Assembly (NCBI GenBank): GCA_024710585.1
Contig: JANJUM010000005.1
Location: 1-50,322 of the forward strand
DNA from: Desulforhopalus sp.
Lineage (GTDB): Bacteria > Desulfobacterota > Desulfobulbia > Desulfobulbales > Desulfocapsaceae
Reading direction: 5' to 3'
Length of the DNA: 50,322 nt
A model generated the notes under the pieces. That model was not told where the DNA came from and ran no database searches. It was given only the letters and a program-made list of their open reading frames with translations. Below, one piece after another: positions 1-50,322 of this stretch. Made by a program: the position numbers and the translations under genes. How positions within the stretch are numbered: the first letter of the stretch is position 1; every line of letters starts with the position of its first letter.

Positions 1-29
1 GCGGCGAGGACCCGCTCCATGGAGGTCAT
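1..29 (-). CDS. Start of a UroD/MtaA-family methyltransferase (partial)
   Basis: Only nine codons are in the window. The ATG overlaps the stop of the corrinoid-protein gene as ATGA, with GGAGG a few bases upstream inside that gene, so the two are translationally coupled. The visible peptide, MTSMERVLA, fits the usual opening of uroporphyrinogen-decarboxylase-like proteins, including MtaA/MtbA-type methylcobalamin:thiol methyltransferases, which often begin M-T-x-x-E-R-V-L-A. Coupling to a B12-binding protein favours the corrinoid methyltransferase branch over heme synthesis. That function is inferred from nine residues and context; the rest lies outside the window. Confidence 0.5.
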
Positions 30-682
30 GGCCGGTCCTCCTCGCCGAGCAGGCGGGCCATGAGCCGCGGCGCGTCGACGGCGTTGGCGGCGGTGCCGTC
101 CCCGCCGACCTCGGTCACCAGCTCCGGGCGCAGCTTGAATACCGCCCCGCCCACCGCCAGCTTGATGTCGCCAGAGAGTCCGCGTTGCTCGAGGAGGTTG
201 CGGATCTTGGCGATATTCTCGGCGGTGGAGAGCATCATCGCCGAGACGCCGATGATCTTTGCCTCGTGTTGCACGGCCGCCTCGACGAAGTCCTCGGCGA
301 GGACGTCGTTGCCGAGGTCGATGACCTTCCAGCCGCCGGTGCGCAGAAAGATGGCCACCAGCTTTCGTCCCAGGGAGTGGTAGTCGTCCTCGGTGTTGCC
401 GAGGATGATCGGGCCCTTCACCTCCGGCAGGGACTCCTCCTGCTCCGCCGCGCGCAGCAGCACCTCTTCGGCGATCTTGCCCGCCAGGTAGCCGGCGGCG
501 AGGCTGATATGCTCGGCCTCCCAGCGCCGGCCGATCTCTTCCAGGGCCGGTTCGAGCAGGGTAAAGATGGTCTTGCGCCAGCCAAAGGCCTGGCTCGAGC
601 GGCACAGCAGGGCCATGGCTTGCTGCCGTTCGCCGACGAGGATATGGTCGATGAGCAGTTTTTGGGTATCTTCTTCGTTCAT
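26..682 (-). CDS. Corrinoid (B12)-binding protein, MtbC/MtaC-like
   Basis: A 218-residue cytoplasmic protein of the methyltransferase corrinoid-protein type. Residues 1-85 form a helical cap with an I-G-x-x-W motif near 50-54. Residues 90-218 form a Rossmann-like cobalamin domain with the D-x-H-x-x-G signature (D100, H102, G105), where the His is expected to be the lower axial ligand. An S-A-M-M-L-S stretch and a late G-G turn for the nucleotide tail are also present. The usual E-H pair after the cap Trp is absent. The ATG at 682 was chosen because GAGGA lies just upstream and homology starts there; the frame stays open to 799, but that extension looks non-coding. It lies 113 bp downstream of thiN and overlaps the next gene by ATGA, suggesting it carries a methyl group for that methyltransferase. 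Confidence 0.85.
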   Translation of the reverse strand: MNEEDTQKLLIDHILVGERQQAMALLCRSSQAFGWRKTIFTLLEPALEEIGRRWEAEHISLAAGYLAGKIAEEVLLRAAEQEESLPEVKGPIILGNTEDDYHSLGRKLVAIFLRTGGWKVIDLGNDVLAEDFVEAAVQHEAKIIGVSAMMLSTAENIAKIRNLLEQRGLSGDIKLAVGGAVFKLRPELVTEVGGDGTAANAVDAPRLMARLLGEEDRP

Positions 683-795
683 GGTTCCTCGCTGGTGGGG
701 TGCGTTGCCTGCCCGCGCGGGGAGTTGGCGGCAGAGCTGCAGAGGGTGGCTGAGACGAAGGCGGCGCCAAGCGTTACGTGGCAGGGCCGCTGGTA

Positions 796-1497
796 TCACA
801 TCATTTTCGGTGTTTCCTCAGGTGAAGGCAAGGAGTTTTTAGGCAATCCGCGCATATCGCCGTGCATGTGGACGAGGAGCAGCACGCCATGGCGCAAGGA
901 CACCGTCCCCCTGGCGCCAGCCATGACATTGCTCACTCCCTGGCTGGAACCGGCGGCGAGGGTGGCCTCGACGAGGGGGTACTCGAAGCCGTCCAGGGTG
1001 ATGCCAGCGGCGTCGCCATGCAGGGCGAGCAGCGACACCACCTGGCCGGCGCCGCCCTTGACGACGAAGGGGCGGCCGGGGTGGAGGATGTGCAGCCGGC
1101 AGTCCTCGCCGGCGATGGTGATGGACAGGGAGCGGTAGGCGGGGCTGGCGGCGGTGAGGACGTTGGCCAGGCTCATGTCCCAGCGGCCGCCGAGGGCGGC
1201 GAAGAGCACCAGGGGGTCGTCCCCTCTGACGAGGGCGCGGTCGAGGGCCAGCTGCAGGTCGGTGGCGTTCTTGCGCGGCGGGTGCGTCTCGATCTCCACC
1301 TCCATCTGGCGGCAGTAGTGCAGGGTCTCGGCGGAGACCGAGTCGAGGTCGCCGAGGAGCAGGTCGGGAATCAGCCCCAGCCGGCGGCAGTGGTCGGCGC
1401 CGCCATCGACGGCGACGATGCGCGGGTTGCTGACGAGGTATTCGCCGAGGTTCGCGGGGCCGGCGAGCTCGCCGCCGAGGAAGATGAGGGTGGTCAT
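796..1497 (-). CDS. thiN: Thiamine pyrophosphokinase
   Basis: A 233-residue protein that transfers pyrophosphate from ATP to thiamine, giving the cofactor thiamine diphosphate in the cytoplasm. Diagnostic motifs are VAVDGGADHC near residue 30, LLLGDLDSV near 50 and the K-N-A-T-D-L-Q-L-A segment near 77, which holds Asp residues for Mg-ATP and thiamine. Length and motif order fit bacterial single-function TPKs. The ATG at 1497 has GGGAG upstream; the frame is open further upstream without family similarity. A 25-nt hairpin sits in the presumed leader. The partner for uptake is the TPP-riboswitch-controlled thiBPQ operon about 15 kb away. No TPP riboswitch is visible here. Confidence 0.9.
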   Translation of the reverse strand: MTTLIFLGGELAGPANLGEYLVSNPRIVAVDGGADHCRRLGLIPDLLLGDLDSVSAETLHYCRQMEVEIETHPPRKNATDLQLALDRALVRGDDPLVLFAALGGRWDMSLANVLTAASPAYRSLSITIAGEDCRLHILHPGRPFVVKGGAGQVVSLLALHGDAAGITLDGFEYPLVEATLAAGSSQGVSNVMAGARGTVSLRHGVLLLVHMHGDMRGLPKNSLPSPEETPKMM

Positions 1498-1522
1498 GAC
1501 GTCTCCCGTGCTGGTGTCGCCT

Positions 1523-1547
1523 GGAGTCTCGCTTATGGCGAGTCTCC
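1523..1547 (-). promoter_or_regulatory. Leader hairpin upstream of thiN
   Basis: The arms GGAG-x-CTCGC and GCGAG-x-CTCC pair around a 5-nt loop with one T/T mismatch. It lies 26 nt before the thiN start and could affect translation or mRNA stability. It does not match the TPP aptamer seen near 20.2 kb. The stretch 1498-1805 holds no convincing gene. Besides this hairpin it has a 10-bp tandem repeat CTCCCCATAG (1544-1563). Confidence 0.35.
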
Positions 1548-1805
1548 CCATAGCTCCCCATAGGCAAGTGGCGGGACTGTGTCCTTGAGTATAGCGGCCG
1601 GGAGAGGGGAATTCAAGGGAGAGGCCCTGACGACCGGCCAGGGGAGCCTGGAAGGGTCGATTTCGCTGCAAAAATCGTTGAGTTACGCTCCTCTCTATGA
1701 TAGGTTAGGCCGGCGGTGCAAGAGTGAGCGCCGTACCAATTACGGATTTTACGGGGGAAGGCGCAGCCGTTCGCCCCAAACGCACCCCGAGGAGAACAAA
1801 CACCC

Positions 1806-2318
1806 ATGAAATGCACGACGACAGCCGCCACCACCAGCCTCTGCGGCAACAGGCGGATGCCCCTGGCCCTGCTCGCCCTCTCGGTTATCGGCATGGAGGC
1901 GCCCCCTGCGGCCATGGCCGAGGAGGAGTGGCGCCTCGGGCTGACGCTGCAGGTGCCCTTCGGTGGCAGCCAGGAGAAGAGCTTCGTGCACTTCGCCAAT
2001 ACCCGCATTGGCGCCAAGCTGCAGTACGCCGAGATCGACGATATCGTCAAACAGAACCGGCAGACGGTGGAACGCATCTACCTCGGCGAAGAGTTGCAGA
2101 GCTCGACGGTAACCGAGGAGGGTGTGGTCAAGCTCAAGGACGGCGACAAGGTGGTGGGCGGTGAAGGCTATATCACCGTCGCCCCCTTCAGCGGCTTCTG
2201 GGACGTCGCCGGGGGCATTGGCGCCTTTTCCGGCAGCAACGCCATCCAGGGGGCGGCCGGCATCGGCTACGACCCGACCCTGGGCGGTTTCCTGTCTGTC
2301 GGCGCCCTGCTGCCCTAA
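1806..2318 (+). CDS. Putative outer-membrane protein, ended early by in-frame TAA
   Basis: A 170-residue product with a long signal-peptide-like N-terminus (hydrophobic core about 19-29, Ala-rich cleavage near A-M-A, residues 35-37), so it should be exported. The mature part has alternating polar and hydrophobic stretches and Gly-rich turns (G-I-G-A-F-S-G, A-A-G-I-G-Y-D), which suggest beta strands of an outer-membrane or surface protein. I do not recognise the family. The start at 1806 has GAGGAG upstream. The frame stops at TAA (2316-2318) but continues open with beta-strand character to TAG at 2508-2510, two bases before the next gene. The intact gene was therefore probably 1806-2510 (234 codons). 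A recent nonsense mutation, a sequencing error or read-through are all possible. Confidence 0.65.
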   Translation: MKCTTTAATTSLCGNRRMPLALLALSVIGMEAPPAAMAEEEWRLGLTLQVPFGGSQEKSFVHFANTRIGAKLQYAEIDDIVKQNRQTVERIYLGEELQSSTVTEEGVVKLKDGDKVVGGEGYITVAPFSGFWDVAGGIGAFSGSNAIQGAAGIGYDPTLGGFLSVGALLP

Positions 2319-2510
2319 AGCCAGGCCGGGGTGCGCTTCAACCTACGTTACATCGATTACTACCTCGGCCTGACTTCGCTGCCGGCCTTCTCGCCGGCGA
2401 CCGTGTGGCGGGAGGACGAGGTGGCGTACGACGATACCGTCATCGTTCCGCCGGAGGCGGATGAGGCGGGGGAGGTTACCGGGGAAGGCGAGCAGGCGCC
2501 GCTGCAATAG
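2319..2510 (+). pseudogene. In-frame continuation after the TAA of the outer-membrane gene
   Basis: Translation in the same frame after the TAA gives 63 sense codons. They begin with the strand-like segment AGVRFNLRYIDYYLGL and end in an acidic tail rich in Glu and Asp. No separate start codon with a ribosome site is seen. The third-position G/C bias matches the neighbouring genes, as expected if it was translated until recently. The terminal TAG lies two bases before the ATG of the next gene, a normal coupling distance. This supports one original frame of 1806-2510. Confidence 0.6.
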
Positions 2511-2512
2511 GC

Positions 2513-3877
2513 ATGGGCCAGTCTGTCCCCCTGGGCCGGCAGCCGGCCCCCTGGCGCTCGGGACCATGGGTGGGCATCGTCGTCGCGCTCCTCTTTCTGT
2601 TGCTCGCCCTGCGCCAGCACCTCTTCGTCGACAGCCATGCCGTCAACGTCATGTTCTGGGACCAGTGGGATTTTTACCAGCCCCTCTTCGATGGTGGCGG
2701 CCTCTGGGACATGTTCTCCCGCCAGCACGGACCGCACCGCCAGGGACTGGGGATGCTGCTCACCGCTCTTCTCGCCTGGCTGAGCGACTGGAACTCGCGC
2801 TGGGACGCCTTCGGGGTCAGCTTTGTGCTTATCGCCGCCGCCCTGGCAGGCCTGGCGCTGACCCGGCGCTGTGGCATGCGGGGGTTCGGCCTGGTCGTCG
2901 TTCCCTTGCTGTTTTTCAACCCCCGCCAGTACGAGAGCTTCGTGGCGGCGGCCAACATCTCCCATGGGGCGATGCCGCTGCTCCTGCTCATGATCCTTTG
3001 TCTGGTCTGGTTCGTGGAGAACCGGCTCCTGCGCCACCTGCTGCTCGGCCTGTGCACCTTTCTGCTCATTTTCACCGGCTTCGGCCTCTTCGCCGGCCTG
3101 GTGGTGCCGGCAGTCCTCGCCATGGAGCTGGCGCGGCGCCTGCGTAAAGGCATGGAGGGCGTCCTGCCGTTATGGCTGGCCCTGGCGGCCATAGCCTGCA
3201 GCTGGCTGCTCTTTTTCCACGGGTACCGCTTCGACCCGGCGGTGCAGGGCTTCACCTTTCCCCATCCGCGACCTGGCGAGTACCTGCTGTTCATGGCCTC
3301 GATGCTCAACAACTTCTTCGGCATCACGAACCATGGCGCCGGCAGCCTTGTTGTCGGCATGGCGCTGCTGCTCTTCCTCGCCCTGATCGCCTTCATCCAT
3401 GGACGACAGCTGTGGCGCCATGGCCTGGAGGGGCAGGGGCGCAGCGCCACCCTGGTGGTCCTGGCCCTCTTCGCCCTGCTCTTCTGCTGCCAGACGGCGG
3501 TCGGCCGGGTGGTTCTTGGCTGGAAGGCGGCTTCCTCCACCTCCCGCTATGTGCCGCTGCTGGTGCCCGGCGCCCTGGCCATGGCGCTGCACCTCGCCGG
3601 CCTTGGCGCACGCTGGCGGCCGCGCCAGCTCGTCGCGGTGTTCGCCCTCGTCGTGGCGGTCGGCACCACCCGGCTGCACCGGGCCGATATCAGCTTTATC
3701 GACCACTATCGCTCCGGGCGCCTCGCCTGGAAGGCCGCCTATCTCGCCACCGGCGACATGGGCAAGGCCGGCGAGTTGACCGGTTTCCTCATCTACCCGG
3801 CGGTAATGCTCGACGAGCGGCTCGACTTCCTGCGCGGCAAGCGGCTCAACCTCTTCAACCCCGACGGCCTCCCGTAA
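2513..3877 (+). CDS. Polytopic membrane protein of unknown function
   Basis: 454 residues with roughly ten hydrophobic segments, the first at about 20-35 and the last at about 372-385, with basic loops between them. I do not recognise a named family. The large loop after the first membrane segment holds an acidic motif, D50-Q-W-D53, followed by aromatic residues. GT-C fold glycosyltransferases carry catalytic acidic pairs in the first outer loop, so a lipid-linked sugar transferase is possible but unproven. The start lies two bases after the stop of the extended outer-membrane frame, suggesting translational coupling. The last 100 residues are hydrophilic and probably extracytoplasmic or a C-terminal domain. 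Confidence 0.75.
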   Translation: MGQSVPLGRQPAPWRSGPWVGIVVALLFLLLALRQHLFVDSHAVNVMFWDQWDFYQPLFDGGGLWDMFSRQHGPHRQGLGMLLTALLAWLSDWNSRWDAFGVSFVLIAAALAGLALTRRCGMRGFGLVVVPLLFFNPRQYESFVAAANISHGAMPLLLLMILCLVWFVENRLLRHLLLGLCTFLLIFTGFGLFAGLVVPAVLAMELARRLRKGMEGVLPLWLALAAIACSWLLFFHGYRFDPAVQGFTFPHPRPGEYLLFMASMLNNFFGITNHGAGSLVVGMALLLFLALIAFIHGRQLWRHGLEGQGRSATLVVLALFALLFCCQTAVGRVVLGWKAASSTSRYVPLLVPGALAMALHLAGLGARWRPRQLVAVFALVVAVGTTRLHRADISFIDHYRSGRLAWKAAYLATGDMGKAGELTGFLIYPAVMLDERLDFLRGKRLNLFNPDGLP

Positions 3878-3913
3878 AGGGACACCGCCTGCCCACTGCA
3901 CTTTCCGTTGCCC

Positions 3914-4837
3914 ATGACTCTTCGCGATCTCTTCCTGGCTCTTCTCGTCGTCCTCGTCTGGGGGGCCAACTTCACCGTCATCCGTATCGGCCTGGACGGT
4001 GTGCCGCCCCTGCTGCTCGCCAGCCTGCGCTTCGTCTTCGCCCTTTTGCCGGCGATCTTCTTCGTCAAGCGGCCCGGCATCCCCTTCGTCTCCTGGTTCG
4101 GCTACGGTCTGTTCGTCGGCTTCGGGCAGTTCGGCTGCCTCTTCACCGCCATGCACCTCGGCATGCCGGCCGGCGTGGCCTCGGTGGTGCTGCAGTCCCA
4201 GGCCTTCTTCACCATGGCCTTCGCCGCAGTGCTCCTTGGCGAGCGGGTCACGGCGAGGCAGGTGTTGGGCCTGCTGCTTTCCGCAGCAGGCCTGTGGCTG
4301 GTCGGAGGCGGTGGCAGTGCATCGACCATCCCCGTGTTCGCCCTCCTGCTCACCCTGGCCGCCGCCTCCTTCTGGGGCATGTCGAACATCGTCGTGCGCC
4401 GTGCCGGGGCGACCGCCGCTTCCCGCGGCGAAAAGCTCGACATCCTCAGCCTGGTGGTGTGGTCGTCCCTGGCGCCGCCGCTGCCGCTCTTTCTCTGTTC
4501 GCTGCTCCTCGAAGGCCCGCAGCGGGTGGTGGCGGCGGTGACCCATATCAGCCCGGCGTCCCTGCTGGCCATCCTCTATCTGGCCTATGGCGCCACCCTC
4601 TTCGGCTACGGCATGTGGAGCCGCCTGCTCAGCCGATACCCCGCCAACCGGGTCGCGCCCTTGTCGCTGCTGGTGCCGGTGGCCGGGTTGATCACCGCCA
4701 GCCTGGCCCTCGACGAGGTCCTCAGCGGCCGGCAGTGGATGGGCTGCCTGCTGGTGGTCGCCGGCCTGCTGGCGGCGACTGTGCAGGTGGGGGCACGAGG
4801 CCTGTTGACACCGGGGCAAAAACCTGCCAAGAAGTAG
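3914..4837 (+). CDS. eamA: EamA-type drug/metabolite exporter
   Basis: 307 residues with ten predicted membrane helices in two EamA repeats, a normal length for the drug/metabolite transporter family. The order V-W-G-A-N-F, P-P-L-L-L-A-S-L-R-F, G-M-P-A-G-V-A-S-V-V-L-Q-S-Q-A-F-F and R-V-A-P-L-S-L-L-V-P-V is very close to Escherichia coli EamA (YdeD), an exporter of O-acetylserine and cysteine pathway metabolites. Substrate here is inferred from that resemblance. I chose the ATG at 3914; a TTG at 3908 is also in frame, and neither has a clear Shine-Dalgarno. It follows the membrane-protein gene by 36 bases and may share its transcript. Confidence 0.87.
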   Translation: MTLRDLFLALLVVLVWGANFTVIRIGLDGVPPLLLASLRFVFALLPAIFFVKRPGIPFVSWFGYGLFVGFGQFGCLFTAMHLGMPAGVASVVLQSQAFFTMAFAAVLLGERVTARQVLGLLLSAAGLWLVGGGGSASTIPVFALLLTLAAASFWGMSNIVVRRAGATAASRGEKLDILSLVVWSSLAPPLPLFLCSLLLEGPQRVVAAVTHISPASLLAILYLAYGATLFGYGMWSRLLSRYPANRVAPLSLLVPVAGLITASLALDEVLSGRQWMGCLLVVAGLLAATVQVGARGLLTPGQKPAKK

Positions 4838-4877
4838 CTTGCGTTTTTTTTCGACAGGTATTTTGCCGGGGGATGAA

Positions 4878-5666
4878 ATGAAGGACGGTTATCGTTGGGA
4901 CGGCAGGCTCGAAGTAGGCTCGGAGGTCATCGACAATCAGCATAAGGTGCTCTTCGATCTCATCAAAGACCTGAGGAACGCCATGCATGCCGGGGTGGGC
5001 ACGAAACTCGTCGACACCCTCTTCGGGGTGCTGCGCGACTATGCGTTCGCCCACTTCCAGAGCGAAGAGGAGTATCTCGCCGGCCACCCCCTCTTTAACG
5101 AGCACTGTCTCGAACACTATCGCCTGCTCAAGGTCCTCAATGGAGTGATCCTCGATTATCGCAACGGCCGCGTGCAGGATGTCGCCAACGTCTCCGACTT
5201 CCTCGAGAGCTGGCTGCTCGAGCATATCGTCGATTTCGACCGGCCGCACCTCGCCGTTCATGGCACCGTGTTCGCGCGGCTCGAGGACATGGCGGTGGTG
5301 GATGAGTTCGAGTCGGACGTGGAGACGCGACGCCGGCACCCGCGCATTCCCCATAACGAGGTGGTCGACGGCGACATACACGCCAATATCTACAATGCCA
5401 GTTCCCTGCGCAACGGCAGGGGAAAGATCATCGACATGAGCCCTGGCGGGCTGATGCTGGAGGTTTCCGGCAGGTACCGTGTCGATGACCTGCTGCTGGT
5501 CGGCTGTACCATCGGCAAGAGTTTCAAGATGGAGGAGAAGGTTCAGGTGAGGTCGGCGAGTGGCGGCAGAATCGGCGTGGAGTTTGTGCTCCCCTCGACC
5601 GAGACGGTGGAGTTCTTCACCAGGCTCTACGGTTCGGTGCGGCTCGGTCGGGCGCGACTGGACTGA
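4878..5666 (+). CDS. Hemerythrin-PilZ fusion protein
   Basis: 262 residues combining an oxygen- or redox-binding domain with a c-di-GMP receptor domain. Residues 1-125 are a bacteriohemerythrin with all seven di-iron ligands in order: H22, H59, E63, H76, H80, H116 and D121. Residues 150-262 are PilZ-like, with R152-x-x-x-R156 and a D-M-S-P-G-G turn, the two c-di-GMP binding motifs. The ATG at 4878 follows GGGGGATGAA; an in-frame ATG at 4839 has no support. The protein has no signal peptide and is probably cytoplasmic. It could couple oxygen to motility or surface behaviour, but that is inference. It stands alone between eamA and gltA. Confidence 0.88.
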   Translation: MKDGYRWDGRLEVGSEVIDNQHKVLFDLIKDLRNAMHAGVGTKLVDTLFGVLRDYAFAHFQSEEEYLAGHPLFNEHCLEHYRLLKVLNGVILDYRNGRVQDVANVSDFLESWLLEHIVDFDRPHLAVHGTVFARLEDMAVVDEFESDVETRRRHPRIPHNEVVDGDIHANIYNASSLRNGRGKIIDMSPGGLMLEVSGRYRVDDLLLVGCTIGKSFKMEEKVQVRSASGGRIGVEFVLPSTETVEFFTRLYGSVRLGRARLD

Positions 5667-5713
5667 ACGGTGCGGTTTCCGGTCACCCAACAACAACCAA
5701 GGAGAAGAAGAGT

Positions 5714-7009
5714 ATGACGCAGGAAACGGCACAGCTCATCGTTGACGGCAAGACCTATACCCTGCCGGTCGTCGAGAGCACCACCGGGGAGCGGGCCATC
5801 GATATCCGCTCGCTCAGGCAGCAGAGCGGCTATATCACCCTCGACAGCGGCTATATGAACACCGGCAGCTGTCAGTCGACCATCACCTACCTCGACGGCG
5901 ACCAGGGCATCCTGCGCTATCGCGGCTACGACATCGCCGACCTGGCGGCCAACTGCGTGTTCATCGAGGTGGCCTATCTCCTCCTTACCGGGGAATTGCC
6001 CACGGCCAAGGAACTCGACCGCTTCAAGTACGACATGACCCGCTATGCCCTCATCCACGAGGACATGATCCATTTCTTCGACCACTTCCCGCCCAACTCG
6101 TCGCCGATGTCGATTCTCTCCACCATGGTCGGCACCCTGCACGATTTCTACCCGGAGATGGATCAGGAGGAGGACCCCTACGGCGGCATCACCACCACCA
6201 CCGCCCGCCTGCTCTCCAAGGTGCGCACCATCGCCGCCTTCTCCTACAAGAAGAACATCGGCCACCCGCTGGTCTACCCGCGGCCCGACCTCAGTTACTG
6301 CGCCAATTTCCTCAATATGATGTTCGACCGGCCCAACATGCCCTACCGGGTCGAGCCCATCGCCGTCATTGCCCTCAACAAGCTGCTCATTCTCCATGCC
6401 GATCACGAGCAGAACTGCTCGACCTCGACGGTACGCCTGGTGGGCAGCGCCGGGGTCGGCCTCTACCCCTGCATCTCTGCCGGCGTCAACGCCCTTTGGG
6501 GGCCCTCCCACGGTGGCGCCAACGTGGCGGTGATGCGCATGCTGGAAACCATCCGCCGTGACGGCCGCGACTATGACAAGTACATCGCCAAGGCCAAGGA
6601 CCCCAACGACCCCTACCGCCTCACCGGTTTCGGGCACCGCGTCTACAAGACCTACGACCCGCGGGCCAAGCTGATCAAGGAGATCTGCACCGCGGTGCTC
6701 GACACCCTGCAGGTCGACGACCCACTGCTGGAGATCGCCCAGGAGTTGGAGTACCGGGTCAGCCAGGACGACTACTTCGTCTCGCGCAACCTCTACCCCA
6801 ATGTCGACTTCTACTCCGGCATCATCTACCGCGCTCTCGGCATCCCCACCAACATGTTCACGGTCATGTTCGCCCTGGGGCGGCTGCCGGGGTGGATCGC
6901 CCACTGGCAGGAGATGAACTCCGACAAGGACAGCAGCCGCATCGGCCGGCCGCGTCAGGTCTACCGCGGCCTCGTCAACCGCCCCTTCGTCAGGCTCGAG
7001 GACCGCTAG
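5714..7009 (+). CDS. gltA: Citrate synthase (type II)
   Basis: 431 residues, a normal length for hexameric type II citrate synthase, which condenses oxaloacetate and acetyl-CoA to citrate in the cytoplasm. Active-site segments are visible: H-A-D-H-E-Q-N-C-S-T near residue 233, the G-P-S-H-G-G-A-N segment near 265, G-F-G-H-R-V-Y near 308 and an Asp in the following region. The start at 5714 has AAGGAGAAG upstream. It is monocistronic in appearance, with 47 bases after the hemerythrin gene and GC-rich hairpins downstream. Nothing unusual is seen in the protein. Confidence 0.96.
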   Translation: MTQETAQLIVDGKTYTLPVVESTTGERAIDIRSLRQQSGYITLDSGYMNTGSCQSTITYLDGDQGILRYRGYDIADLAANCVFIEVAYLLLTGELPTAKELDRFKYDMTRYALIHEDMIHFFDHFPPNSSPMSILSTMVGTLHDFYPEMDQEEDPYGGITTTTARLLSKVRTIAAFSYKKNIGHPLVYPRPDLSYCANFLNMMFDRPNMPYRVEPIAVIALNKLLILHADHEQNCSTSTVRLVGSAGVGLYPCISAGVNALWGPSHGGANVAVMRMLETIRRDGRDYDKYIAKAKDPNDPYRLTGFGHRVYKTYDPRAKLIKEICTAVLDTLQVDDPLLEIAQELEYRVSQDDYFVSRNLYPNVDFYSGIIYRALGIPTNMFTVMFALGRLPGWIAHWQEMNSDKDSSRIGRPRQVYRGLVNRPFVRLEDR

Positions 7010-7109
7010 GCGGGCCTGGCCACATCCCGGCGCGGCTGCCTGGTGCGAGCCTTGGCCAGGGCGTGATGAAAAGAGTCTGGCGATTTCAGGCGCTTGCAGC
7101 CGGATTTTA

Positions 7110-7130
7110 CGGCCGGTGCCGGCCGCTTTT
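7110..7130 (+). terminator. Possible gltA terminator
   Basis: The arms CGGCCGG and CCGGCCG form a perfect stem with a very tight turn, followed by CTTTTG. It lies about 100 bases after the gltA stop. The T tract is short, so termination is uncertain. A second perfect stem, GCTCCCCG/CGGGGAGC at 7188-7208, follows without a T tract. The stretch 7010-7431 otherwise contains only the CsoR operator. Confidence 0.4.
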
Positions 7131-7363
7131 GCCGCAGTACGTTTGTGGAGCAATCCCCATAAGCCGCAGGCTGACAGACAAAGGACTGCTCCCCGGCTGT
7201 CGGGGAGCGAGGCACCTGGCGTCACCTGCTCCGCACGCCGCACTGTCTGCTCCCCGGGGGCCAGGCGGTAGCCGGCTTCTTTTCCCTGCCGATCACGCTA
7301 TCACTTCGCCCTTCGCATAGAGCGCAGAAAACCCTTGCCCAATACGTCAAATGTGGTACCTTG

Positions 7364-7382
7364 TATAGGGTATACCCCTATA
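7364..7382 (+). promoter_or_regulatory. CsoR-type operator
   Basis: A perfect 10-bp palindrome, GGGTATACCC (7368-7377), is flanked by TATA on the left and CTATA on the right. CsoR/RcnR/FrmR-family repressors bind G/C tracts flanked by A/T-rich TAT sequences, so this fits the family. It lies about 50 bases before the regulator gene, and TTGTAT at its left edge could be a -35 element. The likely reading is autoregulation of the sensor-ATPase pair. The match is by eye. Confidence 0.6.
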
Positions 7383-7431
7383 TGCTATGTCTGGGGCAGA
7401 CAGACCTCAAACAGACCTTGGAGGACGAAGG

Positions 7432-7704
7432 ATGAGTCTTTGCGGCAGCGATCAGGACAAGGAGCGGCTCGCCAAGCGGTTACGGCGCATCGAGGGGCAG
7501 GTGCGCGGCCTGGCGACGATGGTCGAGAGCGACCAGGACTGCATCGATGTGCTGCGCCAGATAAACTCGGTGATCGGCGCCCTCAACGGGGTGTGGCAGC
7601 AGATCATCGGCGATCATCTGCGCGGCTGCATCGTCAAGTCCATCGAGAACCATGATGAAAAGCTCATCGACGAGTTGATGGAGCATCTGCGCAAGATTCG
7701 TTGA
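7432..7704 (+). CDS. csoR: CsoR-family metal-sensing repressor
   Basis: A 90-residue all-helical cytoplasmic repressor. The helix motif R-L-R-R-I-E-G-Q-V-R-G-L is typical of the CsoR/RcnR/FrmR family. The metal triad is C37, H62 and C66, with the H-x-x-x-C spacing of Cu(I)-sensing CsoR. RcnR has additional His ligands and FrmR lacks the second Cys, so copper or a sulfur species is the most likely signal. The ATG at 7432 was chosen by homology and by GGAGGACGAAGG upstream. It stands 64 bases before a P1B-type ATPase and presumably represses both genes through the palindrome at 7364-7382. Confidence 0.88.
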   Translation: MSLCGSDQDKERLAKRLRRIEGQVRGLATMVESDQDCIDVLRQINSVIGALNGVWQQIIGDHLRGCIVKSIENHDEKLIDELMEHLRKIR

Positions 7705-7768
7705 GCCTGAGCACCCCGGCGGCGGCGCCTCCTGCTGGCGCCCGGCGCATAACCTGACGGAGAAGAAG

Positions 7769-9664
7769 ATGATCGGTCGTTTCGCCACGCTTGGCGTCTA
7801 TCGCGAACTGTTGCAGCACGAAGAGTTCCTCAAGGTCGGCTGCGGCGCCCTGCTCGCCCTGGGTGGCTTTCTCGTCGTCCGCCAGGGCGGGTCCACCTGG
7901 GAACTGATCGGCCAGGGGATGATCCTCGCCTCGGTGGCCATCAATGGATTACCGGTCATTCTCGGGGCGGTGCGTGGTATCCTCGAGCGGCGCGTCAACG
8001 TCGACGAATTGCTCGCCCTGGCCATCATCGCCTGCCTGGTTGGCGGCGAGTGGCTGACTGCGGCGGTGGTCAGCACCATCATGGTGCTTGGCGCCTTGAT
8101 CGAGGAGGCCACCGCCGAATCGGCCCGCAAGTCGATCCAGACGCTGATCAGGGTCTCGCCGAAGACGGCCACCGTGCTGCGCGGTGAGACGGCTGTCACC
8201 GTGGCGGTGGAGGAAGTCCGCATCGGCGACCTGCTGCTGGTCAAGCCGGGGGAGCAGATCCCGGTGGACGGGGTGGTGAGCCTCGGCGCCTCGGCTGTGG
8301 ACGAGTCGGCCATAACCGGCGAGTCGATGCCGCGGGAGAAGCATGCCGGCGACCAGGTCTATGCCGGGACACTCAACCATAACGGGGTGCTCCAGGTCCG
8401 GGCCCAGCGGATCGGGGAGGATACCACCCTCGGCCAGGTCATCAGGCTCGTTTCCGAGGCCGAGGCGCACAAACCGAAGACCATCGCCTTCATCGACCGT
8501 TTTGCCAAATATTTCACGCCGTTCATCCTGGGGTGCGCCCTCGCCGCCTGGCTCTTTACCGGCGAGTTCAGCCGTGCCGTGGCGGTGCTCATCGTCGGCT
8601 GCCCCTGCGCGCTGATCCTCGCCGTGCCCACCGCCACCGTCGCCGCCGTCGGCCGGGCGGCACGGGCCGGGGTCCTTGTCAAGGGCGGGCAGCACCTCGA
8701 GGGCATCGCCCTCGCCGACACCGTGTTCTTCGACAAGACCGGCACCCTCACCGAGGGCAATCCGCGCGTGGAGGCCATCGTCACCGCCGAAGGGATTGGC
8801 GGGGAAGACCTCCTGCACAGCGCCGCCGCGGTGGAGTGCAACTCCACCCACCCCCTGGCCCGCGCCGTGCTGCAGGCGGCGCATTATGCCCGGCTGACGG
8901 TTACGGCGGCCGGCGATCTCTTCACCGAGATCGGCCTCGGGGTGCGGGGGGCGGTGGGAGGGAGCCTGGTGGAGGTGGGCAGCGTCTATCTCCATGGCGG
9001 CGTCGGTGCCGTCCCCGAGGACCTGCGCGCGCGGCTCGAAGCGGCCAAGGAGCAGGGGGCGACTCCGCTCATGGTCTTTCGCGACAGCCAGGCCCTGGGC
9101 TTTCTCAGTGTCTCCGACCGGGTTCGTGCCGGCGCCGCCACCACCATCGACGAACTGCGAGGGCTCGGTTTTGGTGAGATCGGTATCCTCTCCGGCGATC
9201 ACCAGCAGTCGGTGCGCCTGGTGGGCGGCAAGGTCGGCATCAACAGCCTCTGGCATGGCCTCAAGCCGAACGACAAACTACACCTCATACAGGACCGGCA
9301 AAAGAAAGGGCGGCGGGTGATCTATGTCGGCGACGGCATCAACGACGCCCCGGCGCTGGCGGTGGCCGACGTTGGTGTGGCCATGGGGGCCAGGGGTACC
9401 GAGGTCGCCCTGGAAACCGCCGATATCGCCCTGATGGGCGACGATATCGGCAGGCTGCCCTTCCTCGTCGGCCTCGGGCGGCGCATGCTGCTGATCATCA
9501 AGCTCAACATCGCCTTTGGCCTGGTTTTCAACCTGGTCTCGGTGCTGGCGGGCGCTTCCGGCCTGATCAGCCCGATCGTCGGGGCGGTGGTGCACAATGT
9601 CGGCTCGGTGCTGGTGGTCCTGTCGTCGGCGAGCCTCGGCCTGTACCGAGGCTCGTCGCGCTGA
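7769..9664 (+). CDS. P1B-type heavy-metal translocating ATPase
   Basis: A 631-residue integral inner-membrane pump that uses ATP to move a soft metal out of the cytoplasm. It has the phosphorylated D322 in D-K-T-G-T-L-T, the T-G-E-S actuator loop, the metal-site C278-P-C280 in a membrane helix, the P1B-specific H-P in S-T-H-P-L-A and G-D-G-I-N-D-A-P near the hinge. It lacks an N-terminal C-x-x-C metal-binding domain. The last helix reads V-H-N-V-G-S-V, not the N-A/M-x-x-S-S of Cu(I) pumps or the H-D-x-G of Zn/Cd pumps, so the substrate is uncertain. The CsoR neighbour suggests copper. The ATG at 7769 follows GGAGAAGAAG. No copper chaperone is seen nearby. Confidence 0.9.
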   Translation: MIGRFATLGVYRELLQHEEFLKVGCGALLALGGFLVVRQGGSTWELIGQGMILASVAINGLPVILGAVRGILERRVNVDELLALAIIACLVGGEWLTAAVVSTIMVLGALIEEATAESARKSIQTLIRVSPKTATVLRGETAVTVAVEEVRIGDLLLVKPGEQIPVDGVVSLGASAVDESAITGESMPREKHAGDQVYAGTLNHNGVLQVRAQRIGEDTTLGQVIRLVSEAEAHKPKTIAFIDRFAKYFTPFILGCALAAWLFTGEFSRAVAVLIVGCPCALILAVPTATVAAVGRAARAGVLVKGGQHLEGIALADTVFFDKTGTLTEGNPRVEAIVTAEGIGGEDLLHSAAAVECNSTHPLARAVLQAAHYARLTVTAAGDLFTEIGLGVRGAVGGSLVEVGSVYLHGGVGAVPEDLRARLEAAKEQGATPLMVFRDSQALGFLSVSDRVRAGAATTIDELRGLGFGEIGILSGDHQQSVRLVGGKVGINSLWHGLKPNDKLHLIQDRQKKGRRVIYVGDGINDAPALAVADVGVAMGARGTEVALETADIALMGDDIGRLPFLVGLGRRMLLIIKLNIAFGLVFNLVSVLAGASGLISPIVGAVVHNVGSVLVVLSSASLGLYRGSSR

Positions 9665-9692
9665 GACCGGCTGGCTGTGCCCAGATGGGCGT

Positions 9693-9974
9693 CTAGGATG
9701 GCAGGCGGTAATCCCTGCCGGCAAACTGGATGTCCTCTGCGGTGGGGGACATCGGCGCCACGGCGTGCACGCCGCCGCAGGAGGGGCAGCTGCCGAGATA
9801 GGTGCGCAGCAGGAAAGGCTGGCCGCAGCCTTGGCACTGGGTGGCGAGCGGGCCTTGCAGAATCTCCTGGCCGCGAATGGCGCCACCGTGCGCCTGATAG
9901 ACGAACTCCACCAGATCCCGGCCCTTGGAAAAAGGGCCGGCGCCACTGCCGCATCCGCATCCACACTGAGACAT
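9693..9974 (-). CDS. Small Cys-rich zinc-ribbon protein, function unknown
   Basis: 93 residues. The N-terminus carries a dense Cys cluster (Q-C-G-C-G-C-G-S-G), and residues 47-68 hold two C-x-x-C knuckles (C-Q-G-C and C-P-S-C) that should bind one zinc, much like a FmdB-type ribbon. The ATG at 9974 follows a good GGAGGT. I do not recognise a specific family. The gene converges on the P1B ATPase, with only 28 bases between their stops, and diverges from the acyl-CoA synthetase gene. A metal-handling role is possible because of the neighbouring pump, but this is not shown by the sequence. Confidence 0.7.
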   Translation of the reverse strand: MSQCGCGCGSGAGPFSKGRDLVEFVYQAHGGAIRGQEILQGPLATQCQGCGQPFLLRTYLGSCPSCGGVHAVAPMSPTAEDIQFAGRDYRLPS

Positions 9975-10070
9975 GGTGACCTCCACAAGATTTTTTGTTA
10001 ACATTGGCGCGCGTTTCAGCTATGGCGCGCACTGTGTCCCCGGTTATACCCGGAAGAGACGGTCGCGGCC

Positions 10071-10099
10071 TTGATCAAGGTCAAGAAAACAAGAATCAT
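10071..10099 (+). promoter_or_regulatory. FNR/Dnr-like box and promoter of acyl-CoA synthetase gene
   Basis: TTGATCAAGGTCAA (10071-10084) matches the FNR/CRP-family half-site pattern TTGAT-N4-ATCAA at nine of ten positions and contains the palindrome CCTTGATCAAGG (10069-10080). Its first six bases can also serve as a -35 (TTGATC), followed by 17 bases and AATCAT (10094-10099) as -10. A site over the -35 would normally repress. The match is by eye and needs a regulator binding test. Confidence 0.4.
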
Positions 10100-10158
10100 T
10101 GCCAGAAAGTGGCGGAAGCCCACGTGTGGCTGGCCTGCGCCCGAAAAAGGAGAACACC

Positions 10159-12288
10159 ATGTCGGCAAGATTGATGGATTTCTGCGAGAGTGCCGCGATG
10201 CTCGGCCGCTATGGCATAGTTGCCCTGGGACGTCAGGTGCATTCCCTCGCGGAAGCGGAAGAATATGCCGCGGAATGCGGCTATCCGCTGGTGGTCAAGG
10301 CGGTGTCGCCAGCCATCGTCCATAAATCCGATGCCGGCGCGGTCTTTCTCAACATCGCCGGCAAAGAGCAATTGCGCCGGGCGCTGCGCGCGGTGGAGAG
10401 CAAGGTCGGCGGCTTTTCACGGGAACAGAGGAGTGGCGCGCTGCTGCAGAAGATGGCCGGCAAAGGCTTCGAATTGCTTCTCGGGGCGAAACAGGACCCC
10501 GGCTTCGGGCCGGTGACCATGGTCGGCATGGGCGGCATTCTGGTGGAGCTCTTCGAAGACGCCGCCATGGGCATTGGCGTGCTCGGCCGCCGCGACGTCG
10601 AGAGAATGCTCACCAAGACCCGCGCCGGGCGGGTGCTGGCCGGCTTCAGGGGCCAGCGCTACGACCGCGAGGCGGTCATCGACCTGGCGATCGGCGTTTC
10701 CAGGCTGATGGCCGAGAACAGGGAGATCCGCGAACTCGACCTCAACCCGGTCATCGTCCATGAAAAAGGCTGCGCCATCGTCGACGCCCGGCTGATCTGC
10801 GACACCACCGTGGCCAAGCCGGAAGGCGAGGCTCTCGAAGAATGGAAGCAGGCCAGCCTGGCGGCCATCTTCAACGCCAGGTCGGTGGCGGTGATTGGCG
10901 CCTCGCGGCCCGGCACCCAGGGCGGGGTCATTCTCAAGAACTGTATGCGGATCAGGCGCCTCTACCCGGTGCACCCCAACCTGCCGAGCATCCATGGACG
11001 GCCTTGCTACCGTTCGCTGCGCGATCTGCCGGAAATTCCTGAAGTCGGCGTCTTCGCAGTCAATTCGGAACGTACCGTGGCCATCTTCCGCGAGTTCTGC
11101 GAGCTCGGCGGCAGGGGGGCGATCGTCTTCAGCGACGGCTTCGCCGAAATGGGCCGGGCCGACCTCGAGGAGCAGTTGGTCGCCATCGCCGAACAGCACA
11201 AGGTAGCCTTCATCGGGCCCAACTGCATGGGGGTGATCAATACCTTTACCGGCCTCAACACGAACTATATCCCCGAGCAGCGCTCGGTCCCGCCGGCCAG
11301 GCCCAACGGCGTCGGGGTCATTTCGCAGAGCGGCGGCATCGGCCTCGAACTGCTCGAGATGTTCAGCGCCGATAACCAGAACCTCGGCAAGTGGGTGTCC
11401 ATCGGCAACGCCTCCAGCGTCGGCGTGCCGGAGCTGCTCGCCCATATGGGCGAGGATCCGCGCATCAAGATCATCGCCATCTACCTCGAGGGGGTGGCCG
11501 ATGGTCTCAAGCTGATGAAGATCGGCCGCGAGGTCGCGCGCAGAAAACCGATCCTCATCATCAAAGGCGGCAGCGGCGGTGGCGCCGAAGCCACGTTGTC
11601 CCATACCGCATCGCTGGCCGGCAGCCACCAGGCCTTCAGGGCCTGCTGTGAGCAGGCCGGCTTCTATCTGGTCGAGGAGCTCACCGAGGACCCGAAGATC
11701 ATGGTCAACGTGCTCTCCATTCTCACCAGTCAGCCGAAGACCACCGGCGACCGCGTCGCCGTGGTCAGCGTTGGCGGCGGCGCTGGCATCCTCCTCGCCG
11801 ACCAGGTCACCGAGGAGGGCATGACCCTCGCCCACTTCGCCCCGGAAACGAAGGCGCGCATGAAGGCCCTCATCGAAAAGACCCTCAAGCCAGAGCAGGA
11901 GCCGCTCAAGGAGACCATTCTGCGCAACGTCGGCAACAACCCCATCGACCTCTTCGGCAACTGCGATGACGACCGGCTGCTGGAGTCGTTGCGCATCATC
12001 GACCAGGACCCCAACACCGACGTGATCGTCGCCGCCATCTACCTGCAGGTGCCGCTGCTCTCCGAGTATCTCCCCGAGCGGCTGGTGGAGCTGAAGGAAG
12101 AGCTCAGCAAGCCGCTGATCATCTCGCCACGCGGCTTTTCCTCCTATGTCGGCCGCTGCCGCGCCTATATGGCGGGAAGGAAGCTGCATACCTATACCGT
12201 GCCGATGATGAAGCCGCTGAGCATCGCCATCAGGATCTGGCAGAAATACAACCGCTCCTTCCTCGAAGAGGGCAGGGGAGGCCGCTGA
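10159..12288 (+). CDS. ADP-forming acyl-CoA synthetase (acetate-CoA ligase family)
   Basis: A 709-residue cytoplasmic enzyme that interconverts acyl-CoA plus ADP and phosphate with the free acid, ATP and CoA. Residues about 1-225 are an ATP-grasp (beta) domain with the H-K-S-D-A-G-A-V segment. Residues about 235-330 are a CoA-binding fold with the G-A-S-R-P-G-T-Q-G-G loop. Residues about 340-700 are succinyl-CoA-ligase-like, with S-Q-S-G-G-I-G and the likely phosphohistidine near residue 481 (S-H-T-A-S-L-A-G). The beta half precedes the alpha half, unlike many fused enzymes. The ATG at 10159 follows AAAGGAG. A carboxylate symporter is encoded 1 kb downstream. Substrate is unknown: acetate, propionate or longer acids. 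Confidence 0.9.
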   Translation: MSARLMDFCESAAMLGRYGIVALGRQVHSLAEAEEYAAECGYPLVVKAVSPAIVHKSDAGAVFLNIAGKEQLRRALRAVESKVGGFSREQRSGALLQKMAGKGFELLLGAKQDPGFGPVTMVGMGGILVELFEDAAMGIGVLGRRDVERMLTKTRAGRVLAGFRGQRYDREAVIDLAIGVSRLMAENREIRELDLNPVIVHEKGCAIVDARLICDTTVAKPEGEALEEWKQASLAAIFNARSVAVIGASRPGTQGGVILKNCMRIRRLYPVHPNLPSIHGRPCYRSLRDLPEIPEVGVFAVNSERTVAIFREFCELGGRGAIVFSDGFAEMGRADLEEQLVAIAEQHKVAFIGPNCMGVINTFTGLNTNYIPEQRSVPPARPNGVGVISQSGGIGLELLEMFSADNQNLGKWVSIGNASSVGVPELLAHMGEDPRIKIIAIYLEGVADGLKLMKIGREVARRKPILIIKGGSGGGAEATLSHTASLAGSHQAFRACCEQAGFYLVEELTEDPKIMVNVLSILTSQPKTTGDRVAVVSVGGGAGILLADQVTEEGMTLAHFAPETKARMKALIEKTLKPEQEPLKETILRNVGNNPIDLFGNCDDDRLLESLRIIDQDPNTDVIVAAIYLQVPLLSEYLPERLVELKEELSKPLIISPRGFSSYVGRCRAYMAGRKLHTYTVPMMKPLSIAIRIWQKYNRSFLEEGRGGR

Positions 12289-13152
12289 GACGGCGAGACG
12301 CTGCAGGCGGTGGTTGTTTCCATGGAGCTGGTTCAGGCCGCCTGAGGGCGTGGAGGTGAACAACATCTTCAGGCGCTGGATGCTGGCCCGTGATGGCTGT
12401 CGAGATAACCCTTCCAGGATCGGCTGCCATCACGGAATGATCTCGTCGTCGTGGCGGATGATGGTGGACCGCGCTCCCGCTCCCAGGTGGCGATAATCTG
12501 GACGGCGGGCGCTCGGCGCTGGCTTGCGCCCGGCGAACGCAAATCCGGGACGCAGAATTCCTGTGCGGCAAGTGGTCTCTAAAAAGACACGCAAACCGAG
12601 GACAAGAGGAAAGGGGAGGGCGCGCAAGACCAAGGCCCTGCAGAGGGGTGCTGGGGGTTAGGTGTCGCAAACATATCCTTGCGTATGCATGGAGTCGGTT
12701 GCGTTTTTTGGCCTCACTGCTGACCTCTTGACAACATATTTGTGGAAATATCCCCTTGCGAGTGTGCTTTCCAGCAGGTTTCCACTCATACCGGTTTTTA
12801 TCGCAGCAGGCATTCCGCCCTTGTGCGTTGCTTGGCAAGGGCCCTCAGGCGACGCTGTTCTCTCCCGATCCTCTCCGAATACCCACAACCCTCGGCCGCT
12901 TTCGGGATGGACGAGTGATGTTTTGTGGGAGAATATCACCTAAAAACAAGTTGATGTTGATGCGTTGAGAGGCGTTTGCCGACAGTCTCGTTTCTTGACA
13001 GCCCTTCGCCCTCCGTCGCTGTACCCTCCCGTTTCGTGGGCAGTCCCCTTGCCTTGCCCGATGCTGCAGGGACAGGGGAGGAAGACGTCAGCGCCACATG
13101 AGAAAAATTCTTGATATATCACTTGGTGGGAATTAGTCATGCTATGCGTTTT

Positions 13153-13175
13153 TTGTCAAAAAAAGGCTTTGACAA
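13153..13175 (+). promoter_or_regulatory. Inverted repeat over the symporter -35
   Basis: Perfect 8-bp arms, TTGTCAAA and TTTGACAA, are separated by seven bases. The right arm contains the TTGACA used as -35 of the symporter promoter. A dimeric regulator bound here would contact or block RNA polymerase. No known regulator consensus is claimed. Confidence 0.45.
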
Positions 13176-13198
13176 GCATGCATGTGTCGGGTAATGAT
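13169..13198 (+). promoter_or_regulatory. Sigma70-type promoter of symporter operon
   Basis: A consensus -35 TTGACA (13169-13174) is followed by an 18-base spacer and AATGAT (13193-13198), four of six matches to the -10. Transcription would begin near 13205, giving a leader of about 130 bases. It is sandwiched between two palindromes, which suggests tight control. Confidence 0.5.
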
Positions 13199-13205
13199 CG
13201 CTAAT

Positions 13206-13223
13206 TGACCGAGCGCTCGTTCA
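13206..13223 (+). promoter_or_regulatory. TetR-like operator at symporter transcription start
   Basis: TGACCGAGCGCTCGTTCA is an 18-bp near-palindrome around GAGCGCTC, with one mismatched pair. Symmetric G/C-centred sites of this size with TGA...TCA ends are typical of TetR-family repressors. It overlaps the predicted +1. The only TetR gene in the window (47.7-48.3 kb) is far away, and its own site differs. Confidence 0.5.
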
Positions 13224-13335
13224 TATTTCGTTTCAGTTACAGGCAGCACCTCTTTTCCCGATCCGGCATGACCATGGACAGAGGGCGAAGGGCGACGTTT
13301 TCCCACTCATCTTTGACCAGGAGGACCAGACCCCG

Positions 13336-13626
13336 ATGAAAGAACAACTGTACAGGAAGGAAATATGGATTACGATTGTTTTCAGTGTGTTGCTTATGCT
13401 GACCGGCCATTGCGCGACGCTCTTCGTGGCGTTCCCCTTCCTTAAGGGAGGGATGATGTGGGGCTTTCCTGTGGAGTACATCGTCCCGATCCTCATGGGT
13501 TGGTTCGGCATGATGGTGGTGTGCATCGCCATGGCCCTGGTCTGCAACAAGTTCGATGACGATATGGAGGAGTTTGCCAAGAGCCAGGGCCAGACGGTCA
13601 TGTCCGACAAGACGGGAGGAAAGTGA
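13336..13626 (+). CDS. Small membrane subunit of a sodium:solute symporter
   Basis: 96 residues with two hydrophobic helices at about 11-33 and 45-68, and a charged cytosolic C-terminal tail. Such small two-helix proteins are encoded directly upstream of SSS-family acetate and monocarboxylate symporters, as YjcH is for ActP. The stop lies one base before the symporter ATG, so the pair is co-translated. The start at 13336 has GGAGGACC upstream. Its role in these systems is poorly defined; assembly or activity of the large subunit is a reasonable guess. The domain family is assigned by topology and position only. Confidence 0.75.
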   Translation: MKEQLYRKEIWITIVFSVLLMLTGHCATLFVAFPFLKGGMMWGFPVEYIVPILMGWFGMMVVCIAMALVCNKFDDDMEEFAKSQGQTVMSDKTGGK

Positions 13627-13627
13627 T

Positions 13628-15265
13628 ATGAGCAACGAATTCGCCATCGATAACGTCTGGGTCGGCGTCATTGTCGTCGCCATTCTCTTCGCCATCTGCT
13701 ACTTCATCGGCTGGTGGGCCAGCAAAATGACCACCAGCGAGGAAGATTTCTACGCCGCCGGCTTCAAGATCGGCCCGGTCACCAACGGCCTCTCCATGGC
13801 CGCAACCTGGGCGAGCCTCGCCACCTTCCTCGGCGTCATCGCCCTGATCTCCAAGATGCAGGTGCCGTTCGTCTATCTGTGGATCCAGTGGGCGATCTCC
13901 ATCCCCCTGCTCACCCTGCTCTACGGCACCAGCCTGCGCCGCATGAAGGCCTTCACCCCGGCGACCTTCATCAAGGCCCGCTATGGCAAGGGCGCCACCA
14001 TCACCATCGTGCTGTGGATGATCCTCATCATGATCATGTACGCCCTCGGGCAGATGATCGGCCTCGGCCAGGCCTTCGAGATGCTCTTCGGCATTCCCTA
14101 CAACGTCGCACTGGTCGTCTCCGGTATCGCCACTGTCGGCTATATCACCATGGGCGGGATGTACGGCGCCTCCTACAACGCCGCTTTCCAGATGATTATC
14201 ATGACCGTGGCGATGATCGTCCCCATGGGCGCGATCATGAAGGCCATGGGCTCCTCCGGCTGGTGGTTCCCACCGCTCGCCTACGGCGACATGGTGCCGG
14301 CGATGCTCAAGGTGCTGCCCACCTTCTTTGACATGAAGTATGACCTGCGCTGGTACTTCGCCCTCATTCCCGCCTTCACCCTGGGACCGGTGGCCCTGCC
14401 CCATCTCGCCATGAGGGTGTTCACCTCCTCAAGCGTCAAGAACGCCCGCTGGGCGGTGGTATGGTTCGTCCTCTTCCTCGGCCTGCTCTTCGCCGGCACC
14501 TACACCAGCGGCTTCGCCGGCAACTATTTCGTCGCCACCACCGGCAAAGCCATTGCCAAGGCCGACCAGACTCTGCTCATCCTCAACGTCTTCTACAACC
14601 CCATGTGGGTCGCCGCCTTCGTCATGGGTGGTGCGCTCGCTGCCGGCCTGTCCACTGTCGGCGGCAACCTCATGGCCATCTCCGGCCTGGTTGGCAACGA
14701 CCTGCTCGGTATCCTCGCCCCGAACATGGAAGCCAAGTCGCGTATTCGCTGGGGCTTCGTCGCCCTCGGTATGGGCGGCGTCATCGCCATACTGCTCGCC
14801 TTCAAACCGCCGAAGTTTCTCGTCACCAGTATTCTCTGGGCCTTCGGCCTGCTGGCTTCCACTGCCACCCCGGGCATTCTCCTCGGCGTATGGTGGAAAG
14901 AGGCCAACAAACTGGCGCTGATCGTCTCCGCCAATATCTGCGGCCTGATCTTCATCATCATCTCGCCCCACGTCTTCCCGAGCATCGTCGTCGGCAAGGG
15001 TGCCACCGCCGCTCTGGGTATGTCCGGTGGTCTGGTGACCGTGCCCCTGTCTTTCGCTCTGTTCATTTTCCTGTCGCTGATCTTCAACCGCATGCCGGCA
15101 TTGTCCGCCTGGGCGCCGAGCCTCGCCGACAAGCAGGTCATCGATCGTATCCACGGTTGGGGTGACTATGACGAAAACCGCTATAACGGCAAGGTGTGGC
15201 CGGTTGTCCTGGCCCTCGTCTGCCTGCTTATCTCCTTCTGGGGGCTGCAACCCTGGAAATTCTGA
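13628..15265 (+). CDS. Sodium:solute symporter (SSS family), probable carboxylate uptake
   Basis: A 545-residue inner-membrane protein with about 13 helices. The N-terminal A-S-K-M-T-T-S-E-E-D-F-Y-A-A-G segment and the later F-T-P-A-T-F-I-K-A-R-Y-G are characteristic of SSS carriers such as ActP and other monocarboxylate transporters. It should couple sodium or proton entry to uptake of a small organic acid. The ATG at 13628 follows GGAGGAAAG; the frame is open to 13556 inside the small-subunit gene without support. Pairing with the small subunit and proximity to an ADP-forming acyl-CoA synthetase suggest acetate, pyruvate or propionate. The exact substrate cannot be read from the sequence. 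Confidence 0.88.
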   Translation: MSNEFAIDNVWVGVIVVAILFAICYFIGWWASKMTTSEEDFYAAGFKIGPVTNGLSMAATWASLATFLGVIALISKMQVPFVYLWIQWAISIPLLTLLYGTSLRRMKAFTPATFIKARYGKGATITIVLWMILIMIMYALGQMIGLGQAFEMLFGIPYNVALVVSGIATVGYITMGGMYGASYNAAFQMIIMTVAMIVPMGAIMKAMGSSGWWFPPLAYGDMVPAMLKVLPTFFDMKYDLRWYFALIPAFTLGPVALPHLAMRVFTSSSVKNARWAVVWFVLFLGLLFAGTYTSGFAGNYFVATTGKAIAKADQTLLILNVFYNPMWVAAFVMGGALAAGLSTVGGNLMAISGLVGNDLLGILAPNMEAKSRIRWGFVALGMGGVIAILLAFKPPKFLVTSILWAFGLLASTATPGILLGVWWKEANKLALIVSANICGLIFIIISPHVFPSIVVGKGATAALGMSGGLVTVPLSFALFIFLSLIFNRMPALSAWAPSLADKQVIDRIHGWGDYDENRYNGKVWPVVLALVCLLISFWGLQPWKF

Positions 15266-15291
15266 TCGGAGTTGATCCTCGAACACTGGTG

Positions 15292-15322
15292 AAGGGGGAC
15301 GGCTGTACGCCGCCCCCCTTCG
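15292..15322 (+). terminator. Terminator-like hairpin after symporter
   Basis: The arms AAGGGGGACGGC and GCCGCCCCCCTT pair over 12 positions with one A/C mismatch around a five-base loop. It begins 27 bases after the symporter stop. The stem ends in TTCGTC without a strong T run, so it could terminate weakly or protect the mRNA end. The next gene begins about 50 bases later. Confidence 0.5.
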
Positions 15323-15374
15323 TCGTCTTCCGCCAATCCTTTGCGGCCCCCTGCGGCCTGGTGCTTCCCAGCCA

Positions 15375-15938
15375 ATGAGCTATTTCCACCATATGCTGCG
15401 CATTCTCAGCTTCGACGAGGCGGTGTACCGCGAGGTCATCAGCCACGACAAGCGCTCGCTGTTCTATACCCTGGTCAATGTCGCTTTCTTCGGGATCTTC
15501 TACGGTCTCTCGGCTCTCTATTTCACCAGGTTTCTCACCGACTCCTCGGGCAGCCCCATCGTTGTCCCGGCCGCCATGCGCTTCACCCTGCTGCTCATGG
15601 GCATGTCCATCGCCTTCCTCATCCACGGTGGCATGGCGCTCTTTTCCTGGGGGTTTTGTCGTGGTTTCGGCGGTTCGACGCTCTTCCTCCCCATCTATCT
15701 GGCCCTGGGCATGGCCTGGATAGCCTTCTGGCCGCTGGCGCCGTTCCTGGCCGCCCTGCAGGTCAAGCAGACCGGCAATGTCTTTCTGCCGACGCTTGCC
15801 GCCGCCGCGGCCTTTGCCCTGGCGGTGGTCTTTCGCGCCCTTAAATCGGCTTCCGGGCTGTCCACCCTGCGCATGCTGCTCACCCTGGTGGTGATCATCG
15901 TCTATATCTGCTGCTTCCTGTATCTCTGGGTGGGATAA
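15375..15938 (+). CDS. Putative YIP1-like membrane protein
   Basis: 187 residues with five likely membrane helices (about 32-50, 70-93, 105-125, 138-153 and 163-185). Many Phe and Leu residues and no catalytic motif are seen. The length and five-helix layout resemble the YIP1/Yip1-domain membrane proteins common in bacteria, but sequence identity to that family cannot be claimed. The ATG at 15375 has no strong Shine-Dalgarno. It may be transcribed with the symporter if the hairpin at 15292 allows read-through. Confidence 0.7.
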   Translation: MSYFHHMLRILSFDEAVYREVISHDKRSLFYTLVNVAFFGIFYGLSALYFTRFLTDSSGSPIVVPAAMRFTLLLMGMSIAFLIHGGMALFSWGFCRGFGGSTLFLPIYLALGMAWIAFWPLAPFLAALQVKQTGNVFLPTLAAAAAFALAVVFRALKSASGLSTLRMLLTLVVIIVYICCFLYLWVG

Positions 15939-16164
15939 CCGACCGGGGAAGGGCGTGCCTTGGCAGAGAGGCTTGGTCGTCCGCCATCCTGGCCGGGGGC
16001 CAAGCCTTGCGGCGAGGTATGGAACAGAGCAGTGTAAAATCCCCGCACTTCGTTTTTTCACATCTTGTCTGCACATCCACCTGGGTTTATGGGCAGGTGG
16101 GTGCGCGGAACCATTCCCCGTTTCCAGGCTCCGTAGTGGCGTGCATCATCCTTTTGGCTGGCCG

Positions 16165-16246
16165 ATGGCGCCGGGGATGGGCTATGCGGAACTTTGCGCA
16201 ACAGCCGGCATGGCGCTGGTCCAATCTCAGCCGGCATGGCGCCGGT
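16165..16246. repeat. Short repeats with ATGGCGCYGG core
   Basis: CAGCCGGCATGGCGCYGGT occurs at 16202-16220 and 16228-16246 with one difference, a 26-base period. The core ATGGCGCCGG occurs again at 16165-16174. On the minus strand the 16228 copy folds as CCGGC-GCCAT-GCCGG. It sits just past the thiQ stop on the minus strand, within the otherwise empty stretch 15939-16270. It may be a REP-like element or a weak terminator. Confidence 0.5.
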
Positions 16247-16270
16247 TTGCGGGGTGGTACCGATCAGCCG

Positions 16271-17326
16271 TCAGGGGAGCAGCAGCAGACTGTCACCATC
16301 AACGAACAATGTCATAGCCAGGCCTGCTTCAGGGGGACAGGGGGTGAGGGGCAGATTGAAGGCGAGGCGGTGTCCGCAGCTGTCGACCACCACGCGATAG
16401 GTTGCCCCCTGGAAGACGCGACTGGCGACAAGGCCGACGATGACCAGGCCAGGCTGCAGAGCCTCAATTTCGCCAGCGAGCCGCGCGCCCTCGGGTGGCA
16501 GGAGCAGGGTGCCGGCAGCTGAGGGCTCCACTCCCGCCAGGTTAGTCGGCAAGCAGCCAAAGGGGCTGTGCAGCAGACCGTCCTGCCCGAGTCTGCAGGA
16601 AACGAGATTGGTGAGGCCGAGAAAGGACGCCACGAGGCGATTGGCGGGCCGCAGGTAAAGCTCTTCAGGAGCCGCCAGCTGCTGCAGCCTGCTCTCCTGG
16701 AGAATGGCGATGCGGTCGGCGATGCTATAGGCCTCGCCCTGATCATGGGTGACGAAGACTGCCGTCACTCCCAGGGATTTGAGGATGAGGCGGATCTCGC
16801 CGGTGAGGCGGTCGCGCAGGAGACGGTCGAGGGAGCCCAGCGGTTCGTCGAGGAGCAGCAGCGGGGGACGGGGGGCGAGGCTGCGCGCCAGGGCTACACG
16901 CTGGCGTTCGCCGCCGGAGAGCTCGTCCACACGGCGATGGTCAAAGCCCTCCAGCCCGACCAGATGCAGCATCTCTTCCACCCGCCCGGCCGTCCGCGCT
17001 GCCGGCAGTCGCTGCATACGCAGGCCGAAGGCCACGTTTTCCCAGACATCCTTATGGGGAAAGAGGGCATATTCCTGGAACATCATGCCGAAATTGCGGC
17101 GATGCGGCGGAGTCTCGGCGAGATCGCGCCCGGCGAAGCGGATGGTGCCGCTGTCAGGGCGTTCCAGCCCGGCGAGAAGACGCAAGAGCGTCGTCTTGCC
17201 GGAGCCCGAGGGCCCGAGCAGGCAGAGGATCTCCCCCTCGCCGAGGGTAAAGCCAATGTCCTGCAGCAGCGGCTTTCCCTGGTAGCTCTTGTGCAGCTTG
17301 TCGACGGTGAGGATGGCGCTCGTCAT
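16271..17326 (-). CDS. thiQ: Thiamine ABC transporter ATP-binding protein with TOBE-like extension
   Basis: 351 residues. Residues 1-240 are the ABC ATPase with Walker A (G-P-S-G-S-G-K-T-T), Q-loop (M-F-Q-E-Y), the signature L-S-G-G-E-R-Q-R and Walker B (L-L-L-L-D-E-P), followed by the H-loop T-H-D. Residues about 245-351 form a TOBE-like C-terminal domain, as in FbpC/PotA-type importers; typical ThiQ is near 230 residues and lacks it. Thiamine is assigned from the upstream TPP riboswitch and the ThiB/ThiP neighbours. The start overlaps the permease stop (ATGA), so it is translationally coupled. It is the last gene of the minus-strand operon. Confidence 0.88.
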   Translation of the reverse strand: MTSAILTVDKLHKSYQGKPLLQDIGFTLGEGEILCLLGPSGSGKTTLLRLLAGLERPDSGTIRFAGRDLAETPPHRRNFGMMFQEYALFPHKDVWENVAFGLRMQRLPAARTAGRVEEMLHLVGLEGFDHRRVDELSGGERQRVALARSLAPRPPLLLLDEPLGSLDRLLRDRLTGEIRLILKSLGVTAVFVTHDQGEAYSIADRIAILQESRLQQLAAPEELYLRPANRLVASFLGLTNLVSCRLGQDGLLHSPFGCLPTNLAGVEPSAAGTLLLPPEGARLAGEIEALQPGLVIVGLVASRVFQGATYRVVVDSCGHRLAFNLPLTPCPPEAGLAMTLFVDGDSLLLLP

Positions 17327-18981
17327 CGGCGTGTCTCCCCCCCACTTCCAGCCGCTCGCGCAAGCACCAGCAGAACGGCGCAGGTGAACAGCAGCAGCAG
17401 GCTGCTCATCGCCATCGCCTGGCCGTAGTTCATCTCCCCGGGAAGGCTGAGGTAGCGGTAGATGGCCACGGGGATGGTGGCAGTGTGCGGCCGGGTGACG
17501 AAGGACGATGCCCCGAACTCGCCCATGCTGATGGCGAAAGCGAAGATCGCCCCGACGAGGATGGCGCGCCGGATGAGGGGCAGCTCGATCTCAAGAAAGA
17601 CTTTCGCTGGCGAGGCGCCGAGCATGGCGGCTGCTTCTCCGAGGGATGAGGGGATACGGCGCAGTGCGGGGAGGATGCAGCGTACCACGAAGGGAAAGGC
17701 GATCAAACTGTGGGCGATGACCACCATAGCCAGGCTGTCGCGGAGGTCGAGGGGTGGTCGGTTGAGGGCGATGATATAGCCGAAGCCGAGGCTCACCGCC
17801 GAAGTCGCCAGCGGCAGCATGAGCAGCGCGTCCCACCAGGCAGAGCCGGTGCCGTCCGTGGCGGCGAGGTGGCGGGCGGCGGCCAGGCCGAGGAGCACGG
17901 CGAGGACGGTCGTGCCCAGGGCGAAGCCGAGGCTGTTGGCGATGGCCGCGCCCGGTGCGACGAAGAACAGGGCGTCGCCACCCCCGCTGAAGAGCCCGCG
18001 GTAGTAGGCCAGGGTCAGTCCTCCGTCGCCCAGCAGTGAAGCGCCGAGCAGAGCGGCCAGCGGGGCGACGAGAAGGGCGGTGACGAAGAGCAGCGTGGCG
18101 GCGATGGCCGCCTTCGCACGCCAGCTGGTCGCAGGGACGTCCCCGTCCCTGGCGGTGTCGGTGAAGAAGGCCAGTTGCTTCCCCGCGCCGAGACGCGCCT
18201 GCAGCCACATGAGCAGGAAGTTGATGGTCAGTTGCAGCAGGGACAGGGCGGCCGCCATGGGCAGATTGAAGAGGTGGATGGCTTGGCGGTAGATCTCCAC
18301 CTCCAGGGTGGCGTAGCCAGGCCCGCCGAGGATGAGGACAATGCCGAAGCTGGTGAAGCAGAAGACGAAGACCAGCAAGGCAGCCGCGGCGATGGCGGGG
18401 AGCAGCAGGGGCAATGTGATGCGCAGAAAGATCTGCCACGGCGAGGCGCCGAGGGTTGCCGCCGCCTCCCTGATTCTCGGGTCGAGGCCCGACCAATAGC
18501 CGCCAACGAGTCGCAGCACCAGGGAATAGTTATAGAAAACATGGGCGAGAAGAAGCACCGCCAGGCCCTGGCCGGCGAGCGGCGGGCTGTCAGGTCCGAA
18601 CCAGGCCATGAGCAGGGTGTTGAGCGGGCCGCCCGCGCCGAGCAAGGCGCTGAAGGACGCGGCGGCGACGACGGTAGGCAGCACGAAGGGCACGGTCAGC
18701 AGGGCCTGCCACAGGCCTTTGGCGAAAAAGCGGTAGCGGCTGAAGACATAGGCCCCGGGCAGGGCGACCAGCAGGGTGAGCGCGGTGGAGAGCAGCGCCT
18801 GCCAGGTGGTGAACCACAGCAGCCGCGCATACACCGGGCTGGTGAAGAGGCGGGCGATAATGGTCGGGTCCCACCATCCCTCAGGGAGCAGGCTATGCAC
18901 GAAGATGGCGCAGAGCGGGTAGCCGTAGAAGAGGGCGAGAAAGGCCACCACCGGCAAAAAGAGCAGGCGGCGGGCGGTCAC
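17323..18981 (-). CDS. thiP: Thiamine ABC transporter permease (fused double-domain)
   Basis: 552 residues with about twelve membrane helices in two homologous halves. Each half carries a binding-protein-dependent transport EAA loop (E-A-A-A-T-L-G-A-S-P near 171 and E-A-A-A-M-L-G-A-S-P in the second half), which contacts the ATPase. The fused layout matches ThiP and FbpB. A GTG start at 18981 is preceded by GAGGACGTC; no better ATG is present. It begins 36 bases after the thiB stop and overlaps thiQ by ATGA. It forms the inner-membrane pore for thiamine brought by ThiB. Confidence 0.92.
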   Translation of the reverse strand: MTARRLLFLPVVAFLALFYGYPLCAIFVHSLLPEGWWDPTIIARLFTSPVYARLLWFTTWQALLSTALTLLVALPGAYVFSRYRFFAKGLWQALLTVPFVLPTVVAAASFSALLGAGGPLNTLLMAWFGPDSPPLAGQGLAVLLLAHVFYNYSLVLRLVGGYWSGLDPRIREAAATLGASPWQIFLRITLPLLLPAIAAAALLVFVFCFTSFGIVLILGGPGYATLEVEIYRQAIHLFNLPMAAALSLLQLTINFLLMWLQARLGAGKQLAFFTDTARDGDVPATSWRAKAAIAATLLFVTALLVAPLAALLGASLLGDGGLTLAYYRGLFSGGGDALFFVAPGAAIANSLGFALGTTVLAVLLGLAAARHLAATDGTGSAWWDALLMLPLATSAVSLGFGYIIALNRPPLDLRDSLAMVVIAHSLIAFPFVVRCILPALRRIPSSLGEAAAMLGASPAKVFLEIELPLIRRAILVGAIFAFAISMGEFGASSFVTRPHTATIPVAIYRYLSLPGEMNYGQAMAMSSLLLLFTCAVLLVLARAAGSGGETRR

Positions 18982-19017
18982 GACGTCCTCGCCCGCTGAC
19001 GCTGTCCATGATGTCGC

Positions 19018-20061
19018 CTAGCGCAGCACGGCATCGGTCCACGCCTCGAGCCATTGCTGGCGGTGTTTCTCGATGGCTTCCGGGGCCACCTCGGCGGGAC
19101 GCTCGGGGATGACCGCGTGGCGGCGCATGACCTCCGGCAAGCTGGCGGCGGGGTTGGCCGGAAAGACCCACATCTTCAAAGGAATATCCTCCTGGACAGG
19201 TACGTCGAGCATGAAATCGACGAAGGCTTTGGCCAGTTCCGGCTGCTTGGTGCCCTTGAGGATGCCGATGAATTCGATCTGTCTGAAGGAGCCCCGGTCA
19301 CCGGTGACGGCGGCGGTGGGTGCCTCGCTCAGGGCTTCCTTGGCATAGTGGACTGTCGCCGCCGGGCTTGAGGCATAGCTGACGACGATCGGCCGGTCGC
19401 CTTTCGAGGCGGCGGTGAATTGGCCGTAATAGGCATCTTTCCAACCGTTGGCCACCTTGACGTCATTTTCGCGCAGCCCTTTCCAGAAGGAAAGGTAGCC
19501 GTTCTCGCCAAAGCGGCCGATTGTCGCAAGCAGAAAGGCCAGGCCGGGGGAGGAGGTGGCCGGGTTCTCGACCACTGTCAGGCCCCGGTACGCTGGCTTG
19601 ACGATATCGGCGAGATCGGCAGGTGGCGCGATGCCCTTGTCGCGGAACCAGGCCCGATCGATATTGAGGCAGACATCGCCGTAGGACACCGGCAGCAGGC
19701 GATTCTGTGTGTCGAGGCGCAAGGTGGTGGGGAAGGTCGTCAGCAGCGGCGACGGGTAGGGCAGGAAGATATCGGCGTTGAGGGCGCGTGACAGATAGGT
19801 GTTGTCGACCCCGAAGAAGACGTCGGCGAGGGGCTTGTCCCCAGCGAGAATGGCCTGCACCAGTGCGGTGCCGGCGTCGCCGCTCTTGACGAAGCGCACG
19901 GTCGCCCGGTGGGTGCTTTCGAATTTTTCAACCAGATGGCGGGAGATGTCGAAGCTGTCGTGGCTCATCACCGTCAGGGTGGGGCCATCGGCCGCAGCCG
20001 GCGTGGAGAAGGGGAGCAGCAGCAGGGCCAGTAGCGCCGGCCAGAAACGGTTGGGGGACAT
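19018..20061 (-). CDS. thiB: Thiamine-binding periplasmic protein
   Basis: 347 residues with a clear signal peptide (hydrophobic core 8-19, Ala-rich cleavage near residue 25). The mature protein reads L-T-V-M-S-H-D-S-F-D near its N-terminus, a hallmark of ThiB/TbpA, and later G-D-V-C-L-N-I-D and an A-T-S-S-P-G segment that line the ligand site in the family. It captures thiamine or its phosphates in the periplasm. The ATG at 20061 has GAGGTGACC upstream; an upstream in-frame ATG lies inside the riboswitch leader and is rejected. It is the first gene of the thiBPQ operon and is controlled by the TPP riboswitch. Confidence 0.93.
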   Translation of the reverse strand: MSPNRFWPALLALLLLPFSTPAAADGPTLTVMSHDSFDISRHLVEKFESTHRATVRFVKSGDAGTALVQAILAGDKPLADVFFGVDNTYLSRALNADIFLPYPSPLLTTFPTTLRLDTQNRLLPVSYGDVCLNIDRAWFRDKGIAPPADLADIVKPAYRGLTVVENPATSSPGLAFLLATIGRFGENGYLSFWKGLRENDVKVANGWKDAYYGQFTAASKGDRPIVVSYASSPAATVHYAKEALSEAPTAAVTGDRGSFRQIEFIGILKGTKQPELAKAFVDFMLDVPVQEDIPLKMWVFPANPAASLPEVMRRHAVIPERPAEVAPEAIEKHRQQWLEAWTDAVLR

Positions 20062-20111
20062 GGTCACCTCGCCAGAAAGGAGTGGGCATGGGCCGGCGGC
20101 AGGGGCGACGT

Positions 20112-20142
20112 AAAGAAAAAACGCCTCCGCAGGACGGAGACG
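20112..20142 (-). terminator. Riboswitch expression-platform terminator
   Basis: On the minus strand the arms CGTCTCCG and CGGAGGCG pair (one G-U) around TCCTG, followed directly by six T. It lies between the TPP aptamer and thiB, so it is the likely intrinsic terminator formed when TPP is bound. Confidence 0.75.
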
Positions 20143-20156
20143 GTTACCTTGTTGCG

Positions 20157-20238
20157 CTCCCTCCGCCGGCATTATCCGGATCAGGTTGGACGGTCGGGTT
20201 GCCTTTCAACCCCTCTCAGCCCGGTGGCGCCGAGCTCC
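20157..20238 (-). ncRNA. TPP (thi-box) riboswitch
   Basis: Read on the minus strand, the segment contains the conserved CTGAGA of the pyrimidine arm and ACCTGATCCGGATAATGCC of the thi box, with GCTC/GAGC closing stem P1. This order and wording are diagnostic for the thiamine pyrophosphate aptamer. It lies 95 bases before thiB and is followed by a terminator hairpin, so the expected mode is transcription attenuation: high TPP stops synthesis of the thiamine importer. The leader begins close after the promoter at 20254-20282. Confidence 0.95.
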
Positions 20239-20253
20239 CGTTTGCCGGCATCC

Positions 20254-20282
20254 ATAGTAGAGCATGCCGGCAGGCTTTGCAA
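20254..20282 (-). promoter_or_regulatory. Promoter of the thiBPQ operon
   Basis: On the minus strand TTGCAA (20277-20282) is followed by exactly 17 bases and TACTAT (20254-20259), four of six matches to the -10 consensus. Transcription would start near 20247, a few bases before the riboswitch P1 stem. The position fits a riboswitch leader very well. Confidence 0.65.
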
Positions 20283-20622
20283 GCTCGCAGACTCCGGGCA
20301 GGCAGGAGGGGGCGTGGGCAAAGGGAATCGATGCAGAACTCTCAGGATTTGGGCCGCGGAAGCGGGCGCGGTGTCGCAGGGATATCAACTCTGGTGGATG
20401 AGTTGATAACTATTATTCGCGTTGTCGTGGCTTGATTTTTCTGTGCAAAAGACCCATTTTTTACTACGTTGTGATACAAGCAGTTGCCGGTCGCGAAATT
20501 CACCCTGCACGTGTGAAGAGAGAGGCCGGAAGAGTGGCGGTGATACCGCCGGAAAAAGCGCTCGGGGCAGTCCGAGGCTTGGTAAAGGTGCAACAGCAGT
20601 GAGCTGCAGAGGAGCAGGTGCC
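20283..20622 (+). other. Leader region of metF with possible stem-loops
   Basis: No gene is convincing here. The first half is A/T-rich near 20390-20475. Toward metF three stems are visible: GGCGGT/ACCGCC (20536-20550), CTCGG/CCGAG (20561-20576) and GCAG/CTGC (20596-20607). I looked for cobalamin, SAM, SAH and THF riboswitch motifs and found none that match. A structured leader is possible. Confidence 0.4.
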
Positions 20623-22128
20623 GTGAGTCACAATTTCAATGACGATATCTCCACCCCCGAGAAATTCGTGGTCACCCTGGAACTCGTTCCCGGCCGGGAG
20701 ATCCTCGGCGGAGCCATCGAGACCATCAAGAAGATCTCCAAGGAGGCCTATGACGACGGTCGCATAACCGCCGTGTCGATCACCGACAACCCCGGCGGCA
20801 ACCCGGCGCTCAGCCCCGACGCCATCGGCCGCGAGATTCTCGATTACGGCATGGACGTCATCGTTCACTTCACCTGCCGCGACGCCAACCGCATGGGCAT
20901 GGAGAGCCGCGCCCTGCAGTTGGCGCGCATGGGCATGCGCAACATCCTTGCCCTCACCGGCGACTATTCCGGAAAGGGCTTCGGCGGCCGTGGCACCCCG
21001 GTGTTCGATTTCGACTCGGTGATCCTCACCACCATGCTCTCCGACCTCAACCGACGCCTGATCAGCAGCGGTTCCTCGGAGGTTTTCGTCACCGGCTGCG
21101 CGGTGTCGCCTTTCAAGTACACCGAGGCCGAGACGTGGATCCAGTACCGCAAGCTGCAGCGCAAGATCGAGGCCGGCGCCTCTTTTGCCATCACCCAGTT
21201 GGGCTACGATATCGACAAGTTCGAGGAACTGCTGCGCTTCAATCGCGACAAGGAGGTCAAAGTGCCGATGCTTGCCTCGCTCTACCTGCTCAACAAGGGG
21301 GCGGCGACGGTCATGCATAGCGGCAAGATCCCTGGGGTGCATGTCGCAAAGCAGCTTTACGAGCGTATCCTCGCCGACTACGCCGTGCCCGGGGAAGGGC
21401 CGAAACGCGCCATCGAGCGAACCGCCCGCCTCGGGGCGGTGCTCAAGGGCATCGGCTACAACGGTATCCATATCGCCGGCATACATAAGAACTTCGATAC
21501 GGTTGCCGCCATTCTCGACCGCATGGAGGAGATCGGCCATAACTGGGAAGAGTATCGCGAGGAATTCCGAGAAGAAAGCAACGGCCGCTTCTATATCTAC
21601 AAGGAAGCCGCGGTCGAGGAGGTCGCCGACGGCGGCCGCTCTGAGATCAAGCTCAAGTTCGGCGACGAGGTCCATTACCTCTTCCTGCGCACCGCCCACG
21701 ACCTCTTCTTCGACAAGGAGGCCTCGCTGGCCCCCATGTACCGCAAGATCTCCAGCGCCTTCGAAAAGAAGAACGCCTCGTGGATGCTGAAGATGTTCCT
21801 CGAAGATCCCTTCAAGAAGCTGATGCTCTCCTGCAAGAGCTGCGGCGACTGCGGCATCCAGCATGTCGGCTTCCTCTGTCCGGAATCGGGCTGCCCGAAG
21901 CATACCCGTAACGGTGCCTGCGGCGGCAGTCGTGACGGTTACTGCGAGGTCAACCAGGACAAGCTCTGCGTCTGGGTTCGTGCCTATTACCGCATGAAGC
22001 GCCATAACGAGACCGAGCAGCTCACCGCCTCCTTCGTTCCACCCCGCTCCTGGGAACTCCAGGACACCTCGTCGTGGATCAATTTCCACCTCGACCGCGA
22101 TCACCAAAAGGTGGCAAAGGCTACCTGA
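20623..22128 (+). CDS. metF: Methylenetetrahydrofolate reductase fused to MTHFR_C domain
   Basis: 501 residues. Residues about 10-300 are the MetF TIM barrel that reduces methylene-THF to methyl-THF using a flavin (T-D-N-P-G-G-N-P near 48, L-A-L-T-G-D-Y-S-G-K-G near 108). Residues about 390-490 are the Cys-rich MTHFR_C domain, with C-K-S-C-G-D-C, L-C-P-E-S-G-C-P-K and N-G-A-C-G-G, as in MetV-like partners of acetogens and sulfate reducers. These Cys residues probably hold iron-sulfur or zinc centres that feed electrons. A GTG start at 20623 with GGAGCAG upstream was chosen; no ATG lies before the core domain. It serves one-carbon and Wood-Ljungdahl type flow. Confidence 0.93.
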   Translation: MSHNFNDDISTPEKFVVTLELVPGREILGGAIETIKKISKEAYDDGRITAVSITDNPGGNPALSPDAIGREILDYGMDVIVHFTCRDANRMGMESRALQLARMGMRNILALTGDYSGKGFGGRGTPVFDFDSVILTTMLSDLNRRLISSGSSEVFVTGCAVSPFKYTEAETWIQYRKLQRKIEAGASFAITQLGYDIDKFEELLRFNRDKEVKVPMLASLYLLNKGAATVMHSGKIPGVHVAKQLYERILADYAVPGEGPKRAIERTARLGAVLKGIGYNGIHIAGIHKNFDTVAAILDRMEEIGHNWEEYREEFREESNGRFYIYKEAAVEEVADGGRSEIKLKFGDEVHYLFLRTAHDLFFDKEASLAPMYRKISSAFEKKNASWMLKMFLEDPFKKLMLSCKSCGDCGIQHVGFLCPESGCPKHTRNGACGGSRDGYCEVNQDKLCVWVRAYYRMKRHNETEQLTASFVPPRSWELQDTSSWINFHLDRDHQKVAKAT

Positions 22129-22155
22129 GGCCCTGACCCGTCCCTGAAAACAGCG

Positions 22156-22195
22156 CGGCGGCAGACGTGAACCACGTCTGCCGCCGGTTTATTTT
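22156..22195 (+). terminator. metF terminator
   Basis: The perfect 14-bp stem CGGCGGCAGACGTG/CACGTCTGCCGCCG has a three-base loop and is followed by GTTTATTTT. It begins 28 bases after the metF stop. It is a strong intrinsic terminator and may also work for the converging minus-strand genes. Confidence 0.88.
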
Positions 22196-22222
22196 GGGCA
22201 TTCCGTCTGGGATGAGCCCTAC

Positions 22223-22444
22223 TTACGGCACAAGGCGGGGGGAGAGATGCTGGGTATGCTGATGGCGGCGCCTGAGGGTCTCGCCAAGGGCGATGAGCAG
22301 GTCGGCCACGGCCAGCATGAGGCGGTCGCGGTTCTTTTGGTGGTGCTGGGCGGCGAAGAGTGCGAGTAAATGGCGGCGTTCGCTCTCTTCGAGCATCTGC
22401 CGTCGTCGTTCCTTCAGTTCCATTTCCAAAAGATAGGGATTCAT
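22223..22444 (-). CDS. Small basic helical protein, unknown
   Basis: 73 residues, rich in Arg, Glu and His. The first half (about 5-30) is a charged amphipathic helix, and a more hydrophobic helix follows at about 42-55 (L-M-L-A-V-A-D-L-L-I-A-L-G). The tail is His-rich. I do not recognise a family. The ATG at 22444 follows GAGGAGACACC, a good ribosome site, which is the best evidence that it is real. It lies 68 bases downstream of the MocR-type regulator on the same strand and may be co-transcribed with it. Its codon usage matches the neighbours. Confidence 0.55.
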   Translation of the reverse strand: MNPYLLEMELKERRRQMLEESERRHLLALFAAQHHQKNRDRLMLAVADLLIALGETLRRRHQHTQHLSPRLVP

Positions 22445-22512
22445 GGTGTCTCCTCGGTACACTCCCTTATGGTGATGCCGGATTTTTCCGGCGTTGACGG
22501 GCTGCCGCATGT

Positions 22513-24054
22513 CTACTGATAACTGCCGAGACCGCTCAACCCCGATTCCCCGGGGGGGCGGCTGATGAACTCCTCAATGGCGCTGGCCAGCAGTTCGATG
22601 CCCTCCTTGATCTCCGCCTCGTTCGACCAGGCGTATCCGACCCGGCAGCAGTTGACGAAGCGTTGGTCGATATCGAATAGCGGCCCGGGCAGAAAGGACA
22701 CCCCTTTGTCGATGGCGAAGAGGAAGAGGGCGACGCTGGAATAGCCGCGCGGCAGTTCCACCAGCAGCGAGAATCCGCCCTCGGGTCGGGTCCAGCTGGT
22801 GCCCTCGGGCATATAGCGCTGCAGGGCGCGCAGCATGGCGTCGCGGCGCACCCGGTACATGGCGGCCATCCTGCGGTTGTGCTCGTCGTAGCGGCCGGAC
22901 TGGAGAATGGTCAGGGCCATGCCTTGGATGAGCGTCGGGCAGGAATGGTCGTTGAGCCGCTTGAGCTGGGCGAGCTGCTGCACGTGGCGCGCCGAGCTGA
23001 CGATCCAGCCAAAGCGCATGCCGGTCATGACCGCTTTTGAAAATGAGTTGACGATCACCGCCTGCTCCGCCGGCAGGTCCTTTAACAGGCTTGGCGGCAC
23101 CTCGTCCCAGCACAGGTCGCGGAAGAGCTCGTCGGCGATGATGGTGCTGCCGGTCTTCTTCGCCCACTCCACCAGCATGCTGCGCCGTTCGGCGCCAAGG
23201 TGGGTGCCCATGGGGTTATGGGCATAGGGGCAGAGGTAGAGCAGCGATGGCCCGATGCCGGCAAGCTGGTGCAGCTGCTCGGGCAGCGGCCCGCTGCTGT
23301 CTCTGGTGATGGTCTCCACCCAGTGGCCCATGGCGCCGAAGGTATCGGTGATGCCTCGAAAACATGGCGTCTCGCAGATGACACGCTTGCCGAACTCGCG
23401 GTTCTCCTGGGAGAGCAGGGTCACCCCCTGCAGCGAGCCATTGGTGATGAGGACCTGGTCGGCACTCACCGCCAGGCCCTGGGCCGCGTAGCGCCGGGCG
23501 ATCTCCGCCCGCAGGTCGTAGCGTCCAAGGGGATCGGTGGTCTCGAGAAGGCTCATGCCATCGCGCGCCATGGTCTCCCGGGTGACCTCGGCGAGGAAGT
23601 CGGCGGGCAACAGGCTGGGGTCGGGCACACCCTTGGTGAGATGGATGATGCCTGGTTTGTCGGCGAGGATCATGATATCGCGCAGGGCCGTGCCCACCCC
23701 CATGCGCAGCCGCCGGGCGGCGAACTCCAGGGGGCTGTGGTCGCCGCCCCGGGCTGGCGAGTGGGTTCGCTCGAGCGTCTCGCGTCCGTCCACGCCACGC
23801 GGCTCCTCCTCCTCCGGCTTGCGGATGAAAGTGCCCCGCCCGACCTGGCAGCTGGTCTGCCCGGCGTCGCTGAGGTCCTGGAGGGCGCGGCGCACGGTGG
23901 CCTGGGTGACGCCGATTTCCCGGGCCAGCCAGGAGACGGGGGGCAGCCGGTCGCCCGGGTTGAGCTCGCCCTTGCGGATCGCTTCCTGGATGAGGTCGCG
24001 GATCTGGATATAGAGGGGGATGTCGGATTCTTTGTCGATCGTGTAGGCAACCAT
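22513..24054 (-). CDS. MocR/PdxR-type regulator (GntR HTH + aminotransferase domain)
   Basis: 513 residues. Residues 8-77 are a GntR winged helix (D-I-P-L-Y-I-Q-I-R near the start, G-D-R-L-P-P-V-S-W-L-A and V-G-R-G-T-F). After a linker (about 80-110), residues 115-500 are a fold-type I aminotransferase-like domain that binds PLP. The Schiff-base Lys is in N-S-F-S-K-A-V, with N-P-M-G in place of N-P-T-G and D-E-L-F before it. MocR proteins sense PLP or an amino acid and usually control pyridoxal or amino-acid genes; the target here is unknown. The only divergent neighbour is non-coding DNA, so it may regulate itself. The ATG at 24054 follows GAGG; a tandem repeat lies 20 bases upstream. Confidence 0.9.
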   Translation of the reverse strand: MVAYTIDKESDIPLYIQIRDLIQEAIRKGELNPGDRLPPVSWLAREIGVTQATVRRALQDLSDAGQTSCQVGRGTFIRKPEEEEPRGVDGRETLERTHSPARGGDHSPLEFAARRLRMGVGTALRDIMILADKPGIIHLTKGVPDPSLLPADFLAEVTRETMARDGMSLLETTDPLGRYDLRAEIARRYAAQGLAVSADQVLITNGSLQGVTLLSQENREFGKRVICETPCFRGITDTFGAMGHWVETITRDSSGPLPEQLHQLAGIGPSLLYLCPYAHNPMGTHLGAERRSMLVEWAKKTGSTIIADELFRDLCWDEVPPSLLKDLPAEQAVIVNSFSKAVMTGMRFGWIVSSARHVQQLAQLKRLNDHSCPTLIQGMALTILQSGRYDEHNRRMAAMYRVRRDAMLRALQRYMPEGTSWTRPEGGFSLLVELPRGYSSVALFLFAIDKGVSFLPGPLFDIDQRFVNCCRVGYAWSNEAEIKEGIELLASAIEEFISRPPGESGLSGLGSYQ

Positions 24055-24073
24055 CGGCGCAACCTCTTCTAAA

Positions 24074-24095
24074 TTGATACAGTATTGATACAGTA
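24074..24095 (-). promoter_or_regulatory. Tandem operator-like repeat upstream of MocR gene
   Basis: Two perfect, adjacent copies of TACTGTATCAA (read on the minus strand) occupy 24074-24084 and 24085-24095. MocR-family regulators are known to bind direct repeats near promoters, so this is a likely autoregulatory site. No clear -35/-10 pair could be assigned next to it. Its spacing of exactly one helical turn supports a head-to-tail dimer. Confidence 0.6.
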
Positions 24096-24446
24096 CCTAT
24101 TTGGAGGCGTCAAGGGAAATAGTCACTCGCCAGGCCGAAGCAGCTGTTCGCCTTTGGCTCCTTGTGCGACGTCAAGGGTTGCACACGGCGGAAGAATGGG
24201 CTGCGATTTCCAGCATGCCGACTACGCCCTGCAGCTGCAGCTGAAAAAGGCGGTGGGGGCAGGGGCAGAGGCCGTCAGGACAAGGGAGAGGCGCGATGAG
24301 AGGGGAAGGCGCCCTGGGTTGCAGGGGGCGCGGTCGACGCGAAAGAGGGTGAGGGAAACGGGAACGCCAGGCGAAGCAGCGGCGACCATGCCCAGAGGGA
24401 TGTCCCTAGCGGCTGGCAACGGGGCCCTGAGGCCTGGGCTTGCCGA
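24096..24446. other. Non-coding gap between MocR and rlmD genes
   Basis: This stretch has no convincing gene. A plus-strand open frame crosses it only because it contains the 58-bp rlmD copy and then runs antisense into rlmD. Two short similar pieces, CGTCAAGGG near 24108 and 24171, are also seen. It holds the 3' flank of rlmD but no strong terminator that I can see. Confidence 0.5.
24199..24256 (+). repeat. Perfect 58-bp inverted copy of an rlmD segment
   Basis: This sequence is identical over 58 bases to the reverse complement of 25511-25568, which lies inside rlmD. Read on the plus strand it encodes the same peptide, G-C-D-F-Q-H-A-D-Y-A, which follows the iron-sulfur cysteines of RlmD. 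Identity ends abruptly on both sides. The copies face each other 1.25 kb apart and could recombine to invert the DNA between them, give antisense RNA, or reflect a misassembly. No start site or ribosome site precedes this copy. Confidence 0.9.
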
Positions 24447-25796
24447 CTACGACGCTTTCTCGAGGAGCGCAACCGTCTCGATATGGTGGGTCTGCGGGAA
24501 CATGTCCACCGGCTGCAGGCGACGGATGGCAAAGCCGGCAGCCACCAGCTGCTGCAGGTCGCGGCACAGGGTGGCCGGGTCGCAGGAGATATAGACGAGG
24601 CGGCCCGCAGCCAGCTGCGCCAGGCGCGGGGCGAGCTCCGGCGCCCCTTGGCGGGGCGGGTCGATGACGATGCAGTCGAAGCGTCGCCCCTCGGCCACGA
24701 GCCGGTCGCAGGCCTGGTGGATGGGGCTCTGCTCGAAGCGGGTCTCCGACAGGCCGGCACGCATGGCGTTGGCGCCGGCGCTGCGGATGGCGGACGCCTG
24801 GCCCTCGATGCCATGGACCCGGGCGCCCCTCATGGCCAGGGGCAGGGAGAAATTGCCCATGCCGCAGTAGAGGTCGAGCAGGCTCATGCCCTGCCCAGGC
24901 TGGCAGAAATCGAGAACCGTGTCGATGAGGGTCAGGTTCTGGCGGAGGTTGACCTGGCAGAAGCCGCCCACCTCCCAGCCGAGCGACAGGCCCTCGGGGA
25001 GTGTCGCCGAAGGGGCGTAGCTCTGGACGAGGGTCCTGCCGTCTCCCTGGCCAGCGGCGGATGCTGCCGCGCCATAGGGGCCCTGCAGGGCGAAGCCGCT
25101 GCCGTGCAGGAAGACGGATTCGATCTCGGCGAAGGCCCCGCATAAGGCGCGGGCTGCGCTGATATCGGCCGGGCGCGGCTTGCGGCGGAGCCGCAGGAGG
25201 ACGACCGCCTGGCCGCGGTCGGGGTTGTCGAGGATCTCCACCTCCTCGGCCAGCTGGCACAGGGTCCGCGCCGCGGGCAGGGTGGCCAGGGCGGAGAGCA
25301 CCCGGTTGTGCATTTCGCCGCCGAGCAGGCAGGCGGCCACCGGCACCACCTCATGGGACTGGAAACGGGTGAAGCCGAGGCGACCCCGGTCGTCGACACG
25401 CAGGCGCAGCCGCTGCCGGTAATGCAGTTCCAGCGGGGCGCCGAGAGGGTCGGCAAGTGCCTCGGCAGCCGCGGCCAGGGTCGGGCCGCCGCGGAGGAGC
25501 AGCTCGGCCACCACCGCCTTTTTCAGCTGCAGCTGCAGGGCGTAGTCGGCATGCTGGAAATCGCAGCCGCCGCACTGTCCGGCATAGGGGCAGGGTGGCT
25601 GCCGCCGCTGCCTGTGGGGGCTGAGAACCTCGTCCAGCCTGGCGAGGAGATGATTCTTCTTCTTTTCCAGCGGGGTGACCAGCACAGCCTCACCAGGCAG
25701 GACGTGGCGCACCAGCACCACCTGCCCGGAAAGGGCGTGGCCGAGACCGAAGCCGCCGTTGACAATTTTCGAGATGAGAATGGTTTCCGGTTGCAT
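24447..25796 (-). CDS. rlmD: 23S rRNA (uracil-C5)-methyltransferase, RlmD/RumA family
   Basis: 449 residues. An N-terminal TRAM domain (about 1-58, with L-P-G-E-A-V) is followed by the [4Fe-4S] cysteines (C-P-Y-A-G-Q-C-G-G-C near 69-78, plus a later Cys). The SAM-binding Rossmann domain has L-D-L-Y-C-G-M-G-N-F, D-P-P-R-Q-G-A and the catalytic S-C-D-P-A-T-L. It methylates a uridine of 23S rRNA (U1939 in E. coli numbering) or, less likely, tRNA U54. The ATG at 25796 was taken. It diverges from tamA with a very short gap. Bases 25511-25568 are duplicated in inverted form in the downstream gap. Confidence 0.92.
   Translation of the reverse strand: MQPETILISKIVNGGFGLGHALSGQVVLVRHVLPGEAVLVTPLEKKKNHLLARLDEVLSPHRQRRQPPCPYAGQCGGCDFQHADYALQLQLKKAVVAELLLRGGPTLAAAAEALADPLGAPLELHYRQRLRLRVDDRGRLGFTRFQSHEVVPVAACLLGGEMHNRVLSALATLPAARTLCQLAEEVEILDNPDRGQAVVLLRLRRKPRPADISAARALCGAFAEIESVFLHGSGFALQGPYGAAASAAGQGDGRTLVQSYAPSATLPEGLSLGWEVGGFCQVNLRQNLTLIDTVLDFCQPGQGMSLLDLYCGMGNFSLPLAMRGARVHGIEGQASAIRSAGANAMRAGLSETRFEQSPIHQACDRLVAEGRRFDCIVIDPPRQGAPELAPRLAQLAAGRLVYISCDPATLCRDLQQLVAAGFAIRRLQPVDMFPQTHHIETVALLEKAS
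25511..25568 (-). repeat. rlmD copy of the 58-bp inverted repeat
   Basis: Internal segment of rlmD beginning at the last Cys pair of the iron-sulfur motif. It is identical to the reverse complement of 24199-24256. It forms the left arm of a 1.37-kb inverted-repeat unit that spans most of the gene. Confidence 0.9.
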
Positions 25797-25852
25797 GGAA
25801 GTGAGGGGAACGGGTAGAAAAAAGCCAAAGACTCTTCTGAGATGGTTTTTTT

Positions 25853-27691
25853 ATGGTTTTTCAGCTCTTGCAGGTAGGCCCGGCATCGCCGGCAGGTTTT
25901 CCCCCCTGCCATCCCGCCCGGCTTCTACATAAACGACCCGGCCTCTTCGCTTCAATGCTTTTCTGCGCCGTTCTCCTCGCCGGCATATGCGCGGGGAGTT
26001 GTCGCGCCGCGGCTGGGGTGCCTCTCGAGGTGCAGGTGAGCGGTATCGACGAGCCGTTGCTCGGCAACGTCCTGGCGCGCCTCGGCATCCTCCTTCACAA
26101 GGACAAGGAGCGCCTTCACGTCGGGGCCATGCGCCGCCTCCACCAGGAAGCGGAGGACGATATCCGCTCCGCCCTGGCCCCTTTCGGCTACTATCACCCG
26201 CGCGTCACCGGCAGCCTCATCTCGCGGGGCGGGGTGTGGCACGCGCAGTACGCGGTAGATCCCGGCCCGCCGGTGCGCGTGGCCGAGGTGCGCCTGCGGC
26301 TGCACGGCGAGGGGCGCGACAATGCCCCCCTCCAGGAAGCCCTGGACGCGTTTCCCCTCAAAAAGGGCGATATCCTCGACCAGCAGGTCTACGAGCAGAC
26401 CAAGAAGAAGCTGGTCAATCTCGCCTTCGGTGAAGGCTTCCTCGACGCCACCTTCAGCGAACGCAGCCTGCGCATCGATCTCGATGCCAACAGCGCCGCG
26501 GTCATTCTCGCCCTCGATACCGGGCGCCGGTATCTCTTCGGCTCCACCGCCAGCCGGCAGGAAATCCTCGACGCCGACCTTCTCGCCCGCTACCTCCCCT
26601 ACCGCGAGGGGGACCCGTACCGGCCGGCGCGACTCTTCGAACTGCAGTCGATCCTCTACCAGACCGGCTACTTCAGCCGCGTGGCGGTGCGCGGCCAGCT
26701 CGAACGGGCCAGCGACTTCGCCATTCCGGTGGACATCGACCTCGAAGCGCCGGCTCAGCGCAACAAGTACAGTTTGGGTATCGGCTATGCCACCGACACC
26801 GGCGTGCGTTTCAAGGCCGACTGGGACAACCGGCTCTACAACAGCGCCGGCCATCAGGTCAATTCCTCCCTGCAGGTCGGCCAACTGGAGAACATCCTCG
26901 CCTTTCACTACCGCATCCCCTGGGATGACGACCCGCGCCATCAGTCGCTCACCGGCAGTCTCGCCTACCAGGACAAGCAGTGGAAGAGCACCACCACCCA
27001 GCTCTTCACCGCCGCCGTCACCAGGGACTATTCCGGGCCACGCTACCGGCTCGGCGGCGGACTCGAGCTGCGCGACGAGATCTACGACGTCGGCGAGACC
27101 AGCGGCGAATCGCTGCTTCTTCTGCCTTCGGTCAACGTCGGCGCGGTCTTCGCCGATGATCTGCTCAACACCCGCAACGGGCTGCAGCTCTCCGTGGGGG
27201 CCATCGGCGGGGTGGAGGGGGTGGTCTCTGACGTCACATTCGTTCAGGTCACCGCCAACGGCAAGGCCATCGTCTCGCCCATTCCCGAGTGGCGCCTCAT
27301 CGGCCGCGGCTCCATCGGCGCCATCGCCGTCGACTCCATCGATTCCCTGCCGCCGTCGCTGCGCTTCTACACCGGCGGCGACACCTCGCTGCGCGGCTAC
27401 GGCTACAAGTCCATCGGCACCAGGGATGGCTCGGGGGCCAATATCGGCGGCCGCTACCTGGTGGTGGGCAGCGTCGAGGCGGAACGCACCGTCTACAAGC
27501 AGTTCAGCCTTGCCGCCTTCTGGGATGTGGGTACCGCCGCCGACGATCTCGATCTCAACTTTTACCAGGGCGTTGGTGGCGGGGTCCGCTTCCGCCTGCC
27601 ATTCGGGCAGATCCGGCTCGATGTCGCCTCGGCGATCAGCGAAAGCGGCAACCCGCTGCGCTTTCATCTCACCGTGGGGGGGGATTTTTGA
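25853..27691 (+). CDS. tamA: TamA, Omp85-family outer-membrane assembly protein
   Basis: 612 residues, close to the family length. After a signal region, residues about 55-310 hold POTRA domains, and about 310-612 are a 16-strand Omp85 barrel. The loop-6 R-G-Y motif (S-L-R-G-Y-G-Y) and the terminal aromatic Phe are visible; BamA/TamA use these to lock the barrel and enter the membrane. It works with TamB to insert or move lipids and proteins at the outer membrane. The start is uncertain: ATG 25853 gives a 34-residue extension before the hydrophobic core, while ATG 25955 gives a short but typical signal. tamB overlaps by TTGA. Confidence 0.9.
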   Translation: MVFQLLQVGPASPAGFPPCHPARLLHKRPGLFASMLFCAVLLAGICAGSCRAAAGVPLEVQVSGIDEPLLGNVLARLGILLHKDKERLHVGAMRRLHQEAEDDIRSALAPFGYYHPRVTGSLISRGGVWHAQYAVDPGPPVRVAEVRLRLHGEGRDNAPLQEALDAFPLKKGDILDQQVYEQTKKKLVNLAFGEGFLDATFSERSLRIDLDANSAAVILALDTGRRYLFGSTASRQEILDADLLARYLPYREGDPYRPARLFELQSILYQTGYFSRVAVRGQLERASDFAIPVDIDLEAPAQRNKYSLGIGYATDTGVRFKADWDNRLYNSAGHQVNSSLQVGQLENILAFHYRIPWDDDPRHQSLTGSLAYQDKQWKSTTTQLFTAAVTRDYSGPRYRLGGGLELRDEIYDVGETSGESLLLLPSVNVGAVFADDLLNTRNGLQLSVGAIGGVEGVVSDVTFVQVTANGKAIVSPIPEWRLIGRGSIGAIAVDSIDSLPPSLRFYTGGDTSLRGYGYKSIGTRDGSGANIGGRYLVVGSVEAERTVYKQFSLAAFWDVGTAADDLDLNFYQGVGGGVRFRLPFGQIRLDVASAISESGNPLRFHLTVGGDF

Positions 27692-30600
27692 AACGCTGGC
27701 TGTGGCGTATGGTCCTCCTCCTGCTGCTGGTTGCGGCAGGCGGCGGCTGGTTCGTGCTGGGCAGCGACTCCGGCCTGAAACTGCTGCGTTCCCTGGCCGA
27801 CGGGCGTGGCCCGTTGACCATCGGCGCCGCCGAGGGCCGGCTGCTGGGCCGTTTCACCCTCGAGCGGCTGGGGCTCGCCCTGCCCGGAGTAGAGGTGAAG
27901 ATCAGACGGCTGACCTGGCATTGGTCGCCACTGGAACTCGTCGAGGGCCGCTTTCACCTCGCCGCCCTGGAACTCGAGGGGGTGGTGGTACGCTTCGCCG
28001 ATGGAGAAGAGGAGGCGGCCGAAGCAAAGGACGCGGCAGCCCCAACCGCTCCAGCCCCCAGCGCGGCGCCGACGCTGCCCGCGACCCTCTTGCCCCTGCC
28101 CCTGCTCCTCGACCGGGTGGCGATAGACGGCCTGCGTCTCGAGGATGGCGAGGGCGGTGAACTCCTCGTCATCGATACCTTCCTCCTCGCCCTGCAGGGC
28201 GGTGTCGACAACCTGCTTATCGATACCCTGGCACTGCAGGGCCCCGATATCGGGCTCTCCGTGCATGGCAACGTCGACTTCACCCGCAGCTGGCATGTCG
28301 ACCTGCTCGGGTCGTGGAACCTCATCGGCTATGGCTTCAACAGGCTCCACGGCACCCTCTCCGCCAGCGGGCCGCTCAACTCGCCCCAGGCCGCGCTGGC
28401 GGTGGTCACGCCGGTCGATCTGCGCGTCGAGGGGCAGGTTGCCAATCTCCTGCGCAGCCCCTCGTGGACCGCCTCCCTTGTCGGCAACAACGTCGACCTG
28501 GAGCAGTTCATCGACAGCTGCCCGAAGATCATCGTCAAGACTATCCACGGCCGCCTCGCCGGCGACGTCAATGGCTACGGCGGGCCGGTGCGGGCGGAGG
28601 TCGAATGGGGCCTTGCCGACAACATGGTCCTCGACACCACCCTGCGCGCCGGCCTGCTCGGCATCGACTTCGTCACCCTGCATCTTGCCCGTGGCGAGGC
28701 GAGCATCGACTCCAGCAACGCCTCCATCGACTGGAAGCGGCTCTTTGACTGGCGCGGCAGCTTCACCGTCAAGAACTTCGACCCGGCCATGTTCCTCCCC
28801 GAACTGCCGGGCAGCGTCAGCGGGGAGATAGAGAGCGTCGGCCTGGTTCGTGACGACCTCGGCGTCAACGCCGACTTCACCCTGCAACTGACCGGCCAGC
28901 TCCACGGGCGGCCAATGTCGGTCGCGGGTGGCCTGGCCCTTGACGAAAACGGCATATCCAGCAAGGGGCTGTCCCTGCGCAGCGGCGAGGTGGCGGGCAG
29001 CGCCGAGGTGGTCGCCGCCAGCTTCTCCTGGGCCGAGGAACTCGACTACATGTTCTCCCTGCGCCTCGAGGAGTTCGACCCTTCGGGGGTCTTCCCCCAG
29101 TTTCCCGGCTCGCTGCACGGCCTCATCGACGGCCGGGGCCGGCTCGGTGAGGGAGGTGGCCAGGGCTCTTTCAGCATCGCCGGGCTCTCCGGCACGCTGC
29201 GCGGCAACGCCATTTCCGGTGGGGGCGAGATCGCTTTGGAAGGCGAGCGCCTCACCACCACTGGCCTCGTCCTGAACAGCGGACCGTCTCGGCTGGCAGT
29301 GCAGGGCAAGGCCGGCGAGGACTTCGCCCTCGACATCGCCTTCGACTCCCCCGATCTTGGCACCTTGCTGCCGGAGAGCGGCGGCGAGCTGCACCTCCGC
29401 GGCCAGCTGCGCGGCTCGCCGCGGGAACCGACTCTGGCGCTCGACCTCGACGGCAGCGCCCTGCGGCACGGCGCCATCAGCGTGGCCCGGCTCGAGGGCA
29501 GGTTGACCTCGCGTTTCGCCGGCGAGGGCCAAGTGCACGGCGCCCTCGCCGCCAAGGGGCTGCTGGTGGAAGAGACTCGCCTTGACAGCCTGCGCCTTGA
29601 CTATGCCGGAAGTTTCAGCCAGTTGGGCCTCGATCTCGACCTGAGCGGCACCTTCGGGACGGTCGCCGGTCGGGTCGAGATCGGTCGCGACGAGGTCTGG
29701 AAGGGGCGGGTCGCCGACCTGAAGCTCTCCTCGGCGACCTATGGGCAGTGGCGCCAGGGGCCAGCGGCCGTCTTCGCCCTCGGCGAAGAGAAGTTCGACC
29801 TCGAGCAGCTCTGCCTCGCCGAGGGCGCGGAGCGCTTCTGCCTTGGCGGCGGGGCGGACTGGGCGGGAGAGGTAACCTGGCGGCTTGCCGCCGAAAGCGA
29901 GGGCCTTTCCCTTGAGCGATTGCAGCGCTGGGGGCTGTCGGCCCAGGCGCTTTCCGGCAAGCTCGCCCTCGCCCTGAAGGCCGGCGGTCGCGAGGAGCGC
30001 CTCACCGCCCTCGAGGCGCGCCTCTCCCTGCCGCAGCTGGAGGTCGATCTCGGCCTTGATGACGAAGAACTCGCCGGCCCCCTGCTTCGCGACATCACGG
30101 TCTCCCTGGGATTCTCGGCGGCGGCCCTGCGCGGCCATGGCGAAGCCACCATGAAGAGCGGCAGCCGCATCCTTCTCGATGCCGCCCTGAACGGCGAGGA
30201 GATCAGTCCGGCAACCTTCATGTCCCTGCCCCTTTCCGGCAGGCTGCAATTGGCCGACTTCGACCTGGCCATGCTCGCCGCCTTTACCGGCTATGGCGTC
30301 GACCCGGTGGGCCAGGCCAGCGGCGACTTCACCCTTGGCGGCAGCCTGGGCCGCCCGCAGCTGGTCGGGGAGGGGCGCGTCGACCGTGGCGGCATCAATC
30401 TCCCCTACCAGGGCATTTCCCTGGAGCAGCTCAAAGTCAAGATCGAGGCCGAGGACGAGGGTGTGCATCTCAGCGGCAGTACGGTCTCCGGGGCCGGGGA
30501 GGCGCGGGTCGACGGGCGGCTGCGCTATGGAGCGCAGGGCATCGAGGGGCTGCTGCATCTCAGCGGCAAGAATTTTCTTCTCGTCAACCTGCCGGAGTAT

Positions 30601-31506
30601 TCCATCGTCGTCGATCCGGCTGTCGACCTCCGTCTTGCGGCAGGCGGGGCCGCCATTACCGGCGCGGTGGCCATCCCCAGCGCCCTGATCACCCCGGAGG
30701 AGATGAAGGACTCGGTGACCGAATCTCCGGACGTGGTCCTCGTCAACAGCCGCGAAGAGGTGGCCGGTGGCGGCTGGCCCTTCTCGGTCGATCTCGACAT
30801 CGCCCTCGGCGAGGCGGTGCGCATCGACGGCTATGGCCTGAGCGGCCGACTCGACGGCCACCTGCGGGTCAAAACGGCCGCCGGCGAACTGCCCACCGCC
30901 CTAGGCGAACTCGACCTCCTCGAGGGCACCTTCACCATTTACGGCCGCACCCTCGACATCGCCCGGGGGCGCATCCTCTTTACCGGCGGGCCGGCCGACA
31001 ATCCCGGCATCGACGTTCGCGCGCAGCGCACCTTCAGCGACGAGGTGGCCAAGAGGCGCGGCTATACGGTCGGCGTCGACATCAGCGGCCTGGCCCAGGA
31101 CCTCAAGTTCCAGCTCTTTTCCGATCCCTACATGGACGATACCGAGATCCTCTCGCAGCTCATCGTCGGCCGCTCCCTGGCCTTTTCCACCGCCGAGGAG
31201 AGCGGGCTGCTCGGCGAGGCCGCCGCCACCCTGGGCCTCAAGGGCGGCAGCGAGCTCTTCCAGGGCATTGGTTCCATTCTGCAACTCGACGACATGCACC
31301 TCGAGGGCAGCAGCAAGAAGGAGGATGTCTCGCTGGTGGTCGGCAAGCGACTCACCGAGGACCTCTATATCGGCTACGACGTCAACATGTTCAGTCAGCT
31401 GGGGCGGTTCAGGGTGCGCTACGACCTCACCGGCGGCTTTGCCGTCGAGACCAGCAGCTCGTCGCAGTCGACCGGTGCCGACCTCCTCTATTCCTTTGAG
31501 AAATAG
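27688..31506 (+). CDS. tamB: TamB, inner-membrane-anchored bridge protein
   Basis: About 1272 residues. A single N-terminal membrane helix (about 8-22) is followed by a long run of repeated beta-rich segments that in TamB/AsmA proteins form a hydrophobic groove across the periplasm. The C-terminal DUF490-type domain (about 950-1272) carries G-L-A-Q-D-L-K-F, S-D-P-Y-M-D-D-T-E-I-L-S-Q-L and ends D-L-L-Y-S-F-E-K. TamB carries phospholipid or outer-membrane proteins with TamA. The start is a TTG at 27688 that overlaps the tamA stop (TTGA) with a G-rich ribosome site; an ATG at 27709 is the alternative. A long open frame lies on the opposite strand but is a GC artefact. Confidence 0.92.
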   Translation: MKRWLWRMVLLLLLVAAGGGWFVLGSDSGLKLLRSLADGRGPLTIGAAEGRLLGRFTLERLGLALPGVEVKIRRLTWHWSPLELVEGRFHLAALELEGVVVRFADGEEEAAEAKDAAAPTAPAPSAAPTLPATLLPLPLLLDRVAIDGLRLEDGEGGELLVIDTFLLALQGGVDNLLIDTLALQGPDIGLSVHGNVDFTRSWHVDLLGSWNLIGYGFNRLHGTLSASGPLNSPQAALAVVTPVDLRVEGQVANLLRSPSWTASLVGNNVDLEQFIDSCPKIIVKTIHGRLAGDVNGYGGPVRAEVEWGLADNMVLDTTLRAGLLGIDFVTLHLARGEASIDSSNASIDWKRLFDWRGSFTVKNFDPAMFLPELPGSVSGEIESVGLVRDDLGVNADFTLQLTGQLHGRPMSVAGGLALDENGISSKGLSLRSGEVAGSAEVVAASFSWAEELDYMFSLRLEEFDPSGVFPQFPGSLHGLIDGRGRLGEGGGQGSFSIAGLSGTLRGNAISGGGEIALEGERLTTTGLVLNSGPSRLAVQGKAGEDFALDIAFDSPDLGTLLPESGGELHLRGQLRGSPREPTLALDLDGSALRHGAISVARLEGRLTSRFAGEGQVHGALAAKGLLVEETRLDSLRLDYAGSFSQLGLDLDLSGTFGTVAGRVEIGRDEVWKGRVADLKLSSATYGQWRQGPAAVFALGEEKFDLEQLCLAEGAERFCLGGGADWAGEVTWRLAAESEGLSLERLQRWGLSAQALSGKLALALKAGGREERLTALEARLSLPQLEVDLGLDDEELAGPLLRDITVSLGFSAAALRGHGEATMKSGSRILLDAALNGEEISPATFMSLPLSGRLQLADFDLAMLAAFTGYGVDPVGQASGDFTLGGSLGRPQLVGEGRVDRGGINLPYQGISLEQLKVKIEAEDEGVHLSGSTVSGAGEARVDGRLRYGAQGIEGLLHLSGKNFLLVNLPEYSIVVDPAVDLRLAAGGAAITGAVAIPSALITPEEMKDSVTESPDVVLVNSREEVAGGGWPFSVDLDIALGEAVRIDGYGLSGRLDGHLRVKTAAGELPTALGELDLLEGTFTIYGRTLDIARGRILFTGGPADNPGIDVRAQRTFSDEVAKRRGYTVGVDISGLAQDLKFQLFSDPYMDDTEILSQLIVGRSLAFSTAEESGLLGEAAATLGLKGGSELFQGIGSILQLDDMHLEGSSKKEDVSLVVGKRLTEDLYIGYDVNMFSQLGRFRVRYDLTGGFAVETSSSSQSTGADLLYSFEK

Positions 31507-31658
31507 ACGCCGCCGGGACACTGTCGCGGGGGGCGGCAGGTTGCGCTGCAGCGCCGCCGGGTAAGCAAGTGTGCCTTTGCCGCCGGTGGGGCGTGGGCGC
31601 CTGGCGCATGCCGTCAGACGCGGTCCCTCGCGGGCGGGGCGGAGAGCGGCGTTGCGTT

Positions 31659-31681
31659 CGGACGCCTTTGCCAGGCGTCCG
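31659..31681. terminator. Bidirectional hairpin between tamB and pheA
   Basis: A perfect 9-bp stem CGGACGCCT/AGGCGTCCG has a five-base loop. No T run follows on the plus strand. It lies in the 262-base space between converging genes, which otherwise shows nothing. It may stop or protect both transcripts. Confidence 0.5.
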
Positions 31682-31768
31682 CTCTCATCATGGGCGGGAA
31701 CAGGCGTGATCAGGGAGAGCTTTCGCCAGGCGAGGGGGAAGAGGAGGCCCTGTGGCGCCAGGGGATGC

Positions 31769-32602
31769 CTAGACGGCGCGTTCGCAGCAGCCGAGCACCT
31801 TGACCCGGGCGAAGCGCTCCAGTTCCTCGAGGGCCTTGCCGACGCGGAGGTCGCCGCTGCTGCCGGCCAGAACCAGGAGGAAGCTATGGCGGCCGAACTG
31901 CTCCCTGGCGGGGCGCGAGGCGATGGCGAGGAGGTTGATGTGCTGCCGTGAGAAGCAGGACAGGATCCTCTCGAGCAGGCCGGGGTGGTCGTCGTCGCTG
32001 AAGACTACCAGCGAGGTCTTGCAGCCGGGGGAGGTGCAGCCGGGGGCGGGGGTCGACTCCCTGGCCAGCACGAGATAGCGGGTGCAGGCGCCGGGGTTGT
32101 CGTTGATCCCCTCCTGCACCAGGGGGAAGTCGCCGGGCTTGACGAAGTGGGCCGGGACGATGGCGCCGCTGCGGCCGGGGCTGTTGCTCATCCGCGCCAG
32201 GGCGAGGGTGTCGGTTTCGGTGCTGATCACCTCGACACTGTCGCCGAGGCGGTCGAGGAACTCGCTGCACTGGCCGCGGGTGGCAAAGGGCACGAAGATC
32301 CTGTCGAGCTCGTGGAGGTCGGCGACGGTGGCGATACAGGTGTAGCTGACCGGGACGAGGCGCTCGGCGACGATCTTCAATTGCGAGGTGAGCAGCAGGT
32401 CGATAACCAGAGGGATAAAGCCTTCGCTGAGGTTTTCGAAGGGGACGATGCCGTAGTCGCAGCCCTCGCTGACCGCCGTAAAGACCTTATGGATGGAGTT
32501 GCCGTAGCTGATGGAAACTTCGCCCGGCAGGAGGCGGCGAAAGTCCTTGGCGACCTGGTCGGAAAAGGTCCCGGCTGGTCCGAGGGTGGCGATGGTGGTC
32601 AT
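31769..32602 (-). CDS. pheA: Prephenate dehydratase with ACT domain
   Basis: 277 residues. Residues 1-180 are the catalytic domain, converting prephenate to phenylpyruvate for phenylalanine synthesis: L-G-P-A-G-T-F-S near the start, G-I-V-P-F-E-N-L-S-E-G near 52-62 and N-P-G-A-C-T-R-Y-L-V-L near 172-182, which holds the T-R substrate pair. Residues about 195-265 are an ACT domain with P-G-L-L-E-R-I-L and the A-S-R-P turn that binds Phe for feedback. The start overlaps the stop of the acetyltransferase gene (ATGA). No chorismate mutase domain is fused. It is the last gene in the minus-strand operon. Confidence 0.87.
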   Translation of the reverse strand: MTTIATLGPAGTFSDQVAKDFRRLLPGEVSISYGNSIHKVFTAVSEGCDYGIVPFENLSEGFIPLVIDLLLTSQLKIVAERLVPVSYTCIATVADLHELDRIFVPFATRGQCSEFLDRLGDSVEVISTETDTLALARMSNSPGRSGAIVPAHFVKPGDFPLVQEGINDNPGACTRYLVLARESTPAPGCTSPGCKTSLVVFSDDDHPGLLERILSCFSRQHINLLAIASRPAREQFGRHSFLLVLAGSSGDLRVGKALEELERFARVKVLGCCERAV

Positions 32603-33045
32603 GGGATGCTGGTGTCCTGCTGGTGGTCGACGACGAGGCGTTTGCCGAGGCAGACGACCCGGTCGGGGAGAAAGCCGATACGGTGGTAGAATGCGACAGC
32701 CTGCATGTTGTCGTCTCGTACCTGGAGGTTGATCTTGGCGCAGCCGAGGGTGCGCAGGCGGGCTTCCGCCGCCTCCACCAGCTGCCGGCCCAGGCCGCGG
32801 CGGCGCCAGGAAGGGTGCACGGCCAGGTAGTTGAGCCAGCCGCGATGGCCGTCGTAGCCGGCCATCACCGTCGCCACCAGGGTGCCTTCGCTTACGCCGA
32901 CGAGAAAGAGCTCGCCCTGGACGAGGAGCTTGCGGCGGATATCGCGGCGGGGGTCGTTGTGGGGCCGGGTGAGGCCGCATTCCTGCCACAGGGCGATGAC
33001 CGCGTCCTCGTCATCACCAGGGGAAAAGGACCGTATCTCAATCAT
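32599..33045 (-). CDS. ypeA: GNAT acetyltransferase, YpeA family
   Basis: 148 residues with the GNAT fold. The segment G-L-T-R-P-H-N-D-P near 24-32 is a hallmark of YpeA proteins, and residues about 73-90 carry the acetyl-CoA motif V-H-P-S-W-R-R-R-G-L-G. Substrate is unknown, and no second domain is present. It overlaps both neighbours, by eight bases with the asparaginase-like gene upstream and ATGA with pheA downstream, so all three should be made together. This makes a link to amino-acid metabolism plausible. The start at 33045 is the only in-frame ATG with full domain coverage. Confidence 0.88.
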   Translation of the reverse strand: MIEIRSFSPGDDEDAVIALWQECGLTRPHNDPRRDIRRKLLVQGELFLVGVSEGTLVATVMAGYDGHRGWLNYLAVHPSWRRRGLGRQLVEAAEARLRTLGCAKINLQVRDDNMQAVAFYHRIGFLPDRVVCLGKRLVVDHQQDTSIP

Positions 33046-33535
33046 CTGTGCCGATTTCCTCGAATCTGCCGCGGTTCAGGTTCTTGCGCACCGTGCCTTC
33101 GCTGAAAATCCGTCCGTTCATGACGATATAGACTCCTGCCGGCAGGGCCTGCACCGCCGCCAGGGCGCAGCCGATATTGAACACCGCGTCCGAGGTCTTG
33201 AACAGTGCCGGTTCCATCGCCCCGGTGAGGACGATGGTCTTGCCGACGACCTGACGCAGGAGGCGGGCGGTGAGGATCATGGTGTCGGTGCCGTGGGTGA
33301 TCAGCACCCGCGTCGAGGGCGCTTCCGCCGCGGCGCGGACGATCAGCCGACGGTCTTCGTCGGTCAGATCGAGGCTGTCCTTGCGCATCAGCGAAGTGAC
33401 CGTGTAGTCGATGGCCAGGGTGAGCTCGGCCAACACCTTCTCTATATTGGGCGGACCCACCTCGTACTCGCTCTTGGCGTCGAAGTAGACCTTGTCGATG
33501 GTGCCGCCGACGGCGAGGATGGCGATGGGTTCCAT
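33038..33535 (-). CDS. One-domain asparaginase-like protein
   Basis: 165 residues, about half the usual 320 of L-asparaginase. The N-terminal domain is complete: G-G-T-I near 10-13 holds the nucleophilic Thr (T12), and T-H-G-T-D-T-M near 80-86 gives the second Thr-Asp pair (T83, D84). L-T-G-A-M follows near 103. The C-terminal domain that normally completes the dimer site is missing, and the gene ends naturally at a stop that overlaps ypeA. Short homologues of this length are known, so it may be a family of its own rather than a truncation. Whether it hydrolyses asparagine is unknown. The ATG at 33535 was chosen by homology; the ribosome site is weak. Confidence 0.78.
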   Translation of the reverse strand: MEPIAILAVGGTIDKVYFDAKSEYEVGPPNIEKVLAELTLAIDYTVTSLMRKDSLDLTDEDRRLIVRAAAEAPSTRVLITHGTDTMILTARLLRQVVGKTIVLTGAMEPALFKTSDAVFNIGCALAAVQALPAGVYIVMNGRIFSEGTVRKNLNRGRFEEIGTDD

Positions 33536-33610
33536 GATAGGGGCCTGGCGCAGCTCTGGGAGTGGGGGACGAGAGGCGGGGTCGTGCCGACGTCCCACCC
33601 TGTTTTTGCC

Positions 33611-33641
33611 TTGCTTTTCCAGGTCGATGGTACCATATAAT
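33611..33641 (+). promoter_or_regulatory. Possible promoter of flavoprotein gene
   Basis: A perfect TATAAT (33636-33641) lies 67 bases before the flavoprotein start. TTGCTT (33611-33616) would be a -35 with a 19-base spacer, longer than ideal. The divergent asparaginase-like gene starts about 100 bases away. Confidence 0.4.
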
Positions 33642-33708
33642 GTCCGCTGAGGGAAGCGCCAGCGCTTGCCCCGCACTATCAACCCCAACCCAGGGAGCAT
33701 AGAGACCC

Positions 33709-34284
33709 ATGAAGGCAGTCGCGTTTTGCGGCAGTGCGCGGAAGAACGGCAATACCGCCTTTCTGCTCAATACCGTCCTCGAGCGCCTCGAGGCCCAGGG
33801 CATCGCCACCGAACTGGTGGAACTGGCCGGCAGGGATATCTCCGGCTGCAAGGCCTGCTACGGCTGTTTCAAGAACAAGGACAATCGCTGCGTCTTCGAC
33901 AGCGATATCGTCAACGAGGCCGTCGCCAGGATGGTCGAGGCGGATATCATCCTCCTCGGCTCGCCGACCTACTTCGCCGGGATCAGCCCGGAAATCAAGG
34001 CTCTCATCGACCGCTGCGGCATGGTCGGCCGCGCCAACGGCGACCTCTACAAGCGCAAGCTCGGGGCGGCGGTGGTGGCGGTGCGCCGTGCCGGGGCTAT
34101 CCATGTCTTCGACTCCCTCAACCACTTCTTCCTCATCGGGCAGATGATTGTCGTCGGTTCCTCCTACTGGAACATCGGCCGCGGGCGGGAGAAGGGCGAG
34201 GTCGCCGGCGACGAGGAAGGCATCCTCACCATGCGCACCCTCGGCGACAATATCGCCTGGCTGGCCGAGAAAATCAAAGGCTAG
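33709..34284 (+). CDS. Iron-sulfur flavoprotein (flavodoxin/NADPH-FMN reductase family)
   Basis: 191 residues with a flavodoxin-like fold. G-S-A-R-K-N-G-N-T near 8-16 is the FMN phosphate loop. C47-x2-C50-x2-C53-x7-C61 is the cysteine spacing of the iron-sulfur flavoprotein (ISF) family of anaerobes, which hold a [4Fe-4S] cluster near FMN. S-P-T-Y-F-A-G-I near 85-95 contacts the flavin ring. It should pass electrons between ferredoxin and small acceptors such as oxygen or peroxide; the real partner is unknown. It is followed 31 bases later by the NtrC-type regulator. Confidence 0.87.
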   Translation: MKAVAFCGSARKNGNTAFLLNTVLERLEAQGIATELVELAGRDISGCKACYGCFKNKDNRCVFDSDIVNEAVARMVEADIILLGSPTYFAGISPEIKALIDRCGMVGRANGDLYKRKLGAAVVAVRRAGAIHVFDSLNHFFLIGQMIVVGSSYWNIGRGREKGEVAGDEEGILTMRTLGDNIAWLAEKIKG

Positions 34285-34315
34285 CGGCGAATTTCGGCGG
34301 GTCGAAGGAGAGGCG

Positions 34316-35686
34316 ATGGCTGCGGACAGGCAGGCAGGGATCACCGTGCTGGTGGTCGACGACGACCAGGTGCACCGCTACACCCTCTGCTCGCTCATCC
34401 GTCAGTGGGGCTGGCGCACCGCCGAGGCCGACGACGGCAGCACGGCGGTGGCGGCGGTGGGGCGCCAGCAGTACGACGCGGTGCTCATGGACGTGCGCAT
34501 GGCGCGCATGGACGGCCACGAGGCCTTCCGCCGCATCCACGCCGTGCAGCCGAGCCTGCCGGTGATCATCATGACCGCCTACTCTTCGGTGGAGGACGCC
34601 GTCGAGGCCATGCGCCAGGGGGCCCACGACTACCTCACCAAGCCGCTCGACTTCGACCGGCTGCGCTTGGCGCTGCTGCGCGCGGTGGACCACCGCCAGG
34701 TGGCGGCCAGCCGGCAGCAGGCAGCCGAGGAGCGGCCGGCACTCGACACCGCCATCATCGGCACTTCGCCGCCCATGCAGGAACTCCTCGAGATGATCGG
34801 CTACGTCGCCCCCACCGAGGCGACGGTGCTCATCACCGGGGAGTCGGGCACCGGCAAGGAGCTGGTCGCCGAGGCCCTGCACCGCAACAGCGCGCGACGC
34901 GACAAGCCCTTCGTCAAGGTCAACTGCGCCGCCCTGGCCGAGACCCTGCTCGAGTCGGAGCTCTTCGGGCATGAGAAGGGGGCCTTCACCGGCGCCGATC
35001 GCCGCCGCGAGGGCAAGTTCGTCCAGGCCGACGGCGGCACCCTTTTCCTCGACGAGATCGGCGAGACCTCGGCGGCGATGCAGGTCAAGCTGCTGCGGGT
35101 GCTGCAGGAGCAGGAGCTGCAGCGCGTCGGCGGCGAGGCGACGGTGCGCGTCGACGTGCGCATCCTCGCCGCGACCAACCGCGATCTCGAGGAGGAGGTA
35201 CGGCGCAACGCTTTCCGCGAGGACCTCTATTACCGCCTCAACGTGGTCATGCTCACCGTGCCGCCCCTGCGCCAGCGCGGCGACGACATCCGCCTGCTCG
35301 TCAACCACTTCGCCGGCAGGTTCGCCGAGAAGAACCGCCGCGTCCTCGACGGCATCACCAGCGAGTGCATGGAACTGCTGCTCGCCTATCCCTGGCCAGG
35401 CAATGTGCGCGAACTGGAGAACGCCATCGAGCGCGGCATCATCCTCATGCGCGGCACCGAACTCACCGAAAAGAGCCTGCCGCTGACCCTGCAGAACCAC
35501 GGCCTGCGCAGCCGCGAACGCGACAACGGCAGTGGCGCAGGAGAGCCGTCGTCGCTCTTCGACGTCGAGAAGCAGGCCATCCTCAAGACCCTCGACGAGA
35601 CCGGGGGCAACAAGAGCGAGGCGGCGCGCCGCCTTGGCATCACCCGTAAGACCCTGCTCAACAAGCTCAAAGGTTACGACGGCTGA
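34316..35686 (+). CDS. NtrC-family sigma54 response regulator
   Basis: 456 residues. Residues 1-120 are a receiver domain with acidic D15-D16, phosphorylated D59 and a Lys in L-T-K-P. Residues about 140-370 are the AAA+ sigma54-interacting domain: Walker A G-E-S-G-T-G-K-E and the G-A-F-T-G-A loop that contacts sigma54. Residues about 405-450 are a Fis-type helix-turn-helix (S-E-A-A-R-R-L-G-I-T-R-K-T-L-L). The ATG at 34316 follows GGAGAGGCG and 31 bases of space; the frame is open further upstream only inside the flavoprotein gene. No histidine kinase lies beside it, so it is an orphan here. Targets are not shown. Confidence 0.93.
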   Translation: MAADRQAGITVLVVDDDQVHRYTLCSLIRQWGWRTAEADDGSTAVAAVGRQQYDAVLMDVRMARMDGHEAFRRIHAVQPSLPVIIMTAYSSVEDAVEAMRQGAHDYLTKPLDFDRLRLALLRAVDHRQVAASRQQAAEERPALDTAIIGTSPPMQELLEMIGYVAPTEATVLITGESGTGKELVAEALHRNSARRDKPFVKVNCAALAETLLESELFGHEKGAFTGADRRREGKFVQADGGTLFLDEIGETSAAMQVKLLRVLQEQELQRVGGEATVRVDVRILAATNRDLEEEVRRNAFREDLYYRLNVVMLTVPPLRQRGDDIRLLVNHFAGRFAEKNRRVLDGITSECMELLLAYPWPGNVRELENAIERGIILMRGTELTEKSLPLTLQNHGLRSRERDNGSGAGEPSSLFDVEKQAILKTLDETGGNKSEAARRLGITRKTLLNKLKGYDG

Positions 35687-35860
35687 GAAACTTTCCGCTC
35701 TTTGCCTCCCCCTGAGAAAAGCCACCTGCCCGCTGGACGACGGCGCCTTGACGTTCGCGCCTTCCCGGAGCCGGGTGGCGGCCTCTGTCACTGAGGGGTT
35801 TTCCCGTGATTTCGAGCCATAACCCCAACCTTGTCGGGCTACCACATGCTGTCCCTTGCC

Positions 35861-35889
35861 TTGACAAGGAAAATTCGGCTACTTATCGT
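35861..35889 (+). promoter_or_regulatory. grpE-dnaK promoter
   Basis: Consensus TTGACA (35861-35866), a 17-base spacer and TATCGT (35884-35889), four of six matches, lie 75 bases before grpE. No CIRCE repeat and no sigma32 type -35/-10 pair is seen, so control may act through another route. The region 35687-35963 holds nothing else. Confidence 0.55.
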
Positions 35890-35963
35890 TGGCACAGGTT
35901 TGAGACTGCCGGAGCGGGGGAAGCCCTGAACCGCTTAGAAAAATTGGATTCGAGAGGGAGAAT

Positions 35964-36554
35964 GTGGTGAGTGAGGAGAATCTGAAGGACGTGTTGGAGG
36001 AGACCGAATCCGTCGCCGCAGCCGACGCCGCAGTCGAGGGCGAGGCTGTCGCCGAAGATGCCGCAAAGGAACTGCGCGAGGCCCGCGAAGAGCTGGCCGC
36101 CCTGCGTGACCGGGTGCTGCGCATGGCCGCCGAGAGCGAGAATTTCAAAAAGCGCATGGAGAGGGAGCGCATCGCCGGGCTGAAGTACGCCGGCGAGGCC
36201 ATCTTCCGTGAGATGCTGCCGGTGGTCGACAATCTCGAGCGCGCCATCGGCCAGGGCATCGTATCCGGTGCCGATGCCGAGAAGAACCTCGCCGCCCTGT
36301 TGGCCGGGGTGCAACTCGTCCTCAAGAGCCTGCTCTCCACCCTGGAGAAGTTCGAGGTCAAGCCGGTGGAGAGCGTTGGCCAGCCCTTCGACCCCCAGAA
36401 ACAGGAGGCCCTGACCATGGAGGCGAGCGACACCGTACCCGCCAACCATGTCATCCTCGAATACGAAAAGGGCTATTATTACAAGGACAGGCTGCTGCGC
36501 GCCGCCAAGGTCGTCGTCTCCTCGGGAGCGGCCGTCGCGAGCCCGGGCAAATGA
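35964..36554 (+). CDS. grpE: GrpE nucleotide-exchange co-chaperone
   Basis: 196 residues. Residues about 1-40 are acidic and low complexity, about 40-110 a long coiled-coil helix (E-L-R-E-A-R-E-E-L-A-A-L-R-D-R-V-L-R-M), and about 115-190 the beta-wing domain with the family signature (V-I-L-E-Y-E-K-G-Y-Y, R-L-L-R-A-A-K-V). It ejects ADP from DnaK. It starts at GTG 35964 after GAGAGGGAG; a second GTG follows directly. It is 134 bases before dnaK and on the same strand, so both are probably one transcript. hrcA and dnaJ are not adjacent. Confidence 0.93.
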   Translation: MVSEENLKDVLEETESVAAADAAVEGEAVAEDAAKELREAREELAALRDRVLRMAAESENFKKRMERERIAGLKYAGEAIFREMLPVVDNLERAIGQGIVSGADAEKNLAALLAGVQLVLKSLLSTLEKFEVKPVESVGQPFDPQKQEALTMEASDTVPANHVILEYEKGYYYKDRLLRAAKVVVSSGAAVASPGK

Positions 36555-36688
36555 GGCGTGGAGCTTGACAAGCTGGAGAAAATGACAATTTTACAGGAGG
36601 TTGCCGCGCCCCTGGCGCGTTGCCGCCAAATAAACGAATAATGTTGGACGGATAGCATATCCGATGAGAAAGCAGAAGGAGAGAGAAG

Positions 36689-38596
<1,908 letters not shown>

Positions 38597-38620
38597 GACT
38601 CTGTAACGACCTGGTCAGAC

Positions 38621-38655
38621 AAGGGGAGTGGGGCGCGCAACCCACTCCCCTTTTT
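38621..38655 (+). terminator. dnaK terminator
   Basis: The perfect 12-bp stem AAGGGGAGTGGG/CCCACTCCCCTT has an eight-base loop and ends in TTTTTG. It begins 25 bases after the dnaK stop. It separates the heat-shock operon from trpS. Confidence 0.92.
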
Positions 38656-38728
38656 GTTTCGATTGCGGTATGGTAGCGGACTGATTGTTGCGGCCCTCTG
38701 TCATCCACCATCACCCCTCGGGAATGTC

Positions 38729-39694
38729 ATGCGAATCCTCTCTGGTATCCAGCCCTCCGGACAACTCCATATCGGCAACTATTTCGGTATGATGCAGACC
38801 ATGATCGCCCAGATGGAGAGCTCCGAGCTCTACGTCTTCCTCGTCGATCTCCACGCCCTCACCTCGGTGCGCGAGCGCGACCGTCTCGCCCGGGGCACCC
38901 TCGAGGCTGCCGCCGACTTCCTCGCCCTCGGCCTCGACCCCGACAAGTGCATCTTCTGGGTGCAGTCCGACGTCCCCGAGGTCTGCGAGCTCACCTGGGT
39001 GCTGTCGACCATTGCCCCCATGGGCCTCATCGAGCGCTGCCACTCCTACAAGGACAAGATAGCCAAGGGGCTGTCGGCCAGCCACGGCCTCTTCTCTTAC
39101 CCGGTGCTGATGGCCGCCGACATCCTCCTCTATCAGGCGGAGCGGGTGCCGGTGGGCAAGGACCAGAAACAGCACCTCGAGGTGGCCCGAGATCTGGCCA
39201 TCAAGTTCAACAACGAGTATGGCGAGACCTTCACCGTGCCCGAACCGGCCATCGACGAGAACACCGCCATCGTCCCCGGCATCGACGGCCAGAAGATGTC
39301 CAAATCCTATGGCAACACCATCCCCATCTTCCTCGAGGGCAAGGAGCTCAAGAAGCGGGTCATGGCCATCGAGACCGACGCCACCCCGGTGGAGGCGCCG
39401 AAGGACCCGGAGCGCTGCAATCTCTACAAGATATTGAAGCTGTTCGCCTCCGCCGAGCGCATGGCCGAGATCCATCGGCTCTATGTCGAGGGCGGGGCCG
39501 CCTACGGCTATCTCAAGCTCGAACTGCTCGACCTGCTCAACGACAAGTTCGGCGAGGCGCGGCGCAGAAAGAGCGAACTGCTCGCCGACCCCGCCTCCTT
39601 GCGGGCCATACTCGGTCGGGGCCGTGACAAGGCGCGGGCGAAGGCCACGGTAACCCTCGACCTGGTCCGCGACCGGGTCGGCTTGAAATATTGA
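38729..39694 (+). CDS. trpS: Tryptophanyl-tRNA synthetase
   Basis: 321 residues, normal for the short bacterial form. Class I motifs are visible: H-I-G-N (variant of HIGH) near 14-17 in Q-L-H-I-G-N-Y, and K-M-S-K-S near 190. It charges tRNA-Trp. The ATG at 38729 has GGGA before it and matches the family start; the frame extends upstream to 38654 without support. The HD-domain gene starts 10 bases after its stop, so the two are probably co-transcribed. Confidence 0.95.
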   Translation: MRILSGIQPSGQLHIGNYFGMMQTMIAQMESSELYVFLVDLHALTSVRERDRLARGTLEAAADFLALGLDPDKCIFWVQSDVPEVCELTWVLSTIAPMGLIERCHSYKDKIAKGLSASHGLFSYPVLMAADILLYQAERVPVGKDQKQHLEVARDLAIKFNNEYGETFTVPEPAIDENTAIVPGIDGQKMSKSYGNTIPIFLEGKELKKRVMAIETDATPVEAPKDPERCNLYKILKLFASAERMAEIHRLYVEGGAAYGYLKLELLDLLNDKFGEARRRKSELLADPASLRAILGRGRDKARAKATVTLDLVRDRVGLKY

Positions 39695-39704
39695 GGGGGG
39701 CGCC

Positions 39705-40271
39705 ATGGGCTACGGCATCACCAGAGAAGAGGCCATGACCTTGCTCCACGCCCACCTCAAGGCGGAGCATCTCCTCAACCACTCCCTGGCCGCCGAGGCG
39801 GTGCTGGGCGCCGCCGCCGCACGGCTCGGCGGCGATGTGCTGCAGTGGCGCCTGGCCGGCCTCCTCCACGACCTCGACTCGGAGAGCCACCCCGACCTCG
39901 CCGTGCACACCAGGGGAACGGCGGCGATCCTCGAGGATAAGGGCGTCGACAGGGAGATTATCGAGGCCATCCGCCTGCACAACCTCACCGCCTGGCCGGG
40001 GGAGACGCGCACCACCCCCTTCCATCACGCCCTCGCCGCCGGGGAGACCATCACCGGGCTGATCGTCGCCGCCGCCCTGGTCATCCCGGAGAGAAAACTC
40101 GCCCTGGTCAAGGCCAAGTCGGTGCGCAAGCGCTACAAGGAAAAGGCCTTCGCCCGGGGTGCCGACCGCGATATCATTGCCGAGTGCGAGCTGGCCGGCA
40201 TCCCCCTGGCCGAGTTCTGCGACATGAGCCTGGCGGCTATGCAGGACATAGCCGGCGAGATTGGCCTCTGA
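39705..40271 (+). CDS. HD-domain phosphohydrolase
   Basis: 188 residues. The HD superfamily metal site is visible as H-S-L-A-A-E-A near 25, the H-D pair (L-H-D-L) near 57 and a later His (H-N) near 93. Such proteins hydrolyse phosphate bonds in nucleotides or signal molecules; substrate is unknown. It starts 10 bases after trpS and is followed 45 bases later by the metallophosphoesterase lipoprotein gene. It has no membrane segment, signal peptide or HDIG/GYP motif, so it is not a typical c-di-GMP phosphodiesterase. Confidence 0.85.
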   Translation: MGYGITREEAMTLLHAHLKAEHLLNHSLAAEAVLGAAAARLGGDVLQWRLAGLLHDLDSESHPDLAVHTRGTAAILEDKGVDREIIEAIRLHNLTAWPGETRTTPFHHALAAGETITGLIVAAALVIPERKLALVKAKSVRKRYKEKAFARGADRDIIAECELAGIPLAEFCDMSLAAMQDIAGEIGL

Positions 40272-40316
40272 TCACTCGCCTCACACCCCTTACCCGCACG
40301 CTGAGGACCTCTACCG

Positions 40317-41276
40317 ATGACCCGTTCTCTCCTGCCATTCCTGCCCAAAAGCTGCTTCCCACAGCGGCTGATGCTCATCCTCGCCCTGGTCCTCTCGCTG
40401 GCGCTGAGCGGTTGTGCCGGCAGGGGGGAGGAGGTCGTGGAGCAGCCGCACCACCTGGTGATCCTCGGCGACCCCCATCTTCCCGGGCGCGATGTTCCCA
40501 AGAAGGAAAAGGTGGTGGAGACCATCAACTCCTGGAAGGACGTGGAGATGGTGGTGGCGGTGGGTGATATCTGCGCCGATTTTGGCACCGACGAAGAATA
40601 CGCCTTTGCCAGGAAGTTCTTCTCGCGTCTGCATAGCCCCTTCTTCCCCATCACCGGCAACCATGACTATTTCTATGCCGACCCGGACATCGGCAAGGGG
40701 CGCCTGGTCAGTGGAAGTCGTCAGTCCCAGGAAGCCAAGCTTGCCAAGTTCCAACAGACCTTTGCCCTGCCGAGCCTCTACTATAGCCGCTACGTGGGCG
40801 ACTATCTGCTGATCTTCCTCTCGGCCGACCACGCCACCTTCCTCGCTGGCCTCTCCGAGAAGCAACTCGCCTGGCTGCGCCGGGAACTGGCCGAAAACCA
40901 TCGCACGCCGACCATCATCGTCTTCCACGCCCCGCTCGACAAGACCCTGCGCCCGTACCGTCACTGGATCAACACCCCCGATTTCATCGCCCAGCCGGTG
41001 CAGGAGGTGCACGATATCCTCGCCGACAACCGCCAGGTCTTCCTCTGGGTCTCCGGGCACACCCACACCCCGCCCAGCGAGGAGAGCTATGCCTCGGAGG
41101 TCAATCTCTACGACGGCCACGTCACCAATATCCACAACAAGGATATGAACCGCTCCTCGATCTGGACCAACTCGCTCTTTCTCTATCCCGACAGGGTGGT
41201 GGTCAAGACTTATAGCCATGACGACAAGGCCTGGCTGCCCCATCTCGAACGGGTTATCGAATCGCCCAGCCCGTGA
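40317..41276 (+). CDS. Metallophosphoesterase lipoprotein
   Basis: 319 residues with a lipoprotein signal (hydrophobic core about 18-30, lipobox L-S-G-C at 30-33). The mature part has the calcineurin-type order: G-D-P-H near 50, G-D-I-C near 83, G-N-H-D near 112, a H-A-P segment near 205 and G-H-T-H-T near 245, which bind two metals. It should sit in the periplasm or outer membrane and act on a phosphoester. Substrate is unknown. It is the third gene of a possible trpS-HD-phosphoesterase unit. Confidence 0.87.
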   Translation: MTRSLLPFLPKSCFPQRLMLILALVLSLALSGCAGRGEEVVEQPHHLVILGDPHLPGRDVPKKEKVVETINSWKDVEMVVAVGDICADFGTDEEYAFARKFFSRLHSPFFPITGNHDYFYADPDIGKGRLVSGSRQSQEAKLAKFQQTFALPSLYYSRYVGDYLLIFLSADHATFLAGLSEKQLAWLRRELAENHRTPTIIVFHAPLDKTLRPYRHWINTPDFIAQPVQEVHDILADNRQVFLWVSGHTHTPPSEESYASEVNLYDGHVTNIHNKDMNRSSIWTNSLFLYPDRVVVKTYSHDDKAWLPHLERVIESPSP

Positions 41277-41427
41277 AATAGGGGCGGCCGGCCATGCCGT
41301 CCCATCTTCCCCGACCATCGCCGGCGCCTGTCTTGGCGGCTTAGCCTCCCTTCATCCTTGCGCATGAACTCCTGTCACGCAGTGGGAGTTATTGTTTTTC
41401 CGCGCTATAACAAAAGTGTCATATCGT

Positions 41428-41456
41428 TTGACAAGGCGTGGTCCATCACCGATCAT
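41428..41456 (+). promoter_or_regulatory. Promoter of chemoreceptor gene
   Basis: TTGACA (41428-41433), 17 bases and GATCAT (41451-41456), four of six matches, lie 70 bases before the receptor start. The flagellar sigma28 pattern (TAAA-N15-GCCGATAA) was sought and not seen. The rest of 41277-41526 is empty. Confidence 0.45.
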
Positions 41457-41526
41457 GGGACAAATGGCGGACCAGTCCCAGGCCGCTTTCGTCACCCATC
41501 GCCCCCGTCACCAGAGGAGAGAGGCC

Positions 41527-43224
41527 ATGCAATTTTTTCGCAACCTGCGCATCAGGACCAAGCTGCTTGCCGGATTTTCCCTGCTCATCGTCTTCATGGT
41601 GGTCATCGCCTTCAATTCCTATGTTGGCATGCAGCGCATCAAGGAGCGGCTCGACGACATCTTCCTGATCCGCCTGCCGGCCATCGACTTTCTCATCGAG
41701 GCCGATCGCGACCTGCAGCAGCTGCTGGTGGCGGAGCGTTCGCTGGCCTTCAGCGAGGCCGGCACGGAGCGGTATAAGAAATTCGTCACCGACTATGATC
41801 AGAACTACCGCCAATCCGACGAGCGCTGGCAGAAATTCAAGGCGCTGGCCTCCTCGGACGAGGAAAAGAAGGTCATCGCCGTCTATGACAAGGCGCGCGC
41901 CGAGTGGACCGGGGTGTCGCGCCGGGTCCTCGACGAGTTCGGCAAGAACAGCGAGGAAGGGCGCAAAAAGGCGGTGGAACTGACCCTTGGCGAAGCCAGC
42001 GTCAAGTTCGAGGCGATGCGTGAGCAGCTCAATACCCTCACCGAGCGTAACCTCGCCGATGCCGAAAAGGCCAGCAAGACCGCCAACGAGACCTACGCGG
42101 TGGCCCTGTCGGTGCTCGTCGGCGGCCTGGTGGTCGGCGTATTGCTCTCCGTGGCCATGGCGGTAATCATCGGCCTGTCCATCACCAGGCCCATCAATGC
42201 CGCCGTGGTCAGCCTCAAGGACATCGCCGAAGGGGAGGGCGACCTTACCCGCGAGCTGCCTGCCAGCGGCAAGGACGAGGTGGGCGAGCTGGCCAGGTGG
42301 TTCAACACCTTTCTCGCCAAACTGCAGGGGATCATCGCCGAGGTGGCGACCAACGCCCGTGTGGTCGACCAGTCGTCCGGCAGCCTGCTCGACATCGCCA
42401 GCAAGCTGGCGTCCAGTGCCAGCCTGGCCTCGGCCCGCGCCAGCAGCGTCGCCGGCTCCTCCCAGGATATGAGTGGCAAGATGCAGCGCGTCGCCGTGGC
42501 CATGGAAGAGACCACCGGCAACACGGCGATGATGGCCACGGCTGTCGAGGAGATGGCGGCGACCATCAACGAGATCGCCCAGAACTCCGAGAAGGCGCGC
42601 AGCATCTCCGACGGGGCGGTGCATCAGGCCTCCTCGGCTTCCGAGAAGATCGTCAACCTTGGCAAGGCGGCCAACGCCATCAGCGCGGTCACCGAGACCA
42701 TCACCGAGATCAGCGAGCAGACCAACCTGCTCGCTTTGAACGCCACCATCGAGGCGGCCCGCGCCGGCGAGGCCGGCAAGGGTTTTGCCGTCGTCGCCAA
42801 CGAGATCAAGGAACTGGCCAAGCAGACCGCCGCCGCCACCGCCGAGATCAAGGGCAAGATCGATGGCGTCCAGGACACCACCAAGGAGACCATTGCCGAG
42901 ATCGAGTCCATCGCCGCGGTGATCAACACCATCAACGAGATCATCGTCACCATCGCCACCGCCATCGAGGAACAGTCGGCGGCGACGCGGGAGATTTCCT
43001 CCAGCGTCGCCCAGGCCTCGGAGGGCATCGCCGAGGTCAATCAGAATATCGCTCAGGGCAGCGTGGTCATCGAGCAGATGAGCGGCGAGATCGAGGAGGT
43101 CAACGTCTCGGCCGGGGAGATGTCCGGCACCAGCCGCTCCATCGAAAAGAGCGCCGAGGAGTTGCGGCAACTGGCGGCGCAGCTCAACGGCATCATCGGC
43201 CGCTTCAAGTACCGTATCAAATAG
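41527..43224 (+). CDS. Methyl-accepting chemotaxis protein
   Basis: 565 residues. TM1 is about 13-31, a periplasmic four-helix-bundle (4HB_MCP) ligand domain spans about 32-195, and TM2 about 196-217. A HAMP linker follows, then a long cytoplasmic coiled coil. The hairpin tip reads [18 protein letters not shown], the CheA/CheW contact, with G-K-G-F-A-V-V-A. It lacks a C-terminal CheR-binding pentapeptide. It senses an outside signal and controls a chemotaxis kinase. The ATG at 41527 follows GAGGAGAGAGG; an open frame from 41392 is not part of the family. No che genes are nearby. Confidence 0.93.
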
Positions 43225-43245
43225 AGGCGCTGCAGGGGATTGGAT

Positions 43246-43291
43246 AAAAAAAGGGGGGCGGGTCGCATGATGCGGCCCGCCCCCCTTTTTT
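43246..43291. terminator. Long bidirectional terminator
   Basis: An A7 run, GGGGGGCGGG and CGCAT pair with ATGCG and CCCGCCCCCC before T6, giving a stem of about 22 bp with one G-T and almost no loop. The T and A runs on both ends allow termination in both directions. It separates the chemoreceptor from the converging acrB gene. Confidence 0.92.
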
Positions 43292-43307
43292 GTTGCCGGC
43301 GCGGCTG

Positions 43308-46300
43308 TTACCGGTCGAGGGTCAGGGCGCGGCCTTTCTCCCGTCGCCCGCGCCGCGTGAAGAAGCGGATGACGAGCACGAAGAAGAGGGGGATGAAGAC
43401 CACCGCCAGCATGGTGGCGGTGATCATGCCGCCGAGCACGCCGGTGCCGATGGCATGGCGGCTGTTGACCCCGGCGCCGGTGCTGATGGCCAGCGGCAGC
43501 ACGCCGAGCATGAAGGCCATGGAGGTCATGAGAATCGGCCGCAATCGCTGGCGGCTGGCCTTAAGTGTCGATTCGAGGAGATCCCTGCCCTTGTCGTAGC
43601 GGCGCTTGGCGAACTCGACGATGAGGATGGCGTTCTTCGCCGAGAGGCCGATGGTGGTCAGCAGGCCGACCTGGAAGTAGACATCGTTCTCCAGGCCCCT
43701 GGTATAGGTGGCGAGCAGGGCGCCGAGGACGCCGATGGGTACCGCCAGCATGACCGAGAAGGGCACCGACCAGCTCTCGTAGAGGGCGGCCAGGGAGAGG
43801 AAGACCACCAGCAGGGAGATGGCGTAGAGACCGGGCGCCTGGGTGCCGGCCTGCACCTCCTGGAAGGAGGCGCCGGTCCACTCGTAGCCGATGCCGGCCG
43901 GCAGGCTGGCCACCATGCGGTCGATGAGCTGCATGGCGTGGCCGCTCGACTTGCCGGGTGCCGCCTCGCCGACGATCTCGAAGGCCGGGTTGCCGTTATA
44001 GCGTTCGAGGCGCGGCGAGCCGAAGCTCCAGTTGCCGCGGGTGAAGGTCGAGAAGGGCACCATCGCCCCGGTGTTGTTGCGCACATACCACAGATTGAGA
44101 TCCTCCTGCTCCATGCGGAAGGGGGCGTCGGCCTGGAGGTAGACTTTCTTGACTCGGCCCTGGTGAAGGAAGTCGTTGATATAGCTCGACCCCCAGGCGG
44201 TGGACAGGGTGGCGTTGAGGTCGGCTACGGAAATCCCCTGGGCCATGGCCTTTTCGTAGTCGATATCGAGGTTGTACTGCGGCGTGTCCTCCATGCCGTT
44301 GGGCCGCACCCGGGTCAGTTCGGGGTTTTTGGCCGCCATGCCGAGCAGCTGGTTGCGCGCCTCGAGGAGCTTCTCGCGGCCGAGGCCGCCGCGGTCCTGG
44401 AGGAAGAGGTTGAAGCCGGTGGCGCTGCCCAGGGCGGGGATGGCCGGGATGTTGAAGGCGAAGACATTGGCCTCCTTGATGCGCATGAAGGTGCCCATGG
44501 CCCGGCCGACGATGGCCTTGACCGACTGGTCGGGGCGCTTGCGCTCGCTCCAGTCGCGCAGCTGGGCAAAGACCATGCCGACGTTCTGACCCTGGCCGGC
44601 AAAGCTGAAGCCGGCGACGGCGAAGGCTGATTTGACGTTTTCCTTCTCGTTCTCGAGGAAGTGGTTGCGCACTTTGTTGAGCACCCCCTGGGTGCGCTCC
44701 AGGGTCGCCCCCGCCGGCAGCTGCACCATGGCGAGGAAGACCCCCTGGTCCTCCTCGGGGATGAAGGAGGTGGGCAGCTTGGTGAAGACGAAGGCGGTGC
44801 CGGCGAGGAGCAGCAGGTAGACCACGGTGAAGCGGCCGACACGCTTGATGACGTAGCCGACCACCCCCTTGTAGCGGTTGGCGTTACGCTCGAAGAAGCG
44901 GTTGAACCAGCCGAAGAAGCCGCCTTTGCTGGTATGGGCCCCCTTGGCCACCGGTTTGAGCAGGGTGGCGCAGAGGGCCGGGGTGAGGATCAGCGCCACC
45001 AGCACCGAGAGCACCATGGCCGAGACGATGGTCAGCGAGAACTGGCGGTAGATGGCGCCGGTGGAGCCGCCGAAAAAGGCCATGGGTACGAACACCGCCG
45101 ACAGCACCAGGGCGATGCCGACCAGGGCGCCGGTGATCTGGTCCATGGACTTGCGCGTCGCCTCGAGGGGCGACAGCCCCTCTTCGTGCATGATGCGCTC
45201 GACGTTCTCGACGACGACGATGGCGTCGTCCACCAGCAGGCCGATGGCCAGCACCAGGCCGAACATGGTCATGGTGTTGATCGAGTAGCCGAAGGCGGCC
45301 ATGACCCCGAAGGTGCCGAGCAGGACCACCGGTACGGCGATGGTCGGGATGAGCGTGGCCCTGAAATTCTGCAGGAAGAGGTACATGACGAAGAAGACGA
45401 GGATGATCGCCTCGATCAGCGTCTTGACCACCTCTTCGATGGAGATCTTGATGAAGGTGGTGGTGTCGTAGGGGTAGACTACCTGGACCCCGGGCGGGAA
45501 ATAGGGCTCGAGGGAGGCGATTTTCTCCTTCACCGCCTGGGAGGTCGCCAGGGCGTTGGCGCCGGTGGCGAGCATGATGGCCATGCCCGCCGAGGGTTGA
45601 TTGTTGAAGGTCGACACCGCCGAGTAGCTTTCGGCGCCGATCTCCACCCGGGCGACGTCCTTGAGGCGGATCTGCGCCCCGTCGGGCTTGACCTTGAGGA
45701 GGATCTCGGCGAACTCCTCGGGGGAGCTCATCATGGTGCGCGCCATCATCGTCGCGCTGACCTGCTGCCCTTCCACCGCCGGGGTGCCGCCAAGGTTGCC
45801 GACCGCCACCTGGTTGTTCTGGGCGCGGATGGCCGCCGCTACGTCGCTGGGCGTCATATGGAAGCTGTTCAGCTTGTTGGGGTCGAGCCAGATGCGCATG
45901 GCGTACTGGCTGCCGAAGATCTGGATCGAGCCGACCCCCGGCGTGCGGCTCAAGGGGTCACGCAAGGAGGTGACCATGTAGTCGCCGAGGTCGAAGTTGG
46001 TCATCGAGCCGTCGGAGGAGATGAGGCCGACCACCATGAGAAAGGTCGAGTTGGACTTGTTGACCTGCACCCCCTCCTGCTGCACCGCCTGGGGCAGCAG
46101 CGCCATGGCCTGCTGCAGCTTGTTCTGCACCTGCACCTGGGCGATGTCGGGGTTGGTGCCGGTGTCAAAGGTGAGGCTGATGGTGACGTTGCCGGAGGAG
46201 GAGCTCTCCGACTTCATATAGAGGAAATTGTCGAGCCCGGTCATGCTCTGTTCGATGATCTGCGTGACGCTGTTCTCGATGGTCTGCGCCGAGGCACCGG

Positions 46301-46448
46301 GGTACTTGGTGGTGATGCGGATCGACGGCGGGGCGATCTCCGGGTACTGCGAGACCGGCAGGTTGACCACCGAGATGGCCCCGGCGAGCATGATGACGAT
46401 GGCGATGACCCAGGCGAAGATGGGACGGTCGATAAAGAATCTGGCCAT
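43308..46448 (-). CDS. acrB: RND efflux pump inner-membrane subunit (AcrB/HAE1)
   Basis: 1046 residues with 12 membrane helices and two large periplasmic domains, the usual size for hydrophobic-substrate RND pumps. The proton relay is visible as [11 protein letters not shown] in TM4 and a Lys in the later A-I-L-I-V-E-F-A-K region. The start ([13 protein letters not shown]) is a family hallmark. It moves drugs, detergents or solvents from the inner membrane or periplasm, using protons. It begins three bases after acrA stops. No outer channel (TolC) gene is present in the window. Confidence 0.95.
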
Positions 46449-46451
46449 GGC

Positions 46452-47651
46452 TCACTCCGATTTCTTGGCGATAGGGGCGGAGGCCGCGGCGGCCTGGGCA
46501 GGGGCGGCGACCTTGACCGGCGCCCCCGGCCTGATTTTCTGCAGGCCGGCGACGATGAGCTGCTCGCCTTCGGCCAGACCCTTGCTGACGACGATATGAT
46601 CGCCGACGTTTTGCCCGGTCTCCACCGGCCGTGCTTCAACCGTGCCCTGGGCGCTGACCAGCATGACCATGGCCTGGCCGCGGTTGTTGCGGACGAGGGC
46701 CGCCTGGGGCACGGTAATGGTCGGCTCCGGTCGCTCCGAGCTGAGGCGGGCGCGGACGAACATGCCGGGCAGCAGAAGGTGGCGCGGGTTGGCGATGATG
46801 CCACGGATGGTCACCGTGCCGGTGCCCTGGTCGACGGAGACGTCGGAGAACTCGAGCACCCCGGTTTCGGCGTATTCGGAGTTGTCGTCGAGCACCACCT
46901 TCACCGAGGTGGTCAGCGGTTTCTCGCCCTCGTCCTTGTTGAGCGCGAACTTTTTCTTCAGCTGCAGCAATTCGCCGGCCGACTGGCTGACGTCGACATA
47001 GACCCTGTCGAGCTGCTGAATGACGGCCAGGGCGGTGCCCTGCTGGGCGGTGACCAGGGCCCCCTCGGAGACCTGCGACTTGCCGATGCGCCCGGCGATG
47101 GGCGCGACCACCCGGGTGTAGTCGAGATTGATGCGCGCGTTCTGCAGGGCCGCCTTGGCCGCCGCCACCTCGGCCTGGGCCTGTTTCCAGGCGGCGTCGG
47201 CGTCGATCTGCTCCTGCTCGCTGACAGCGCGGTTCTTGGCCAGGGCAGCGATACGCTGGGCGCGCAGGCGGGCCGAGTACTCCGAGGCTTCGGCACGGGC
47301 CAGCGAGGCCTCGGCGCCGGCCAGGGTCGCCTGATAGGTGGTGGGGTCGATCTGGTAGAGCAACTCGCCGGCCTTAACCTCGCTGCCCTCGGCAAAGAGG
47401 CGCTTCTGGACGATGCCGCTCACCTGGGGGCGCACTTCGGCAACGCGCAGGGCGGCGATGCGCCCTGGCAACTCGATGGTCAGGGCGAGAGGCTGGGCCG
47501 CCACGGCGATGGCGCTGACCTCCATCGGCGGCGGGACCGGGGCCGAAGCGGTGGCCGGCTGGCCCTGCTGTTGATTCTTGCACCCGGAAACGAGCAGGAC
47601 GGCAGCCAGCGCGAACAGGGCGAGCGGGGAGGCGATACGGGAAAGGTTCAT
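46452..47651 (-). CDS. acrA: RND efflux periplasmic adaptor (AcrA-like lipoprotein)
   Basis: 399 residues. A lipoprotein signal ends at V-S-G-C24 (Cys24 is lipid-anchored). It has the membrane-fusion order of a lipoyl half-motif near 65-110 (G-I-V-Q-K-R-L-F-A-E-G-S-E-V), an alpha-helical hairpin (about 105-170), the second lipoyl half with V-V-A-P-I-A-G-R-I-G and a beta barrel, followed by a membrane-proximal domain. It joins the pump to an outer-membrane channel. It lies 57 bases after tetR and three before acrB, on the same strand. Confidence 0.93.
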   Translation of the reverse strand: MNLSRIASPLALFALAAVLLVSGCKNQQQGQPATASAPVPPPMEVSAIAVAAQPLALTIELPGRIAALRVAEVRPQVSGIVQKRLFAEGSEVKAGELLYQIDPTTYQATLAGAEASLARAEASEYSARLRAQRIAALAKNRAVSEQEQIDADAAWKQAQAEVAAAKAALQNARINLDYTRVVAPIAGRIGKSQVSEGALVTAQQGTALAVIQQLDRVYVDVSQSAGELLQLKKKFALNKDEGEKPLTTSVKVVLDDNSEYAETGVLEFSDVSVDQGTGTVTIRGIIANPRHLLLPGMFVRARLSSERPEPTITVPQAALVRNNRGQAMVMLVSAQGTVEARPVETGQNVGDHIVVSKGLAEGEQLIVAGLQKIRPGAPVKVAAPAQAAAASAPIAKKSE

Positions 47652-47708
47652 GGTCGTTGTTCCTTGTGTGGTTGGAAAGTCACCTTGGTAAAGGGGCGAG
47701 GACGGCGG

Positions 47709-48326
47709 TCACTGCCTGATCGCGTCCCAGAAGGCGTCGGCCAGTCGGCGCTGCAGGCCGTCGTGAAGATCTATGAAGCCGTGCGTATGGTCGCGCACCG
47801 CCGAAGTCAGGGCGCCGATGAAGAGGGCGAAGAGCAGCACCAGGGGGAGGTCTTTGATGATCCCCTCGGCCACGCCCTGTTCGAGCAGGCCGCGGATCGT
47901 CTCGCAGCCTGCGTCCCCGACGGGCTTGGAGAAGATCTTGTCGCGGCGCAGTTCGACGCCGTAAGGTGAATCGTAAAACTGCCCGAGGAACTTGAATTCC
48001 AGGGGGTGGTCGATGAAAAAGCGCAAGAGGCCGATGAAGTAGTGGTCGAGGCGGCGGCGGATGGACTGGCCGAAGGGGTAGTCTTTCTGCAGCCACTCGT
48101 TGAGGCGGGTTTCCACCTCGCGGTGCACGGCGACGATGAGGGCATCCTTGTCGGCGAAATAGCGGTAGAGGGTGCCGGCGCCAACTCCCGCCTCGGCGGC
48201 GATCATCGCGGTCGGCGAGCCATGAAAGCCGTTCCTGGCAATAAGCGTCATCGCCGCGCGGAGGATGCTGGTGCGCTTGTCGGTGGCGCCGGCGAGTGGT
48301 GCGGAGGCGGGGCTGGTGTCGTGCAT
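47709..48326 (-). CDS. TetR-family repressor of the efflux operon
   Basis: 205 residues. A TetR helix-turn-helix occupies about 15-65 (R-T-S-I-L-R-A-A-M, G-V-G-A-G-T-L-Y-R-Y-F), and the rest is an all-alpha ligand domain. It is the first gene of the tetR-acrA-acrB set and most likely represses it until a pump substrate binds. The ATG at 48326 was taken as the start by family length; the ribosome site is weak, and an upstream extension is possible. A palindrome and a promoter lie 30-75 bases upstream. Confidence 0.88.
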   Translation of the reverse strand: MHDTSPASAPLAGATDKRTSILRAAMTLIARNGFHGSPTAMIAAEAGVGAGTLYRYFADKDALIVAVHREVETRLNEWLQKDYPFGQSIRRRLDHYFIGLLRFFIDHPLEFKFLGQFYDSPYGVELRRDKIFSKPVGDAGCETIRGLLEQGVAEGIIKDLPLVLLFALFIGALTSAVRDHTHGFIDLHDGLQRRLADAFWDAIRQ

Positions 48327-48352
48327 GACGGGGAAACCGGTTGAGGGGGCGG

Positions 48353-48366
48353 AGTGAATGTTCAGT
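48353..48366 (-). promoter_or_regulatory. Likely TetR operator of efflux operon
   Basis: AGTGAATGTTCAGT is a near-palindrome with inner TGAA-TG-TTCA symmetry. It lies just downstream of the promoter -10 and before the tetR start, where a repressor would block transcription. It differs from the palindrome near 13.2 kb, so two TetR-type factors may be involved. Confidence 0.5.
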
Positions 48367-48372
48367 CCGATC

Positions 48373-48401
48373 CTTGTAATCCTCCCCGCGTCCGCTGTCA
48401 A
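48373..48401 (-). promoter_or_regulatory. Promoter of tetR-acrAB
   Basis: On the minus strand a perfect TTGACA (48396-48401) is followed by 17 bases and TACAAG (48373-48378), four of six matches. Start of transcription near 48366 puts the palindrome directly at +1. The plus-strand gene beginning at 48512 has a GATAAT (48463-48468) with a weak -35. Confidence 0.6.
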
Positions 48402-48511
48402 GACGACGCTGACAATAGGGCGCCCCGTAAAGAAAGATTGTGACTTTGCCGTGCGCTTGTACGATAATGACCCCAGACGGCTCTTGCTGACACTCCATCC
48501 CGAGGTAGCAC

Positions 48512-49342
48512 ATGCGGCGTTCCAGCGTTAAAATCCTGGTTGTTGTCTGCTGTCTGGCGATGGTCGCCCTGACCTACCTCGCCCGTTCGTGGGTTTATCG
48601 GGGGAGGCCCCCCTGGCCGGTCGATCCCGATCCCCCCGAGGGAGTTGGCGAAGCCGGGGAGACCGTGGTCATCCACTACCACCTCCGCCCCCCCTTCTAT
48701 ATGCGTGACGGCAACCGCGTCTACGGCCTGGTGCTGCAGCCCATCGCCACGGCGTTCGCCAACGCCGGCATTCCCCATGTCTTCAGGGAGACACCGGCGC
48801 GCCGACAGCTGGAGATCATCGCCGCCAACGAGGACAAGAGCTGCGCCGCCGGCTGGTTTAAAACCGCCGAGCGTGAGTCCTTCTCTCTCTACAGCCTGCC
48901 AGTCTACAGAGACAAGCCCTTCGTCGCCGTCTTCCGCGCCGATGTTACCCAATTTGCCGAGGGTGAGGCGACGCTCGACCGGGTGCTGGCGGATGGGCGG
49001 CTGACCCTGCTGGTCAAAGAGGGCTACTCCTATGGCCGGCAGGTCGACGAGGGCTTGCGTCGCCACGAGCCGCGGCGGCTGGCCACCACCGGTGAAAACC
49101 GCGATATCCTCAGGATGATCGAGCACGGTCGCGCCGACTATAGCTTCATGACCGAGGAGGAGGCCATGGACCTGCTCGGCTCGCCGCAGCTGGCCAGGGA
49201 GAAGTTCAAGGTGGTGCACTTTGCCGATATCGACTCCGGGGGATGGCGCTACGTCATCTGCAGCAGGATGGTTGGCGCCACGACCATGGCCAGGCTTGAC
49301 GAGGCCATCCGCAACCTTCATTCCGAGGAGGCGCCACGGTGA
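48512..49342 (+). CDS. Membrane-anchored solute-binding protein (SBP_bac_3-like)
   Basis: 276 residues. A hydrophobic N-terminal segment (about 8-24) has no clear cleavage site, so it may stay as an anchor. The periplasmic part opens with V-V-I-H-Y-H-L-R-P-P-F-Y, like polar amino-acid binding proteins, and has two lobes (split near 120-130). Ligand is unknown, as the Arg/Asp pair of amino-acid binders is not clear. It ends with GTGA overlapping the start of a histidine kinase. In BvgS/EvgS-type sensors such domains are fused to the kinase; here the two parts are separate but co-translated. Confidence 0.8.
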   Translation: MRRSSVKILVVVCCLAMVALTYLARSWVYRGRPPWPVDPDPPEGVGEAGETVVIHYHLRPPFYMRDGNRVYGLVLQPIATAFANAGIPHVFRETPARRQLEIIAANEDKSCAAGWFKTAERESFSLYSLPVYRDKPFVAVFRADVTQFAEGEATLDRVLADGRLTLLVKEGYSYGRQVDEGLRRHEPRRLATTGENRDILRMIEHGRADYSFMTEEEAMDLLGSPQLAREKFKVVHFADIDSGGWRYVICSRMVGATTMARLDEAIRNLHSEEAPR

Positions 49343-50322
49343 GGAGCAGGAGGGAGAAGATAGCACTCTTTCCCTGGTGCAGCGTGGTGGTGCTCACCGC
49401 CATGCTCTGCATTTTCGTCTTCTTCTACGAGAGATACGCCCTCGGGGATGCGCGGGAGAAGCTCGACCGGCATGCCCTGGTGGTCGCCGACGCCTTGTGG
49501 AACTTCAACTCGGCCGGGGTGGTCGAGTATATGCGGCTTGCCGCCGACGCCGACAATTACAGGTCCATGAAGATCCTCACCAAGGACGGCCGCACCTTCC
49601 AGGAGGTGACCGGCGAACCTTCGGGGACGCTGGAGAAGCTGGCAGTTTCCCTGCGCCTCCTGCCCAGGGTGGAACTGTCGACGCCGGTGTGGAAACAGGG
49701 CGAGGTCCTCGGCTGGGTGAGGGCGGTATGGATTCCCACCACCGCCGTCGTCCATGGCGCGGTGTTCACCCTGCTGCTCTTCGTGCAGGTGGTCATCGCC
49801 CTCTATTGCCGTATCCTCAGGCAGAAGGACCATCTCGGCGAGAGGGTGGCGGAACGCACCGCCGAGCTGTCCGCGGCCAACAGTCTCCTCAAAAAAGAGA
49901 TCCAAGAACGGAACCTCGCCGAGAAACAGCGTGAGGAACTGCAGCAGAGCCTGGAGCGCTCGAAGAAGATGGAGACCCTGGGGCTGCTCGCCGGAGGGGT
50001 GGCCCACGACCTCAATAACGTCCTGTCGGGCATCGTCAGCTACCCCGACCTGCTTCTCCATGACATGGCCGCAGACCACCCCCTGCGCCCGGTCATCCTC
50101 ACCATCCGCGATTCGGGCATGCGCGCGGCGCAGATCGTGCAAGACCTCTTGACCCTCGCCCGGCGCGGGGTGGTGTCGCGCCAGCCCCTCGACCTCAACG
50201 GGCTGGTCTCCGAGTACTGCAACTCGCCCGAGTATCGCAAGCTCCTCGAGTCTTCCGCGCCGCTCGATGTGCAGCTGGCGCTCGGCGCGGAGTTGCCGCT
50301 GGTCTCCGGGTCAGCGGTCGGC
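49339..50322 (+). CDS. Sensor histidine kinase (partial, runs off the edge)
   Basis: 328 codons are visible and the frame remains open at the window end. Residues 9-30 form TM1, a periplasmic loop spans about 32-134, and TM2 is about 135-158. A coiled coil follows, then a HisKA dimer domain with the H-box L-L-A-G-G-V-A-H-D-L-N-N (H223). The ATPase domain lies outside. A GTG start overlaps the stop of the solute-binding gene (GTGA), which gives co-translation. It should phosphorylate a response regulator outside the window when the binding protein signals. The H-box H-D-L-N-N resembles hybrid kinases that use an attached receiver. Confidence 0.9.
   Translation, partial: MRSRREKIALFPWCSVVVLTAMLCIFVFFYERYALGDAREKLDRHALVVADALWNFNSAGVVEYMRLAADADNYRSMKILTKDGRTFQEVTGEPSGTLEKLAVSLRLLPRVELSTPVWKQGEVLGWVRAVWIPTTAVVHGAVFTLLLFVQVVIALYCRILRQKDHLGERVAERTAELSAANSLLKKEIQERNLAEKQREELQQSLERSKKMETLGLLAGGVAHDLNNVLSGIVSYPDLLLHDMAADHPLRPVILTIRDSGMRAAQIVQDLLTLARRGVVSRQPLDLNGLVSEYCNSPEYRKLLESSAPLDVQLALGAELPLVSGSAVG

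What the first reader, a model, noticed from the sequence alone, without database searches (positions are those of the whole stretch)
24199..25568. Perfect 58-bp inverted copy of rlmD sequence in its own downstream gap
Bases 24199-24256 equal the reverse complement of 25511-25568 without a mismatch, and identity stops sharply at both ends. The segment codes for the part of RlmD right after the iron-sulfur cysteines. Fifty-eight identical bases cannot be chance. Inversion between the arms would separate the iron-sulfur part of the gene from its catalytic part and could switch rRNA methylation on or off. Other readings are an antisense RNA, a recent copying event during replication slippage or strand switching, or a misassembled read.
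Basis: seen in the sequence. Interest (0 to 1): 0.78.

Follow-up and report, generated by a model that had tools for sequence, protein, structure and literature searches.

The report
One-off inverted copy of rlmD fragment
A 58-base piece of a ribosome-modifying gene sits backwards in the spacer just after the gene, most likely left by a single recent copying mistake; nothing seen here suggests that it acts as a switch.

Summary
In detail: window 24199-24256 is the exact reverse complement of 25511-25568 inside rlmD. Twenty simulated windows gave at most 18 nt. In 493,163 bases sampled from the same genome (about 12%) there is no other exact inverted repeat of 19 nt or more at 60 nt to 20 kb spacing. 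Of 110 rlmD loci searched, only the window's own has an inverted near-exact rlmD copy in its flanks. Five relatives with a comparable rlmD-MocR gap have 138-192 bp there, against 392 bp here, and no copy.

Best reading: one recent templated insertion. A polymerase switched to the opposite strand about 1.25 kb away, copied 58 nt and returned. Probably functionless.

The switch idea is weak: no serine recombinase match in the 95.8%-complete draft, and none of five tyrosine-recombinase matches on this contig. An artefact is unlikely but only reads can exclude it. Antisense control is possible but nothing positive points to it.

Curiosity: an ATG abuts the copy in RlmD's frame, so a flip would give M + RlmD 77-449 on the other strand. 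Interest is low.

The parts
24199..24256 (+). 58-nt inverted copy (rlmD codons 77-95 plus 1 nt, sense on the + strand) in the rlmD-MocR gap
   Evidence: exact match to reverse complement of 25511-25568; absent in five relatives with a comparable gap
25511..25568 (-). source segment inside rlmD (gene nt 229-286, GCDFQHADYALQLQLKKAV)
24447..25796 (-). rlmD, 23S rRNA (uracil1939-C5)-methyltransferase, 449 aa, open frame intact
   Evidence: TIGR00479 above cut-off, PF05958
24055..24446 (.). rlmD-MocR intergenic gap, 392 bp; 138-192 bp in five relatives
22513..24054 (-). MocR-type regulator (GntR + aminotransferase class I/II)
   Evidence: PF00392, PF00155
24080..24113 (-). conserved promoter/operator-like block of the MocR gene (tandem TGATACAGTA-like units, GTCAA); the copy begins 86 bp beyond it
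   Evidence: conserved in 6 of 6 aligned gaps; promoter reading is by eye, the consensus scan found none
24196..24198 (+). ATG abutting the copy, in the RlmD frame
   Evidence: the ORF it opens (24196-24594) lacks coding-like GC by codon position in its gap part and has no Pfam match at E<=0.01

Best explanation
A single, recent, templated inverted insertion. While the chromosome was replicated or a break repaired, the growing strand in the rlmD-MocR gap moved to the opposite strand of rlmD about 1.25 kb away, copied 58 nt, and returned to its own template. This left a 58-nt reverse-complement patch in non-coding DNA, with rlmD intact. It is probably neutral. Shown: exactness, position, absence in five distant relatives, rarity in the sampled genome. 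Inferred: the template-switch steps, the recency and the lack of function.
For: Perfect 58/58 identity with sharp ends; the source is plainly rlmD, whose coding sequence continues on both sides. Five relatives with a comparable gap have 138-192 bp there against 392 bp, without the copy. In this genome the gap matches only itself and rlmD at E<=0.001 (18 of 50 first-look candidates were scored), and plasmid and phage collections gave no match: against a dispersed element. No RVT_1 and no Ku match in the draft: against reverse-transcriptase copying and Ku-type end joining. Alone in 493,163 sampled bases plus the window. Precedent: template switches that make single inverted repeats, copied length up to 128 nt, in great apes (PMC7954356, passages); template-switch mutation in E. 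coli (PMC7202029, abstract and introduction as shown in the outline).
Against: The precedents seen concern short-range events (median copied length 12 nt in apes; nascent-strand switching at quasipalindromes in E. coli), whereas here the source lies 1,254 bp away. No close relative was found (best RlmD identity 59%), so the pre-event sequence and junction microhomology cannot be reconstructed. The copy accounts for only 58 of the 200 or more extra bases of the gap.
Confidence: 0.72

Rival explanations
1. Assembly or library artefact: a chimeric fragment or wrong graph path put an rlmD piece into the gap.
For: The genome is a 276-contig draft. Inverted joins of nearby segments are the typical chimera of multiple displacement amplification (PMC1855051, passages: 406 of 475 chimeras inverted, 337 of them under 10 kb apart). 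How this genome was sequenced is not known here.
Against: Those chimeras join two segments once; here sequence continues on both sides of the copy to MocR and to rlmD, the gene order of relatives, so two joins would be needed. No second case in 493,163 bases of the genome. No exact overlap beyond the 58 nt at either end to drive a false path.
Confidence: 0.13
2. Cis-acting antisense or self-pairing: an rlmD read-through transcript, or a + strand RNA from the gap, pairs with rlmD codons 77-95 and lowers RlmD through RNase III or blocked translation.
For: The arms pair over all 58 positions in the MFE fold of a 1,470-nt minus-strand stretch covering both, and their duplex is worth -130.9 kcal/mol. 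The scan of 23950-24600 found no terminator-like site that would stop read-through before the copy.
Against: Full pairing follows from any perfect inverted repeat. No sigma-70-type promoter match in the gap, no Rfam match, no such arrangement at 109 other rlmD loci. The copy lies upstream of the MocR promoter-like block, so not in the MocR leader if that block is the promoter (by eye).
Confidence: 0.09
3. Invertible switch: recombination between the arms flips 24257-25510 and breaks rlmD.
For: 58 bp of perfect identity in inverted orientation could serve RecA recombination (recalled). The simulated flip leaves codons 1-95 followed by 112 other codons on one strand, and M + RlmD 77-449 from an abutting ATG on the other.
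Against: No PF00239 match in the draft and no PF00589 match on this contig. Invertons are described with 10-40 nt repeats and invertases often encoded nearby (PMC11892184, passages). The source arm is ordinary rlmD coding sequence. Not seen in relatives.
Confidence: 0.05

Closest known systems
Four-point template-switch mutation / templated inverted insertion
   Same: A short, exact reverse-complement copy of a nearby sequence with sharp ends, making one new inverted repeat
   Different: Source 1,254 bp away; 58 nt is long against the ape median of 12 nt but within their maximum of 128 nt; ancestral state not available
Invertons (phase-variable segments)
   Same: Two inverted repeats flanking a segment that includes part of a gene
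   Different: Repeat longer than the 10-40 nt quoted; no recombinase match of the two families searched on the contig; no evidence of flipping
Multiple-displacement-amplification inverted chimeras
   Same: Inverted joining of segments under 10 kb apart
   Different: Two joins instead of one, and a lone case in the sampled genome

Membership tests
Templated inverted insertion by template switch | Insert is an exact reverse complement of a nearby sequence | tested here: met
   58/58 bases, 1,254 bp apart
Templated inverted insertion by template switch | Derived state: absent from the ancestor | tested here: inconclusive
   Absent in five relatives with a comparable gap, but they are distant (RlmD 54-59% identical) and the middle of the gap does not align
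Templated inverted insertion by template switch | Switch points fit a pre-event sequence (microhomology) | not testable with these tools
   No close strain available; at most a GG is shared with the right flank, by eye
Inverton | Site-specific recombinase acting on the repeats | tested here: inconclusive
   PF00239: 0 in the draft; PF00589: 5, none on contig C221. A recombinase elsewhere in the genome is not excluded
Inverton | Both orientations found in a population | not testable with these tools
   No reads; the assembly holds one orientation and one rlmD
Retroelement-made copy (DGR, group II intron, retron) | Reverse transcriptase in the genome | tested here: not met
   PF00078: 0 matches in the 95.8%-complete draft
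Dispersed repeat (MITE, REP, IS) | Several copies in the genome | tested here: not met
   At E<=0.001 the gap matches only itself and rlmD in G000 (18 of 50 candidates scored)
Known structured RNA | Rfam covariance match | tested here: not met
   0 matches at E<=1 in 22000-28000
MDA chimera artefact | Repeated inverted joins across the assembly | tested here: not met
   0 further exact inverted repeats >=19 nt at 60 nt-20 kb spacing in 40 stretches, 493,163 bases; only closer hairpin or palindrome types in L118, L130, L144, L154

The most novel reading that the evidence does not exclude
The duplicated segment lets RecA flip 24257-25510, toggling between full-length RlmD and, on the other strand, an N-terminally cut RlmD (M + residues 77-449) started at the ATG that abuts the copy: homology-driven phase variation of an rRNA methyltransferase built from a fragment of its own gene.
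Probability: 0.03. Interest if true: 0.7.

Novelty: new member of a known kind. Interest (0 to 1): 0.14.

Why it matters
If the reading is right, it is one cleanly preserved example of a templated inverted insertion spanning more than 1 kb in a bacterial draft genome, useful for asking how far template switches reach. It says little about rRNA methylation: an E. coli rlmD knock-out strain was grown and assayed, and its loss of reporter protein yield was mild, not above twofold (PMC7056703, passages).

Tried and rejected
Mobile element: no second copy of the gap in the genome at E<=0.001 (18 of 50 first-look candidates scored), no match in plasmids or phages; a 28-base piece of the copy has no match in viral contigs. 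Known RNA: none. Small ORF 24196-24594: the gap part has flat GC by codon position (0.67/0.72/0.73 against 0.75/0.47/0.87 in rlmD) and no Pfam match at E<=0.01. Patchwork origin of the rest of the gap: the longest exact matches of its two flanks elsewhere in the window and in the first 20 G000 stretches are 13 nt, the best blastn rows have E 0.29. Other rlmD loci: one search gave rows for 5 of 110 loci: the window's own L006, and L012 (36 nt, 83%, E 0.001), L031, L077 and L080. None of these four is an inverted near-exact rlmD copy, though L077 and L080 each have one weak inverted row (40 nt at 80%, 60 nt at 75%). In L031 the 'gene' span was stretched over its duplicated 3' end, so its hits are partly intergenic. 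The 109 other loci fall into 97 groups sharing no 150-mer, since some genomes were fetched twice. One search's loose scan of 150 sequences (1,468,686 bases) listed three inverted pairs at 100-8000 nt spacing: the window (98%, 62 nt), L031 (82%, 180 nt) and L062 (75%, 113 nt); the last two were not followed. L001-L006 (three cuts of the window, three overlapping L007 or L010) and L156-L160 (fetched later) were not in that scan. Paper searches showed no bacterial example of a templated inverted insertion at kilobase distance in their listed titles and abstract openings; that is no proof that none is in print.

Full report
OBSERVATION. Bases 24199-24256 are the exact reverse complement of 25511-25568, 58 of 58, with no exact extension at either end; allowing one mismatch the pair is 62 nt. 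The exact arms are 1,254 nt apart. In 20 Markov-generated windows the longest exact spaced inverted repeat was 15-18 nt. The other five pairs reported in the window are 25-31 nt at 77-88%. The feature is real in the assembly and not chance.

SETTING. The window is the whole contig C221 (50,322 bases) of a 4.15-Mb, 276-contig draft genome, 95.8% complete, 2.0% contaminated. The best named RlmD relatives are mostly Desulfobulbaceae/Desulfocapsa-type MAGs, the first being GWB2_56_26 at 55%; the placement is inferred from these. Gene order: MTHFR (20422-22128 +), MocR-type regulator (22513-24054 -), a 392-bp gap, rlmD (24447-25796 -), tamA-like (25853-27691 +). The copied piece is rlmD nt 229-286, codons 77-95 plus one base.

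RELATIVES. Of 93 family genomes (own included), 74 gave an RlmD match at E<=1e-60; loci were returned for the best 30, own included. Another 80 named loci came, a capped list. In these 110 loci (L006-L115), only the window's own, L006, has an inverted near-exact copy of rlmD DNA in its flanks. The other 109 fall into 97 groups that share no 150-mer; many have only 1.5 kb of flank. An exact scan of 116 sequences (995,479 bases, the window and its overlapping loci included) found no other non-overlapping inverted repeat of 24 nt or more. Five relatives (G001, G003, G004, G006, G012) with rlmD followed by a MocR start have gaps of 138-192 bp, against 392 bp here, without the copy (their lengths run from the last aligned RlmD codon and are slightly too long). 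The first ~60 bp of the gap, with tandem TGATACAGTA-like units and GTCAA, are conserved in 6 of 6. This looks like the promoter/operator of the MocR gene (by eye; the consensus scan found no promoter). The copy begins 86 bp beyond it, in sequence that does not align.

IS IT PART OF A SYSTEM? In 40 stretches of the same genome (493,163 bases, 12%) there is no other exact inverted repeat of 19 nt or more with spacing from 60 nt to 20 kb; closer, hairpin or palindrome types occur in four stretches. The gap has no other match in the genome at E<=0.001 than itself and rlmD (18 of 50 candidates scored). The draft shows no Ku, no serine recombinase and no reverse transcriptase; these searches rang in 1, 10 and 3 of 14 control genomes. 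Five tyrosine-recombinase matches exist, none on C221. This speaks against a repeat family, a programmed inverton, retro-copying and Ku-type end joining, within the limits of a draft; other recombinase and transposase families were not searched.

MECHANISM. The simplest account is a one-off template switch: leave the gap, copy 58 nt from the opposite strand of rlmD, return. Template switches that create single inverted repeats are described in apes, with copied lengths up to 128 nt and a median of 12 nt (PMC7954356, passages). Template-switch mutation is studied in E. coli (PMC7202029, abstract and introduction as shown in the outline). Work on rRNA hairpins shows further cases, two of its figure examples being bacterial (PMC8794818, passages). 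The distance here is larger than in those short-range cases. Junction microhomology cannot be tested because no close strain was found. Perfect identity suggests recency; gene conversion between the arms could also keep it and was not tested.

RIVALS. An artefact would need two false joins and would be alone in the sampled genome; amplification chimeras are mostly single inverted joins (PMC1855051, passages). Only reads can settle it. Antisense control: the arms pair fully in the folded read-through stretch, as any perfect inverted repeat would, and no terminator-like site stands in the way; but there is no promoter match, RNA family or conservation signal. Switch: a simulated flip gives a 207-aa ORF (codons 1-95, then 112 codons of other sequence) and, on the other strand, M + RlmD 77-449 (374 aa), because an ATG directly precedes the copy in frame. 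By hand estimate an abutting start codon would be met by chance in a few percent of insertions or fewer; it is the core of the novel case but carries little weight.

VERDICT. Real, rare and recent-looking, but most likely an ordinary mutational scar. Interest 0.14.

Noticed in passing
L031 (G101) 2770-4168: Downstream of rlmD a PIN-domain / Phd-YefM pair lies between the gene and a second, partly divergent copy of the rlmD 3' end (52 nt identical; residues 390-447 matched), as if the pair had entered by recombination at the rlmD 3' end.
   Followed up: partly
L005 (G001) 1286-1493: The MocR gene next to rlmD seems reduced to its last ~56 codons joined to its first ~14: an internal deletion in this relative, or a misassembly.
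   Followed up: no
window 24080-24113: Tandem TGATACAGTA-like units plus GTCAA conserved in 6 of 6 rlmD-MocR gaps: likely operator/promoter of the MocR-type regulator.
   Followed up: partly
window 24196-24594 (+): ATG directly abutting the copy opens a frame that carries RlmD residues 77-95; the gap part does not look coding.
   Followed up: yes
window 24257-24446: This part of the gap is strongly G-rich on the + strand (88 G, 46 C, GC skew 0.31) and may account for much of the extra gap length; origin unknown.
   Followed up: no
L123 4683-4911: 78-nt exact direct repeat 151 nt apart: two tRNA-Asp (gtc) genes in tandem, followed by tRNA-Val. Ordinary.
   Followed up: yes
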